A stretch of DNA of 49,750 bases. It comes from Deltaproteobacteria bacterium. Its GTDB lineage: Bacteria > Myxococcota_A > UBA796 > UBA9615. The translations under genes were made by a program, and so were the position numbers. Every line of letters begins with the position of its first letter. The first letter of the stretch is position 1. The stretch is from NCBI GenBank assembly GCA_023954745.1, contig JAGSHC010000016.1:1-49750 (forward strand), written 5' to 3'. The notes under the pieces were generated by a model, which saw nothing but the letters and a program-made list of their open reading frames with translations, was not told the origin of the DNA and did no database searches. This document shows, one piece after another, positions 1-49,750 of this stretch.

Positions 1-1227
1 CCGAGCGCATCGGGCGCGGGTCGCAAGCTCCGCCGACTCACGCATCGCCCGTCGCAGCGGTCCGCTGCCGCCTTGCCGCGCCACCATGACGAGCCAGCCC
101 TCCAGAGCGGCAACCCCGCCCCTCGGCGCATCGACCAGCTGATCCACCCAGCGCTGGACGTGCCCGATGCGCTCGAGCGCCACCGCGGCGGCCCGAGAGG
201 ACTCCTCCCGCCCCGAGCGCACGGCCTCGAGTAGCAGCTCGGCGTCGTCGGGGTGAAGCGCCTCGAGAGCCTCGACGGCACGGATTCGGGTCCAGGGGTC
301 TGGGTCGTCGAGGGCATCGACGAGGGCAGAGAGGGAGGCGGGATCCGCGGTGCGACCCAGCGCGCGAGCCGCCCCACCGCGTACCTGAGCTGCCGGGTCA
401 CGGAGCATGGCCTCGACCAACGACGACGTGGCCGTCGGATCGGCGAGCAGCCCCAGAGCCTCGGCGGCCACCGTGCGAACCGGTCCCGAGCGGTCGAGCA
501 GACGGCCCATGAGGGGACGTACCGCCCCGGGGTCACCAAGCTGACCCAACACGCGGGAGCACCAGGCCCTGACATTGGCGCTGTCGTGGTCGAGGCCTGC
601 GAGGGTCGCGGCGTAGGCTGGCCCGCCCATCTCGACCAACGCCTCGGCGATGCGGGGGGAGCTCCAGTCCCCTGGCGCAGCCAGCTCCGTCACGAGCAGC
701 TCGGCAGCGCCAGGCGCGGTCATCATCCCCAGAGCGCGTGCCGCCGCCGCCTTCACGGTCGAGGCGTCCTCGTCGGCGTCACGAACCGACGCGGCGAGGT
801 CGGGGATGGCCTCGATGTCCCCCAGATGTCCGAGCACGAGGGCCGAGTCCGCACGCGTGCGCCAGTCCGGCGCCTCCCGCAGCGACGACCGGTGCATGGC
901 CAGCAACCCCGACCTCTCGTAGACGGCGCGCAGTCGCTCCTGCACGTCGGGCTCCAGCGCCTCGAGGCCGCCGCCCACCGCCCGCAGGGCTGCGTCCATC
1001 TGCTGTGGGTCGTCGGCGGCGCGGAGCTCGATGTGCAGTCGCTCCACGTCCTGAAAGCCGCTTGCCGCGTAGGTCTCGAGCCGAGCTCGGAGGGCCGCGA
1101 CCCGCCCCGAGAGGCGCTGCTTCCGCCGACGCAGTCGCCGCCCCCGCGCCCCCGCGAGGAAGATGAGGCCGAGGCCCACAGCGGCCAGGAGACCGATGGC
1201 GAACAGCAGCGCGAGCTGCAGGGTCAA
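1..1227 (-). CDS. Membrane-anchored HEAT-repeat protein (3' end beyond window)
   Basis: The minus strand stays open for 409 codons from a TTG start whose last bases overlap the TGA of the response-regulator gene upstream (TTGA overlap). The product begins with a hydrophobic helix (about residues 3-27, LQLALLFAIGLLAAVGLGLI) followed by a basic stretch (RGRRLRRRKQR) and a short coiled coil, so it should be a single-pass protein with a cytoplasmic body. From about residue 120 onward, roughly 30-residue helical units of the type VRxxAAEALGxLGDPxAVxxLxxxL repeat at least eight times (for example RTVAAEALGLLADPTATSSL), typical of HEAT/PBS-lyase repeats. Such repeats are protein-binding scaffolds, so I infer a docking platform for the polysaccharide synthase or kinase encoded upstream. 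The C-terminus is outside the window. The opposite-strand reading frames over this region are shadows. Confidence 0.8.
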   Translation of the reverse strand, partial: MTLQLALLFAIGLLAAVGLGLIFLAGARGRRLRRRKQRLSGRVAALRARLETYAASGFQDVERLHIELRAADDPQQMDAALRAVGGGLEALEPDVQERLRAVYERSGLLAMHRSSLREAPDWRTRADSALVLGHLGDIEAIPDLAASVRDADEDASTVKAAAARALGMMTAPGAAELLVTELAAPGDWSSPRIAEALVEMGGPAYAATLAGLDHDSANVRAWCSRVLGQLGDPGAVRPLMGRLLDRSGPVRTVAAEALGLLADPTATSSLVEAMLRDPAAQVRGGAARALGRTADPASLSALVDALDDPDPWTRIRAVEALEALHPDDAELLLEAVRSGREESSRAAAVALERIGHVQRWVDQLVDAPRGGVAALEGWLVMVARQGGSGPLRRAMRESAELATRARCAR

Positions 1228-1607
1228 GCAGTCTCCTGCAAGAGCTCCGTCAGCACGTCCGCCAGAGCGGCGGGGTCCAGAGGCTTCGCCAGATACCGAT
1301 CCGCGCCTGCCTGCTCGCCCCAGAACTGGTCGGCCGCGGACGTGCGCGCCGTAAGCATCACGACCTTGACGCCGGCGTACCGAGCCTCGGCGCGGATCCG
1401 GCGACAGACCTGGAATCCGTTGAGGTTCGGCATCATGACGTCCAGCACGACCGCGTCGGGAACCTCCCGGGCCATCGCCTCCAGGGCCGCCAGCCCATCG
1501 ACCGCGGTGTCGACGTCGAACCCGGCCGCTTGCAAGCGTCGCCGGGCGGCGCGGACGAGTTCGGGGGTGTCGTCGACGACGAGCACCCGCTTCGAGATGT
1601 CGGGCAT
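1224..1607 (-). CDS. Single-domain response regulator (REC only)
   Basis: The 127-residue product is a bare receiver domain. The acidic pair is D12-D13 (VLVVDD), the phosphoacceptor is D56 in VVLDVMMPNLNG, the switch Thr is T87 in VMLTART, and the conserved Lys is K109 in RYLAKPLDP. There is no output domain, so it must signal by protein contact, as CheY-type regulators do. I chose the ATG at 1607. A GTG 17 codons upstream would add an Arg-rich leader not seen in this family. It lies 65 bp downstream of the histidine kinase gene and overlaps the HEAT-protein start, so kinase, regulator and HEAT protein are probably co-transcribed. The phosphodonor is most likely that kinase (inference). Confidence 0.9.
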   Translation of the reverse strand: MPDISKRVLVVDDTPELVRAARRRLQAAGFDVDTAVDGLAALEAMAREVPDAVVLDVMMPNLNGFQVCRRIRAEARYAGVKVVMLTARTSAADQFWGEQAGADRYLAKPLDPAALADVLTELLQETA

Positions 1608-1672
1608 GCGCTCGATTCTAGCGCGCGCGCCAATGGAATCCTGAGCGCGTCGACCCACGCGGGTCTTCGGTC

Positions 1673-2491
1673 TCAGCGGCGAGGCCTCGACCTGAGATCC
1701 ACCGGCAACACGGCGTGAAACACCGCGCCTCCCTCCCCGACGTTCTCGGCCCAGAGCCGTCCTCCATGGGCCGCCACCAGATCACGGCTGACCGTGAGAC
1801 CGATTCCCCGCCCAGGGGGAGCCGAGCGGTCGCTGTAGCCACGCACGCCGCGTTCGAAGATCCGCTCCAGCAGCTCCACGGGGATCCCCTTGCCGGAGTC
1901 CTGCACGCTCAGTCGCAGCGCGTCGAGGGTCAGGACACGGCCCGCAGGCTCCGCCACCACCGTCACCCTCACGGAGTCGGCGCTTTGGCTGTGCTTCAGG
2001 GCATTGCCCACGAGGTTGCTGACCAGCTGCGTGATCTTGACGCGGTCGAGCCAGATCGGGGGCAGGCCGTCGGAGCACGAGAACGAGAGCCGCACCCCCT
2101 CTTGCTCCGCAGCGACGGCGAACTGAGCGACCACCTCGCGCACCAGCGGCCCGAGCTGGATCTGGGACCGGCCTGCCCCTCCGGTGGCGAGGCGCGCCCC
2201 TTGTCTGCGCTCGATCTGATCGGTGGTGATCGAGGGAATGTTGGGCTTCGTGTACCGGTCGCGCTCGAGGAGACGCTCCAGTTGCGCGACGGCCGCCAGG
2301 ACCGACGCGATGGACTCGGCCTGGTCTTCGCTCACCGGGCCATCGATGCCGTCCCGGATGTTCGCCGCGTTGCTTCGGATGATGCCGAGGGGCGTGCGCA
2401 CCTCGTGCTCCCAGGCTTGCCGCCGCTCCGTGAGGGCACGCAACTGTGCGTGCAGCGAGTCCACGAGCAGGTCGGAGTTCCCGGCGCTCAC
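1673..2491 (-). CDS. Soluble sensor histidine kinase without recognizable input domain
   Basis: The 272-residue protein starts at a GTG that overlaps the stop of the glycosyltransferase gene (GTGA overlap). About 20 residues precede the DHp helix, whose phosphoacceptor is H29 in the H-box WEHEVRTPLGIIRSN. The ATP-binding HATPase domain fills the C-terminal half, with the N box NLVGNALKHS, G1 box DSGKGIP and G2 box GRGIGLTV. No transmembrane segment, PAS, GAF or HAMP is visible, so it is cytoplasmic and its input must come from a partner protein. Its position between a membrane polysaccharide synthase and a REC-only regulator suggests that it reports on, or controls, that synthase. The pairing with the downstream regulator is inferred from operon context. 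Confidence 0.9.
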   Translation of the reverse strand: MSAGNSDLLVDSLHAQLRALTERRQAWEHEVRTPLGIIRSNAANIRDGIDGPVSEDQAESIASVLAAVAQLERLLERDRYTKPNIPSITTDQIERRQGARLATGGAGRSQIQLGPLVREVVAQFAVAAEQEGVRLSFSCSDGLPPIWLDRVKITQLVSNLVGNALKHSQSADSVRVTVVAEPAGRVLTLDALRLSVQDSGKGIPVELLERIFERGVRGYSDRSAPPGRGIGLTVSRDLVAAHGGRLWAENVGEGGAVFHAVLPVDLRSRPRR

Positions 2492-4032
2492 GAACCATCA
2501 CCGGAGACCATCTGGGGCATTACGTCATCTCCAAAGCCCTTGCGGGCGAACTTGTCCCAGGCCTGGCGTCCTCGGAGCCAGTCCCAGGTTCCGCGCAGCC
2601 GCCAGTACAGCAGCACCTGCCGGTACCCCACGTTCTCGACGAGGGCCGCCGTGAACAGGGACGCGAGGTCGGCCGCGCGATCGTAGGGGAAGAGACGGCG
2701 GTCCTCACTGCCTGGGAGCCGCGCCGGCTCCGCCCAGGTGGCGACCACCATGGAGCCAATGGAGAGCAGCGTGGATGCGGCCACAGCCAGGCCCAGGAAC
2801 AGCACGAAGACCCGCCAGTCCAGCACCCCCAGGACCACCGTCAGCGGCACCACGATGACCCCGAACGCCTCGATGAGAGGCGTGATCGCCTCGAAGAGCA
2901 ATTGGTACGGCAGAGAGACTCGACCCACGGCTCCGAAGCGCTTCTCGAAGAACATCCCGCGATGCAGCCACAGCACCTCGAAGAGCCCACGCTGCCAGCG
3001 GGCCCGTTGCTTGCCGAGGAACGTGAAGTTCTCGGGCACTTCGGTCCACGCGAGGGGCTCGGGGAGCATCTCCACCCGTCCGACGCGGCCCCGGTCGCGG
3101 AGCCACCGGTGCAGCCGCACGATGACCTCCATGTCCTCACAGACGGTGTGGGAGCCCCGTCCGCAGTACTCAACCACGGCCTTGCTCGTCGCGGACTTGG
3201 TCAGGAAGCCGCCGATCTCCACGAGCAGATCGCGACGAAAGGCGGCAAACACCCCGGACAGGACAAGCAAGAGATTGAGCTGCCCCAGGGCCAGCCGGCT
3301 CTGGGTGAAGGACCGGAGGTACTCCACGACCTGGACCCGGGCGAGGAGCGAGCGCGGCAACTTCACATCCACGAGGCGTCCGTCGCTCACCGTGCAGCCG
3401 TTGCTGGCCGCCACTTGCACCCCGAGGGCGACCAGATCGTCGGGGGCGTCGAGCAGCGGCTGCACGATGCGCTTCAAGGCGTGGGGAAGGATGAGGGAGT
3501 CGGCGTCCATGGAGCACACGAACGCCCCGCGCGCCTCGTTGATCCCCGCGTTGAGGGCATCGGCCTTGCCGCCGTTCTCCTTGTCCACCAGCACGAATCG
3601 CGAGCAGCGCGACCCCTCGGGAGGGTCGGCGACGAAGACGCCCCGCACCTGGGCGGTCGGCAGGAGGGACTCTCCCCCTGCGACCGCGGGGCGAAAGCCG
3701 AACGCGCGCCGCAGGACCTCGACGGTTCGGTCCTTGCTGCCGTCATTGATGATGACGATCTCGAAGGATGGATAGTCCAGCTTCAGTAGCGAGGTGACGG
3801 CCGGCACCACCGTGACCTCCTCGTTGTAGGCGGGCGCGAGCAGGGAGACCACAGGGGGAAAGGGGCCGGGGTCCGGCGCTCCCGAGTAGTCGATGACGCG
3901 CAGGCGCCTCCGCACCGCCCGGAACGCCAGGGCGAGCATCCCCAGGTTGAGACTGAAGTAGACCGTGAAGTAGACGAGAATCACCCCGTCCGTGACGAGG
4001 AGAACCGAGGAGAGGAGGTCCGCGGCGGTCAA
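2488..4032 (-). CDS. Membrane processive glycosyltransferase family 2 (PgaC/BcsA-like)
   Basis: The 514-residue integral membrane GT-A glycosyltransferase has an N-terminal membrane helix pair (about residues 5-40). The catalytic domain contains YNEEVTV, INDGSKDR (D97), the DXD motif MDADS (D176/D178), the ED motif CEDMEV (E299/D300) and the processivity signature QRARWQRG (Q342, R345, W346). C-terminal membrane helices follow at roughly residues 360-430. This architecture is that of inverting processive synthases such as poly-N-acetylglucosamine synthase and cellulose or hyaluronan synthases, but the sugar cannot be read from sequence. The start is TTG, four bases after the stop of the upstream gene, so translation is probably coupled. 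No PilZ, c-di-GMP domain or BcsB partner is visible. I infer an exopolysaccharide made under control of the embedded two-component pair. Confidence 0.9.
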   Translation of the reverse strand: MTAADLLSSVLLVTDGVILVYFTVYFSLNLGMLALAFRAVRRRLRVIDYSGAPDPGPFPPVVSLLAPAYNEEVTVVPAVTSLLKLDYPSFEIVIINDGSKDRTVEVLRRAFGFRPAVAGGESLLPTAQVRGVFVADPPEGSRCSRFVLVDKENGGKADALNAGINEARGAFVCSMDADSLILPHALKRIVQPLLDAPDDLVALGVQVAASNGCTVSDGRLVDVKLPRSLLARVQVVEYLRSFTQSRLALGQLNLLLVLSGVFAAFRRDLLVEIGGFLTKSATSKAVVEYCGRGSHTVCEDMEVIVRLHRWLRDRGRVGRVEMLPEPLAWTEVPENFTFLGKQRARWQRGLFEVLWLHRGMFFEKRFGAVGRVSLPYQLLFEAITPLIEAFGVIVVPLTVVLGVLDWRVFVLFLGLAVAASTLLSIGSMVVATWAEPARLPGSEDRRLFPYDRAADLASLFTAALVENVGYRQVLLYWRLRGTWDWLRGRQAWDKFARKGFGDDVMPQMVSGDGS

Positions 4033-4036
4033 GAGC

Positions 4037-4648
4037 TCACAGCACGTCGGTGAGATGCTCGACCGACTGCACCCGCCAGCCGACGCCGGGGCGGTGCTCC
4101 CCCATCCACCGCGCGATCTCCCGCGCCCCCACGAGAGCCGCCTCCAGCATGTCGGAGGCGGCGAGGAAGAAGGCGCGCTCTTCGTCTCCGGGGCTCACGA
4201 CGTGGAGCCGCCACCGGTGTTCCGGCACGGGCTCGACGATGGTCGCCGGCTCCGGAGTGGGCAGAGCCTGGGGCGTCCGGCGCGGAGCCATCTTGGCTTC
4301 GGGCTGGGGAGGCGGCGTGTACGAGGGACGGCGTCGGCGCAGGGGCTGAGGTGGCAGAGCCGGGCTGCGGACGGGAGAACGCGCGGGCTCGGGGGCTCCC
4401 TGGGGAGGAGACAGCAGTTCCACCCCCAGCAACTTGCGGGTGGCCGCGAACTTCTCCTTGAGCGCGGACGCCGCTTGCACGAGCGCCTCCGCGTGCGACT
4501 CGGTGGTCTCGCCGTCGGGCTGCGTCGTCTTGAGGGCGTCGAGGTTCCGCACGACGCGACGACGCTTCTCTGGAGCCTGCTGCTTCGGGGCTGGCTTGGG
4601 CTCCAGCTTGCGAAAGAGGGCTTCGGCCTTGCTGAGATGGTCGATCAC
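4037..4648 (-). CDS. Hypothetical protein with Pro-rich linker and C-terminal folded module
   Basis: The 203-residue product has no recognized family. The N-terminal third is helical and charged (ALVQAASALKEKFAATRKL), the middle is a Pro/Arg-rich disordered linker (about residues 85-130), and the last 70 residues look like a small globular domain (HRWRLHVVSPGDEERAFFLA ... IARWMGEHRPGVGWRVQSVEHL). There is no signal peptide or membrane helix, so it is predicted cytoplasmic. The GTG start at 4648 lies about 20 bp after the WYL stop; a start further upstream would overlap the WYL gene. It sits between a regulator and a glycosyltransferase in an apparently single transcript, which suggests an accessory role in that pathway. 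Confidence 0.65.
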   Translation of the reverse strand: MIDHLSKAEALFRKLEPKPAPKQQAPEKRRRVVRNLDALKTTQPDGETTESHAEALVQAASALKEKFAATRKLLGVELLSPPQGAPEPARSPVRSPALPPQPLRRRRPSYTPPPQPEAKMAPRRTPQALPTPEPATIVEPVPEHRWRLHVVSPGDEERAFFLAASDMLEAALVGAREIARWMGEHRPGVGWRVQSVEHLTDVL

Positions 4649-4668
4649 GAGGTCATTGTGACCGTTCC

Positions 4669-5730
4669 TCAGACGATCCGGAACACCTCGTCGGAGTCGG
4701 GCTCGCCCGCGCCGGGTTGCGCGGACCTCATCTGGGTGACCCAGGCCGCAACGCGCGCCGGCTTTTCGACCCGCAACCACGGCCCCCAACCCAGGAGCCA
4801 GGTCCGAAACTCACCTCCCGTGAAGACGTCGAAGGTGAGAGGAATCCAGCCGTCCGAGCTCGGCTCTCCGGTGGTCTGGCTCGGATGCCAGCGGCGGCGG
4901 CGCACAAGCTCCGCGAAGGCGGGATGGACCGCCAGGCGCACCCGCTCGGCAGCACCGGCGTAGAGCCCCCAGGAGGAGGCGAACATGGCCTCGGGGTTCC
5001 ACAGGCTGAGGCTCGGCATGGCGAAGGTCTGCTTGCGCAGCGTGATGGACCGGATGCGGTGCAAAGCGAACGTACGGATGCGGTCCGTGGCCCGGGCCGT
5101 GCCGCTCGGATCCGGCTCTGCGATGGCCCCGATCACTGCCAGCTCGGCCTCCCCGAGAAGCAGCGTGTACGGCCGGAACACGTAGTCGCGCCGACCTCCT
5201 TGTCTGCGTTCGTAGGAGAGCTCGACGACGCGCTGGTCGACGACGGCACGGAGGAGCTGATCGAAGACGAGACGCACGTCACCGGAGAGGGGCTGGGGTG
5301 CGCGCGCGAGTACGAACCGGCGCCCGAGACCCCGCAAGGAGCGGTCGATGAGGTCGGGATCGTTGGGGTCTTCGTCCTCGCCGGTGAGTTCGAAGATCAT
5401 CTGATCGAGCAGGTCGGCGACTCCGCCCGGATCGAAAGCGCGGAAGAACCGCTCCGCCATGGCCAGGGCCAGGATCTCGTAGGGCGAGCCCTTGGCGCGG
5501 TCGATGATGCGTACGTCGCGCAGGCGGTACTCCCGCGTACCGCGCTCGTCGACCTCGCGAACCTCGAACCCGTCTTGCTCGCCTTCAATGGCGGCGAGAT
5601 AACGCTTGATGGTGCGGTCGGTGACCTCCAGGCGACGAGCGAGGTGGCTCTTGGTGTGCCAACCCTCCCGAAGGAGATTGCAGCAGCGCAGCACTTGCTG
5701 CACCGGAGTGGCGCGATCGATCCCGGTCAT
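4669..5730 (-). CDS. HTH-WYL domain transcriptional regulator (YafY family)
   Basis: The 353-residue protein has an N-terminal winged helix-turn-helix (about residues 10-55; KSHLARRLEVTDRTIKRYLA), a central WYL domain (about 160-240; VVELSYERRQGG, FRPYTLLLGEAELAVIGA) and a C-terminal WCX-like extension (about 270-335). WYL regulators bind DNA as dimers and are thought to sense nucleic acid or nucleotide ligands. They commonly control defence, DNA-damage or carbohydrate genes. The ATG has no good Shine-Dalgarno, so the mRNA may be leaderless. An inverted repeat with 10-bp perfect arms lies 16 bp upstream of the ATG and probably is its own operator. It is the first gene of the operon that continues into the polysaccharide-synthase and two-component genes. 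Confidence 0.9.
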   Translation of the reverse strand: MTGIDRATPVQQVLRCCNLLREGWHTKSHLARRLEVTDRTIKRYLAAIEGEQDGFEVREVDERGTREYRLRDVRIIDRAKGSPYEILALAMAERFFRAFDPGGVADLLDQMIFELTGEDEDPNDPDLIDRSLRGLGRRFVLARAPQPLSGDVRLVFDQLLRAVVDQRVVELSYERRQGGRRDYVFRPYTLLLGEAELAVIGAIAEPDPSGTARATDRIRTFALHRIRSITLRKQTFAMPSLSLWNPEAMFASSWGLYAGAAERVRLAVHPAFAELVRRRRWHPSQTTGEPSSDGWIPLTFDVFTGGEFRTWLLGWGPWLRVEKPARVAAWVTQMRSAQPGAGEPDSDEVFRIV

Positions 5731-5746
5731 AACGTGAAGCTACCAA

Positions 5747-5769
5747 CCCGGGACAGGTTCTGTCCCGGG
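5747..5769. promoter_or_regulatory. Inverted repeat, probable operator of the WYL regulator
   Basis: Perfect 10-bp arms CCCGGGACAG and CTGTCCCGGG are separated by GTT, between the divergent WYL gene (ATG at 5730) and the small gene at 5835. It covers roughly -17 to -39 relative to the WYL start codon, where a repressor would block the promoter. No T-run follows either arm, which argues against a terminator. Autoregulation by the adjacent WYL protein is an inference. Confidence 0.6.
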
Positions 5770-5834
5770 GTCCGTTCATGCTCTCAACGTCGAAAGGGGC
5801 CTGACGCCGAACCCGGCCCCCAAGGAGATGCACC

Positions 5835-6209
5835 ATGGACTTCCAGCTCCCCCGCTCTGCCGCTGCCAACGAGCCCACCACCCTTCCCCTTCCCTTCCCG
5901 GACCAACCGGTGGAATTGGGGGAGCTCCCCGACGGCGCGGCGAACGAACCGCCAGTCCCGGCCGAGGGAGTTGTCCCACCTCCGATGGTCGGTACCCAGC
6001 CGGCCCGGGCCCCTCGCTTCGACTGGGAACCCGCGTGGCGGGGGCAGGACGCCCGCCTCGAGCGCGAGGCCCTCTTCGCACGACTCAGCACCCGCTGGCG
6101 TGAGGAGCGCCGCCGGCGTTACCTCGAGGCGGTCCTCAGCGCGCAGCCCGAGCACGAGCTGCCCTTCCGCCCGTACGGCGACCCTGTCACCCGGCCCGTC
6201 GCCGGCTGA
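5835..6209 (+). CDS. Small Pro-rich hypothetical protein
   Basis: The 124-residue product belongs to no family I recognize. A strong Shine-Dalgarno (AAGGAG, 7 bases before the ATG) supports translation. The first 65 residues are Pro/Glu-rich and likely disordered (TTLPLPFPDQPVELGELPDG). The last 55 form a predicted amphipathic, Arg-rich helix (ALFARLSTRWREERRRRYLE). No signal peptide or membrane segment is visible. It is divergent from the WYL regulator and shares the intergenic inverted repeat, so the two may be co-regulated. Confidence 0.7.
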   Translation: MDFQLPRSAAANEPTTLPLPFPDQPVELGELPDGAANEPPVPAEGVVPPPMVGTQPARAPRFDWEPAWRGQDARLEREALFARLSTRWREERRRRYLEAVLSAQPEHELPFRPYGDPVTRPVAG

Positions 6210-6332
6210 TGCTGGGATGGCCCTTCGCGGCCCCCACACCACTCAGGCTGCTGCGGAACACAGCCCGTCGTAGGGCCCCCGCCCGGAGCTGAGACGTTGC
6301 GGCCAGTGACGTGCCCTCTGGGAACCCTGTGT

Positions 6333-7649
6333 CTACGCCTTCTCGATGGCCATGACGACGAGAGAGCCCTCGGGCGACGTCGCGATCACGAGCGCCTTGC
6401 TGATCTCCCGCTCGACGGCCACGTGAATCCGAGACATGCCCCGCAGGGGCTCCAGCGGCTCGCCCAGATTCACCTGGGGAGCCACGCGTCCATCTTCCAT
6501 CGACTGGAGGGCGCCGACGAGGCCCAAGGTGGCGTGTCCCCCCTCCCCGAAGCCCGAGACCCCGGTGTGCACCGCGATGGTCAGCTCTGACAGGGAGTCT
6601 CCGAAGACGACGCTCAACGCGGCGGCTTCACCCACGTCCACTGAGTACAAGCCCGTCGCCGATGCGGCCACGTAGTCCACGTCCGCCGGGGTCCAACCCG
6701 CCTCCGCAATCACCCCCTCGAGGATGCGAATGAGCGGGTTGCAATCCGAGAGCCCACCACGGGGCGCGGTGGGTGGCACGAACACGTCGTTCCAGGCCTT
6801 CACGTAGGCGATGGGACGGGCGCCTCGGGCCCTCGCGCTGTCCGCGGTCTCGACGACGACCGCAGCGCCGACGTCGCCGGGCACGAGTCCGGTGGCGCCG
6901 CGGTCGAAGGGACGGGCCGAGGTCGCGGGGTCCAAACCGTCGTCCGCGAGCAGGCGGCTGCCGTGACGGAAGGTGCAGAGCCCCTCGGACGTGCCCGGGC
7001 CGGTTCCGCCCGCCACGAACTGGTCTGCGAGACCGAGGCGCAACGAATCCACCGCCTTGCCCACGGCCTGGAGACCCACGCTGGAGTGTCCCAGCAGGGT
7101 ATTCGCCGGTCCCCGCGCCGCGGCCTGAATCGATGCGTGGGCGGTGGGCATGTTGTTCATGAGCTTGAGAAAGTCGAAGCCCGTGAAGCCCTTCATCCCG
7201 CGGCCAATGCGTGCATCAGCGATGGAGTACCGGCCGAAGTGGGCCTCCTCGGGGTCGCCCATGACGTGAGTGAGCTTGCTGTGCTTCTTCAGCTTGGGGA
7301 AGTTCGTGTAGGAGCCGAGGTACACCCCGCGGCGGTCCATCACCTCCTCCGGGTCCGCGTCCGGTGCGTCCACCCCCGCCGACTTGAGGGCACGACCCAC
7401 GGCGCCGCAGGCGAGGAAGGTGAACTCAGTCATGGTGCCGGGACGGAGACCGCGTCCGCCTGGGAGCGCGCGGAGGTCCTTGTGCACGAACGCCGCTTGC
7501 GCGCCGTAGCCCGGAGGGAGCCCTTCGGCGCCCTTCTCGAACGGCCGCACCGCCGAGGTGCCCTCGAGCCAGGCTGCTCGGAATGCCTCGTCGTCCCCAG
7601 CGCCCGTCACTGCGCCGAACCCGGTGATCACGATGTCGTTGCTGCTCAT
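6333..7649 (-). CDS. Ketosynthase-like partner A (KS-beta / chain-length-factor type, catalytic residues lost)
   Basis: The 438-residue thiolase-fold protein begins with the KS signature IVITGFGAVTGAG. The FabF nucleophile position is Ser-189 (GPANTLLGHSSVG) instead of Cys. The first catalytic His motif (usually NAHGT) reads AASATG, and the second (usually GHLxxAAG) reads HTGVSGFGEGGHA. It therefore cannot condense in the usual way and resembles the KS-beta subunits that pair with an active KS and set chain length. The shared stretch LKLMNNMPTAHASIQ marks it as a close relative of the partner at 11686-13023. It overlaps the stop of the intact KS upstream (ATGA), so the two should be made in equal amounts and form a heterodimer (inference). 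Confidence 0.88.
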   Translation of the reverse strand: MSSNDIVITGFGAVTGAGDDEAFRAAWLEGTSAVRPFEKGAEGLPPGYGAQAAFVHKDLRALPGGRGLRPGTMTEFTFLACGAVGRALKSAGVDAPDADPEEVMDRRGVYLGSYTNFPKLKKHSKLTHVMGDPEEAHFGRYSIADARIGRGMKGFTGFDFLKLMNNMPTAHASIQAAARGPANTLLGHSSVGLQAVGKAVDSLRLGLADQFVAGGTGPGTSEGLCTFRHGSRLLADDGLDPATSARPFDRGATGLVPGDVGAAVVVETADSARARGARPIAYVKAWNDVFVPPTAPRGGLSDCNPLIRILEGVIAEAGWTPADVDYVAASATGLYSVDVGEAAALSVVFGDSLSELTIAVHTGVSGFGEGGHATLGLVGALQSMEDGRVAPQVNLGEPLEPLRGMSRIHVAVEREISKALVIATSPEGSLVVMAIEKA

Positions 7650-8959
7650 GCCCGACCTCCGTCGTAGGCGCCGATGAGGACCGACACGTTCTGTCCCCCG
7701 AAACCGAAGGAGTTGTTCATCGCGACCTTCACGGTCGCCTCACGCGCGGTGTTGGGTACGTAGTCCAGATCGCAGTCCGGGTCGGGCGTCTCGTAGTTGA
7801 TGGTCGGCGTGATCCGACCGTCCTGAATCGTCTTCGTGCAGACGATCGCCTCGGTGATCCCGGCCGCGTGGATCAGGTGGCCAAACATGGACTTGGTCGA
7901 GGACATGGGAATCGAGTACGCCTGCTCACCGAAGGCCGCCTTCACGGCCTTCGACTCCGCCGCATCGTTGAGCTTGGTGCTTGTGCCGTGCGCGTTGATG
8001 TAGTCGACGTTCTCGGGCGCGAGGCCTGCGTCCTTGAGGGCCCGGCGCATCGCCTCGCCCATCCCGCGCCCTGTGGGCTCCGGGTCCGTGAGGCGGTAGG
8101 CATCCGTGGCGATGCCCGCCCCCAGGATCTCGCCATGAATGCGCGCTCCGCGCGCCTGGGCGGCTTCGAGGTCCTCGAGGACCATGAGGGAGCTTCCCTC
8201 GCCCATGATGAAGCCACTCCGATCGGCATCGAAGGGTCGCGACGCGGCGTGAGGCACCTCGTTGCGGGTCGAAAGCGCCGACAACATCGCGAAGCCCGGC
8301 ATCATCGAGCGGGTGACGGGCGTGCAGACGCCGCCGGTCAGCACGCGCTTGGCGCGGCCCAGCTGAATCATGTGCATGGCATCCATGAGGGCGTGGCTGC
8401 CCGAGGCGCAGGCAGAGGCCGCCGTGCTGATGCGATCCGCGCCGAACATCACCGCCAGAGCCGGCGCGGCGAAGTCGCAGAACCAGTCCTCCACGTGCTG
8501 GGCTGTCTCCGGGTGGGCAGCGATCGCGCGCCGCAGCGCCACCAGGTCACGCTTCTCGGTGCTGTCGGGAGATCCCCAGACTCCGAGGGTCAGCGGCCCC
8601 AGGGCCTCCATGGCGGTGGAGCCCACCCCGGAGCTGAGGTGCACGGCCCTCACGTACCGCTCCGGGTCGTCCGGGGCGAGTTCGTCCTCGAGCCCCGCAT
8701 CCGCGAGCGCGCGCTGCGCGGCGGCGGTCACGAACTTCATGGTGCGGGAGTCGCACGCGTAGCGGCCCACCTGGGCTGGTCCGTCGACCTCGTAGCGAAC
8801 CTCCGCCGCGATCTGCGCCGGGAGCCCCTCGGGGTCGAACTGGGTGATTCGTTGGACAGCCGAGACTCCCTCGCACAGCTGCGCGAAGAGGGTGTCGACG
8901 TTGTCGGAGTGGGGGGTCACCGTGCCCATGCCGGTGATCACGACCCTGCGGCGATTCAT
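7646..8959 (-). CDS. Beta-ketoacyl-ACP synthase A (intact FabF-like KS)
   Basis: The 437-residue FabF-type condensing enzyme has a complete active site: Cys-184 in TAASACASGSHA, His-324 in INAHGTSTKLND, Lys-356 and His-361 in STKSMFGHLIHAAG. It should load an acyl chain on Cys and condense it with malonyl-ACP. The ATG is preceded by AGGAG at good spacing. It is most similar by eye to the KS at 13025-14317 (both have ITxFDPEG, the ACASGSHA site and SMFGHLIHAAG), which suggests duplication of a KS/KS-beta pair. It is transcribed away from the SDR genes at 9079 and 9912, with which it shares a short divergent promoter region. Confidence 0.92.
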   Translation of the reverse strand: MNRRRVVITGMGTVTPHSDNVDTLFAQLCEGVSAVQRITQFDPEGLPAQIAAEVRYEVDGPAQVGRYACDSRTMKFVTAAAQRALADAGLEDELAPDDPERYVRAVHLSSGVGSTAMEALGPLTLGVWGSPDSTEKRDLVALRRAIAAHPETAQHVEDWFCDFAAPALAVMFGADRISTAASACASGSHALMDAMHMIQLGRAKRVLTGGVCTPVTRSMMPGFAMLSALSTRNEVPHAASRPFDADRSGFIMGEGSSLMVLEDLEAAQARGARIHGEILGAGIATDAYRLTDPEPTGRGMGEAMRRALKDAGLAPENVDYINAHGTSTKLNDAAESKAVKAAFGEQAYSIPMSSTKSMFGHLIHAAGITEAIVCTKTIQDGRITPTINYETPDPDCDLDYVPNTAREATVKVAMNNSFGFGGQNVSVLIGAYDGGRA

Positions 8960-8992
8960 GCTCGCTCCTTCCGCTCCGCGGGACCTCGTCGC

Positions 8993-9031
8993 CCGGAGCC
9001 GGCGTATCCTATATCCTCCGCCCCGCTCCGG
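8993..9031. promoter_or_regulatory. Divergent promoter region with 7-bp inverted repeat
   Basis: The 119 bp between the divergent KS (8959, minus) and SDR (9079, plus) contain one AT-rich patch, TATCCTATATCCT (9005-9017), the only plausible -10 sequence. It is framed by perfect 7-bp arms CCGGAGC (8993-8999) and GCTCCGG (9025-9031), 25 bp apart. This could be a bipartite operator controlling both directions. In DNA this GC-rich, a 7-bp match can arise by chance, so confidence is low. Confidence 0.35.
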
Positions 9032-9078
9032 CGAGGCCCCCCAAACAGCCGCTGCGAGCGCCTTCCCCAGGAGCGTTC

Positions 9079-9915
9079 ATGAAGCATCCCCCTCCCGAGA
9101 ATCCCGGCGATCTCACGGGCAAGGTCGCCCTCGTCACTGGCGGCACCCGCGGCATCGGCCTCGAGATCAGCGAACGCCTCGCAAAGCGTGGCGCCGACCT
9201 CATCCTCGTCTTCAAGAAGGACGTCGAGAACGCGAAGGCTGCGGAAGCGCGCCTGGCCCCCATTGGCCGCCGCATCCAGCTGATCCAGGCGGATCTGCGC
9301 AAGCCCGAGGGTGTCGACAGTGTGTTCGAGCAGGTCGCCACCGGCCTCGATCAGATCGACATCCTCGTCTTGAACGCTGCGTTCGGAACCATGGGGGAAG
9401 TGCATCGGATGGGTCGCGCGTCCTGGCGGGCGAGCTACGACACCAACGTGCTCTCCCCGATGCTCACGGCGAAGGGCGCGTTGCCCTGGCTGAAGCAGAA
9501 CGGCGGAGTCATCACGGCCACCTCGACCCTGGGCGCCCACACCGCCTACCCGACCTACGTCGCGATCGGATCCAGCAAGGCGGCCATGGAAGCCCTCGTG
9601 CGGTTCATGTCGTTCGAGTGGGCCAAGTACGGAATCCGCGCCAACAGCGTCGCCGCCGGCCCCGTCGACACCCGCGCCATCGACTGGTTCCGCTACCCCG
9701 AGGCGGTGCGGATCTTCACCGCGAAGAAGGGCCTCGCCGGCCGCATGGGCATGCCGCACGACATCGCCGACATCGCTGTGTGGCTCTGCACCGACGAGAG
9801 CCGTTGGATCTACGGCCAGAGCATCATCGCCGAGGCGGGAATCCTGCTGGGCGTCGACTACGAGGAGTGGTCGCCGAACACCGGAGCCGATGCCTCCGAG
9901 GGAGGTGCGGCATGA
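9079..9915 (+). CDS. FabL-like short-chain dehydrogenase/reductase 1 (probable enoyl-ACP reductase)
   Basis: The 278-residue Rossmann-fold SDR has the nucleotide-binding motif TGGTRGIG (about residue 20), LNAAFGTMG near residue 100 and the catalytic set Ser-149, Tyr-160 and Lys-167. Tyr and Lys are six residues apart (YVAIGSSK), the Y-x6-K spacing of enoyl-ACP reductases FabI/FabL, not the Y-x3-K spacing of FabG. With the TGxxxGIG glycine motif this points to the FabL (NADPH enoyl reductase) subfamily. The ATG has a strong Shine-Dalgarno (AGGAG, 6 bases upstream). It overlaps the next SDR gene by ATGA. I infer that it reduces an enoyl- or ketoacyl-ACP made by the adjacent KS pairs. Confidence 0.85.
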   Translation: MKHPPPENPGDLTGKVALVTGGTRGIGLEISERLAKRGADLILVFKKDVENAKAAEARLAPIGRRIQLIQADLRKPEGVDSVFEQVATGLDQIDILVLNAAFGTMGEVHRMGRASWRASYDTNVLSPMLTAKGALPWLKQNGGVITATSTLGAHTAYPTYVAIGSSKAAMEALVRFMSFEWAKYGIRANSVAAGPVDTRAIDWFRYPEAVRIFTAKKGLAGRMGMPHDIADIAVWLCTDESRWIYGQSIIAEAGILLGVDYEEWSPNTGADASEGGAA

Positions 9916-10730
9916 CCGACGTGATGTGCAATCGATTCGAGGGCCAGGTCGTGTTGATCACGGGCGCGAGCCGCGGCATCGGAGCAGCCATCGCGCGACG
10001 CTTCGCCGCCGAGGGCGCAGACGTAGCCGTGGGCTATCACCAGAGCAAGGAGGCAGCTGAGGCCGTCGTCGCCGAGGTCGAGGCCATGGGCCGCAAGGCC
10101 GTCGCGATCCAGGCGGACCTGACGGACCGGAAGGGTGCGAAGACCCTCTTCGAGGGCTTCCACGCCGCCTTCGACCGCCTCGACGTGCTCGTGCCTGCCG
10201 CCGGTCACGCCGAGATCAAGCCTCTGGAGGAGATGGACGTCGAGACATGGCAGCGCAGCTTCGCCATTCACCTCGACGCCGTCCTCGAGACCTGCAAGGC
10301 CGCCTATCCCCTGCTCCAGGAGAGCAAGGGTCGCATCGTCATGTTGAGCACGGTGGGCGCGCACGCGGCGTTCACCGGGTTTGCCGCGGTGGGCGCCGCC
10401 AAGGCCGGCCTCGAGTCGCTCCTTCAGTACATGGCGTCGGAGTGGATCAAGAACGGCGTGCGCTGCAACGCGGTGTCGTGCGGCACGGTGGACACCGGAA
10501 TCCTCGAGCGCTGGGCCATCGGACCGCAGGTCCGAGAGTTCGTGCAGAGCAAGACCGTCGGCCTCGGCGTGGCGAAGCCCGAGGACGTCTCACCCATCGT
10601 CGCGTTCCTCGCGGCAGAGGAGTCCCGCTACATCGTGGGCTTCACCCTGGTCGCCGATGGCGGGATGACCCTCGGAATCGACTTCGAGGAATGGGTACAC
10701 GCCGCCTACGGCAAGGACGCCAAGCTCTAG
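9912..10730 (+). CDS. FabL-like SDR 2 with catalytic Tyr replaced by Phe
   Basis: The 272-residue SDR starts at the ATG overlapping the previous stop. The open frame continues far upstream, but that part is a shadow of SDR 1. It has TGASRGIG, VPAAGHA in place of the usual NAA motif, Ser-146 and Lys-164. The residue six before the Lys is Phe-157 (FAAVGAAK) where SDR 1 and SDR 3 have Tyr, and no Tyr occupies the FabG position either. It is thus either catalytically impaired, uses another mechanism, or acts as a structural partner of SDR 1, in parallel with the inactive KS partners of this cluster. Length and fold are otherwise normal. Confidence 0.85.
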   Translation: MTDVMCNRFEGQVVLITGASRGIGAAIARRFAAEGADVAVGYHQSKEAAEAVVAEVEAMGRKAVAIQADLTDRKGAKTLFEGFHAAFDRLDVLVPAAGHAEIKPLEEMDVETWQRSFAIHLDAVLETCKAAYPLLQESKGRIVMLSTVGAHAAFTGFAAVGAAKAGLESLLQYMASEWIKNGVRCNAVSCGTVDTGILERWAIGPQVREFVQSKTVGLGVAKPEDVSPIVAFLAAEESRYIVGFTLVADGGMTLGIDFEEWVHAAYGKDAKL

Positions 10731-10792
10731 CCTCCTCCCTCCCAGCCGCGCGCACCCGAATCAGTTCAGCCCCGGACTCTCGTGGCCGCGGC

Positions 10793-11107
10793 TCGGTCTG
10801 GCTGGATGGAGTCGAGGTGCCACCCCAGGGCGGCCTCGCCGTTCTCGCAGGCGAGCACCTGCTGCAGGTGCGCGGCATGAACGGACTGCGAGGTGGCGCC
10901 GTCCGATTCAGCGGGAGTGGCGTGGTGGCCATCGGGGCCTCTGCCCTCGTGGCCGGGCCTGTCGCGACGCTGGATGGCGCGGAGAAGGTCCTGCTCGCCC
11001 GCCAGATCTCCGGGCTCCAGCAGCTGCCGGACTCCACCCCCGTCCATCTGCACGGGCGCGACGGGCTCGTTCCCCTCGGCGAGCTGGTCGCCGAGATCGG
11101 TCGATGA
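10793..11107 (+). pseudogene. PEGA-like gene fragment lacking a start
   Basis: The roughly 390 bp between SDR 2 and the gene ending at 11121 contain one protein-like plus-strand frame. It opens with VWLDGVEVPPQGG and LAVLAGEHLLQV, close to the PEGA beta-sandwich pattern, and continues to ELVAEIGR before a stop at 11105-11107. No usual start codon or Shine-Dalgarno lies ahead of the PEGA-like part; the first in-frame ATG is at 10877, inside it. It may be the truncated 3' end of a decayed gene, or a short 76-residue protein from 10877. I see no other feature in this gap. Confidence 0.4.
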
Positions 11108-11120
11108 GCCGAGCCCGCGC

Positions 11121-11663
11121 CTAGAGCGGCCGCACCGAGCGGAGCGAGGCCAGGATTGCCTCCTCTGCCGCGCCGCCGTGGGCGCGGGGGACCTGGGCGA
11201 CGGCCTGAAGCACCTTGCCTTCCCGCACCGCGAACACCATCCAGCCGTGCACGGGCATCCCGCGATAGATCTCCGTGAACTCCCCGAGCGCGCCGGGCCC
11301 GCCGTCCTCCATGGCGATCTTCTCTTCGCGTATCCACTCGAGCTCGCGAATGGGCCCTGCTGGCGGCCGTGCCACGACGTCCGTGAGGTAGCTCATGGGG
11401 TTCTCGTCGCGGGCGAGGCGGGTGGAGACGATCAGGGTGGCGAAGCCGTCCGTCGGCTGCGCTGGCGGCGCGATCTGACTTCCGTCTCGGTCGTCGGAGC
11501 GACTGCTCCAGCCCGGCGGAGGCCGAATCGAGAAGCCTGCGGTGGTGTTGGTGTGCCACTCGGGCACCTGACGCTTGGACTGGTTGGCTTCGCTGATGGC
11601 GAAGATCCACACCGCAGCTGCCAGTAGCAGGCCCGAGAGGATCACGCGCCAGCTACCGGTCAT
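11121..11663 (-). CDS. Hypothetical membrane-anchored protein, PsbP/DcrB-like fold possible
   Basis: The 180-residue protein has one N-terminal membrane helix (about residues 6-25, WRVILSGLLLAAAVWIFAIS) and an exported domain. The domain contains GFSIRPPPGWSSRSDD, LIVSTRLA, a MEDGGPGALGEFTEIYRGMP strand pair and a C-terminal EEAILASLRSVRP helix. This pattern (FSIxxPxGW ... VxxSxR at the end) recalls PsbP/DcrB or DUF1795-type lipoproteins, but I cannot assign a function. It lies 22 bp downstream of KS-beta B and is probably the last gene of the long ketosynthase operon. Its role in that pathway is unknown. Confidence 0.7.
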   Translation of the reverse strand: MTGSWRVILSGLLLAAAVWIFAISEANQSKRQVPEWHTNTTAGFSIRPPPGWSSRSDDRDGSQIAPPAQPTDGFATLIVSTRLARDENPMSYLTDVVARPPAGPIRELEWIREEKIAMEDGGPGALGEFTEIYRGMPVHGWMVFAVREGKVLQAVAQVPRAHGGAAEEAILASLRSVRPL

Positions 11664-11685
11664 GCCTGTCGCCTCCTCCGAAGGA

Positions 11686-13023
11686 TCAGACCGCCTTGAG
11701 CACCAGGGCGGCGTTGACTCCCTCGCGGGTCATCACGCAGATGAGCGTGTTCCGAATCGCCATGGTCCGCGGCTCCGGCGAGGTCGGCCCCTTGTACTCG
11801 GGAATGGGATTCTCGCGGTTGAGGTCCCCGGGGACCTTGCCGTGCTTCATCGCCATCAGCGCCACGGACGCAGCCATCGGTCCAATGGCCGCCTCGACGG
11901 CGCCCACGTGGGCCGTGACGCACAGCACCGGCACCTCACCGACGCGCGGTCCGAGGAGCTCCGCGAGGCCGGCCGCCTCGATGGCGTCGACCTCCACGTC
12001 AGACTCGCCGAGGGCGGTCACGAGGTCGATCTCCGAAGCCTCGATGCCAGCCATCTTCATGGCCTTGCGCGCCGCGCGAATCATTCCCTCGGGCCCCGCA
12101 GGCAGTCCGCGGTTGCTCGTGGGGGCCTTGAACCAGTCGCCGTACCCCGCCAGCTCCGCCAACACGGGCGCTCCGCGCTCGGCCGCCGTCGAGGCGCGCT
12201 CGAGGACCAGCATTCCGCCGCCCTCTCCGGGCACGATGCCCGTGGCGTCCTTGTCGAAGGGACGTCCCGCCTTGGCAGGCTCGGCGTCGGGGTCGCTGTT
12301 CAAGTGCCGGGTCGCGCGCATCATCATCATCTGATCGTGCACGGAACTGCCGACACCACCGGCGTACATCACGTCCGCCAGGTCGTCGCGGATGGCCTCG
12401 AAGGCTCGCCCGATCGCCTGCACACCACCGGCGGGAGTGCCGAGGAATGTGTTCACCGGCCCGCGGCAGCGGCCCTGGATGCCGGCGTGGGCGGTGGGCA
12501 TGTTGTTCATGAGCTTGAGGAACTCGAAGGCCGTGAACTTCTTGATGGCCGCCGGGACCTTGCTGTCGTCGATGGCCACCCCGCCCGGCTTGCGCGAGAT
12601 GACGTGGTGGGCGAACCGCACGTACTTGTCGAACTTGTCGGAGTTCGTGTAGCTCGCGATGTAGGCGCCGCGACGCTTGCTGCCTTCCCAGGGAGCGACC
12701 TGGTCCTTGCGCCCCTCCTCGGGCCCCAAGGGCACCTCGGCGTTGACCATCGCGTCGCCGAGCGCCGCGGTGGAGAGGAACGTGTAGCGGGTCATCGTTC
12801 CCGGGCGCATCTCGCGGCTCGCGGGCAAGCCCCGAATGACCTTCGCGGGCCGCTCGGTGATCTCTCCCCCGTACCCGGGACGTAGCGAGGCGCGGGGCTC
12901 AGGGAGCTTCTCCACCTTGCTCTCGCCGGCAAGCATGCCTTCGTAGAGGGTCTGTGCCCCCAAGCCGAAGGGCGACAGGACTCCACATCCGGTGATGACG
13001 ACGCGGTCGCGCGAAGTGCTCAT
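11686..13023 (-). CDS. Ketosynthase-like partner B (KS-beta type, catalytic residues lost)
   Basis: The 445-residue thiolase-fold protein (start VVITGCGVLSPFGLG) has Pro-197 at the nucleophile position (GPVNTFLGTPAGG). The first His motif reads TALGES and the second reads TAHVGAVEAA, so all three catalytic residues are gone. It shares FLKLMNNMPTAHAGIQ, RRGAYIASYTN and overall layout with partner A, indicating paralogy. It starts one base after the stop of KS B, the usual arrangement of co-translated KS-alpha/KS-beta subunits. Expected role: the non-condensing half of a KS heterodimer, shaping the acyl tunnel (inference from chain-length factors of type II polyketide synthases). Confidence 0.88.
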   Translation of the reverse strand: MSTSRDRVVITGCGVLSPFGLGAQTLYEGMLAGESKVEKLPEPRASLRPGYGGEITERPAKVIRGLPASREMRPGTMTRYTFLSTAALGDAMVNAEVPLGPEEGRKDQVAPWEGSKRRGAYIASYTNSDKFDKYVRFAHHVISRKPGGVAIDDSKVPAAIKKFTAFEFLKLMNNMPTAHAGIQGRCRGPVNTFLGTPAGGVQAIGRAFEAIRDDLADVMYAGGVGSSVHDQMMMMRATRHLNSDPDAEPAKAGRPFDKDATGIVPGEGGGMLVLERASTAAERGAPVLAELAGYGDWFKAPTSNRGLPAGPEGMIRAARKAMKMAGIEASEIDLVTALGESDVEVDAIEAAGLAELLGPRVGEVPVLCVTAHVGAVEAAIGPMAASVALMAMKHGKVPGDLNRENPIPEYKGPTSPEPRTMAIRNTLICVMTREGVNAALVLKAV

Positions 13024-13024
13024 C

Positions 13025-14317
13025 TCAACCCTCGTAACGGCGATAGACCACGGAGACGTTCATGCCTCCGAAGCCGAAGGAGTTCTTCAGAATGACGTCC
13101 ACCTTGGCCGGGCGGCCCGTGTTGGGCACGTAGTCCAGGTCGCACAGGGGGTCGGCTTCTTCGTAGTTGGCGGTGGGCGGAATCACGCCCTCGAGAATCG
13201 TCTTCACGGAGAGGCACCCCTCGAGGGCACCCGCGGCGTGAATCAAGTGCCCGAACATGGACTTGTTCGAGCTGACGGGCGTCTTGTAGGCGTGGTCTCC
13301 CAGCGCCTTCTTGATGGCCAGGGTCTCGGCCCGGTCGTTGTAAGGCGTCGAGGTCCCGTGGGCGTTGACGTGATCGACGTCCTCCGGCTTGAGACCGGCC
13401 GATTCGATGGCCCGAGTCATGCAAAGCGCCATTCCCACGCCCTCGGGCTGCGGGTCGGTGAGGCGGTACGCGTCGCAGCTGTAGCCCCACCCGGCCAGCT
13501 CGGCGAGAATCGTGGCCCCACGTGCCTTGGCGTGCTCCTCGGACTCGAGGATCAGCACCGCGGCACCCTCCCCCATGACGAACCCGTCACGACCAGCGTC
13601 GAAGGGGCGAGAGGCGTGCTCGGGGTCGTCGTTGCGCGTGGACAGGGCCTGCAGCATCGCGAAGCCGGGAACCAGGACCCGGGTCACGGGGGTGCAGACG
13701 CCGCCAGCCAGGGCCACGTCCACTTCGCCGCGGGCGATCATCGCCGCAGCATCGGCGACGGCATGGGAACCGGACGCACAGGCCGAGGCCGTGTTGTTCA
13801 CGTGGGCGGCGCCGATGAGCACCGCACAGGCCGGAGCAGCGGTGTCGAGGTGGAACTCATCGAGCCCCTGAGCCTCCGGCTCGTCGGGGGCTTGAGCGTA
13901 GAAGCTCGCCATGTCCGAGGTGTAGGGATCGCTGTCCTCACCGTGCAGGCGCAGGGCGATGGGCCCGAGGAAGTCGATGTTCGCGGGGCCCACGCCGGTG
14001 GACAGCACGATCGCGCGGCGGTCCTGCTCGTCGCCGGTGGCGGCGTCGAGGTTGGCGTACTTCACGGCGCGATCGGCTGCGCCCACGACGTAGCGCAGCG
14101 CATCGTTGTGCACGGTGTAGGGCCCAACCATGTCGGGGGCCTCCACCTCGTACTTCACCTCTGAGCCGATCTGGCACAAGAAGCCTTCGGGATCGAACTT
14201 GGTGATGCGACCACACTCGTTCTCACCGCGAATGATCCGCTGATACACCGCGTCGATGTCGTCCCCATGGGGCACGACGACTCCGAGTCCGGTCACTACG
14301 ACCTTCTGCCTGCTCAT
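13025..14317 (-). CDS. Beta-ketoacyl-ACP synthase B (intact FabF-like KS)
   Basis: The 430-residue condensing enzyme has an intact triad: Cys-180 in NTASACASGSHA, His-320 in VNAHGTSTPYND, Lys-352 and His-357 in NKSMFGHLIHAAG. The opening VVVTGLGVVVPHGDD and the ITKFDPEG segment match KS A closely. It lies between partner C1 (4-bp gap upstream) and its own KS-beta (1-bp gap downstream), so it is embedded in the operon. It should perform one or more Claisen condensations on ACP-bound substrate. Which pair acts early or late cannot be told from sequence. Confidence 0.92.
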   Translation of the reverse strand: MSRQKVVVTGLGVVVPHGDDIDAVYQRIIRGENECGRITKFDPEGFLCQIGSEVKYEVEAPDMVGPYTVHNDALRYVVGAADRAVKYANLDAATGDEQDRRAIVLSTGVGPANIDFLGPIALRLHGEDSDPYTSDMASFYAQAPDEPEAQGLDEFHLDTAAPACAVLIGAAHVNNTASACASGSHAVADAAAMIARGEVDVALAGGVCTPVTRVLVPGFAMLQALSTRNDDPEHASRPFDAGRDGFVMGEGAAVLILESEEHAKARGATILAELAGWGYSCDAYRLTDPQPEGVGMALCMTRAIESAGLKPEDVDHVNAHGTSTPYNDRAETLAIKKALGDHAYKTPVSSNKSMFGHLIHAAGALEGCLSVKTILEGVIPPTANYEEADPLCDLDYVPNTGRPAKVDVILKNSFGFGGMNVSVVYRRYEG

Positions 14318-14321
14318 CGCT

Positions 14322-15404
14322 TCACTCCGGCTTCACCGGCTCACCTAGAGCCACGTAGAAACTCTCGTCGCCCTCACCGCGTACATGCACGAGGGCGTAC
14401 TTCCGTCCGTTCCAACCGCCGGGTTCACGACGTGTCAGCGCTGCGCAGACTGCCACGCCACCCCAGGCGCCGTGGAACTCTCCGAGCGTCACCTTGTCAG
14501 CGACGAACTCGATTCCCTCGAGGGCGGCCCCGTGACCGCCCTCCTTGGCGGACTGTTCCAGCTCCGCGCGCTCCTCGGCGAGCCGTTCGAGCGTAGGCGT
14601 CGCCAGGGAGACCAGGCCCACATCCTCGAGACGAAGTCCGAGTCGGACCCCCACCGCTTGGAGCCCTTCGGTGATGCTGCCGCGGTGGCGGACGACCCCC
14701 ACCAGCTCCGCGAGGGGCGTGACGTCCCGGGCGCGCATCGCCGCTTCGTCCTCCACCAACACGACCCCGGAGCCTTCACTCAGAGTGGCGCCCTGCCAGT
14801 CGGGGTCCCGCTCCCGCAAGACGAGATGCAGGTCGACGAAGCGCTCGACGCCGCCGCACAGCAGCCCCGGAGCCCGCATGGCCTCGATCTGTCGGAGTCC
14901 CGACCACATCGACTCGGCTCCCGCTCCGTCACCGCTCACAAACGTCGCGTTGGGACCTCGAAGCTTGAACGCCACCGCGATCCAACCCGCAGGGGCATTG
15001 TCGACAGTGCCCTTGAAGACCAGGGGAGAAGCGCCCTTGAGCACGCCTTCCTTGATGGTGTACCGATCGAAGCGCTGGTTCTCCTCCATGCACCCGTAGG
15101 AGGTGCCGAGGAAGACCCCGTAGGCCTCGCGCTCCTCGAGGGTCAGCCCGGACTGCTCCAAGGCGAGACGCGCCGCGACGTAGCCGTAGCGGGAGTAGGT
15201 ATCCACCTGGCCCCAGCGGCGATAGGTCGCGGCGCTGGCGGGATCCTTGATGGGACCGACTCGGCCCACGTCGATCGACGGGCCACTCCCCGGTGACTCG
15301 ACCGCGAACGGAGGAGCCTCACCACGGAGGGCCTGCTCCAGGGCCTCGATCCCGAGCCCGGCCCAGGTCACGCACCCGGCGCCGACGATGAAGCGGCGAC
15401 CCAT
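14322..15404 (-). CDS. Short, divergent ketosynthase-like partner C (inactive)
   Basis: At 360 residues this is 50-80 residues shorter than the other KS-fold proteins. It opens with FIVGAGCVTWAGLGIE, a drifted VVITGxG start. The nucleophile position is Asp-159 (GPNATFVSGDGAG). Neither catalytic His motif can be recognized. The N-terminal half keeps the thiolase pattern (YGVFLGTSYGCMEEN); the C-terminal half is shortened (LVSLATPTLERLAEE). Its ATG immediately follows the TAG of KS C (TAGATG), so it is the co-translated partner of that KS. Its divergence and length suggest an older or differently specialized KS-beta. Related truncated KS-like proteins occur in aryl-polyene-type clusters (family knowledge). 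Confidence 0.8.
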   Translation of the reverse strand: MGRRFIVGAGCVTWAGLGIEALEQALRGEAPPFAVESPGSGPSIDVGRVGPIKDPASAATYRRWGQVDTYSRYGYVAARLALEQSGLTLEEREAYGVFLGTSYGCMEENQRFDRYTIKEGVLKGASPLVFKGTVDNAPAGWIAVAFKLRGPNATFVSGDGAGAESMWSGLRQIEAMRAPGLLCGGVERFVDLHLVLRERDPDWQGATLSEGSGVVLVEDEAAMRARDVTPLAELVGVVRHRGSITEGLQAVGVRLGLRLEDVGLVSLATPTLERLAEERAELEQSAKEGGHGAALEGIEFVADKVTLGEFHGAWGGVAVCAALTRREPGGWNGRKYALVHVRGEGDESFYVALGEPVKPE

Positions 15405-16649
15405 CTAGACCCCCGCGCGCTGCAGGAGCAGCGCGGAGTTGTTCCCACCGAAGGCGGAGTTCGTGCTGAGCACGATGTCCATGCCCTCCACCGGGCGGGT
15501 CTGGTGGGGGTTGAAGTCCCAGTCCTCGAGGCCTTCGAGGGGGGCCACATGGGAGACGGTGGGCGTCAACACTCCATGCCGCATTGCGAGGATCGCCATC
15601 GCTGCGTCGAGAGCACCCGCGGCGCCCAGCGTGTGGCCGAACACGGACTTCACTCCCGTCAGGGGTGGCATCTGGCCGGCGTCCGCCAGCTCCTTGAAGA
15701 TGCGCGCAAAGGCGACGCTCTCCATCCCGTCGTTGAAGGCGGTTCCGGTGCCGTGGGCCGAGATGTAGTCGACGTCGGCGGGACCGATGCCGGCCTCGGC
15801 GAAGGCCTGCCGCACGGCCCGCTCCAAGCCGCCGCCCTTGGGGTCGGGAGCGGTCATGTGAAACGCGTCGGCGGCGACTCCGCAGCCGATCACTCGCGCC
15901 AGGATCGTGGCCCCTCGGGCGATGGCGTCGTCCTCGCGCTCCAGGGTCATCAGGACCGCCCCCTCAGCGAGTACCGTGCCGTCCCGGTTCTGGTCGAACG
16001 GTCGCAGGGGCCCGGACGCGAGCGCGCCGATGCAGTGAAAGCCCGTCAGAACGAACTGGGTGAACGCCTCGAAGCCCCCGGCGAGCACGCGACGCGCTTC
16101 GCCGCAGCGAATGAGGTCCACCGCGTGCATCAGGGCCACCGACGACGAAACGCAGACCATGCCCACCGTCGACGTGGGCCCCTCAGCGCCCACCCGCTTC
16201 GCCAGCCGGGTCGTTCCGAATCCCGGGCGGTACTCGGCGAAGGCCTTGCGGTCTGCGTCGGTGGGCTCGGGGACAGGGCGGGAGGCGTAGGAGCGGTGAA
16301 TGGCGCTCGCGGACTCGATGGCTCCCTGACAGGTGCCGAGTACGACGCCCGTCTCGGGGCCGCGTTGGGTGTCACCCCAGCCAGCGGCTCCGAGGACTTC
16401 GTCCGCCGCCAGGTCGAGGAGCTGCAGCGCGCGGTCCTGGCCGGGAACGCGCTCGATGCTGTGGGACTCGCCTGCGATCTCGAGGCCGTAGGGGCCGGGA
16501 TCGAAGAGAGTGAGCTCGCTCAGAGCGCTGGTGCCTTCACTGAGGACCTTCCAAGCGCTGTCGACACCTGCACCCGCCGACGTCACCAGCCCAAGTCCGG
16601 TCACGACGACCGGCACCTGGCTCTCGGCGGTGCGGGGACCCGAAACCAC
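15405..16649 (-). CDS. Beta-ketoacyl synthase C (intact, divergent KS)
   Basis: The 414-residue KS has Cys-166 in GPTSTVGMVCVSSSVAL, His-299 in ISAHGTGTAFND, Lys-334 and His-339 in VKSVFGHTLGAAGALD. Unlike KS A, B and D it carries the GPxxT motif ahead of the Cys and the AHGTGT form typical of FabF and aryl-polyene KSs, so it is a separate lineage. The start is GTG, six bases after the stop of KS-beta D. The VCVSSS context around Cys differs from the usual TACSSG, but the nucleophile is present. Its partner is probably the short protein immediately downstream. Confidence 0.9.
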   Translation of the reverse strand: MVSGPRTAESQVPVVVTGLGLVTSAGAGVDSAWKVLSEGTSALSELTLFDPGPYGLEIAGESHSIERVPGQDRALQLLDLAADEVLGAAGWGDTQRGPETGVVLGTCQGAIESASAIHRSYASRPVPEPTDADRKAFAEYRPGFGTTRLAKRVGAEGPTSTVGMVCVSSSVALMHAVDLIRCGEARRVLAGGFEAFTQFVLTGFHCIGALASGPLRPFDQNRDGTVLAEGAVLMTLEREDDAIARGATILARVIGCGVAADAFHMTAPDPKGGGLERAVRQAFAEAGIGPADVDYISAHGTGTAFNDGMESVAFARIFKELADAGQMPPLTGVKSVFGHTLGAAGALDAAMAILAMRHGVLTPTVSHVAPLEGLEDWDFNPHQTRPVEGMDIVLSTNSAFGGNNSALLLQRAGV

Positions 16650-16655
16650 GGAGGC

Positions 16656-17939
16656 TCAGGCCTCGATGCGGACGCCGATGGCGGCGTGCACTCCATCGAC
16701 GGTGAATGAGGAGGCGACCGCCGTGGCGCCGGCGCCCGTGCGCCCAGCGCGGGCGAGGCCGCCAGCGAGGGTGGCGCAGCCAGGATCCGCGTCCACCGTG
16801 ATGCGCGCCGGCGTGGCGTCGCCTCGGCCGGTGAGGAGCGCGGCGGCCAGGCCCAGCGGCCCCGTCGCGGGACCCGAGAAGCCAATGTGGGGTGTCACGG
16901 CGACGACGGCAGGTGCGCTCTGGGCACCAAACGCGAGCCGATGCGCCTCGTCGTCCAGGCGGTCCATGTCCGGCCGCCCGAGACCCGACGGGGCAACCCA
17001 GTCGGGCGTTCCGTCAGGAAGGGCGGCGCGGAGAGCCTCGGCCCGCACATCGGCCTGACCGGCCGCGTCCGGGATGATCATGCGCTGCCCATATCCGGTG
17101 ATCTCCGCGAGGATGGTGGCGCCGCGCGCTTCGGCCATCTCCCGCTCTTCCAGATAGAACACCGCGCCCCCTTCGCCGGGCAGGCTCCCCGCCTGGGTCG
17201 AGTAGGGACGGACGCGGTCGCCGCCGGCGCCCTCATCGGTGTTCCAGAGCCCGCGCTTGTGCTGCCAGGCCAGGTGTACTTCCTGGAACGGGCTGAAGGC
17301 CGCCCCGGCGATCATTGCGGTCGCCTGACCGCTCCGAATCACCTGAACAGCCATGCCGATGGCTTGCATGCCCGAGGCGTCGCTGCCGAGGTACGTGCAG
17401 GCGGGCCCCTGGTATCCGGTCTGGATGCTCAGGTGGCTCGACGGCATGTTGGGCAACGCGCGAAGGAAGTCGAACGCGCTGGCGAACTTCATCGCCTCTG
17501 CGAGGCGACCGTCGTCCAGCACGAAGCCCGTCTCCTCACCCTCGGGGCGATGAGACAGGATGCGAATGGCGCGGACCTGTTTGGCGAAGTCCGGCGGCAC
17601 GATGAACGAGCCGAGGAATGCGCCACGGTCCAGGTGCTTGCTGCCGTCCGGGACCATGTCCAGGCTCTTGAGCAAGTCCCCTGCTGCGATGCAGCCGAGC
17701 TGAGTCTGTCGTGTCATCGTCGACAAGCGCAGGACGCGCGTGTCGAACCAGAGCTTGAACTCCTTGCGCGGCAGATCGAGCTTCGCCCCCACGCCGGGAG
17801 GCAATGCGCCCAACCGCCCCTCCAGTGGGGCGAACCCGTCGCGCCCGGCCGACAAACCGTCGGCCAACGCGGCGGGACCCACACCAAAGGGAGAGGTGAC
17901 CCCGAGTCCGGTGATCACCACACGGCGGGGCGCACTCAA
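16656..17939 (-). CDS. Ketosynthase-like partner D (KS-beta type, inactive)
   Basis: The product is 427 residues from the TTG at 17939, four bases after the ACP stop; the frame stays open upstream but there overlaps the ACP gene. It begins RRVVITGLGVTSPFGVG. The nucleophile position is Asp-187 (GPACTYLGSDASG), the first His motif reads APSGLG and the second TPHIGFSGPA, so it is not a condensing enzyme. LPNMPSSHLSIQ aligns with the NNMPTAHASIQ segment of partners A and B, so three of the four partners form one family. It is separated from its likely mate, KS D, by the ACP gene, unlike the directly adjacent A, B and C pairs. Confidence 0.87.
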   Translation of the reverse strand: MSAPRRVVITGLGVTSPFGVGPAALADGLSAGRDGFAPLEGRLGALPPGVGAKLDLPRKEFKLWFDTRVLRLSTMTRQTQLGCIAAGDLLKSLDMVPDGSKHLDRGAFLGSFIVPPDFAKQVRAIRILSHRPEGEETGFVLDDGRLAEAMKFASAFDFLRALPNMPSSHLSIQTGYQGPACTYLGSDASGMQAIGMAVQVIRSGQATAMIAGAAFSPFQEVHLAWQHKRGLWNTDEGAGGDRVRPYSTQAGSLPGEGGAVFYLEEREMAEARGATILAEITGYGQRMIIPDAAGQADVRAEALRAALPDGTPDWVAPSGLGRPDMDRLDDEAHRLAFGAQSAPAVVAVTPHIGFSGPATGPLGLAAALLTGRGDATPARITVDADPGCATLAGGLARAGRTGAGATAVASSFTVDGVHAAIGVRIEA

Positions 17940-17943
17940 GAGC

Positions 17944-18345
17944 TCAGCCCTCGCTGCTCGCCGCGACGAAGTCCACCAGGGCTCCGACGGTGAAGAGCTG
18001 CAGAACGGAGTCGCGCAGCTTGTCAGCGTCGAAGGGGTCCACTCCGCCAACCGCGGCGCGGTCGAAGTTGATGTGGAAATCGTTGGTGAGGGAATCGAGC
18101 GCCTTGTTGACGTCCTCGGTGGTCGAGTTCTCACCGACCGACGTCAGCAGCGCGCCGAGGTCGTCCGTGGGGAAGGGGAAACCAAAGTCCTCTTCCATAC
18201 GGAAGGAGATCTCGAGGAAGTCGATGGACTCGAGGCCGAGGTCGTCGAACAGCGTGGCCGTCTCCGTGCACTCTTCCTCGTCGACTCCGCGGGTCTCGAC
18301 GATGATTTCGGTCAGCTTCTCAAGGATTTCGGCCCGATCAGCCAT
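17944..18345 (-). CDS. Acyl carrier protein with long insertion before the last helix
   Basis: The 133-residue carrier protein has the phosphopantetheine site Ser-40 in DDLGLESIDFLEI. ACPs are normally about 75-95 residues. Here about 45 extra residues (roughly 72-115) separate helix II/III (MEEDFGFPFP) from the C-terminal helix (FTVGALVDFVAAS). A strong GGAGG lies 7 bases before the ATG at 18345. It is the only carrier in the window, so all eight KS-fold proteins presumably act on it. Enlarged specialized ACPs are known for very-long-chain acyl transfer (for example rhizobial AcpXL, though that one is smaller). The function of the insertion is unknown. Confidence 0.92.
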   Translation of the reverse strand: MADRAEILEKLTEIIVETRGVDEEECTETATLFDDLGLESIDFLEISFRMEEDFGFPFPTDDLGALLTSVGENSTTEDVNKALDSLTNDFHINFDRAAVGGVDPFDADKLRDSVLQLFTVGALVDFVAASSEG

Positions 18346-18417
18346 CTCATGCCTCCGTTTGCGGCCTTGCCGCTCTGCGTTCACTCCCGGGCCTCAGCCC
18401 GGACCGGGTGGTTCTTG

Positions 18418-19719
18418 TCAGCGGGCACCCGCCGCGTAGCGACGAATGGCCAGGGTCGTGTTCTGTCCGCCGAAGCCGAATGCGTTCACGAGAACGCCGT
18501 CAACCTCGACTGGCCTCGGCTCTCCGACCACGAAATCGAGGTCGCATCCGGGGCCAGGGTTCTCGAGGTTGGCCGTAGGATGGGCCTGCCCCGAGACGAT
18601 GGTCTGCACCGCGACCACCGCTCCGACGGCGCCAGCGCCATGGATGAGGTGACCGATGGCGCCCTTGCTCGCCGAGACCACCAGGTCGTCAGCGTGCGCT
18701 CCGAAGGCCCGCCGAATGGCGCGGGTCTCGGCGATGTCATTGGCCGGCGTGCTCGTGCCGTGCGCATTGACGTAGGTGATGTCCGTGAGCTCCATGCCAC
18801 CGTCTTCGACGGCGCGGGTCATGGACAGCGCCATGCCCTCGCCTTCGGGCTCGGGAGCGGTCAGCCCGTAGGCGTCCGAGCTGTATCCGACGCCGGCGAG
18901 CTCGGCGAGCACGGTGGCTCCGCGGGCCTTGGCGACGGACTCGAGTTCGAGGATGAGCGCGGCAGCGCCCTCCCCCATGACGAAGCCGTCACGGTCCGCG
19001 TCGAAGGGACGCGAGGCGCGGGCCGGGTCGTCGTTGCGCGTCGACATGGCGGTGAGGTTGCAGAAGCCACCCATCATCTCGCGGGTGATGAGCGTGTCGA
19101 CGCCCATCGCCAGCGCGACATCCGCCTCACCGTTGCGGAGCAGCGTGACCGCGTCCCCGATGGCGGTGGGGCCGCCGGCGCACGCGGTGGAGACGAGCAT
19201 CGCCTGGTGCGCTCCGAAGAGGTGCCCCAGTGCCTGCATGACCTCCACCTGGGAGTAGCGCTCCATGGGCGCGAGGACCCCGTCGTCGAGGAGGTGCTCG
19301 GCGACCTGGTCGGCGTGCAGTTCCTCGAAGGAGGCCTCACCCGCCGCCGTGGACTTGTCCATGGCGCTGGCGAGCACGAGGTTCATCTGGTCGTCGAACC
19401 CGCCGGCAGCGACCACCACTCGGCGACCGGGCGCGATGTCGAGGCTCTCATCGATGCCCGCGCACTCCATGGCCTCGGTGGCCGCAGCCACCGCGAAGGT
19501 CATGGGGCGACCCACCACGTCGTACGGGCCGACCTTGTCCGGCGCCTCGGGCCACTGAGGAACCTGTGCCGCCATCTGGCTCGCCATGCCCTCAGGTCCG
19601 AACAGGTCGTACCGCGCGACGGCGGAGCGACCGGACAGGAACGTCTCCCAACACTGGTCGACGCCAACGCCCGCGGCGGTGACGATCCCGATACCAGTGA
19701 TGACGATTCGATCCGACAT
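18418..19719 (-). CDS. Beta-ketoacyl-ACP synthase D (intact FabF-like KS)
   Basis: The 433-residue KS has Cys-180 in MLVSTACAGGPTA, His-320 in VNAHGTSTPAND, Lys-352 and His-357 in ASKGAIGHLIHGAG. The start RIVITGIGIVTAAGVG is typical. It is paralogous to KS A and B (shared FGPEG, STRND and GVGYSSDAYGLTAPEPEG segments). The ACP and KS-beta D follow on the same strand. About 180 bp separate it from the reductase gene upstream, a gap that holds no gene and could carry an internal promoter, although I see no convincing one. Confidence 0.92.
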   Translation of the reverse strand: MSDRIVITGIGIVTAAGVGVDQCWETFLSGRSAVARYDLFGPEGMASQMAAQVPQWPEAPDKVGPYDVVGRPMTFAVAAATEAMECAGIDESLDIAPGRRVVVAAGGFDDQMNLVLASAMDKSTAAGEASFEELHADQVAEHLLDDGVLAPMERYSQVEVMQALGHLFGAHQAMLVSTACAGGPTAIGDAVTLLRNGEADVALAMGVDTLITREMMGGFCNLTAMSTRNDDPARASRPFDADRDGFVMGEGAAALILELESVAKARGATVLAELAGVGYSSDAYGLTAPEPEGEGMALSMTRAVEDGGMELTDITYVNAHGTSTPANDIAETRAIRRAFGAHADDLVVSASKGAIGHLIHGAGAVGAVVAVQTIVSGQAHPTANLENPGPGCDLDFVVGEPRPVEVDGVLVNAFGFGGQNTTLAIRRYAAGAR

Positions 19720-19896
19720 GGATCCAAGGCCTCGAAAGCTAGAATTCTTCAGTGGTTTCAGCCTGTTGGACCGGCTTGATCCCTCATGCCGGCCCGCAAG
19801 GTGCGCTTTGCTACCACGCTGGCCGGGGGCTGTCTACCCAACGACTGGCGCTCTGATCCCCGCCGTCACTGCGTTCTCGGCGGGTTGAATGACGAT

Positions 19897-21090
19897 TCAG
19901 GAGCTGGCGGGAGCACTCCCGGCTTCCAGCGCATCTTCGTGAGCCGCTTCGCCGCCCGCCGCCTTGGGCTTCTTGCGACCGAAGTCCGTCTCGATGCAGT
20001 AGTTGAAGAGCAGATCGAAGTAGTCCGTGACCGCCACGACGGGGTCGATGCCCAGGCGCGCTGCGTCCTCTTCGGTGCTCTTCGTGTCGAACAGCGGGCT
20101 GCGCACGAAGTACGGCATGTACACCGTCCCCTGGTTGATCAGGGTGCGCTGGGCCGGGCTCGCGTTCTTGTCGATCGCCGGCTGGTAGACCTTCCAGAAC
20201 ATCTCGGGCGTCACGAACTTGGGGTAGCTCTGGTTGAAGTACGAGCTCGCCGCCGTCGCCAGGTCGCGGATGTGGCAGATCTTCTCGGGACCCGCCGCGA
20301 GATGGTAATCGCGGCCGATGCACTCATCGTCCAACGAGAACTGCACCAGGCAGTCAGCGACGTAGTTCACGGGCACGACGTCCACCGGGGTGTCCTCGTA
20401 GCCGATCATCATGTTCCACCAGCCACGCGCGTACACGCGAAGGGGCCAGTAGAGAACGTTGAAGTTGCTGGTGGCGCCAGTGCGGCTGTCACCGACGACC
20501 GTGCTGGGTCGGTACACGGAGACTGGGTTGCCCTGACTGCGCCAGCTGCGCACGAGGCTTTCGGCCTCGAACTTGCTCTGCTCGTAGTCGTTGGCCCAGC
20601 CCAGGGCGTGGTTGCTCAGCTCGTTGGGGCTGACCACGTCCTTGCGGCTGCCGGACACGTAGGCGGTGGAGACGTAGTCGAGACGGCGGAAGCTGCCTTC
20701 GCGCTGCATCTTCTCGCAGACCTCGAGGACGCGGCGCGTGCCGTCGAGGTTGAACTTGCGGCTCTCGGCGAGGGCCATCGCGAAGTCCACCGACGCGGCG
20801 CAGTGCACTACGTGGTCGCACTCGGCGACGATCTTGGCGAGGTCTTCGTCGGAGATGCCGAGGCCCTCCTTGAGGAGGTCGCCCTTGATGAAGGAGAAGC
20901 GCTCGCGCATCTCTTCCTTGCGGTCACCGAAGACGAACTCGAGCAGCTTCTCGGAGCGAGTCGCGAGGTGCTCCTCGTCCCGGGCCCGCACCATCAGGAT
21001 GTAGTGGAGTTCGGGGGCCTGGTCGACGTAGCGCATCAGCGCCTGGCCACCAACGAAACCGGTCGCGCCGGTGAAGAACATGGACTTCAT
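19897..21090 (-). CDS. Thioester-reductase-like extended SDR (NAD-binding, male-sterility type)
   Basis: The 397-residue extended SDR has the Rossmann motif TGATGFVGG (residues 7-15), DHVVHCAASVDF near residue 92, LDYVSTAYVSG (about 138-147) and the catalytic pair Tyr-169/Lys-173 in YEQSKFEAE. These are the marks of the NAD_binding_4 family: fatty acyl-CoA reductases and the terminal reductase domains of carboxylic acid reductases and NRPS/PKS enzymes, which release a thioester as aldehyde or alcohol with NAD(P)H. As a stand-alone protein in a KS/ACP operon, reductive release of the finished chain is the most likely job (inference). A C-terminal extension of about 120 residues (about 275-397) is not assigned. 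It lies 21 bp downstream of SDR 3. Confidence 0.82.
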   Translation of the reverse strand: MKSMFFTGATGFVGGQALMRYVDQAPELHYILMVRARDEEHLATRSEKLLEFVFGDRKEEMRERFSFIKGDLLKEGLGISDEDLAKIVAECDHVVHCAASVDFAMALAESRKFNLDGTRRVLEVCEKMQREGSFRRLDYVSTAYVSGSRKDVVSPNELSNHALGWANDYEQSKFEAESLVRSWRSQGNPVSVYRPSTVVGDSRTGATSNFNVLYWPLRVYARGWWNMMIGYEDTPVDVVPVNYVADCLVQFSLDDECIGRDYHLAAGPEKICHIRDLATAASSYFNQSYPKFVTPEMFWKVYQPAIDKNASPAQRTLINQGTVYMPYFVRSPLFDTKSTEEDAARLGIDPVVAVTDYFDLLFNYCIETDFGRKKPKAAGGEAAHEDALEAGSAPASS

Positions 21091-21111
21091 GGGAGTCTCC
21101 TTTTGGTCCAG

Positions 21112-21957
21112 CTACTTGCGGGCCCGCTCGACGGCGGACTCCCACTCGGTGGCCTGCTTGGCCTTCGCTTCGGTCTTCTCGTCGCCCTCGAGCCAGTCGA
21201 GGAAGTTCTCGCCCATGGAGATGCCGCCGTCGGCCCGAAGCGTCTGACCGACGATCCAATCCGCGTCGGGAGTGCACAGGAACGAGACGATGCCGGCGAG
21301 GTCCTTGGGACGACCCACCCGGCTCAGGGGGGACTTGACCTCGCTGTAGTTGTCGACCGCGTGGGGGTACTGGAACCAGTCGAGGGCGCGAGTCTTGATA
21401 GGCCCGGCCGAGACGGCGTTGCAGTGGATCCCCAGGGGGGCCAACTCGAACGCGAGGTAGCGGCAGAGCGACTCGAGGGCCGCCTTGCTCACGCCAATGC
21501 ACGCGTATTCGGAGAAGGTCATGTCCGCGCCGATGGAGCTCAGGCCGATGATGTGGCCGTTGCGGTCACCGAGCATCGGAGCGAGGTGCTGCGTCATGCG
21601 GAGCAGAGCGGTGACGTTGATCGCCATCGCTGCGTTCCAGCTGTACAGACCCATCCGGAGGATGTTGCCCATGGTCCCGAAGGCGGCGTTGTGCACGAGG
21701 ATGTCGAGCTGCCCGACCTCCTGCTTGATGGACTTGCACAGACCACGAATGGCCTTGTCGTCCTTCAAGTCAGCCTGGAAGACCCAGGTCTTTCGGCCAA
21801 GCGCCTCGATCTCGCGGGCCGTTTCGGCCGCGGTCGCGCTGTCCTTCTTGTAGTTGAGGATGATGTCGGCGCCGTCCTCGGCGAGGCGCATCGAAATGGC
21901 CTTGCCGATTCCCCGGGAGCCGCCCGTGACGAGCGCGATCTTGCCTGCGTGCTTCAT
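21112..21957 (-). CDS. FabL-like short-chain dehydrogenase/reductase 3 (probable enoyl-ACP reductase)
   Basis: The 281-residue SDR has TGGSRGIG (residues 11-18), HNAAFGTMGN (about 89-98), Ser-140/141 and Tyr-151/Lys-158 in YACIGVSK. The Y-x6-K spacing and the AFGTMG and VSKAALESLCRYLA segments match the FabL class of enoyl-ACP reductase. It has a short charged C-terminal tail (GDEKTEAKAKQ). It is the first gene of the minus-strand run that continues through the reductase, KS D, ACP and the other KS pairs, and a good sigma-70-like promoter lies about 55 bp upstream. It shares the AFGTMG motif with SDR 1, suggesting duplication within the cluster. Confidence 0.87.
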   Translation of the reverse strand: MKHAGKIALVTGGSRGIGKAISMRLAEDGADIILNYKKDSATAAETAREIEALGRKTWVFQADLKDDKAIRGLCKSIKQEVGQLDILVHNAAFGTMGNILRMGLYSWNAAMAINVTALLRMTQHLAPMLGDRNGHIIGLSSIGADMTFSEYACIGVSKAALESLCRYLAFELAPLGIHCNAVSAGPIKTRALDWFQYPHAVDNYSEVKSPLSRVGRPKDLAGIVSFLCTPDADWIVGQTLRADGGISMGENFLDWLEGDEKTEAKAKQATEWESAVERARK

Positions 21958-22011
21958 TTGGCCTTCATGCTTTCAAGCTGGTGCGGAACACCCCTCCGCT
22001 CGGGCGCGCGG

Positions 22012-22040
22012 ATGGTATTGCCTAGCCCCCCTTGGGTCAA
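22012..22040 (-). promoter_or_regulatory. Sigma-70-type promoter for the ketosynthase operon
   Basis: On the minus strand TTGACC (22040-22035) and TACCAT (22017-22012) are separated by exactly 17 bp, ending 55 bp before the SDR 3 start codon. Both boxes fit the TTGACA/TATAAT consensus well. A short symmetric element (TTGG-N5-CCAA) overlaps the -35 box and could be a regulator site, but its arms are only 4 bp. Confidence 0.55.
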
Positions 22041-22108
22041 CCAATTCGCCCTTGCATACGTCGATGACACAAGGCTGTCCGCAGGTCACGATCTCACTTG
22101 CTGAAAGG

Positions 22109-24064
22109 TCAGCGAGACGCGTCCCGGTCCCGGAGAAGCCGCCCGGCGGTGGGCGCCAAGGCCTCTCCCAGCACGGCATGGCCCAGTCGGCTGGGGTGCA
22201 GCTGGTCCCAGAAGTAGGCCTCCCCCGCGGCGGGGGGCCCTCCCGTGGCGGCGGAATGGGCCCCGAGGATCGCGTGTGCGTCGAGCATCACAGCGCCGGT
22301 TCGGGACGCTGTCTCTTCGGCGATCCAACGCAGGAGCCGTCGGCGCTCCGTGTCGGAGGGGTAGCTCTCGGCGGTGACGAGGGCCTGGGCCACCACGATC
22401 ACCGGCACCCCGCGAGCGGCGCCCATGCGCACGACGCGCTGCTGATTGCGGGTGCAGCGAAGGGCAGCGAGACGCGACAGGCGATCCGCGGTCTCTCCGC
22501 CGACCGGAGACTCGTCCTGCCAGGCACCGTCAGCGTCAGGGGCCAACTCCCTCTCCGGGAGGAGGTCGTGGATGATCCGCGCCACGTGACTCTCATCGAG
22601 CACGACCCGCACCGCCAGCTGCCAGGGGGAGAACGCGCGCATGCCCGCGAGGGTCTCGAGACGGCCCAGGTCGTTGATGCCGTGATAGAGGACGATCAGG
22701 TCGGGGTCGGCGTCGAGGACGTCCACCGCTGCAGACACGACGTCGTCGCTGATCGCCCCTCCGATCCCTCCGTTCAGCACCTCCACATCCTGTCCCGGGT
22801 GGTCAGCCCGGAGCCGACGGCCGAGGACCTCCGCGAAGGACTCCTCCCGCAGGTGGTTGCTCGCGTGCACCGACGACTCTCCCAGAGTGACGACCCGCCA
22901 GCTGCCCTCAGAGGTAGGGGGCACAGCAGCCCAGCGGGCCCCTTCGTTGATGGTCTCCCTGAAGGGCCGCCCCGACAGGGTCCGCGACTCCAGGAGCGTG
23001 CCCGCGGCGTCCGCAGTTCCCCGCATCGCCTGCGGCTCGGACCAGCCCGCGCCGCCGACGGACGCCAGCGGGGTGACCCCAAGGAAGGGCAGCACCGCCT
23101 CTGCAGCCAGGAGAAGGGTGGGCGCGAGCCCCAGAGCTCCGGCGGGAAACAACACCCTGCGCCACGCCGGTCGAGACCTCAGCAGGAGGACCCACAGGCC
23201 CCAGGCGGCAGCGAGCACGCCCCAGGCCCACGCAAGCGGTGAGAGCCGACGGGGCGGCGGGATCACTGACTCCGTCGTCGCGCGGGCGACCTCGATGGGG
23301 ACGACAGGTCGGAGGGGAGTGCCGATGCGCTGAGGGTCGTCGCGCGCGTGGCCACAGAGGGACGACTGGCGACAGACCTCCTGAGCGAGCTCCACCTCTG
23401 CGGGGCTGCCGTGGGCCTCCAATGCCCCCAAGTACCAACCCTGCAAACGCTGCAAGAACAGGTAGCCGTGATCTCCGCTGTCGGTCTGGAGACGCACCAG
23501 GCCATCAGGCCCTGCGTCGAGGACGTCGGCGAGCCACCGCGACGCCTCCGCCGCCACCAGTCCACCATCGTCCGGGGGGAGGCGGGGCGCCGTGTCCCCG
23601 CCCAAGGGCGCCAGCCAGTCGTGGTGCAACCGACTCCAGGCGAGGGACGCGAGGTCGGCGTGGGCACTGACCTGCCCCTCCTCATCGAACAGGTGCTCCC
23701 TCATGAGCTCGGGCCCGAACCCCTGGAGGCCCCGAAGGAGTCGCTCGTAGAGATCCGGGTCGTTGATGAGATGGGCCGCCTTTCCCCGGTGGTAGGAGAG
23801 ATACATCAGGGGGATCAGGGTGGGATCCGCTCTGCAGACCGCGATCCGGGCAGCGTCGAGCTGGGCTGGACGGGGGGCAGACTCGCTGAGGAGCGGACTC
23901 AGCTCGGCGGCGGTGACGGAGCCTGCGCTACACGCCTCGGCGACGAGGCGCTCCCGATCGTCGGGAGCGAGGTCGTCCGCGAGCAGACCGTGCAGCGGCG
24001 CCGCCTCGACGGAGGACGTGAGGAACACCGCGAGCAGCGGCAGGACGCGGGCGATCATGCGCAC
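22109..24064 (-). CDS. Secreted/membrane SGNH (GDSL-like) hydrolase with N-terminal helical domain
   Basis: The 651-residue protein has a signal peptide (about 1-21, ending VEAAP), a helical N-terminal domain of about 230 residues and a hydrophobic section with two likely membrane helices (about 275-296 and 303-328). A C-terminal SGNH hydrolase follows. Block I is LGESSVHAS (nucleophile Ser-397; GES instead of GDS), block II NGGIGG, block III YHGINDLG (Asn-464), and block V WDQLHPSRLGH with the Asp/His pair. SGNH enzymes are esterases, lipases or carbohydrate O-acetyl esterases; the substrate cannot be read here, but the location suggests an envelope or extracellular glycan target. The start is GTG, with an ATG two codons later as alternative. 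The long helical N-terminus has no family I recognize. Confidence 0.85.
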   Translation of the reverse strand: MRMIARVLPLLAVFLTSSVEAAPLHGLLADDLAPDDRERLVAEACSAGSVTAAELSPLLSESAPRPAQLDAARIAVCRADPTLIPLMYLSYHRGKAAHLINDPDLYERLLRGLQGFGPELMREHLFDEEGQVSAHADLASLAWSRLHHDWLAPLGGDTAPRLPPDDGGLVAAEASRWLADVLDAGPDGLVRLQTDSGDHGYLFLQRLQGWYLGALEAHGSPAEVELAQEVCRQSSLCGHARDDPQRIGTPLRPVVPIEVARATTESVIPPPRRLSPLAWAWGVLAAAWGLWVLLLRSRPAWRRVLFPAGALGLAPTLLLAAEAVLPFLGVTPLASVGGAGWSEPQAMRGTADAAGTLLESRTLSGRPFRETINEGARWAAVPPTSEGSWRVVTLGESSVHASNHLREESFAEVLGRRLRADHPGQDVEVLNGGIGGAISDDVVSAAVDVLDADPDLIVLYHGINDLGRLETLAGMRAFSPWQLAVRVVLDESHVARIIHDLLPERELAPDADGAWQDESPVGGETADRLSRLAALRCTRNQQRVVRMGAARGVPVIVVAQALVTAESYPSDTERRRLLRWIAEETASRTGAVMLDAHAILGAHSAATGGPPAAGEAYFWDQLHPSRLGHAVLGEALAPTAGRLLRDRDASR

Positions 24065-24123
24065 GTCCTAAGGATGGCGGATCAGCGCTGGCGGGTCTTC
24101 GTAGGTGGAGGGAAGATGGAGCC

Positions 24124-24714
24124 ATGCGTGCATCCCACCTGCTGTTGAGTCTGCTCCTGTGTGCCCCGATCTCGGCGATCGCTGACGATGGTGAAGCCGC
24201 CTCAGAGACCGAGGCGCCAGCAGATTCGTCCCCGGCGACCGAGGCGCCTGCGACCGAGACGCCCGGAGAACCCACGCTGGACCTCTCGCTGCATCGCGAC
24301 CCGACGAAAGCGTCGGACGAAGAGGTGTGGTGGGGCGCGCTCCGCGTCACGGCGAAGCTCGATACGACGATGCTCTATCTCGACGGAGAGTTCATCGGGG
24401 AAGGCAAGGCGCTGCGTGACCGCATCTCCCCGGGGGTGCACCTCCTCGAGGGTCGGCTCGCGTCGGGACGAAAGATGACCAGCAGCGTTCTCGTGCGACC
24501 GGGCCACGTCGTCAGCTACGAGGTGCACATGGGGGACAAGACCGGAGAACAGGCCTACGCCGTACTCCTCAACGTCGCGGCGATCGTGGCGGCCACCGCC
24601 TTCGGGACGGCCGCAGCCATCGATGGCAGCCAGCCCATTCCTACGGACATGCCCGGACTCGTGACTCCCCTCGATGCCCTGAAGGCCGGGAATCGCGACG
24701 TCGAACGCCCCTGA
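24124..24714 (+). CDS. Secreted PEGA-domain-like protein
   Basis: The 196-residue exported protein has a signal peptide (about 1-21, LLLSLLLCAPISAIADD) and a low-complexity Ala/Glu/Thr/Pro linker (residues 22-56). A beta-rich domain follows, with TTMLYLDGEFIGEGKALRDR, then ISPGVHLLEGRLASG and SSVLVRPGHVVSYEV, the VYxDGxxxG ... LxPGxHxV pattern of PEGA domains. A C-terminal hydrophobic stretch (AVLLNVAAIVAATAFGTAAAI) could be a second membrane anchor. PEGA domains are common in cell-surface and kinase-associated proteins of delta-type bacteria. It is probably a structural envelope component, and is divergent from the SGNH hydrolase gene. Confidence 0.7.
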   Translation: MRASHLLLSLLLCAPISAIADDGEAASETEAPADSSPATEAPATETPGEPTLDLSLHRDPTKASDEEVWWGALRVTAKLDTTMLYLDGEFIGEGKALRDRISPGVHLLEGRLASGRKMTSSVLVRPGHVVSYEVHMGDKTGEQAYAVLLNVAAIVAATAFGTAAAIDGSQPIPTDMPGLVTPLDALKAGNRDVERP

Positions 24715-24750
24715 CCCAGGACGAGCCCCGCCGCGTTACCATCCCTCGCC

Positions 24751-25509
24751 ATGAACACGCGCACGCTCCTCGTCCTGCTCGCCTCCCTCCTCCTGCTCGG
24801 CTGCGGGGAGCAGAAGGCCCTCTCTGCGGCCCAGGCATCGGGCACCCCCGAGGCCTACGAAGCGTTCCTCGAGCAATACCCCAACACGCCCCATGCCCCG
24901 ATCCTGCGCACGCAGATCGAGGACCTCCGCTACCACGCGGCCAAGGATGGTGAGGGCCCCAAGGGCTGGCGCGAGTACCTCAAGCACCACCCCGAGGGAA
25001 AGCACGTCAAGGCGGCCAAGCGCCACGAGGACGAGGCTTCGTACGACGCGGCCCATGGTCTGCGTACCGCAGCCGCCTACCAGGGGTATCTCGACTCGCA
25101 CCCCACTGGGCGCTACGTGAAGCAGGCCCGCGCGGAGATGGATGAGCTCGCCTACCAGGAGAACATCAGCATCGAGAACTACCGCGTGGAGCGGGTGAAC
25201 CTGGCCAATGACCCCAAGGGGGATCTCAACGGCTGGGGGCTCTACGCCGACGTCACGAACAACGGAGAGCGCATCCTCATCGAGGTCGAGCTGAAGCTCG
25301 AGTTCACCGACCCTGCGGGCAAGGTCATCGGAGACCGCACCTGGTGGGTCGCCGCGGAGGAGCTCTTCGGAATGCCGACCCCGCCGCGGATCAAGCCCCC
25401 GCTGCGGGCGGGCATGACGCGCGAGTTCCAGTTCACCACCGGCGAGCCGCCCGAGGGCTGGGTCGACACCTTTACTCTGCGGCCGACGAACCTTCGGTTC
25501 CGCCAGTAG
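24751..25509 (+). CDS. Lipoprotein with TPR-like repeats and C-terminal beta domain
   Basis: The 252-residue lipoprotein has a lipobox ending at Cys-18 (ASLLLLGCGEQ). Residues 25-130 hold three short helical repeats of the type ayeaFLeqyPntphap, resembling the outer-membrane TPR arrays of YbgF/BamD-type proteins. Residues 150-250 form a beta-sandwich-like domain (GWGLYADVTNNGERILIEVE, ending TFTLRPTNLRFRQ) similar to FxLYD/DUF3426-type domains. It should be anchored in the outer or inner membrane facing the periplasm. Its end overlaps the convergent lipoprotein gene by 38 bp. The function is not known. Confidence 0.75.
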   Translation: MNTRTLLVLLASLLLLGCGEQKALSAAQASGTPEAYEAFLEQYPNTPHAPILRTQIEDLRYHAAKDGEGPKGWREYLKHHPEGKHVKAAKRHEDEASYDAAHGLRTAAAYQGYLDSHPTGRYVKQARAEMDELAYQENISIENYRVERVNLANDPKGDLNGWGLYADVTNNGERILIEVELKLEFTDPAGKVIGDRTWWVAAEELFGMPTPPRIKPPLRAGMTREFQFTTGEPPEGWVDTFTLRPTNLRFRQ

Positions 25510-26566
25510 CCCCGGGCCGCGGCGGCTCGACCGGATCCGCGGGCCCGAACCCCTCGATCCGTAGCCGCTGCCCGTCGGGGCCCGGCACGAAGCGCCACAC
25601 GTCCAACCCCTCAGCGCCGGCAAAGGCCATGAGCATCTGGCGGTCCGGCAGCAGGCCAGCGCGGAGATCAAAGCCCTCTGGGGGAGGTGACGGCGTCGTC
25701 GCAGGCGCGGGGGTCGTGAGCAGCACGCGGCCCTGAGCGTCGAAGCGAGCGAAGTGCAGGCGTCGCCCGTCGTCCTCGCCCGTCCAGGCCGCCAACCAGC
25801 CCGTGTCGAGGACCTCGCCTGGTGCTGCGCCCGCCGCCGCCGGAGCCGGGTCCATGCCCAGCACCCTCACCTGCTGGGCCTTCGGGATCCGCGCAAGCAT
25901 CGCCATGCGACGCCCCGCCGGGCCGCTCCCGACGATCCCCGCCAGGGTGTCTTGACGTACCCCTCGGTAGCGCTGCCCTGACGGGGCAAGAAGACCTCGG
26001 ACAGCGGGCTGCTCGAGGGAAGGACGCTGCATGCCATCGAGAACATCGACCCCGCCGTCGGGGCGACTCTCGAGCACCGAGCGGCCCACTGCGAGGTCTT
26101 CACGGGCGAGCTCCTGCGCCCGCCCCTCCGCGAGAACCATGCGAACCAGTACGCGCGAGCGAGCGGAGCTGACCACCAAGGCCGGAGGCGCCACCGTGTC
26201 GTCGAAGGCGATGTCCGCCGCGACGATGTCCTTGGGCATGAGCACGTAGTACGGGTCCCGATCAGGCTCCACGACGGTGACCCGGCGGCCCCGGGAGCCG
26301 AGCACGGCCACCCGGAGGGAGGAGCGGGACGCAGCCAACGCCTCGGGCCGCCGCTGAATCGCCCGCAGCGACGCGATGCGGTGCCAGCCTTCGTCGTCAG
26401 ACCAGTCCGGCGAGAACTCGGCGGGGGCGGTTCCGTCGACGGCAATCGGGGGCGGGGCGGTCTCCGGCGCTTGGGCCGGAGCCTCGGGCTGCGGGGCGGC
26501 GCTGGTGCAGGCGCCGAGCAAGCCCGCCGTCAGCAAGACCGCGGTGGCGCGACTACTGAGCGCCAT
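25472..26566 (-). CDS. Hypothetical lipoprotein
   Basis: The product is 364 residues from the ATG at 26566; upstream codons in this frame lie inside the peptidase gene and look like antisense shadow. The signal peptide ends in a lipobox with Cys-20 (LLTAGLLGACTS), followed by a Pro/Ala linker. The body is mainly beta-rich (ALVVSSARSRVLVRMVLAEG, GWLAAWTGEDDGRRLHFARF) with repeating xxDxxGRVxL segments that suggest a beta-propeller-like fold, but I cannot assign a family. It overlaps the M23 peptidase gene by 14 bp and is probably co-expressed with it, so a role in cell-wall or envelope maintenance is possible. Confidence 0.7.
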   Translation of the reverse strand: MALSSRATAVLLTAGLLGACTSAAPQPEAPAQAPETAPPPIAVDGTAPAEFSPDWSDDEGWHRIASLRAIQRRPEALAASRSSLRVAVLGSRGRRVTVVEPDRDPYYVLMPKDIVAADIAFDDTVAPPALVVSSARSRVLVRMVLAEGRAQELAREDLAVGRSVLESRPDGGVDVLDGMQRPSLEQPAVRGLLAPSGQRYRGVRQDTLAGIVGSGPAGRRMAMLARIPKAQQVRVLGMDPAPAAAGAAPGEVLDTGWLAAWTGEDDGRRLHFARFDAQGRVLLTTPAPATTPSPPPEGFDLRAGLLPDRQMLMAFAGAEGLDVWRFVPGPDGQRLRIEGFGPADPVEPPRPGATGGTEGSSAAE

Positions 26567-27638
26567 CCGGGGCCGGGGCCGGGGTGATGGTTTCGGCGAC
26601 CTCGCGGTCCATCTCGGCTCGGAGCCGCTCGATCTCCGCAGCGAACGCCGCCTTGCTGGCCTCGGGCACGGTCCGCCGCGTCTGCTCATGCACCTTCAGG
26701 GGGTCGAGCACGCGGCCGTTGGAGTCGACGATCTCGTAGTGGAGGTGCGGCGCGAACGAGCGCCCCGTGTTCCCCGACTTCCCGATCTCCTGGCCAGCCT
26801 TCACGGTCTGACCGGCCTTCACTCCCGTGACGTTGAGGTGCAGAAAACGCAGCCGGCGCCCCTCGGAGCTGATCTCCACCGAGTTGCCGTTGTAGCGGTG
26901 GTTCCAGTTGGTGCGCAGCACCTTGCCCGCGAAGGGCGTGAAGACCGCGGTGTCTACGTCCACCTTGAAGTCCATGCCCGCGTGCCCACGGCCGTCCCCC
27001 ACCAGGGATGTGATCTGCTCGTAGTCGGGCAGCACCGGCGGCTCCAAACGGGCGGGAACCTCGCGCCCGTCAGCGTCGAACCAGGTCGCGCTGGTCCAGC
27101 CCTCGGGCTGGAAGCGGAACGCCTCGAAGCGCTTGCCCATCTTCTGGCTGGTGTAGCTCAGGCTGTGGATGTGCACTTCGTTGGCGATGATCTCGTCGGG
27201 CTCGAAGATCACCGCCGCGACATCCCCCTTGCGCGGGTCCTTGCTGGGGTCGATCCACCAACCGAACAGCCGGCCCGCGGTGAGCGCGACGATGCTCCCC
27301 TGCACCGAGCCCAGCTGGTCCGTGAATGCGCGAGCCACGGGCCCATCGATCACCACCTTGGAGAGACGGGGGCCGTCCTCGGGAGTCTCAGGCTCCACCG
27401 GAGCGGGGGTCGCCTCGGGGACCGCAACGTCGCCAGCGCCATCGCCAGCGGCGACCTCACCCGACTCGGCATCCGCCACGGCCTTGACCGCGTCGGTGAG
27501 AACTCCCTCGCCGCCCTTCGGCTCCCACTTCAGGACGAAGAAGATGTTCGCCGCTACAGAGAGCAACAGGATGATCGGCAGCACGGGAATCCCCTGCTTG
27601 CGACGATCGAGACGAAGGTTTGGCTGCCGGCTGCGCAC
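26553..27638 (-). CDS. M23 family metallopeptidase (LytM-type), membrane-anchored
   Basis: The 361-residue protein has one N-terminal membrane helix (about 17-36, IPVLPIILLLSVAANIFFVL), an acidic linker and a periplasmic peptidase. The Zn-binding set is present: His-219 and Asp-223 (GHAGMDF), His-267 (FLHLN) and His-298/His-300 (APHLHYE). All residues for zinc ligation and catalysis are there, so it should be an active peptidoglycan endopeptidase. The central domain (LFGWWIDPSKDP, EVHIHSLSYTSQKMG) is the substrate-gating region seen in MepM-like proteins. The C-terminus is a charged helix. The start is GTG. It is followed by an overlapping lipoprotein gene, suggesting a functional pair. Confidence 0.9.
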   Translation of the reverse strand: MRSRQPNLRLDRRKQGIPVLPIILLLSVAANIFFVLKWEPKGGEGVLTDAVKAVADAESGEVAAGDGAGDVAVPEATPAPVEPETPEDGPRLSKVVIDGPVARAFTDQLGSVQGSIVALTAGRLFGWWIDPSKDPRKGDVAAVIFEPDEIIANEVHIHSLSYTSQKMGKRFEAFRFQPEGWTSATWFDADGREVPARLEPPVLPDYEQITSLVGDGRGHAGMDFKVDVDTAVFTPFAGKVLRTNWNHRYNGNSVEISSEGRRLRFLHLNVTGVKAGQTVKAGQEIGKSGNTGRSFAPHLHYEIVDSNGRVLDPLKVHEQTRRTVPEASKAAFAAEIERLRAEMDREVAETITPAPAPDGAQ

Positions 27639-27686
27639 GGCCGGTTGCTAGCACGGGTCGCGGCCCCGTGGAAGCACGGCGCCCCC

Positions 27687-27836
27687 TCAGCAACGGGCAA
27701 GGATCCAGCGCGCGACGTCCTCCCACGCGGGGCGACTTCCGGAGTCGGTCACCCGAGCACGCGAGTCTCCCAGGCACAGCCAGCGCAGGCGCAGCCCCAA
27801 CCGCGGGCAGATCCTCGACGGTGAGGGTCCCTCCAT
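27687..27836 (-). CDS. Possible small protein (49 residues)
   Basis: A minus-strand ATG frame in the 257-bp gap between the M23 peptidase and phosphofructokinase encodes a 49-residue Arg/Trp-rich peptide. It ends SRPAWEDVARWILARC, which reads like a real amphipathic helix. No good ribosome-binding site precedes the ATG and no family is recognized. It could equally be chance or the tail of an older gene. Nothing else is visible in this gap. Confidence 0.25.
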   Translation of the reverse strand: MEGPSPSRICPRLGLRLRWLCLGDSRARVTDSGSRPAWEDVARWILARC

Positions 27837-27895
27837 CTGCGGTCAGCACGCGGTGGGTTGAAGCGATGGCGTTCACCCGGGGCATGATAGGGACC

Positions 27896-29023
27896 ATGAC
27901 CTCTCCCCTGCAGACGCGCGTCCTCCCCCTGATCGGTCCCGGAAAGATCGGCCTGCTCACCTCTGGCGGCGATGCGCCGGGCATGAACGCAGCCGTGCGC
28001 TCGGCGACGAAGGTGGCCCTGGCCCGCGGGCACCGCGTGTATGGGATTCGACACGGCTACAAGGGCCTCCTCGATGGACAGCTGGTGCCCATGGACCACG
28101 GCGATGTCGACGACATCGTGCGCTGGGGAGGCACCGTGCTCGGCTCCGCCAGGGAGCTGAGGTTCAAGGAGCCCGCGGGCAAGGCCCTGGCTCAGGACCG
28201 CGTGATGGAGTTCGGCCTCGACGGCGTCGTCGTCATCGGCGGCGACGGGTCACTCACGGGCGCGCGGGAACTCAGCAAGCTCACGACGGCGCGCGGCGAG
28301 CCGTTGCGGGTGATGGGGATCCCGGCGTCCATCGACAACGACGTGGGCTGCACGTCCCTCGCCATCGGCGTGGACACAGCCGTGAACACCATCGTCGGCG
28401 CCGTGGACCGCATCGCCGACACCGCGCGAGCCCACGACCGCACGTTCATCGTCGAAGTCATGGGCCGCGACTGCGGCTACCTCGCGATGGTGGCCGCCAT
28501 CGCCAGCGCCGCGGACGCGGTGCTGTACCGCGAGTCAGGCCGCTCCCATGACGAGATGCTCAGCCACCTCGAGCAGACGGTGCGGCAGGCGTATCGCCCG
28601 GGCGGCAAGCGGTCCCGCGCGAAGCGCATGGTCGTGATCCTGAAGGCGGAGGGCGTGACCCTGTCGAGTGCGCGCATCAAGGAGCACCTCGACGAAGCGC
28701 TGCTCAAGGAGATCCCCACCCTGGAGACCCGGGTGACGGTGCTCGGGCACCTCGTGCGAGGAGGAGCGCCCACCGCGATGGACCGCCTGATGGCCGCCCG
28801 CCTCGGCAACGTGGCCGTCATCGCCCTCGAGAACGGGCGCACCGCGATGATGGCGGCGTGGCGCCCCCCCGTCGGCGGCGAGGAGACCATGGACAAGGAC
28901 GTGCGTCTCTTTGACCTGAACACGGTGCTCACCGAGACGGCAGCGCTTCGCGCGGCCACCTCGCCGGTCGCGAAGAAGCGGGTGGAGATGCTGCAGGCGG
29001 TGGAGTCAATCTTCGCGCTCTGA
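27896..29023 (+). CDS. pfkA: ATP-dependent 6-phosphofructokinase
   Basis: The product is 375 residues from the ATG at 27896. It phosphorylates fructose 6-phosphate to the 1,6-bisphosphate, the committed step of glycolysis. Motifs seen: LLTSGGDAPGMNAAVR (nucleotide loop), VVIGGDGSLTGA (Gly after GGD, the ATP-type pattern rather than the GGDD of PPi enzymes), the catalytic loop PASIDNDVGC with Asp (family usually PKTIDND), MGRDCGYLAM for sugar-phosphate binding, and GHLVRGGAPTAMDR near the C-terminus. Length fits the family. Earlier in-frame ATGs exist at 27884 and 27865, but the conserved fold begins only after residue 15. It stands alone, convergent with the lipase gene. Confidence 0.95.
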   Translation: MTSPLQTRVLPLIGPGKIGLLTSGGDAPGMNAAVRSATKVALARGHRVYGIRHGYKGLLDGQLVPMDHGDVDDIVRWGGTVLGSARELRFKEPAGKALAQDRVMEFGLDGVVVIGGDGSLTGARELSKLTTARGEPLRVMGIPASIDNDVGCTSLAIGVDTAVNTIVGAVDRIADTARAHDRTFIVEVMGRDCGYLAMVAAIASAADAVLYRESGRSHDEMLSHLEQTVRQAYRPGGKRSRAKRMVVILKAEGVTLSSARIKEHLDEALLKEIPTLETRVTVLGHLVRGGAPTAMDRLMAARLGNVAVIALENGRTAMMAAWRPPVGGEETMDKDVRLFDLNTVLTETAALRAATSPVAKKRVEMLQAVESIFAL

Positions 29024-29030
29024 GTGACGG

Positions 29031-29046
29031 GGGCGCTCTTCCGCCC
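29031..29046. terminator. Weak hairpin between convergent pfkA and lipase
   Basis: GGGCG (29031-29035) and CGCCC (29042-29046) can pair around CTCTTC, just after the pfkA stop and just before the lipase stop. No clear T-run follows, so it is at best a weak bidirectional terminator. Confidence 0.3.
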
Positions 29047-29049
29047 GCT

Positions 29050-29961
29050 TCAGTCTCGACAGAGGTCGCCGCTGGTGAGCCTGCCCTTCTCCTGCGGTGG
29101 AACCTCGCGTCCCATCATGTGCTCAATCACCCAGCCGATGACGGTGCTACTGCACGCCACCGTGAAGTGACTGCGGGTGCGCTTGCCGCGCCAGATGCGG
29201 AACGTCGCTCCCTCCAACCAGGCTGACTCCGCCATCACGGCGTTGTCGTGGCTGTGTGCCTTCCCGTCACCGTCACCGTCGAAGAGCGGAGCCGGCAGCA
29301 GGTTCGGCACGGTCTCGACCCCGATGCTCAGAGTGCGGGGGGCGCCGTCCTGGAGTGAGGTGCCCAGGGCCTCGAGAACCTCCGAGCCCGGGATGAGGTC
29401 GCATCCGATGGACCGCCACGGTTGCCGGAACGTGTCACATGCAATGTGGCCGACCCCGGTCCGCGCGCCGTGGTTCGGCGTGGACAGCAGGGTGAGAGAG
29501 GCATACGTGAAGTGGTTGAAGGGGTCTTGCTCGACGAGCCAGCGGAGCAGCAGTCCACCGGTGGAGTGACCGATGGCGTGAAACGGGCGGCTCGTTCGGT
29601 ACCCGGCTCCCGCAAGGGCGGCGTCGATGGCAGGAGCGAGGACCCGCTGGGCGGCGTCGCCGATGTCCATCCCCTTCTCGGGCTCCCAGGCGATGGCAAA
29701 GGTCGCGTAACCAGCCTCTTGGAGGACGCGCTCCGCTCCACGCCACATGACCGGGTCTGAGGCGAACCCGTGGACGAGGACGACCGGAGTGGCCTCTGGA
29801 TTGGAGTGATCGATGGCGCCACGGTCGCGCTGCTCCTCATCCGCCAGCTCCTGCCCCTGGAGCGTGAGCGCGCCCACCCCCCGAGTGCCGAGTGCCCTGC
29901 TGTCGCCGGGGGCGCTCTCGGCCGGACCCGAGATCACGCTCAACGCCCCCACCATCAGCAC
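29050..29961 (-). CDS. Secreted alpha/beta-hydrolase lipase
   Basis: The product is about 303 residues from GTG 29961 (GAGGG eight bases upstream) or ATG 29955. The frame is open far upstream, but that region is antisense to the Ntn-hydrolase gene. A short signal peptide (MVGALSVISGPAESAP) precedes an alpha/beta-hydrolase with the oxyanion motif VVLVHGFASDP (about 60-70) and the nucleophile elbow AIGHSTGG (Ser-133). Further on are TLLSTPNHGARTG, an acidic loop DGDGDGKAHSHDNAV likely binding calcium, and a C-terminal His in KRTRSHFTVA. This is the layout of lipases of the triacylglycerol lipase/PGAP1-like type. It should be extracellular or periplasmic. Confidence 0.85.
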   Translation of the reverse strand: MLMVGALSVISGPAESAPGDSRALGTRGVGALTLQGQELADEEQRDRGAIDHSNPEATPVVLVHGFASDPVMWRGAERVLQEAGYATFAIAWEPEKGMDIGDAAQRVLAPAIDAALAGAGYRTSRPFHAIGHSTGGLLLRWLVEQDPFNHFTYASLTLLSTPNHGARTGVGHIACDTFRQPWRSIGCDLIPGSEVLEALGTSLQDGAPRTLSIGVETVPNLLPAPLFDGDGDGKAHSHDNAVMAESAWLEGATFRIWRGKRTRSHFTVACSSTVIGWVIEHMMGREVPPQEKGRLTSGDLCRD

Positions 29962-30021
29962 AAGCGCGGCCCTCGCGCGTGTCTTTACACCCCTGAGGTG
30001 CGTCCCTATGGTCCCGCGGAC

Positions 30022-31875
30022 ATGCGCGAGACCCTGCTCAGTTCCCCCCGACGACGAGGCAACCGCCTCCGCAACTTCGCCATCGTCTTCGTGCTGTTCG
30101 GCGTGTGCAGTCAGGCGTGCTTCTGGACCCTGACCCGACCACCCATCCCCGACGTCGTCGTTCCCGACGTGCCCGAACCCATCGTGGGCGGCACCAAGGC
30201 GACCGTGGGCGGAAGCTCGCTGGAGCGCCGCGACGGGTACTGGTTCATGCTCCACACCGGCGACGCCGTCACCCTGGGCGCCGAGCACGCGCGCCTCGGA
30301 GGTTTCCTCACCCAGCGGGCGGAAGACGTCATGCGCGCCGACTTCGAGCGCCGGCTGCCCGCCCCGCTCAAGGTCGTCCTGCCCCCTGTCCTGATGTGGC
30401 GTTTCCGTCACCTCGGCTCGTCCATCCCTACGCCTCTGCTCGAAGAGCTGTACGGCTTCGGTACGACGTACCCGGACCGCACGCCCTTCCCCTTGAACGC
30501 CTATCAGCGAGGCATCTACTACCACGCGCTGCACGACATGGTGCAGGACCTCGTGGGGAACAAGTTCGTCGACCCCGGCGTCGCGGGCGCGTGCACCGGG
30601 TTCGCCGCGAGCGGCTCGGGCACGACCGACGGCCACACCATCGTCGGGCGCAACTTCGACTTCGAGGTCGTCCCCATCTTCGACAGCGAAAAGGTGGTGC
30701 ACCTGCACGCGCGCGAGGGAGCCATCCCCGTGATGTCGGTGTCGTGGATGGGCATGTCCGGCGTGCTCACGGGCATGAACGCCGACGGGATCTGGATCAG
30801 CTTGAACGCCGCCCGCAGCGAGGGCCGGAATCGCAAGGGTCCCCCGGTGGCGCTGCTCGTGCGGGATGTGCTCGAGCAAGCCCGCTCCATTGCGGACGTC
30901 GAGCGCCTGCTGGCGGAGACCGACCCCATCGTCACCGACATCTATGTGGTCGCCGACGGCAAGACCGGCGAGATCGCCGCCTTCGAGCGGGGTCAGACCC
31001 GCATGGGCAAGCGCGGCCCCGAAGCCAGCGGAAAGCTCGCCATCGCCAATCACCTGCTGAGTGAGACGTTCGTGGGCGACGAAGACGACGACAAGCTCCG
31101 CACGTTCAGCACGACCCTGGCGCGTCACGCACGTATGCAGGAGCTGGTGGACGATGCTCCGCTGAGCCCCGCCCGTGGGGTGGAGATCCTGCGAGACCGC
31201 CGGGGCCCCGGCGGGCGGGAGCTGGCGCCTGGGAACCGAAACGCCATCGACGCCTGGATTGCCACCCACTCGGTGGTCGCCGACATGACGGATCGCGTGA
31301 TGTGGGTGAGCACCGCTCCCCACGCGCAAGGGGCCTACCGGGTCGTCGACATGCTCGGCGAGCTGAAGGCCGCCGGGCTTCCCACGACTGAGTGGCGCCG
31401 TGGTCTCGCCGACGGCGCGCGCGCCTGGGAGGCCTCCAGCAAGGTCACCCCCAAGCCGCTCCGCGCGGGGATCGCCCCAGAGCTCCCCGCCGGCGCGCAG
31501 CCAAACGGCCCCGCCGCGGAACTGGCTCGCCTTGTTGCTCCCCCGCAGGCTCCCATGCCCCCCGCCCCGGACGACATGCCGCCCGGCGACCTGGTCCAGA
31601 GCGGCGAGGACCAGACGGTCACCCGCTACCTCGCGCTGCTCGCAGACTCCGAGGAGTATCTCGCCCACGACGAGCCGACCCTGGCCCTCGACGTCGCGCG
31701 GCGGGCGCTGGCCCTCTACCCGCTCAGCGCGGAGGCAAAGCGCTGGGAGGCCGAAGCGCTGGCGATGTCGGGAGACGAGTCCGCGGCGCGCGCCGCCTTC
31801 GAGGACTACTTCACCCGCTACCCCGGAATCGGTCCCGAGTACTGGCGGGCCAAGGAGTGGCTCGAGGCGAAGTGA
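30022..31875 (+). CDS. C45-type Ntn hydrolase (acyltransferase/amidase) with TPR-like tail, membrane-anchored
   Basis: The product is 617 residues from the ATG at 30022. A single N-terminal helix (about 18-37, FAIVFVLFGVCSQACFWTL) anchors it. The likely autocatalytic nucleophile is Cys-191 in GACTGFAA, followed by VGRNFDFE (Arg/Asp of the C45/choloylglycine-hydrolase pattern), VMSVSWMGMSGVLTGMN and GIWISLNAARSE, and IVTDIYVVADGKTGEIAAFE. The chain before Cys would normally be removed to expose an N-terminal nucleophile; here about 190 residues including the anchor precede it, which is long. After a Pro/Ala linker, residues 530-617 form a TPR-like unit (ALDVARRALALYPLSAEAKR). Substrate unknown: amide-linked fatty acids or penicillin-like amides in the family. 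Confidence 0.8.
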   Translation: MRETLLSSPRRRGNRLRNFAIVFVLFGVCSQACFWTLTRPPIPDVVVPDVPEPIVGGTKATVGGSSLERRDGYWFMLHTGDAVTLGAEHARLGGFLTQRAEDVMRADFERRLPAPLKVVLPPVLMWRFRHLGSSIPTPLLEELYGFGTTYPDRTPFPLNAYQRGIYYHALHDMVQDLVGNKFVDPGVAGACTGFAASGSGTTDGHTIVGRNFDFEVVPIFDSEKVVHLHAREGAIPVMSVSWMGMSGVLTGMNADGIWISLNAARSEGRNRKGPPVALLVRDVLEQARSIADVERLLAETDPIVTDIYVVADGKTGEIAAFERGQTRMGKRGPEASGKLAIANHLLSETFVGDEDDDKLRTFSTTLARHARMQELVDDAPLSPARGVEILRDRRGPGGRELAPGNRNAIDAWIATHSVVADMTDRVMWVSTAPHAQGAYRVVDMLGELKAAGLPTTEWRRGLADGARAWEASSKVTPKPLRAGIAPELPAGAQPNGPAAELARLVAPPQAPMPPAPDDMPPGDLVQSGEDQTVTRYLALLADSEEYLAHDEPTLALDVARRALALYPLSAEAKRWEAEALAMSGDESAARAAFEDYFTRYPGIGPEYWRAKEWLEAK

Positions 31876-31890
31876 CCTGGCTGGGTTCTT

Positions 31891-31906
31891 GGGCTCCTAG
31901 GAGCCC
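31891..31906. terminator. Palindromic hairpin between convergent genes
   Basis: GGGCTC-CTAG-GAGCCC is a perfect 16-bp palindrome in the 39 bp between the convergent Ntn-hydrolase and citrate-synthase genes. It can act in both directions. No long T-run flanks it, so intrinsic termination would be weak. Confidence 0.5.
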
Positions 31907-31914
31907 CGCCGGCG

Positions 31915-33066
31915 CTACTGGTTCTCGGCGATGAACTTGCAGCGGTAGATGGCGACGCCCTTGCCACCACGGAAGTTGAGGCGCTCGTCGACGATCTGCG
32001 CCGAGATCCCCACCACGCGGCTCCATCCGAAGAGCAGCGTGTAGTAGTCACTGTCCGTCAGTCCCGATGCGTTGAGCAGCGTGCCGCTGACCGCGTCTAC
32101 GTTCGGGTAGGGGTTGGCGATCTTCGGGTTCTCCTGGAGAACCTTGACCGCCACCGTGCGCATGTTCGCCGCCGTGCGGAACAGATCGTCGTTGGGGCAG
32201 ATCTCCTCGCCGAGGGCGTACTGGATCGTCGCCCGGGGGTCCTCGGCACGCAGCACTGCGTGACCGAACCCGTAGATGAGACGCTTGTTGGCCAGCGCAT
32301 CGCGGATGAACCGCTCGATGTCGGCCGGGTCCGAGCTACCCACCGTCTTGACGAAGTTGAGGCAGTCCTGGTTCGCGCGACCGTGGCGCGGACCGTAGAG
32401 GCCAGCCATCGCAGCGCCCATGGAGGCGTAGATGTCGGCCAGCCCGGAGGCCACTGCCTTGCCGGAGAAGGTCGACAGGTTTCCGCCGCCGTGGTCCATG
32501 TGCAGGATGTAGAAGGTGCGGAGCAGCTTCGTCAGCGCCTCGGTGTCGCCACCGGGGACGCCGAGCATGTGCACGAAGTTCTCGACCAGACCGAGCTCGG
32601 GCTGGCTGGCGATGGGCTCACCCCAGCCGCTGCGAATGCGGAAGATCGCGGCGATCACCTCGGGCGTGCGGGCCAAGAGGTTGAGGGCGTCTTCCTGGAA
32701 GTCGTTGGTCTTCCCGGTCATGCCGAGGAGGTTCAACCCCGCCAGGAACCACTCCATGGGGTGTCCCTGCTTGGGGAGCCCCTTGAGGAAGTTGATGACC
32801 GCGGGATCCACGGTCGCGCGGGAGGCGAGATCGGCCTTGAACGCCGCGAGTTCCTCGTCGCTGGGCAGGTGCTTGTTGTGCAGGAGGAAGACGACCGCCT
32901 CGGGCTCGAGCTTCGCGAGGTCCTTCACCGAGCGACCGACGTAGGAGACGCCCTCCATGGGGTCCACCTTGCTGGTCCAGCACGTGCCCACGGGGAATGC
33001 GCGGAGGCCGGTGTTCAGGTGCTTCTCGGTAATCTCGAACAGGACCTTGGGCGCGTCCTCGGACAT
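31915..33066 (-). CDS. gltA: Citrate synthase
   Basis: The 383-residue enzyme condenses acetyl-CoA with oxaloacetate in the TCA cycle. The catalytic triad is visible: His-228 in LYGPRHGRANQ, His-269 in YGFGHAVLRAEDPRA and Asp-324 in PYPNVDAVSG. The His-228 loop reads GPRHGRAN rather than the common GPLHGGAN, a modest change near oxaloacetate. The length matches the short (non-hexameric, about 370-390 residue) family. The ATG has a clear AGGAG, and a 17-bp-spaced promoter lies about 70 bp upstream. It is a single-gene unit. A 2-methylcitrate synthase role cannot be excluded by sequence alone, but no prp genes are near. Confidence 0.95.
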   Translation of the reverse strand: MSEDAPKVLFEITEKHLNTGLRAFPVGTCWTSKVDPMEGVSYVGRSVKDLAKLEPEAVVFLLHNKHLPSDEELAAFKADLASRATVDPAVINFLKGLPKQGHPMEWFLAGLNLLGMTGKTNDFQEDALNLLARTPEVIAAIFRIRSGWGEPIASQPELGLVENFVHMLGVPGGDTEALTKLLRTFYILHMDHGGGNLSTFSGKAVASGLADIYASMGAAMAGLYGPRHGRANQDCLNFVKTVGSSDPADIERFIRDALANKRLIYGFGHAVLRAEDPRATIQYALGEEICPNDDLFRTAANMRTVAVKVLQENPKIANPYPNVDAVSGTLLNASGLTDSDYYTLLFGWSRVVGISAQIVDERLNFRGGKGVAIYRCKFIAENQ

Positions 33067-33134
33067 GGGGATCTCCTCAGGTGATGAATGCCTGGCCTCG
33101 CGGACGCGCTCGTGGGCGTCTGCCAGGGGCGCGC

Positions 33135-33163
33135 ATGGTACTGGCGGTTCCCAACCCTCGCAA
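33135..33163 (-). promoter_or_regulatory. Sigma-70-type promoter of citrate synthase
   Basis: On the minus strand TTGCGA (33163-33158) and TACCAT (33140-33135) are 17 bp apart, 68 bp before the citrate synthase ATG. The -10 box is identical to that proposed upstream of the ketosynthase operon. Further out, arms GTGGTC (33187-33192) and GACCAC (33206-33211) form a weak inverted repeat. Confidence 0.5.
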
Positions 33164-33240
33164 TGTCATGGTCTGCCCCCCGCGAAGTGGTCCGCCTCGG
33201 GACTTGACCACCTCCCCCCCCTCCCCAACCATCGCGCGCC

Positions 33241-33999
33241 TTGCCCGACGCTCCCCATCCGAGCCTCGCGCGCGCCTGCGTGTTGGTTCCCGTCTACAAC
33301 AACGCCGCCACCGTCGGCGACGTGGTCCGCGCTGCGACAGCCGCCACGGGGCTCCCGGTCCTCGTGCTCGACGATGGAAGCACGGATGGATCGGGAGACG
33401 CCGCCAAGAAGGCAGGCGCCGAGGTGGTGACTCACGAGGTGAACGCCGGCAAGGGACAAGCGCTGCTCACGGGGTGGCGCGCGGCGGCTGATCGAGGCTT
33501 CTCTCACGCGATCTGCATGGACGCGGATGGGCAGCACCTCGCGGAGGATCTCCCGGCGTTCGTCGAAGCGATCGCCCGCGAGCCGAACGCCATTCACGCC
33601 GGGACCCGCCCCAAGACGGGCCCCAACGTTCCGCGCTCCGCCGAGATCGGCCGCGCGATCTCGGACTTCATGCTGTGGGCCTCGTCCGCGAAGGAGTTGG
33701 CGGGCGAGCTGCCCGACTCCCAGTGCGGGTTCCGGGCCTACCCCATCGCCCACGTGCTCGCGCTGCACCTGGTGGCGCGCCGCTACTCCATGGAGATGGA
33801 AGTGCTGGTGCGGGCGGCGTGGCTCGGCGTTCCCCTGAAAGCCCTGCCTATCTCCGTCTTCTATCCCCCCGCCGAAGAGCGAGTGAGCCACTTTCACAAG
33901 TGGCGCGACAACGGGCGGATCGTCTCGACGTACACCCGCCTGATGCTGATCCGCCTGGTCTGGCCGATCACGCACCCGCGGAAGAAGTTGCTTCCCTAG
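33241..33999 (+). CDS. Glycosyltransferase family 2 (DPM1/GtrB-like soluble domain)
   Basis: The 252-residue GT-A enzyme has CVLVPVYNNAATVGDVV, VLDDGSTDGSGDAA (donor-binding Asp), VNAGKGQALLTGW and ICMDADGQHLAED (DXD metal motif). SQCGFRAYP follows, as in polyprenyl-phosphate mannosyl/glucosyltransferases. The C-terminus has no clear membrane helices, only a basic tail. It probably transfers a sugar to polyprenyl phosphate or another envelope acceptor. The start is TTG at 33241 with no visible Shine-Dalgarno, so the start is uncertain, but the GT fold begins within a dozen residues. It is divergent from citrate synthase and convergent with the sulfur operon. About 70 bp follow it, with only a 5-bp-stem hairpin (34010-34022). 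Confidence 0.85.
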   Translation: MPDAPHPSLARACVLVPVYNNAATVGDVVRAATAATGLPVLVLDDGSTDGSGDAAKKAGAEVVTHEVNAGKGQALLTGWRAAADRGFSHAICMDADGQHLAEDLPAFVEAIAREPNAIHAGTRPKTGPNVPRSAEIGRAISDFMLWASSAKELAGELPDSQCGFRAYPIAHVLALHLVARRYSMEMEVLVRAAWLGVPLKALPISVFYPPAEERVSHFHKWRDNGRIVSTYTRLMLIRLVWPITHPRKKLLP

Positions 34000-34068
34000 G
34001 CCCACTCCGGGTGCGTCGCACCGAGCGCCAACGAAGCTGACGCGGAGATCGGGCCTCTCCCGCCCCGG

Positions 34069-34542
34069 TCACGTGAAGATGATCTGGGCTCCGTCGGCCA
34101 TCTCATAGAAATCGCCTGCCGTGATCACGTCGGCCACCTGAGGAATCAGGTCCTTCTGGTCGATCTTCATCATGTCCATGGCCAACTGGCATCCGTAGAG
34201 CTCGGCGCCTGCGTCGGTGAGCATCTCCATCATCTCGCGCACGCCAGGCAGATCGAGGTCCTCCATCTGCTTCTTCATCATCGACGCGGCGAGGTTCTCC
34301 ATGCCTGGGAGTCCACCGATCATCGTAGGGATCGGACTTGCGGGGTTGCCCACGAGGTTCACGTGCAAGTGGTCCACCTTCTTGTCGGTGACGGCGTCGA
34401 GGCCGTAGAACGTGAAGAAGAGGACCGCCTCGATCCCGGACATGCGCGCGGCGTTCCCCAGGATGAGAGCTGGGTAGACCTCGTCGAGGCCTCCCTTGCT
34501 GACGATGATGGCGACCTTGCGCTGGGCTTCTTGAGTCTGCAT
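34069..34542 (-). CDS. dsrE2: DsrE2-type sulfur relay protein
   Basis: The 157-residue protein is translated from an ATG with a perfect AGGAG. It carries the DsrE2A pattern: KVAIIVSKGGLDEVYPALIL, FFTFYGLDAVT, VDHLHVNLVGNP, IGGLPGMENLA, and the conserved Cys-118 in ELYGCQLAMDMM that carries persulfide sulfur, ending VITAGDFYEMADGAQIIFT. In sulfur oxidizers DsrE2 works with TusA and rhodanese to hand sulfane sulfur to downstream enzymes (established for the family). Here it is the last gene of an operon with a DsrC-domain protein and an SQR-like flavoprotein, so it probably accepts sulfur derived from sulfide. No tusA or rhodanese gene is in the window. Confidence 0.87.
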   Translation of the reverse strand: MQTQEAQRKVAIIVSKGGLDEVYPALILGNAARMSGIEAVLFFTFYGLDAVTDKKVDHLHVNLVGNPASPIPTMIGGLPGMENLAASMMKKQMEDLDLPGVREMMEMLTDAGAELYGCQLAMDMMKIDQKDLIPQVADVITAGDFYEMADGAQIIFT

Positions 34543-34553
34543 TGGGATCTCCT

Positions 34554-35522
34554 CTAGATGCAGCCGACGGGCTTGGGCACGCCAGCGACGCGCGCCGCGG
34601 TCGAGCCCGGCGCCTTCTTGAACAGTTGATAGATGGCCTTCGTACCGAGGCCCGACAGGTTCGCCAGCTTGCGCACGTTCGGGGACGCGCCGACGGACAG
34701 GTAGTGGGCACGCATGGCATCCACGACCTGCCAGTGTTCGTCGGTCAGTTCGCCGATTCCCGCCTCCGCGGCCATGAGCACGGCAAACTCCCGGTTCCAG
34801 GTCTGCGGGTCCACCAGGAACCCACCACTGTCCAGCGCGTGCCCGGGAATGGTCACGCAGGCCCATCGGGCCAGACCGCCCTGCGCTTGCTTCGGGGCAC
34901 CGCCCGCTGCCGCCGGGGAGGCCGACCGCGCCGCAGGACGACGACGAGGCGCCGATCGGGTCACTGGCCGCGCCGCCCGACGCCCGCTAGGAGCGAGCCG
35001 ACTCGCGAGCCGACGCTGCCCCGGGGTCGCTCCCGAGTCCGACTGGGCCGCCTTGCCCACGGTCCTCAGGACCTCGAGCATCACCGCGAGACCACGCTGG
35101 ATGTCCTCGTCCTTCGACTTCCGAATCGCCCCGACGACCCCCACCGGGTCGAGCGCGTCGGCGCGGTGCAGGACATCGGTGGCTTCGTTGGCCACGTTGA
35201 GCACGTCGGACTGCGTGAGGTTACGGACCGTGTCGAGGATCCCGACCACCGCGTCGCCGAGCTCGTCCACGTCCTCGGAGGAGTAGCTGGTGGCCACTCG
35301 GTCGAGCAGGCGCAGGGTCGAGCGGCCGAATGCGAAGTAGCCGCGCTCTTCCCACTCACCGAGGCCCCGGGTGCCCGCGTCCATCATCGCCGTGAGGATC
35401 GGACCGGACTCGGACACCAGCTCCGACATGGCGCGCTGGCGGTCCAACAACAGATCGACCTTGTCGGACAGGGCCTCGATGCGACTCTCGACGGTCGCGT
35501 TGTGATCCAGAGGTGCGTTCAT
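34554..35522 (-). CDS. DUF1641-DsrC/TusE fusion protein
   Basis: The 322-residue two-domain protein has an N-terminal half (about 1-155) that is helical and ends in VGVVGAIRKSKDEDIQRGLA and MLEVLRTVGK, the signature of DUF1641. A basic Ala/Arg/Pro linker (160-215) follows. Residues 225-322 are a DsrC/TusE domain: GFLVDPQTWNREFA, LTDEHWQVVDAMRAHY, PNVRKLANLSG, and the flexible arm VAGVPKPVGCI with the penultimate Cys-321 (CysA). The second DsrC Cys (CysB), expected at residue 310, is Ala, as in TusE-like forms. DsrC carries persulfide or trisulfide sulfur; DUF1641 commonly accompanies SQR-like flavoproteins. The fusion probably ties a sulfur carrier to the flavoprotein encoded one base upstream (inference). 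Confidence 0.88.
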   Translation of the reverse strand: MNAPLDHNATVESRIEALSDKVDLLLDRQRAMSELVSESGPILTAMMDAGTRGLGEWEERGYFAFGRSTLRLLDRVATSYSSEDVDELGDAVVGILDTVRNLTQSDVLNVANEATDVLHRADALDPVGVVGAIRKSKDEDIQRGLAVMLEVLRTVGKAAQSDSGATPGQRRLASRLAPSGRRAARPVTRSAPRRRPAARSASPAAAGGAPKQAQGGLARWACVTIPGHALDSGGFLVDPQTWNREFAVLMAAEAGIGELTDEHWQVVDAMRAHYLSVGASPNVRKLANLSGLGTKAIYQLFKKAPGSTAARVAGVPKPVGCI

Positions 35523-35523
35523 G

Positions 35524-36753
35524 TCAGCTCCACTTCCCAGCCATCACCATCTTGTGATCGATGGGCAGGTCCTCGCCGCGCAGCAGCAGGTTCCAGTACA
35601 TCCACTTGAACCCCAGCTTCCCCCAGTGGTTCACATAGCTCTCCTCGAGCAAGGAGAACGGCCCGATACCGGGCAGCGGGAATCGCCCGGGCAGGGGCTC
35701 CGTCGTGTAGTTGAAGTCGATGAGGATCGCTTTGCCGTGCCCCGTCTCGATGAAGCAGTTGGCGTGGCCGTCGAAGTCGGGAGCGAGGTCGCGGCCACCG
35801 ATGAACCGCAGGATGTTCTCGGTCAGCACCTCGGCCTGGAAGTGGGCCACGGACCCCGCCTTGCTGGTCGGCAGGTCGGTGGCATCTCCCAGGACGAAGA
35901 TGTCGCGATGGGCGACGCTCTGCAGGGTGTGTTTGTGGGTGGGCACGAAGTCGGAGTCATCACCCAACTCCGACCGCTGCACGAGCCGGCTGCCGTAGTG
36001 CAGGGGCACCGTGACCAGGAGGTCGTAGGGCACCTCCCGCTCGTCGTAGCCGATGAGCTTCCCACCGACTCCATCGACCACCTCGGTGTTGAACTCCGTG
36101 ACCAGATGCACGCCCTTCTGCTCCAGGAGGTCCCCCAGCGCGGCGCTCGCGCGGGGCTTCGTGAAGGCGCCGTCCAGGGGGGTGGCGTAGACGAGCTCGA
36201 CCTGGTCCCGAATCCCTCGCTCGGCGAAGAAGGCGTCGGCGAGGAACAGGAACTCCAGGGGGGCCACTGGACACTTGATCGGCATGTCGACGACGTTCAC
36301 GACGAGCCGACCGCCCTGCCACTCCTCGAGCTTGCGCTGAAGGGCCGACGCCCCTTCGAGGGTGTAGAAATCGAACGCGGTCTCCATCCACCCAGGGCCA
36401 CACAGGCCTTGGGTCGCCTCGGGCGCGATGCGCGTCCCCGTCGCGATGATCAGCACGTCGTAGGACAGGCTCTCGCCGTCCTTGAGGCGGACGGTGCGCG
36501 CCTCGGCATCGACCCGGTCTGCTGGCGCCAGGCGCAGCTCGATCCCGTCGCCGAGGAAATACGAGCGCGGGCGCACGAGGTCCGCCTCGTCGTACATCCC
36601 GAACGGGAGGAGCAACAGACCAGGCTGATAGATGTGGTCGGCGTCGCGGTCGAGGACCGTGACCGACCACTCCGCGCGAGGCAGGACCTTGCGGAGCTTG
36701 TTGGCCATCATGGTGCCGGCCGTTCCGGCTCCGAGAATGACGAGGTTCTTCAT
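35524..36753 (-). CDS. Sulfide:quinone oxidoreductase-like FAD protein
   Basis: The 409-residue flavoprotein has the FAD-binding motif VILGAGTAGTMMANKL (residues 5-20), ATGTRIAP (about 104-111) and DIFVLGDATDLPTSKAG (about 284-300), the pattern of SQR/type II NADH dehydrogenase-like enzymes. Cys-161 in PIKCPVAPLEF fits the catalytic Cys of SQRs; other candidate Cys are 118 and 333. SQR oxidizes sulfide to sulfane sulfur and passes electrons to quinone at the membrane. The amphipathic C-terminus (HWGKLGFKWMYWNLLLRG) fits membrane docking. Ahead of it, two CRP/FNR-type boxes suggest regulation. It heads the operon SQR-(DUF1641-DsrC)-DsrE2. Whether it uses sulfide or a protein persulfide is open. 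Confidence 0.85.
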   Translation of the reverse strand: MKNLVILGAGTAGTMMANKLRKVLPRAEWSVTVLDRDADHIYQPGLLLLPFGMYDEADLVRPRSYFLGDGIELRLAPADRVDAEARTVRLKDGESLSYDVLIIATGTRIAPEATQGLCGPGWMETAFDFYTLEGASALQRKLEEWQGGRLVVNVVDMPIKCPVAPLEFLFLADAFFAERGIRDQVELVYATPLDGAFTKPRASAALGDLLEQKGVHLVTEFNTEVVDGVGGKLIGYDEREVPYDLLVTVPLHYGSRLVQRSELGDDSDFVPTHKHTLQSVAHRDIFVLGDATDLPTSKAGSVAHFQAEVLTENILRFIGGRDLAPDFDGHANCFIETGHGKAILIDFNYTTEPLPGRFPLPGIGPFSLLEESYVNHWGKLGFKWMYWNLLLRGEDLPIDHKMVMAGKWS

Positions 36754-36852
36754 GGGGGCGTCTCCGGGTTCTGCTGCCCCGTCTGCACCCCCTGTGCCAG
36801 ATCGCTCGAATGAGGCTCCAGACCCCCAAGACCTGAGCCGAACCCTCGCTTG

Positions 36853-36902
36853 TGTGCCTTATGCCACAGACGTCGCGCAGCCCGGCTGTGTGATTCCACA
36901 CA
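36853..36902. promoter_or_regulatory. Two CRP/FNR-type boxes upstream of the sulfur operon
   Basis: Two copies of TGTG-N8-CACA lie in the 185-bp gap between plsC and the SQR-like gene: 36853-36868 and 36887-36902, 34 bp apart start to start. The second extends to perfect 7-bp arms CTGTGTG/CACACAG around ATTC. TGTG-N8-CACA is the half-site arrangement of the CRP/FNR family. They sit 100-150 bp upstream of the SQR ATG. Binding by such a regulator is an inference; no regulator gene of that family is in the window. Confidence 0.5.
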
Positions 36903-36938
36903 GGGGGACCCCAGGAAGCCGCACCCCGAGGTGCGTCG

Positions 36939-37766
36939 TCAGGCGGACGCGGTGGCGTCGGCGCCGGGGACCGGGCCGCGGAGGCTGCCCTTGTCGGCCG
37001 GCCGGCCCTTGCGACCGAACACTTCGTGCTCGTCACACTCGCGCCACTGGACGAGCTGGTCGCCGATGGCGTTGCGCACCGCGTGCCCGAGCTGAGCGGC
37101 GGTGGGATCTTCGAGCTCGTTCATGTGCACCGGGGCGAGGACCTTGACCCGGATGCGCTTGAAGGGGCTGTCCCCTGCCCACGTCCAGGAACCCTTGGGG
37201 AGGATCTCCGAGGTGCCGTCGATGGCCACGGGCAGAACCGGCACGTCCTTCTCGACGGCCACCCGGAACGCGCCGGCCTTGAAGTTGCCCAGCGTGCCCG
37301 TGTCAGAGCGCGTGCCTTCGGGAAAGAGACCCACCGAGACTCCCTGGTCGATCCAGGCGCCGCACTCGTCGAGAATCCCGCGCGCGCTGAAGGGGTTCTT
37401 CAGGTCCGCGGCGATGTACCCCGCCCGGCGCATGTAGACAGCGAGCATCGGAATCTTGAAGAAGCGGATCCCCGAGACCCACTTGAAGTTGCTGCGCAGG
37501 CCCATCAGCACCAGGACGTCCATCATCGACTGGTGGTTGCTGCACACGAGGTAGGGGCCCTCCTCGAGTCGCTCGGCCCCCTCGATCTCGAGCTGCCAGA
37601 ACGGATTGAGGGCCCACACCATGACGCCCCACCAGAAGACGCCCACCCGGTGGAGGAGGGAGCGGGCGGGATCGAATCGCTTCGGCACGAGCAGGGTCGG
37701 CATCCCGAAGATGAACGACGCAAAGGCGCAGTTCAGCACGATGTGCCAGCAGAAGACGGTGATCAC
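36939..37766 (-). CDS. plsC: 1-acyl-sn-glycerol-3-phosphate acyltransferase
   Basis: The 275-residue membrane acyltransferase makes phosphatidic acid from lysophosphatidic acid. The N-terminus has one or two hydrophobic segments (about 3-26 and 43-56). Motif I is SNHQSMMD (His-78, Asp-83), followed by FFKIPMLAVYMRRAGYI, motif III GLFPEGTRS (Glu-150, Gly-Thr-Arg) and VPVLPVAIDGTS (motif IV). All catalytic and binding residues are present. The start is GTG at 37766 with weak ribosome-binding sequence. The C-terminal 45 residues after GDQLVQWR are charged and not part of the core. It is a single gene convergent with none, ending just above the CRP/FNR-type boxes. Confidence 0.92.
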   Translation of the reverse strand: MITVFCWHIVLNCAFASFIFGMPTLLVPKRFDPARSLLHRVGVFWWGVMVWALNPFWQLEIEGAERLEEGPYLVCSNHQSMMDVLVLMGLRSNFKWVSGIRFFKIPMLAVYMRRAGYIAADLKNPFSARGILDECGAWIDQGVSVGLFPEGTRSDTGTLGNFKAGAFRVAVEKDVPVLPVAIDGTSEILPKGSWTWAGDSPFKRIRVKVLAPVHMNELEDPTAAQLGHAVRNAIGDQLVQWRECDEHEVFGRKGRPADKGSLRGPVPGADATASA

Positions 37767-37934
37767 GAATCGGCGGACTGTCGAGATACGAACCCCTCAC
37801 CGCGCACTCCTCATGCACGAGCGGCGGCAGGATACAAAACCGGGTCCGGGGGTCCAGCGATTGTCCCTCGCGGGTCGGAAGTTGCCCTCGCCCGTGCCCT
37901 TTGCCGCTTCGGTTCGAGCGGTTAGAGTGCGCCG

Positions 37935-37956
37935 GATCGGGGGCGCGTCCCCGATC
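37935..37956 (+). promoter_or_regulatory. Hairpin in the 5' leader of the giant lipoprotein gene
   Basis: Perfect 8-bp arms GATCGGGG and CCCCGATC flank a GCGCGT loop, ending 15 bp before the ATG at 37972 and just upstream of the GGAGG ribosome-binding site. In mRNA it would form a stable stem next to the ribosome-binding site; in DNA it could be an operator. Which of these applies cannot be told from sequence. Confidence 0.5.
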
Positions 37957-37971
37957 ACCGCGGAGGACCGC

Positions 37972-40900
37972 ATGCGCAGTCGCCATCTGATCGCTCTCTT
38001 TGTCGCCGTTCTTGCTCTCGCCGGCTGTCCGGAAGACTCCACCGCTCCGCTGGTGTTCTCTCCCGAGCCGCTGACTGCCCCCGACGCACGGCCCTATTTC
38101 ACGAGCACCTCGACGGGTCAGCTCCTCAACGACTCGGGCCAGACCTACCAGGTCTCCGGCCTGACGGTCTCGGCTCAGGACGACGCCCAGGCCGTGGCCT
38201 TCCGCGTGACCTTTGCCGAGACGCCCAACGAGCCCGTCGTGCTCGAGCCCGGGCAGAGCGTCGCGCTGAACATCGAGTTCAGCCCGATCCTGCTCGGCGA
38301 CTACGCCGCCACCGTGACCGCAATCACGCGCTTGATCTCCTACGACATCGGCGGCGGCGGGTGCTCCGCTGGCTGCGGAAGCGACGCCCCTTCGGACAAC
38401 GAGCTGCTGGTGCAGACCACGATCGTCGCGCGCGCCGACGCAGAAGCGCCGTTCGAGGACTGCGACGACGGAGTCGACAACGACGGCGACGACCTCATCG
38501 ACTGCGATGACCCGGACTGCGAGAACGACCCGGCCTGCCAGGGCGAGGATGAGATCTGCGACGACGGAATCGACAACGACGGCGATGGCGCCATCGACTG
38601 CGACGACACCGACTGCGCCCTCGACCCCGCGTGCGGGGAGATCATCGGCTGCGAGCCCGGGGGCGAGATCGAGTGCAGCGACGTACTCAACGGCAACACC
38701 AGCGCATCGGACGACAACTGGCAGGACTACTGCGGCGCAGGCGCCGACAACTGGTTCGGTGGCGAGGACATCTACGTCTTCGAGCCCAACGGCGACGGCA
38801 CGGTCGAGGTAGCTGCCCAGGCCTTCGGCTGGAACCTCGACCTGACGGTCCTCGAGGCGACCCTCACGCCCCAGGGGGACATCTCCTGCGACCCGTCCGT
38901 GTGCGCGGCCAACTCCTGGAACTTCGGCGGCCCCGGCGAGTTCCTCGACTTCGAAGCCGACGGAGACAGCCTCTACTTCTTCGTCATCGACGGTCGCGGC
39001 CCCAACCCCACCGGCGAGTACGTGCTCCAGGTGCAGTGCGTCACGGGCGGGACCGAGGACATCTGCGACGACGGGCTCGACAACGACGCTGACGGGCTCG
39101 TGGACTGCGCCGACCCCGACTGCGCCGGCGACCCGGCCTGCGGTGAGGGCTGCGTGCCCAGCCAGACCCTTCAGTGCCCCGCCACGATCCTCACGGGCGA
39201 CCTGAGCGGCCCTGACGCGACCAACTCGGTCACCGACTGGTGCGATGAGGGCTTCAATGGGTGGACCGGCCCCGAGATCGCCTACCTCTTCACTCCGAAC
39301 AGCACCGGTGAGGTCACGGTCGACGCCAGTGGATGGCAGGGCAACGGGGACCTCGACATGACGGTCCTGCTGGTGCCGCCGCCGAGCCCCAACGGCGAGA
39401 TCGCGTGTGACCCCGAGCTGTGTGTGGAGACGAGCTGGAACCCCGGCGGCCAGCCCGAGAACATCACGTTCGAGGCCTTCGCGGGCACCTCCTACATCAT
39501 CGCCCTCGACGGCTGGGACGGCGCGGTGTCCGACTTCCAGCTGGTGCTGACCTGCGCCGGCGGCCCCGGTGAGATCTGCGACGACGGCATCGACAACGAC
39601 GGCGACGGCCTCGTCGACTGCGACGACGACGACTGCTTCTTCGATCCCGCGTGCCAGGGCGGCAACGAACTCTGCGACGACGGCATCGACAACGACGGGG
39701 ACGGCCAGGTCGACTGCGACGACGTCATCGACTGCCAGGCGTTCCCTGGCTGCGACTACGGCGGCGGCGACTGCTGCACCGACAACGGCAGCGCGGGGTG
39801 CGAGAACGACAGCGGCGAGGACTGCGTCTGTGCTGCTGACCCCTTCTGCTGCGAGGTCACCTGGGACTCCATCTGTGCGGACGTCTTCGAGAACCAGTGC
39901 GGCGGCGCCTGCGGCGGCAACAGCGAGACGGACTGCGCCAACAACGTCGACGACGACGGGGACGGACTCGTCGACTGCGACGACGCGGACTGCTTCGGCG
40001 ACCCGAACTGCCTCGCTCCCCTGGTCGAGACGGACTGCGCCAACACCATCGACGACGACGGGGACGGACTCGTCGACTGCGACGATGCGGACTGCGTGCT
40101 GGACCCCGCCTGCCTCCCCCCGGGCACGGAGATCTGCGACGACGGACTCGACAACGACGCCGACGGGTTCATCGACTGCGACGACACGGACTGCGTCCTG
40201 GATGCGGCGTGCGACGCCGGTGACGGCGAGTGCTGCGCTCCCGGGAACGGAACGCCGGGCTGCGAAGACGAGCTGGGTGAGGACTGCGTCTGCGCCGCCG
40301 ACCCCTTCTGCTGCAACGTCCAGTGGGACTCCATCTGCGCCAACACCTACGAGACGCAGTGCGGGGGCTCCTGCACGGGCACCGAAGTCTGCGACAACGG
40401 CACCGACGACGACGGAGACGGCTTCATCGACTGCGATGACGTGGACTGCGTCAATGATCCCAACTGCATCGCCCCCGGAATCGAGCTCATCTGCGACAAC
40501 AACGTTGACGATGACGGCGACGGCCTCACTGACTGCGCCGACCCCGACTGCGCAGCCGACCCCAACTGCGTCGTCCCGCCGAGCGAGACGGACTGCGCCG
40601 ACGGAGTCGACAACGACCAGGACGGCGACATCGACTGCGCCGACGCCGACTGCACCTTCGACGCGGCCTGCGACGCGGGCGACGGCGACTGCTGCACCGC
40701 CAACGGAACGCCCGGTTGCGTGGACGAGCCCGGTGAGGACTGCGTGTGCACCCTCGACCCGTTCTGCTGCAACAACCAGTGGGATGGCCTCTGCGCCTCG
40801 CAGTACCAGAACTCCTGCGGCGGCTCGTGCACCGGCACCGAGGTCTGTGACAACGCCCTCGACGACGACGGGGACGGCGACGTGGACTGCGACGACGCCG

Positions 40901-42828
40901 ACTGCCTCGGCGATCCGAACTGCCTCGTCCCCACCACCGAGCTCGACTGCGCCAACGGAATCGACGACGACCAGGACGGGGCCATCGACTGCGACGACGC
41001 CGACTGCGTGCTCGACCCCAACTGCAACATTCCGCCGGTGGAGACCAACTGCGTCGACGGCATCGACAACGACCAGGACGGCGACATCGACTGCGCCGAC
41101 GCCGACTGCGCGACCTTCCCTGGCTGCGTGAACCCGCCGGAGACCAACTGCGCCAACGGCATCGACGACGACGCCGACGGCCTCACGGACTGCAACGACA
41201 GCGACTGCCAGTTCGACCCCAACTGCGCGAACGGTGAGACCGACTGCGCGGACGGCATCGACAACGACTTCGACGGCGACGTGGACTGCGATGACGGCGA
41301 CTGCAGCGCGGACATCGCGTGCGTCTCCACGGGCGCGTGCAACCCCATCGGGAACATCACGTGCGGCGACGTCATCAGCGGCAGCAACAACATGGCGGGC
41401 AGCACGAACCAGCAGGACGAGTACTGCGGGTTCAACCCCGCCGGCTGGAGCGGCCCCGAGGTCTCCTGGCTGTTCACGCCGCCGACCGACGGCTTCGTGG
41501 ACATCACCCTGACGGGACTCACCGCCGATCTGGACATCCAGGCGCTGGTGCAGGATGGCAACTCCTGCGACCCCAACGACTGCGAGGCCAACGGCTGGAA
41601 TCCCCCGCCGCAGCCCGAGCAGATGGACTGGTTCGCTTTCGCCGGAACGCCCTACTACATCCTCATCGACGGGTGGCAGGGCGCGCAGTCGAACTTCACG
41701 ATGACGATCACCTGTACCCCGCTGAACGAGGTCGACTGCTCCGACGGCATCGACGACGACCAGGACGGCTTCGTGGACTGCGACGACACCGACTGCCTCG
41801 GCAGCGCCTCGTGCCCAGAGACGGACTGCGTGGACGGCGTCGACAACGACGCCGACGGCTTCATCGACTGCAACGACGTGGACTGCTTCGGCACGGTGAC
41901 CTGCATCCCCGAGTTCCTCTGCGACAACGGCCTCGATGACGACTCCGACGGCGACATCGACTGCGACGACAGCGACTGCGCCGCGGACCCGAACTGCGTC
42001 CAGCCCGGCAACGAGACCGTGTGCGACGACGGAGTGGACAACGACGGTGACGGCCTGACGGACTGCGCCGACCTGGACTGCGCCGGTGACGCGAGCTGCA
42101 CCGCGGAGGTCTGCGACGACGGCTTCGACAACGACGGCGACGGCGACGAGGACTGCTTCGACACCGACTGCCTCGGCTTCCCGGGCTGCAACGTCGAGAC
42201 GGACTGCAGCAACAACTTCGATGACGACGCCGACGGCCTCGCCGACTGCCTCGACACGGACTGCTTCGGGGAGCCCGGCTGCCCGCTGGTGCTCTTCAGC
42301 AGCGTCGACGACGACCCCACAGACTTCACGTTCGTGCCCCTGGGACAGAACGCGAGCAGCGTGCAGTGGGAGATCGGCGTCCCCGACACCACCCTCCAGA
42401 GCGGCAACGGACCCGCGACTGCCTACGGGGGCACCGAGGCCTGGTGCACCGGCTGCGACACCTCGGTGGAGGACAGCGGCCGCTTCCAGGCCTACATGAT
42501 CCCCAACCCGACGGTGTTCGACCTGAGCACCCTCTCGGGCGGCGACCTGGTCCTCGCGTTCCACCACTGGCAGGTCTCGCCCGGCATTCCCTTCGTGGAC
42601 ACTGCGCGCATCGACGCCTCGCCGGACGGCGGAACGACCATCAACACCGAGTGGGGGCCCAATGTGTCCAGCACCGGCGCATGGGACTACGTGGAGGTGG
42701 ACCTCTCCACCTACCTCGGTGGGGACCTCACCATCGGGTTCCGCTACGACACGCTGTTCGGATTCGGCGGCGGACAAGATGACGACGGCTGGTACATCGA
42801 TGACGTCGAGCTCATCTGGTACCCCTGA
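37972..42828 (+). CDS. Giant lipoprotein with 22 Cys-rich DNDGDG calcium repeats, PPC-like and Cys modules
   Basis: The product is 1618 residues from an ATG preceded by GGAGG. The lipobox ends at Cys-19 (AVLALAGCPED). After an N-terminal domain of about 140 residues come 22 units of about 30 residues, CDDGIDNDGDGxxDCxDxDC, the putative metal-binding repeat related to MopE and thrombospondin type 3 repeats; the Asp ladder should bind Ca2+ and the Cys should form disulfides. Interspersed are three beta-rich domains ending in W.G....F.L...C, like bacterial pre-peptidase C (PPC) domains, and three Cys modules of the pattern CVCAADPFCCxxxWDxxCA. The last 180 residues form a MAM/jelly-roll-like domain (DDDGWYIDDVELIWYP). 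It is probably a long rigid adhesin or surface scaffold (inference). No protease active site is seen. Confidence 0.88.
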   Translation: MRSRHLIALFVAVLALAGCPEDSTAPLVFSPEPLTAPDARPYFTSTSTGQLLNDSGQTYQVSGLTVSAQDDAQAVAFRVTFAETPNEPVVLEPGQSVALNIEFSPILLGDYAATVTAITRLISYDIGGGGCSAGCGSDAPSDNELLVQTTIVARADAEAPFEDCDDGVDNDGDDLIDCDDPDCENDPACQGEDEICDDGIDNDGDGAIDCDDTDCALDPACGEIIGCEPGGEIECSDVLNGNTSASDDNWQDYCGAGADNWFGGEDIYVFEPNGDGTVEVAAQAFGWNLDLTVLEATLTPQGDISCDPSVCAANSWNFGGPGEFLDFEADGDSLYFFVIDGRGPNPTGEYVLQVQCVTGGTEDICDDGLDNDADGLVDCADPDCAGDPACGEGCVPSQTLQCPATILTGDLSGPDATNSVTDWCDEGFNGWTGPEIAYLFTPNSTGEVTVDASGWQGNGDLDMTVLLVPPPSPNGEIACDPELCVETSWNPGGQPENITFEAFAGTSYIIALDGWDGAVSDFQLVLTCAGGPGEICDDGIDNDGDGLVDCDDDDCFFDPACQGGNELCDDGIDNDGDGQVDCDDVIDCQAFPGCDYGGGDCCTDNGSAGCENDSGEDCVCAADPFCCEVTWDSICADVFENQCGGACGGNSETDCANNVDDDGDGLVDCDDADCFGDPNCLAPLVETDCANTIDDDGDGLVDCDDADCVLDPACLPPGTEICDDGLDNDADGFIDCDDTDCVLDAACDAGDGECCAPGNGTPGCEDELGEDCVCAADPFCCNVQWDSICANTYETQCGGSCTGTEVCDNGTDDDGDGFIDCDDVDCVNDPNCIAPGIELICDNNVDDDGDGLTDCADPDCAADPNCVVPPSETDCADGVDNDQDGDIDCADADCTFDAACDAGDGDCCTANGTPGCVDEPGEDCVCTLDPFCCNNQWDGLCASQYQNSCGGSCTGTEVCDNALDDDGDGDVDCDDADCLGDPNCLVPTTELDCANGIDDDQDGAIDCDDADCVLDPNCNIPPVETNCVDGIDNDQDGDIDCADADCATFPGCVNPPETNCANGIDDDADGLTDCNDSDCQFDPNCANGETDCADGIDNDFDGDVDCDDGDCSADIACVSTGACNPIGNITCGDVISGSNNMAGSTNQQDEYCGFNPAGWSGPEVSWLFTPPTDGFVDITLTGLTADLDIQALVQDGNSCDPNDCEANGWNPPPQPEQMDWFAFAGTPYYILIDGWQGAQSNFTMTITCTPLNEVDCSDGIDDDQDGFVDCDDTDCLGSASCPETDCVDGVDNDADGFIDCNDVDCFGTVTCIPEFLCDNGLDDDSDGDIDCDDSDCAADPNCVQPGNETVCDDGVDNDGDGLTDCADLDCAGDASCTAEVCDDGFDNDGDGDEDCFDTDCLGFPGCNVETDCSNNFDDDADGLADCLDTDCFGEPGCPLVLFSSVDDDPTDFTFVPLGQNASSVQWEIGVPDTTLQSGNGPATAYGGTEAWCTGCDTSVEDSGRFQAYMIPNPTVFDLSTLSGGDLVLAFHHWQVSPGIPFVDTARIDASPDGGTTINTEWGPNVSSTGAWDYVEVDLSTYLGGDLTIGFRYDTLFGFGGGQDDDGWYIDDVELIWYP
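38454..42290 (+). repeat. 22 degenerate coding repeats of about 90-96 bp
   Basis: In-frame repeats encode the DNDGDG..DC calcium units, in blocks of 2, 1, 2, 3, 3, 5 and 6 separated by the PPC-like domains and Cys modules. GAC/TGC codons dominate, so the strand is strongly purine-patterned and leaves a very long spurious open frame on the opposite strand. Units vary in sequence at most positions, pointing to old duplication. Confidence 0.85.
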
Positions 42829-42839
42829 GACGGTGGGCT

Positions 42840-42857
42840 GAGGGGCCTGGGGGCCTC
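42840..42857 (+). terminator. Probable terminator after the giant lipoprotein gene
   Basis: GAGG(GG)CC and GGCCTC-type arms can pair with a 2-base bulge around TGGG, 12 bp after the stop codon, followed by a T-rich run TCTTTACCTTTCTT. This fits an intrinsic terminator of moderate strength. Confidence 0.45.
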
Positions 42858-42947
42858 TTTACCTTTCTTCACGCAAGGCCGGCAGGCCCGCACACGTAAC
42901 TCCTGGCACACGCGGCGAGAACAACCCCGCTGCGTCCCGGAGTGACC

Positions 42948-43616
42948 GTGTCCAGTTCTTCCTTCGCCTCCTCGCCCGCCCCCTCCCATCGCCGCTCCAT
43001 GCGGCGACGGCACCACGGCCCGGCGCCCTTCCTGTTCTTCGGACTGGCGGCGTTCGTTGCCCTCTCGGTGGTGGCCAACCACCCCTTCCTGGCCCTCTTC
43101 GGGCTTCTGTGGGTGGGAAGCCGCATCGCGCGACGGGTCCGCCGGGAGCTCGAGGCGGACTCCTGGGACGTGCCCGTGGAGGTCGCAGAGCGACGCAGTC
43201 GCAGCGCCCGCGCGGCGCGTCGCGAGAGGACGTCGAGGTCCCGCCCGTCTGAGGTCCCAGCCTCGGCGACCCGTGCCTGGCGCTCAGCCCGAGCCGCCGT
43301 CGAAGGCAGCACCGCGCTCACGGACGAGGACAAGGCCGACATGCGGGAGACCCTCGACCAGGGCCTGAAGGCCGTCCGCGAAATCACCGCCGCGCTGCAA
43401 CGCATCCGTGGTGACGAGGATGCGCGCTTGGACTCCGTGGCCGATGCTGCGGCGCGCCGTGCTCGGAAGTTCGAGGCCGACTGCGAGACCTTGCGGCGCT
43501 CCGTGGCCGCCCTGGAGATCCAGGAGGGCGATGCGTCCGCTCTGGACGCCCTCGCCGAGGCGGCGGAGACGCTGGTGGGACGAGTCGATGCCCGCCGCGA
43601 GATCGACAGGCTCTGA
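42948..43616 (+). CDS. Membrane protein with cytoplasmic coiled coil
   Basis: The product is about 222 residues. I prefer GTG 42948, five bases after a GGAG; GTG 42942 or ATG 42999 are alternatives. An Arg/His-rich start is followed by a hydrophobic segment (FLFFGLAAFVALSVVANHPFL and the next ten residues) that could be a helical hairpin, then a very basic stretch. A long coiled coil follows (ETLDQGLKAVREITAALQRI to the C-terminus). No enzyme motif is seen. The membrane-helix, basic-linker and coiled-coil design is shared with the protein at 47649-48485, so the two may belong to related families. Confidence 0.65.
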   Translation: MSSSSFASSPAPSHRRSMRRRHHGPAPFLFFGLAAFVALSVVANHPFLALFGLLWVGSRIARRVRRELEADSWDVPVEVAERRSRSARAARRERTSRSRPSEVPASATRAWRSARAAVEGSTALTDEDKADMRETLDQGLKAVREITAALQRIRGDEDARLDSVADAAARRARKFEADCETLRRSVAALEIQEGDASALDALAEAAETLVGRVDARREIDRL

Positions 43617-43623
43617 CCCGCGC

Positions 43624-45027
43624 TCAGGCCGCGCCGCTGCAGGCCTGGCGCACGAGTTGGCGGAGGTGCTCGAAGGGCTGCGTGCCCGAGCGCACCTCCG
43701 CCCAGCGCCGTTCGGCCTCCTCCTGGACCGCGGCCGAAGGCACTGGCATGGAGAGCGCACGAATCTGCTTGAAGCTGAGGTTGGGCTGCGCGACCCCCGT
43801 GATGACCCGCCGAATCTGCCACCACCCAGGCTCCGTGCGGAGCACGCCCAGCACCCACGCAGAGCTGATGCCCTCCAGGCTCACCCGGTCGTCGAAGCAG
43901 TCCACGACAGCACCCTCGGCGTTGCAGTCCGCCGGAACCCCGTCCCAGCGAGTCAGGAGATTCTTGCCCAAGGTCCCCATGCCGCTGCGGGGCACCACGA
44001 GGTCGCCGGGGCGCAAGGTGTATCGCTCCTGGACAAAGGGCCGCTCGTCGACGATGCGGGGGCAGCGCGCGGGAACGATGCCCGCCTCGGTCAGGGTCTT
44101 CTGCCCCACGTACAGGAAGCCGCCAGCCCCCTCGTGGGGACGGGGCCGTACCCCTCGCCCCAAGGCGCCGTAGACGATGTCGTGCACGAACTCGCCCAAG
44201 GGGCGGACGGGAAGGACACACGACGTCAGGGGGTCGTCCCAGAGCGGGTCATAGAACCGCGGGTCCCACCGGCCGGCCATCCTCAGCTCCGCCGTCTCCA
44301 CCTCGACCTCGAAGGCGCGCGATCCCGGAGCCGCCGCGAGCTCGTGGTCCTCTTCGTCTCTCGGCTGCCTCATGAGGACTGGGGGGTCCCCGTCGACGTC
44401 GTCCACGGAGGAGAGAGGCCGGTCCCGTCGCACCCAAACCGACCAACAGGTCCTCGCGCGGGTGCCCGTGCGCAGAAAGTCGCGTCCATAGACGCTCGTC
44501 ACCGACACGCAGCGCGCGTGCTGAAGCGCCCAGTTCCGGGTCTCGGCGTCCCTACGGCTGGCAAACCAGCTCTCGGGGAGAAGGACGGCGACGACCCCGC
44601 CCGGCATCGCGGCAGAGACGAAGCGACGCACGAAGGGGCCGATCCTCTCGCGGCCAAAGGGCGGGTTCCCCACGACGACGGCATAGCGACGACCATCGTC
44701 CTCGAGGCCGTCCCCCACGCTGAGCTCCGCCGTAACGGGCCCGACGAGCACGTCGGGATCGAGATCCACGCCGACGAGCCGGCCACACCAACCCCGAATC
44801 TCTTCGAGAAAGACACCATCTCCGCACGCAGGGTCCAGACCTGCGCCGGCGGGGATGCGGTGGCCAGCGGCCTCGAGGTCGGACGCAGCGAAGTCCACCA
44901 ACTGGCGGGCCAGGGCGGGAGGGGTGAGATACTGACCTCGTCCCTTGCGTCGGAGACGTTCGGGGCCTCGCGGCACGAATTCGTCATCGCGCGAGGCGGG
45001 TCGTCGGGCGTGGGACGGACGCTGCAA
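43624..45027 (-). CDS. N6-adenine DNA methyltransferase fused to a target-recognition domain
   Basis: The product is 467 residues from TTG 45027; GTG 44976 would give a 450-residue form that still includes the whole fold. GQYLTPPALARQLVDF opens the catalytic domain, the SAM-binding motif I is DPACGDGVFLEEI (65-77) and the catalytic motif IV is NPPF (121-124), the amino-methyltransferase signature. Residues 270-450 resemble an HsdS-type target-recognition domain: FLYVGQKTLTE, LRPGDLVVPRSGMGTLGKN, ITGVAQPNLSFKQIRALSMP. So methylation and recognition lie in one chain, as in type IIG enzymes, but no nuclease motif or neighbouring nuclease gene is seen. It is divergent from a STAND-like gene 28 bp away. 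Confidence 0.88.
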   Translation of the reverse strand: MQRPSHARRPASRDDEFVPRGPERLRRKGRGQYLTPPALARQLVDFAASDLEAAGHRIPAGAGLDPACGDGVFLEEIRGWCGRLVGVDLDPDVLVGPVTAELSVGDGLEDDGRRYAVVVGNPPFGRERIGPFVRRFVSAAMPGGVVAVLLPESWFASRRDAETRNWALQHARCVSVTSVYGRDFLRTGTRARTCWSVWVRRDRPLSSVDDVDGDPPVLMRQPRDEEDHELAAAPGSRAFEVEVETAELRMAGRWDPRFYDPLWDDPLTSCVLPVRPLGEFVHDIVYGALGRGVRPRPHEGAGGFLYVGQKTLTEAGIVPARCPRIVDERPFVQERYTLRPGDLVVPRSGMGTLGKNLLTRWDGVPADCNAEGAVVDCFDDRVSLEGISSAWVLGVLRTEPGWWQIRRVITGVAQPNLSFKQIRALSMPVPSAAVQEEAERRWAEVRSGTQPFEHLRQLVRQACSGAA

Positions 45028-45054
45028 GCCGGTACATCCTACAATCGGGCCAGC

Positions 45055-47619
45055 GTGACTTCGCCCCCCTCATTCCGCGGCCCCGATCGCCCCCCACGGC
45101 ACCCACCGACCCGCGTCGGGCGCGGAGCTCCGGTCCGCAGCGCCCTCGACGAGCTGACCAAGGCAGGCTTCGCCCTGCTGAAGGGGCCCGCGGGCGCTGG
45201 TACTTCCTGGCTGGCGATGGAGGTGGCGTCCGAGTGGGAAGGCCCCGTGGTGTGGAGCCGACCTTCCGTCTTCTGGCACTTGGGGGATCTGGCGCGGAGC
45301 CTCTGGTCCGGACCGCCGCCGGACGCGGTCCGCCGAGGCACCTCCGAGGCCCTCGTGGAGTGCGTGCTCGACCGACTGCGCAGCGAGAACCTCCTGTGGG
45401 TCATCGACGACGGCGACGACGCCCTCCAGCCACCGCCAGGAAAGGCGCATCCTCGCGACCCGGACCTCGGCCTCCTCCTCGCAGCTCTCTTCTCGGATGA
45501 GCTCGGCGACATCCCTGGAGCGGTGCTGATGGTCAGTCGCCGCGTGCCCGTCGGGTGCCGCGCCCCGCTACATCCGCTGCCTCCCCTCCCCCTCGCAGAG
45601 GCCGCGCGCCTCGCCCGACGAAGCCCGGACGCGTTCGACCCCGAGTTCGGCGCGCGCCCCGCCTGCTTGCCCCTCATTGCAGCCCTCCCCCCCGACCATC
45701 CGCTCCCCGATCCGGAGTCACCCTTTTCCGACCTCGTGGAGGCCATCGCCGAGCTGCGCCTCGACCGGGAGAGCCGCGAGATGCTGTTGGGCCTGGCGAC
45801 CATTCCGATGCCGGCCAGCCTCGAGTCGTTGTGCGCCGCCACCGGACTCGAGGACGAGGTCGCGCGGCCTTGCCTGCTTCGCCTGCTCAACCACGGCCTG
45901 GCTCGACACCGCGCCGGGGGCTGGTGGATGCCTCGGGTGCTCGCCTCCGCCGCACGGGATGTGCTGCCCAGCCTGCTCCCGGGAGTACAGCCCCGCGCCT
46001 CACTGCAACGTCTCGCGGGCTGGTACCTGCGTCAGGGAGTCGCCGCGGGGACCGACTGGGACTCCATCGACCCAGCCCGACCCTCGCGCTTGGGCTTGCG
46101 CCTCTGGGCCACCGCTGGCGATGGCCCGATGGCCATGCAGACCGTGAGGTTCGGCCACTTCGCCACGGTCCTCGCCAAGTTGAGGGCCTGGCGTGCATTG
46201 AGGGACGACCTCGGTGTCGCGCTAGGTGTCCGGTTGGGGGACGTCGCCCCGGGGGACGTGGCCTGGGCGCGACATGAGCGCTCCCTGGCGGCCTGGCGGC
46301 TGGGAGACCACGCGGTGGCCGAGGCAGAGTTGGTGCGGGCAGTGCCCGACGCCGAGCGGGCAGGAGACCCGGTCCTGCTCGGCGCGATTCACGGGACCCT
46401 GGCCAAGCGCGTGATTCTGTCGGGAGACCCGGCGAAGGCTCGCCCCCACCTGCGGATCGCCTTGAGCCTCGCCCACACCCACGGGGACACCCTGGCGGAG
46501 TGCGACCTGGAGAACCAGCGCGGCGCCGTCGCGTTGCAGACGGGAGCCTGGGACGAAGCCGAGGAAGCCTTCACGCGCTCCATGGCTCTCGCCGAGAAGC
46601 TCGGAGATGACCGCCGGGTCGCCGCGCGCTCCGCGGCCCTCGGTGGTGTCGCCATGTATCAGGGCCGGCTCCGCGATGCCGACACCCGCCTCGCTGCGGC
46701 GGTGGCTTCGGCTCGTCGGCAGGGCGACCACAACGGGTTGGTGCATCGCCTCGCCAACCTCGCCCTGGTGCGGTCCCAGCGGCAGGACTTCCGGGGCGCC
46801 CTCTCAGTGGTCGGCGAGGCCCTCGTGGCTGGCGGCGGTCTCGATGCGCGCTCCGCTGCCCGGCTCCTCTCCCTCCGAGGGAACCTCCGACGCCTCGCCG
46901 GCGACCTCACTGGCGCCAGCTCGGATCTCGACCAGGCGCTCGAGCTCGCGACATCGGCCGGAGACCGCGAGGGAGCAGGCCAGGTCCTGTTGGCCCTCTC
47001 ACACCTTCTTCGCACCGCCGGGCGCTTCTCGGAGGCCGCGGAGGCCTGCGGCGAAGCCCTGGAGACGATGCCCACGTCGCGCGAGGCTGCCCTGCGCGCG
47101 AGCTGGCAGATTCAGCTGCACACCGCTCTCGCCTGGGGGGCGGCGGAGCGCGCTGCGAGTGGAACCGGTGACGGGATCTCCGACCTGCTCGAGGCCAGCG
47201 CTCAGGCCCGCGACGCCCTCAAGCTGATCCCCAGCGAGCCTCGCACGGCTCGCTGGCTCGGCGCCTTCCAGCAGACGGGGGAGTGTGAGCTCCTCGCGGC
47301 CACGACGACCCGCACCGTCCCCCACGGGCTCGCCAAGCGTCTCGAGTCCGTCTGGCGTGCCGCTTGCGACGACACCGAGCGCATGGACAGCGGGGAGCCT
47401 GCGCTCCACTGCAACCTCGCCTGGGCGTGGCGCCTGTGCGGCCATCGGGAGAAGGCAGCGACGGAGGCCCGACGCGCGGGCATCAACGCAGGAAGGTCGG
47501 GCCTCGCCACAGTTCGAGGAAGGGCCCTCGCCGTGCGCCGCGCCCAGGGAATCCCGGCGTGGGATCGGCAGGCGCTGTTGCTGGACCGCCTGCTGACGAC
47601 CCTCGAACCCAACGAGTAG
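45055..47619 (+). CDS. STAND-like NTPase/TPR protein with degenerate Walker A
   Basis: The product is 854 residues from GTG 45055; the upstream extension of the frame overlaps the methyltransferase on the other strand. The N-terminal domain looks like an NB-ARC/STAND ATPase: KGPAGAGTS at 43-51 is a Walker A in which Lys is replaced by Thr, and LLWVIDDGDDAL (113-124) is the Walker B. A winged-helix-like region (about 240-330; REMLLGLATIPMPASLESLC) follows. From about 400 to the end run ten or more TPR units (ALHCNLAWAWRLCGHREKAA). Such proteins are signalling or defence switches; loss of the Lys suggests weak or absent ATP hydrolysis. The N-terminal 30 residues are Pro/Arg-rich. Confidence 0.8.
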   Translation: MTSPPSFRGPDRPPRHPPTRVGRGAPVRSALDELTKAGFALLKGPAGAGTSWLAMEVASEWEGPVVWSRPSVFWHLGDLARSLWSGPPPDAVRRGTSEALVECVLDRLRSENLLWVIDDGDDALQPPPGKAHPRDPDLGLLLAALFSDELGDIPGAVLMVSRRVPVGCRAPLHPLPPLPLAEAARLARRSPDAFDPEFGARPACLPLIAALPPDHPLPDPESPFSDLVEAIAELRLDRESREMLLGLATIPMPASLESLCAATGLEDEVARPCLLRLLNHGLARHRAGGWWMPRVLASAARDVLPSLLPGVQPRASLQRLAGWYLRQGVAAGTDWDSIDPARPSRLGLRLWATAGDGPMAMQTVRFGHFATVLAKLRAWRALRDDLGVALGVRLGDVAPGDVAWARHERSLAAWRLGDHAVAEAELVRAVPDAERAGDPVLLGAIHGTLAKRVILSGDPAKARPHLRIALSLAHTHGDTLAECDLENQRGAVALQTGAWDEAEEAFTRSMALAEKLGDDRRVAARSAALGGVAMYQGRLRDADTRLAAAVASARRQGDHNGLVHRLANLALVRSQRQDFRGALSVVGEALVAGGGLDARSAARLLSLRGNLRRLAGDLTGASSDLDQALELATSAGDREGAGQVLLALSHLLRTAGRFSEAAEACGEALETMPTSREAALRASWQIQLHTALAWGAAERAASGTGDGISDLLEASAQARDALKLIPSEPRTARWLGAFQQTGECELLAATTTRTVPHGLAKRLESVWRAACDDTERMDSGEPALHCNLAWAWRLCGHREKAATEARRAGINAGRSGLATVRGRALAVRRAQGIPAWDRQALLLDRLLTTLEPNE

Positions 47620-47648
47620 CCGCCTCCGAAGGCAGCTCCGCTCCGGGG

Positions 47649-48485
47649 CTACGCCAGGTCCCGGTTCTTGGAGCGACTCCGGGCTGGACGCGCACCCGTC
47701 TCCTGCTCGGCGTGTGCATCGAGTTCAGCCGTGGCCACGGCGACATCCCGTAGCCCGTCCAAGACCGCGGCGAGCTCGGGCTCCCACTTGACTCCGAGGC
47801 TCTCCGGAAGCCGGGGCACGTCCCCCTCGTTCACCAGGTCCAGGGTCTCTCCGAGGGTCCCGAGCTGACTCGACAGTGTGCGAAGACGCCCGACGATGCG
47901 GTCACGAGCCGCGGTCTGCTCGGCCACGCGCTCGGTGTGCATCCGGGCGCCCCCCACTGCTACCTGGAGTGACTCGAGGCGGGTCGTCTCGCCTCCCGCT
48001 TCGGCTTCCGCCACCTGCCGCTCGAGCTTCTCGAGCTCTCGCTGCACCTGCCACGGGTCGTTCTCCTTGCGGGACAAGAACGTATCCACCCGCCGAAGCT
48101 CGTCGCAGAGGCTGTTCACCTTCGCCTGCACGGCGGGCATGGCTTCGAGGGCCTGCACCGGGAGACCACCCTTGCGCAGGCGCTTCGCCACGCTCACCAC
48201 GCTCTTGGCCTGCGCCTCGGTCTCCTTGATGAGGCTACGGGCCGAGATCCCTTCAGTGGCTGGTCGCAGATCCTTGGAGCCACTGCGTCGCTTCAGGAGG
48301 GCCGAGCTGCTTCCGTAGAGGAGGAAGGCGAGGATGGCCTCGTCGAGGAAGGGGATGAAGTCGGGCAGCAGAAGATCGGCCCCCAGGACGAACACCAGAA
48401 ACACGCTGATGACGGCGAGGAGTGGCGCCGGCATGCCAGCGAAGATGCTGCGGGAGGCGCTCACGAGGGGGTGGGTCTCTGTCAT
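47649..48485 (-). CDS. Membrane protein with DUF1232-like segment and coiled coil
   Basis: The product is 278 residues from the ATG at 48485. The N-terminus has a hydrophobic pair (about 21-60) containing GADLLLPDFIPFLDEAI, the PDxIPxxDD pattern of DUF1232/YkvA membrane proteins. After a basic linker the rest (about 85-240) is a long coiled coil (QRELEKLERQVAEAEAGGET) ending in a charged, basic tail. No catalytic motif is seen. It is convergent with the STAND-like gene 29 bp away, where a short imperfect hairpin could terminate both. The function is unknown. Confidence 0.7.
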   Translation of the reverse strand: MTETHPLVSASRSIFAGMPAPLLAVISVFLVFVLGADLLLPDFIPFLDEAILAFLLYGSSSALLKRRSGSKDLRPATEGISARSLIKETEAQAKSVVSVAKRLRKGGLPVQALEAMPAVQAKVNSLCDELRRVDTFLSRKENDPWQVQRELEKLERQVAEAEAGGETTRLESLQVAVGGARMHTERVAEQTAARDRIVGRLRTLSSQLGTLGETLDLVNEGDVPRLPESLGVKWEPELAAVLDGLRDVAVATAELDAHAEQETGARPARSRSKNRDLA

Positions 48486-48525
48486 GCCGCGCTCATACGG
48501 ACGAGCGGCGGGCCCTATTGCAGGC

Positions 48526-49485
48526 TTATTTGTTGAGGCCGTCCCGGCGGTCGAGCTCGGCGTTGATCTCCTCCTCGGACATCCCTTCGAACCGCTCGGC
48601 GTCCGCATCGGCCGCCTTCTGAAGCTCCTCGTCGGTCATGGTGCGCGAGGTGGTCTTGTCTTCCTTGGTCCCGGCGTCCTCGGTGAACGCATCCTTCTTG
48701 GCGTTCACCGACAGGGGGATGTGGATCTCGCTCCGCGCTCCGTACGGGTCCGTCGCCACGAAGACGGCTTCTCCGCTCCAGTCCTCCGTGACCTGGACGT
48801 TGCGGACGTTGACGACGCCCGCCTCACTGACCGTGACTCCTGGTGGATCTCCGTCGACAGACCAGGTGACTTCGTCCCCATCGACGTCGTGCGCCTCGAG
48901 CCGGGTTCCGCTGAGGTACTTGATCTTGCGCAGGTCCGTGGTGATGACCGGCGGGGTGTTGTCGATGGTGACCCGAGCCGGCTTGCTGGACGCCTGGCGC
49001 CCCTTCTCGTCGGACGCGTGGGCGATCACCTCGACCACGTCCCCCGTCTTCCACTTGCCCTCGCTCGAGCGAAGGGTCGCAAGCTTGTAGCCCACGATCT
49101 CCTTGCCCCCCACGAACCACTGGTACTCCACCTCGGTGTAGGGAGTGGCTCCCGGCAGGAGCGTCGTGGCTGCGCGAAATTGCTTCGTGTTCGCCTTCGG
49201 CGCCTCGGGGGTCAGGCCGATCGTGTCGAAAGCCAGGGGGGCAGCCTGGGCGTCCGGGTCTGCCTTGCTGGCCCCACGCTCACGGCCTGAGGCCATCAGG
49301 CGGTCGTGGCGCTCTTGACGCTCAGCGGCTCTCTGGGCGCGCACGTCGGCGCCAGTTGCTGGGGCAGGGGTGACCGCTTCTCCCTCCGCACCGCCGCCAC
49401 AACCTACGGGCAGGGCAAGGGACGAGAGCGCGGCAGCGAGGCCGAAGGCGCGGATCAGAGCACCATTGGTGCGAGACGAGTTCAT
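48526..49485 (-). CDS. Hypothetical lipoprotein with Ig-like/cadherin-like domains
   Basis: The product is 319 residues from the ATG at 49485 (GGGAG six bases upstream). A signal peptide ends at Cys-29 (ALPVGCGGG), somewhat unusual because Pro rather than Leu is at -3. After a charged linker, residues 100-260 contain two beta-sandwich domains: VEYQWFVGGKEI with PARVTIDNTPPVITTD, and RLEAHDVDGDEVTWSVDGDP with AVFVATDPYGARSEIHIPL. This is the cadherin/Ig-like layout found in surface proteins. The C-terminal 55 residues are Glu/Asp-rich helix (EELQKAADADAERF). It lies 40 bp upstream of the DUF1232-like gene on the same strand and is divergent from the lipoprotein at 49519. Confidence 0.75.
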   Translation of the reverse strand: MNSSRTNGALIRAFGLAAALSSLALPVGCGGGAEGEAVTPAPATGADVRAQRAAERQERHDRLMASGRERGASKADPDAQAAPLAFDTIGLTPEAPKANTKQFRAATTLLPGATPYTEVEYQWFVGGKEIVGYKLATLRSSEGKWKTGDVVEVIAHASDEKGRQASSKPARVTIDNTPPVITTDLRKIKYLSGTRLEAHDVDGDEVTWSVDGDPPGVTVSEAGVVNVRNVQVTEDWSGEAVFVATDPYGARSEIHIPLSVNAKKDAFTEDAGTKEDKTTSRTMTDEELQKAADADAERFEGMSEEEINAELDRRDGLNK

Positions 49486-49518
49486 GGACAACTCCCGGTT
49501 CGTGGCAGGATACCGAGC

Positions 49519-49750
49519 ATGAGCAGCATGAATCGACTTCTCCGCCGGTTTGTCCCTGTCCTCGTCCTCCTTCTGGCCACGGTCTTCGTGCTCGACGCGT
49601 GCACGACACGGCGGCGAGGCTCCAGTGACGACGACGACGCCGCAAACGACGATGACTCCTCCACCGACGACGACGACGCCACCGGCGACGACGACGACGC
49701 CACCGGCGACGACGACGACGCCACCGGCGACGACGACGACGCCACCGGCG
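49519..49750 (+). CDS. Asp-rich repeat lipoprotein (5' part, runs off window)
   Basis: The gene starts at the ATG at 49519 (an in-frame ATG follows three codons later). Residues 1-28 are a signal peptide with a lipobox ending at Cys-28 (VFVLDACTT). The mature start is Arg/Ser-rich, then acidic: DDDDAAN, DDDSS, then four DDDDATG repeats up to the edge. Asp-rich linkers after the lipid anchor are common in lipoproteins of delta-type environmental bacteria and are thought to hold the domain away from the membrane. The functional domain is beyond the window. Confidence 0.75.
   Translation, partial: MSSMNRLLRRFVPVLVLLLATVFVLDACTTRRRGSSDDDDAANDDDSSTDDDDATGDDDDATGDDDDATGDDDDATG
49666..49749 (+). 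repeat. Tandem 21-bp repeat, four copies at window edge
   Basis: Four perfect copies of a 21-bp unit (four GAC codons then GCC ACC GGC) begin at 49666, 49687, 49708 and 49729, each encoding DDDDATG. Base 49750 starts a fifth. Perfect identity means recent expansion or active slippage, and the copy number may differ between strains or be wrong in the assembly. Confidence 0.9.

Follow-up and report, generated by a model that had tools for sequence, protein, structure and literature searches.

What is a DUF1641 domain doing in the same protein chain as the sulfur carrier DsrC, next to a sulfide:quinone oxidoreductase (SQR)? The question is raised by a gene in a 49,750-nucleotide stretch of DNA (the window) from a deltaproteobacterium assigned to Myxococcota_A. 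The answer that we consider probable is that the gene is a conserved fusion, part of a four-component module for sulfide oxidation (SQR-DUF1641-DsrC-DsrE2) that works by the mechanism proposed below.

The operon and its fusion gene

The fusion gene belongs to a tight operon with the order SQR, fusion and DsrE2-like gene, all encoded on the reverse strand of the window:

35524..36753, reverse strand: type III sulfide:quinone oxidoreductase, 409 aa (NF049943; aligns with human SQOR 8dhk)
35755-35757, reverse strand: codon of SQR Cys-333, the apparent selenocysteine site of the NF049943 selenoprotein form (Cys in 81/81 SQRs)
35523..35523, reverse strand: single base separating the SQR stop from the fusion start
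34554..35522, reverse strand: coding sequence of the DUF1641-linker-DsrC fusion, 322 aa (open reading frame, Pfam; architecture also in 17 other genomes)
34548..34553, reverse strand: Shine-Dalgarno-like AGGAGA, right after the fusion stop, 5 nt upstream of the DsrE2 start
34069..34542, reverse strand: DsrE2-like sulfurtransferase, 157 aa (PF13686, 112 bits)

The SQR scores 613 bits against the type III model NF049943 (cut-off 525) and aligns with human SQOR 8dhk at an E value of 2e-38. Its Cys-161 and Cys-333 are invariant among the SQRs compared (81/81), and both align with cysteines of human SQOR, the known redox pair of that enzyme. The downstream gene product has a Cys-118 that is invariant in 76/76 proteins. 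Its score of 102.8 bits against the curated DsrE2 equivalog NF047629 is below the cut-off of 210, and it is therefore described here as a PF13686 member only. The operon of the original prediction is supported as SQR, fusion and DsrE2-like gene. A second, weak DsrE2-like frame (34.8 bits in all) occurs in the genome at positions 28239-28445 of contig C328 (L088, genome G000). Since only one base lies between the SQR stop and the fusion start, translational coupling of the two genes is likely. No sigma-70-type promoter turned up when the sequence ahead of the operon was scanned, a result that carries little weight in such a GC-rich genome. Elsewhere in the window, a 1740-aa frame on the forward strand (37606-42828) contains many repeats of the DNDGDGLVDCDDxDC type and probably encodes a secreted metal-binding repeat protein.

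The 322-aa frame begins with ATG, contains zero internal stops and is divided as follows:

35028..35522, reverse strand: DUF1641 region, residues ~1-165, all-helical and without cysteine (PF07849, AlphaFold, ForE1 profile match)
35052-35147, reverse strand: Pfam core of DUF1641 (PF07849)
34848..35027, reverse strand: Ala/Arg/Pro-rich linker, residues ~166-225, mostly disordered (pLDDT)
34557..34838, reverse strand: DsrC/TusE domain, residues 229-322 (PF04358, TIGR03342, Foldseek)
34593..34595, reverse strand: Ala-310 codon at the CysB position (Ala, Ser or Thr in all 77 DsrCs)
34560..34562, reverse strand: codon of the penultimate Cys-321, CysA (invariant in 77/77 DsrCs)

Both Pfam domains exceed their cut-offs: DUF1641 (PF07849) with 31.4 bits at residues 126-157 (cut-off 21) and DsrC (PF04358) with 91.1 bits at residues 229-322, which make up a complete domain (cut-off 24.9). 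The chain is therefore a true DUF1641-DsrC fusion, as originally predicted, and the range in which a DUF1641 profile had been expected to match (residues 80-155) covers most of the match found. Assignment of the C-terminal part to the DsrC/TusE family is also given by TIGR03342 (77.9 bits, cut-off 53.5), together with the penultimate Cys-321, and by a Foldseek match to 2v4j_C with a target TM of 0.82. The AlphaFold model of the fusion has a confident DsrC domain, a helical DUF1641 region (mean pLDDT 86.6) and a linker that is disordered at about residues 176-218, where pLDDT drops below 50 at residues 176-191 and 196-218.

Conservation and origin of the fusion

The distribution of the module was surveyed in 80 loci obtained from a genome-contig scan with SQR as the query, a design that detects only fusions adjoining an SQR. 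DUF1641 and DsrC share one frame in 18 rows, that of the window and those of 17 further genomes, with Myxococcota in the majority. In 47 loci they are separate adjacent genes beside SQR, in agreement with the earlier statement that the two are normally encoded apart. The order SQR-DUF1641-DsrC-DsrE2 is common to these 47 unfused and the 18 fused loci, a few of which are cut by contig ends. Unfused loci are found in Bacteroidota, Calditrichota, Fidelibacterota, Chloroflexota, Gemmatimonadota, Verrucomicrobiota and others. They often lie near genes for FNR/CRP-like regulators and PhsA-like, NrfD-like and YeeE/TsuA-like proteins, neighbours that fit with sulfur-compound metabolism. Because the genes stand apart elsewhere in the same order, the fusion acts as a "Rosetta stone" for a module that is conserved. 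In several unfused loci (L024, L025, L031 and others), DUF1641 carries an extra N-terminal degenerate repeat of ~55 aa which is absent from the fused form.

A rival reading is an accident of frame or assembly that joined two neighbouring genes in this contig. In its favour, the linker is of low complexity, and its codon GC pattern (0.78/0.83/0.71) is unlike that of its flanks, as expected of an Ala/Arg/Pro-rich stretch. In two related genomes (G002 and G005), contigs also end within the linker, so that SQR-DUF1641 is found on one side of the break (L002) and DsrC-DsrE2 on the opposite side (L003 and L004). However, DUF1641 and DsrC stand in one frame in 17 other genomes, where 40-87 aa of linker separate them, and a single clade is supported by the trees of SQR, DsrC and DsrE2. 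The start of the linker is homologous in frame between the window (RLASRLAPSGRR) and another fused locus, L007 (RLESRLAPSLRR). In the fused row L015 the frame changes where the DsrC domain ends, and this row was excluded from the fusion alignment. An accident is vanishingly improbable and has already been refuted by the independent genomes. The fusion is genuine and conserved, since 17 other genomes share it and its members fall into single 100/99 clades; the misassembly that could have undone the original prediction did not occur.

In trees built on a subset of the loci, the fused DsrCs come together in a single clade supported at 100/99, as do the fused DsrE2s. In the corresponding 100/99 clade of the SQR tree, the fused rows are joined by two rows from contig edges and by L006, an unfused locus. 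In this Acidimicrobiales MAG (positions 4270-6944) the separation of the genes is real, as they have a stop, a ribosome-binding site and a start of their own. Its SQR groups with the fused clade, whereas its DsrC and DsrE2 are placed among unfused lineages, and fission inside the fused clade was rejected because these two proteins fall outside it. Most simply, the L006 operon looks like a mosaic. Taken with the fused DsrC and DsrE2 clades, this suggests that the fusion most likely arose once.

The DsrC domain

CysA is invariant in the DsrCs of the module (77/77), and none of them has CysB (0/77), the position being occupied by Ala in 34, Ser in 31 and Thr in 12. The earlier observation that CysB is replaced by Ala-310, leaving only the penultimate Cys-321 available, was correct, and this loss is not special to the fusion. 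Organisms that lack DsrAB have been reported to show this pattern of substitution (PMC3397948). The genome contains no match to the NIR_SIR domain of siroheme sulfite reductase, an absence with which a CysB-less DsrC is consistent. By both measures, the protein differs from the two-cysteine DsrC that acts as a co-substrate of DsrAB.

A role as TusE in tRNA 2-thiouridine synthesis, with SQR as an incidental neighbour, would also explain a missing CysB, as in TusE. The fusion is the only DsrC/TusE homolog found in this genome, which also encodes a single TusA elsewhere. However, it scores 57.7 bits against the TusE equivalog NF008562, far below the cut-off of 191. Its gene order with SQR and DsrE2 is kept across many phyla, and it is tied to the partner subunit of SQR. 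We regard the TusE role as quite improbable. Even less credit is given to DNA binding by a regulatory DsrC domain through its helix-turn-helix-like fold. Weak LexA- and TetR-like matches were returned by Foldseek and Pfam, but the strong matches are DsrC structures only, and CysA is invariant.

The role of DUF1641

The original prediction took the fusion as a clue to a role of DUF1641 in sulfur transfer. Such a role for the domain itself is not supported: it lacks cysteine in the window and in 67/68 loci scored, and covalent sulfur carriage by DUF1641 is therefore impossible here. Its relative ForE1 is a menaquinone-coupling subunit. In a profile search of the PDB (hmmsearch), DUF1641 matches ForE1 at E=3e-6 over ~120 residues, and hhalign gives a probability of 92.6 for the same pair, establishing homology. 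ForE1 is required for the use of menaquinone by Bacillus formate dehydrogenase and most likely binds MK-7 (PMC8808070). A second relative, the PF07849 protein YjlC, is entered in the PDB under the name 'NDH-2 membrane coupling protein'. Fragments of ForE1 and YjlC each match PF07849 above its cut-off, and the window SQR has a homolog in YjlD (E=1.8e-11), the NDH-2 that shares entry 9pxk with YjlC. YjlC alone matches the DUF1641 profile weakly (E 0.09-0.18). A de novo designed helical protein scores near ForE1 (E 9e-6), through short repeated pieces and not along the domain, which shows that scores of this kind are raised in part by helical bias. When the DUF1641 model, whose pTM is only 0.42, was searched with Foldseek, no ForE1 or YjlC match was returned, a point against the coupling reading given next.

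Because of the relationship to ForE1 and YjlC and the homology of YjlD to SQR, DUF1641 is most simply read from sequence as a candidate quinone- and membrane-coupling subunit of SQR and not as a sulfur carrier. Alternatively, DUF1641 may have no part in quinone coupling and may be a scaffold that brings DsrC to SQR, thereby taking part in the transfer of sulfur between the two. Constant adjacency followed by fusion to a sulfur carrier would suit a scaffold, as would a group of 12 loci, mostly from Cyclobacteriaceae, Flammeovirgaceae and Rhodothermota, in which SQR adjoins DsrC with no DUF1641 gene between or beside them (L029, L041, L048, L050, L054, L060, L064, L068, L075, L076, L077 and L080). 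There, DUF1641 is not always needed, which also counts against the coupling reading: the loci retain SQR, DsrC and DsrE2, and it is not essential for electron flow. No compensating membrane helix was seen in the C-terminal tails of their SQRs. A scaffold is harder to reconcile with the near-complete lack of cysteine and with relatives that work with formate dehydrogenase and NDH-2, neither of which moves sulfur. In a Huc-type hydrogenase operon, too, the first gene is DUF1641 (PMC12976888). On balance a pure scaffold seems unlikely, and quinone coupling by this particular DUF1641 is the reading carried forward.

A proposed mechanism

In the proposed module, sulfide would be oxidized by the type III SQR flavoprotein at Cys-161 and Cys-333. 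The DUF1641 part would bind SQR and link it with the membrane and with the (mena)quinone pool, a service that ForE1 performs for formate dehydrogenase. DsrC would be held on a flexible tether of ~60 residues, with Cys-321 as the acceptor (or donor) of sulfane sulfur. This cysteine would exchange sulfane sulfur with Cys-118 of the DsrE2-like protein, from which sulfur may go on to TusA or another acceptor.

In A. vinosum, the penultimate cysteine of DsrC receives sulfur from Cys78 of DsrE, and sulfur moved from DsrEFH to DsrC, not in reverse (PMC3397948). Given this one-way transfer, the direction from SQR through DsrC to DsrE2 is unsure. If sulfur flowed the other way, DsrE2 would load Cys-321 and the SQR-like flavoprotein would use the DsrC-bound sulfane sulfur, in a process resembling sulfur or polysulfide reduction or disproportionation. 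The A. vinosum direction and the PhsA-like and NrfD-like neighbour genes in Bacteroidota speak for such a flow, but the SQR retains both cysteines and scores well over the type III cut-off, and we are inclined to doubt it. With sulfide oxidation as the preferred reading, SQR could pass sulfur directly to Cys-321 of the DsrC tethered on its coupling subunit, with neither release of polysulfide nor a small-molecule acceptor. An undescribed complex of this kind is a serious possibility, though short of an even bet.

To our knowledge, the fate of the sulfur produced by many SQRs is unknown. A conserved module that has been welded together in one lineage names a directly testable protein acceptor for it, and carries the idea of DUF1641 as a 'coupling subunit' beyond formate dehydrogenase and NDH-2 into sulfide oxidation. 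The literature search found no paper linking DUF1641 to DsrC or to sulfide quinone oxidoreductase; as far as the literature searched shows, the parts are known while the fusion and the four-gene module are undescribed.

Comparison with known systems

ForE1 (YjgD) of the Bacillus subtilis ForCE formate dehydrogenase (PDB 8rqz, 8rr0, 9gzq) is the relative of DUF1641 whose structure has been solved and whose biochemistry has been published. It belongs to the same Pfam family, matches along most of the domain and is the partner subunit of a quinone-linked dehydrogenase. Here, in contrast, the partner would be SQR instead of formate dehydrogenase, DsrC is fused, and quinone coupling is proposed by analogy. 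YjlC (PDB 9pxk, 9snk) shares PF07849 and has a partner homologous to SQR, but it lacks an attached sulfur carrier and its direct profile score is weak; a literature search found no paper on the YjlC complex. The window SQR resembles the selenoprotein subtype of type III SQR described by NF049943, differing in Cys-333, which stands where selenocysteine appears to be in that form (HxxU motif, PMC13188914). The DsrC part shares with the DsrC/TusE family (TIGR03342, PF04358) a full domain, the penultimate cysteine and the fold, and is set apart by Ala in place of CysB, a genome without DsrAB and the N-terminal DUF1641. Finally, the DsrEFH-DsrC relay of A. vinosum offers a parallel for sulfur exchange between a DsrE-family cysteine and the penultimate cysteine of DsrC (PMC3397948). 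In the module described here, a single DsrE2-like protein would take the place of DsrEFH, DsrAB is absent, and DsrC is tethered to the putative partner of SQR.
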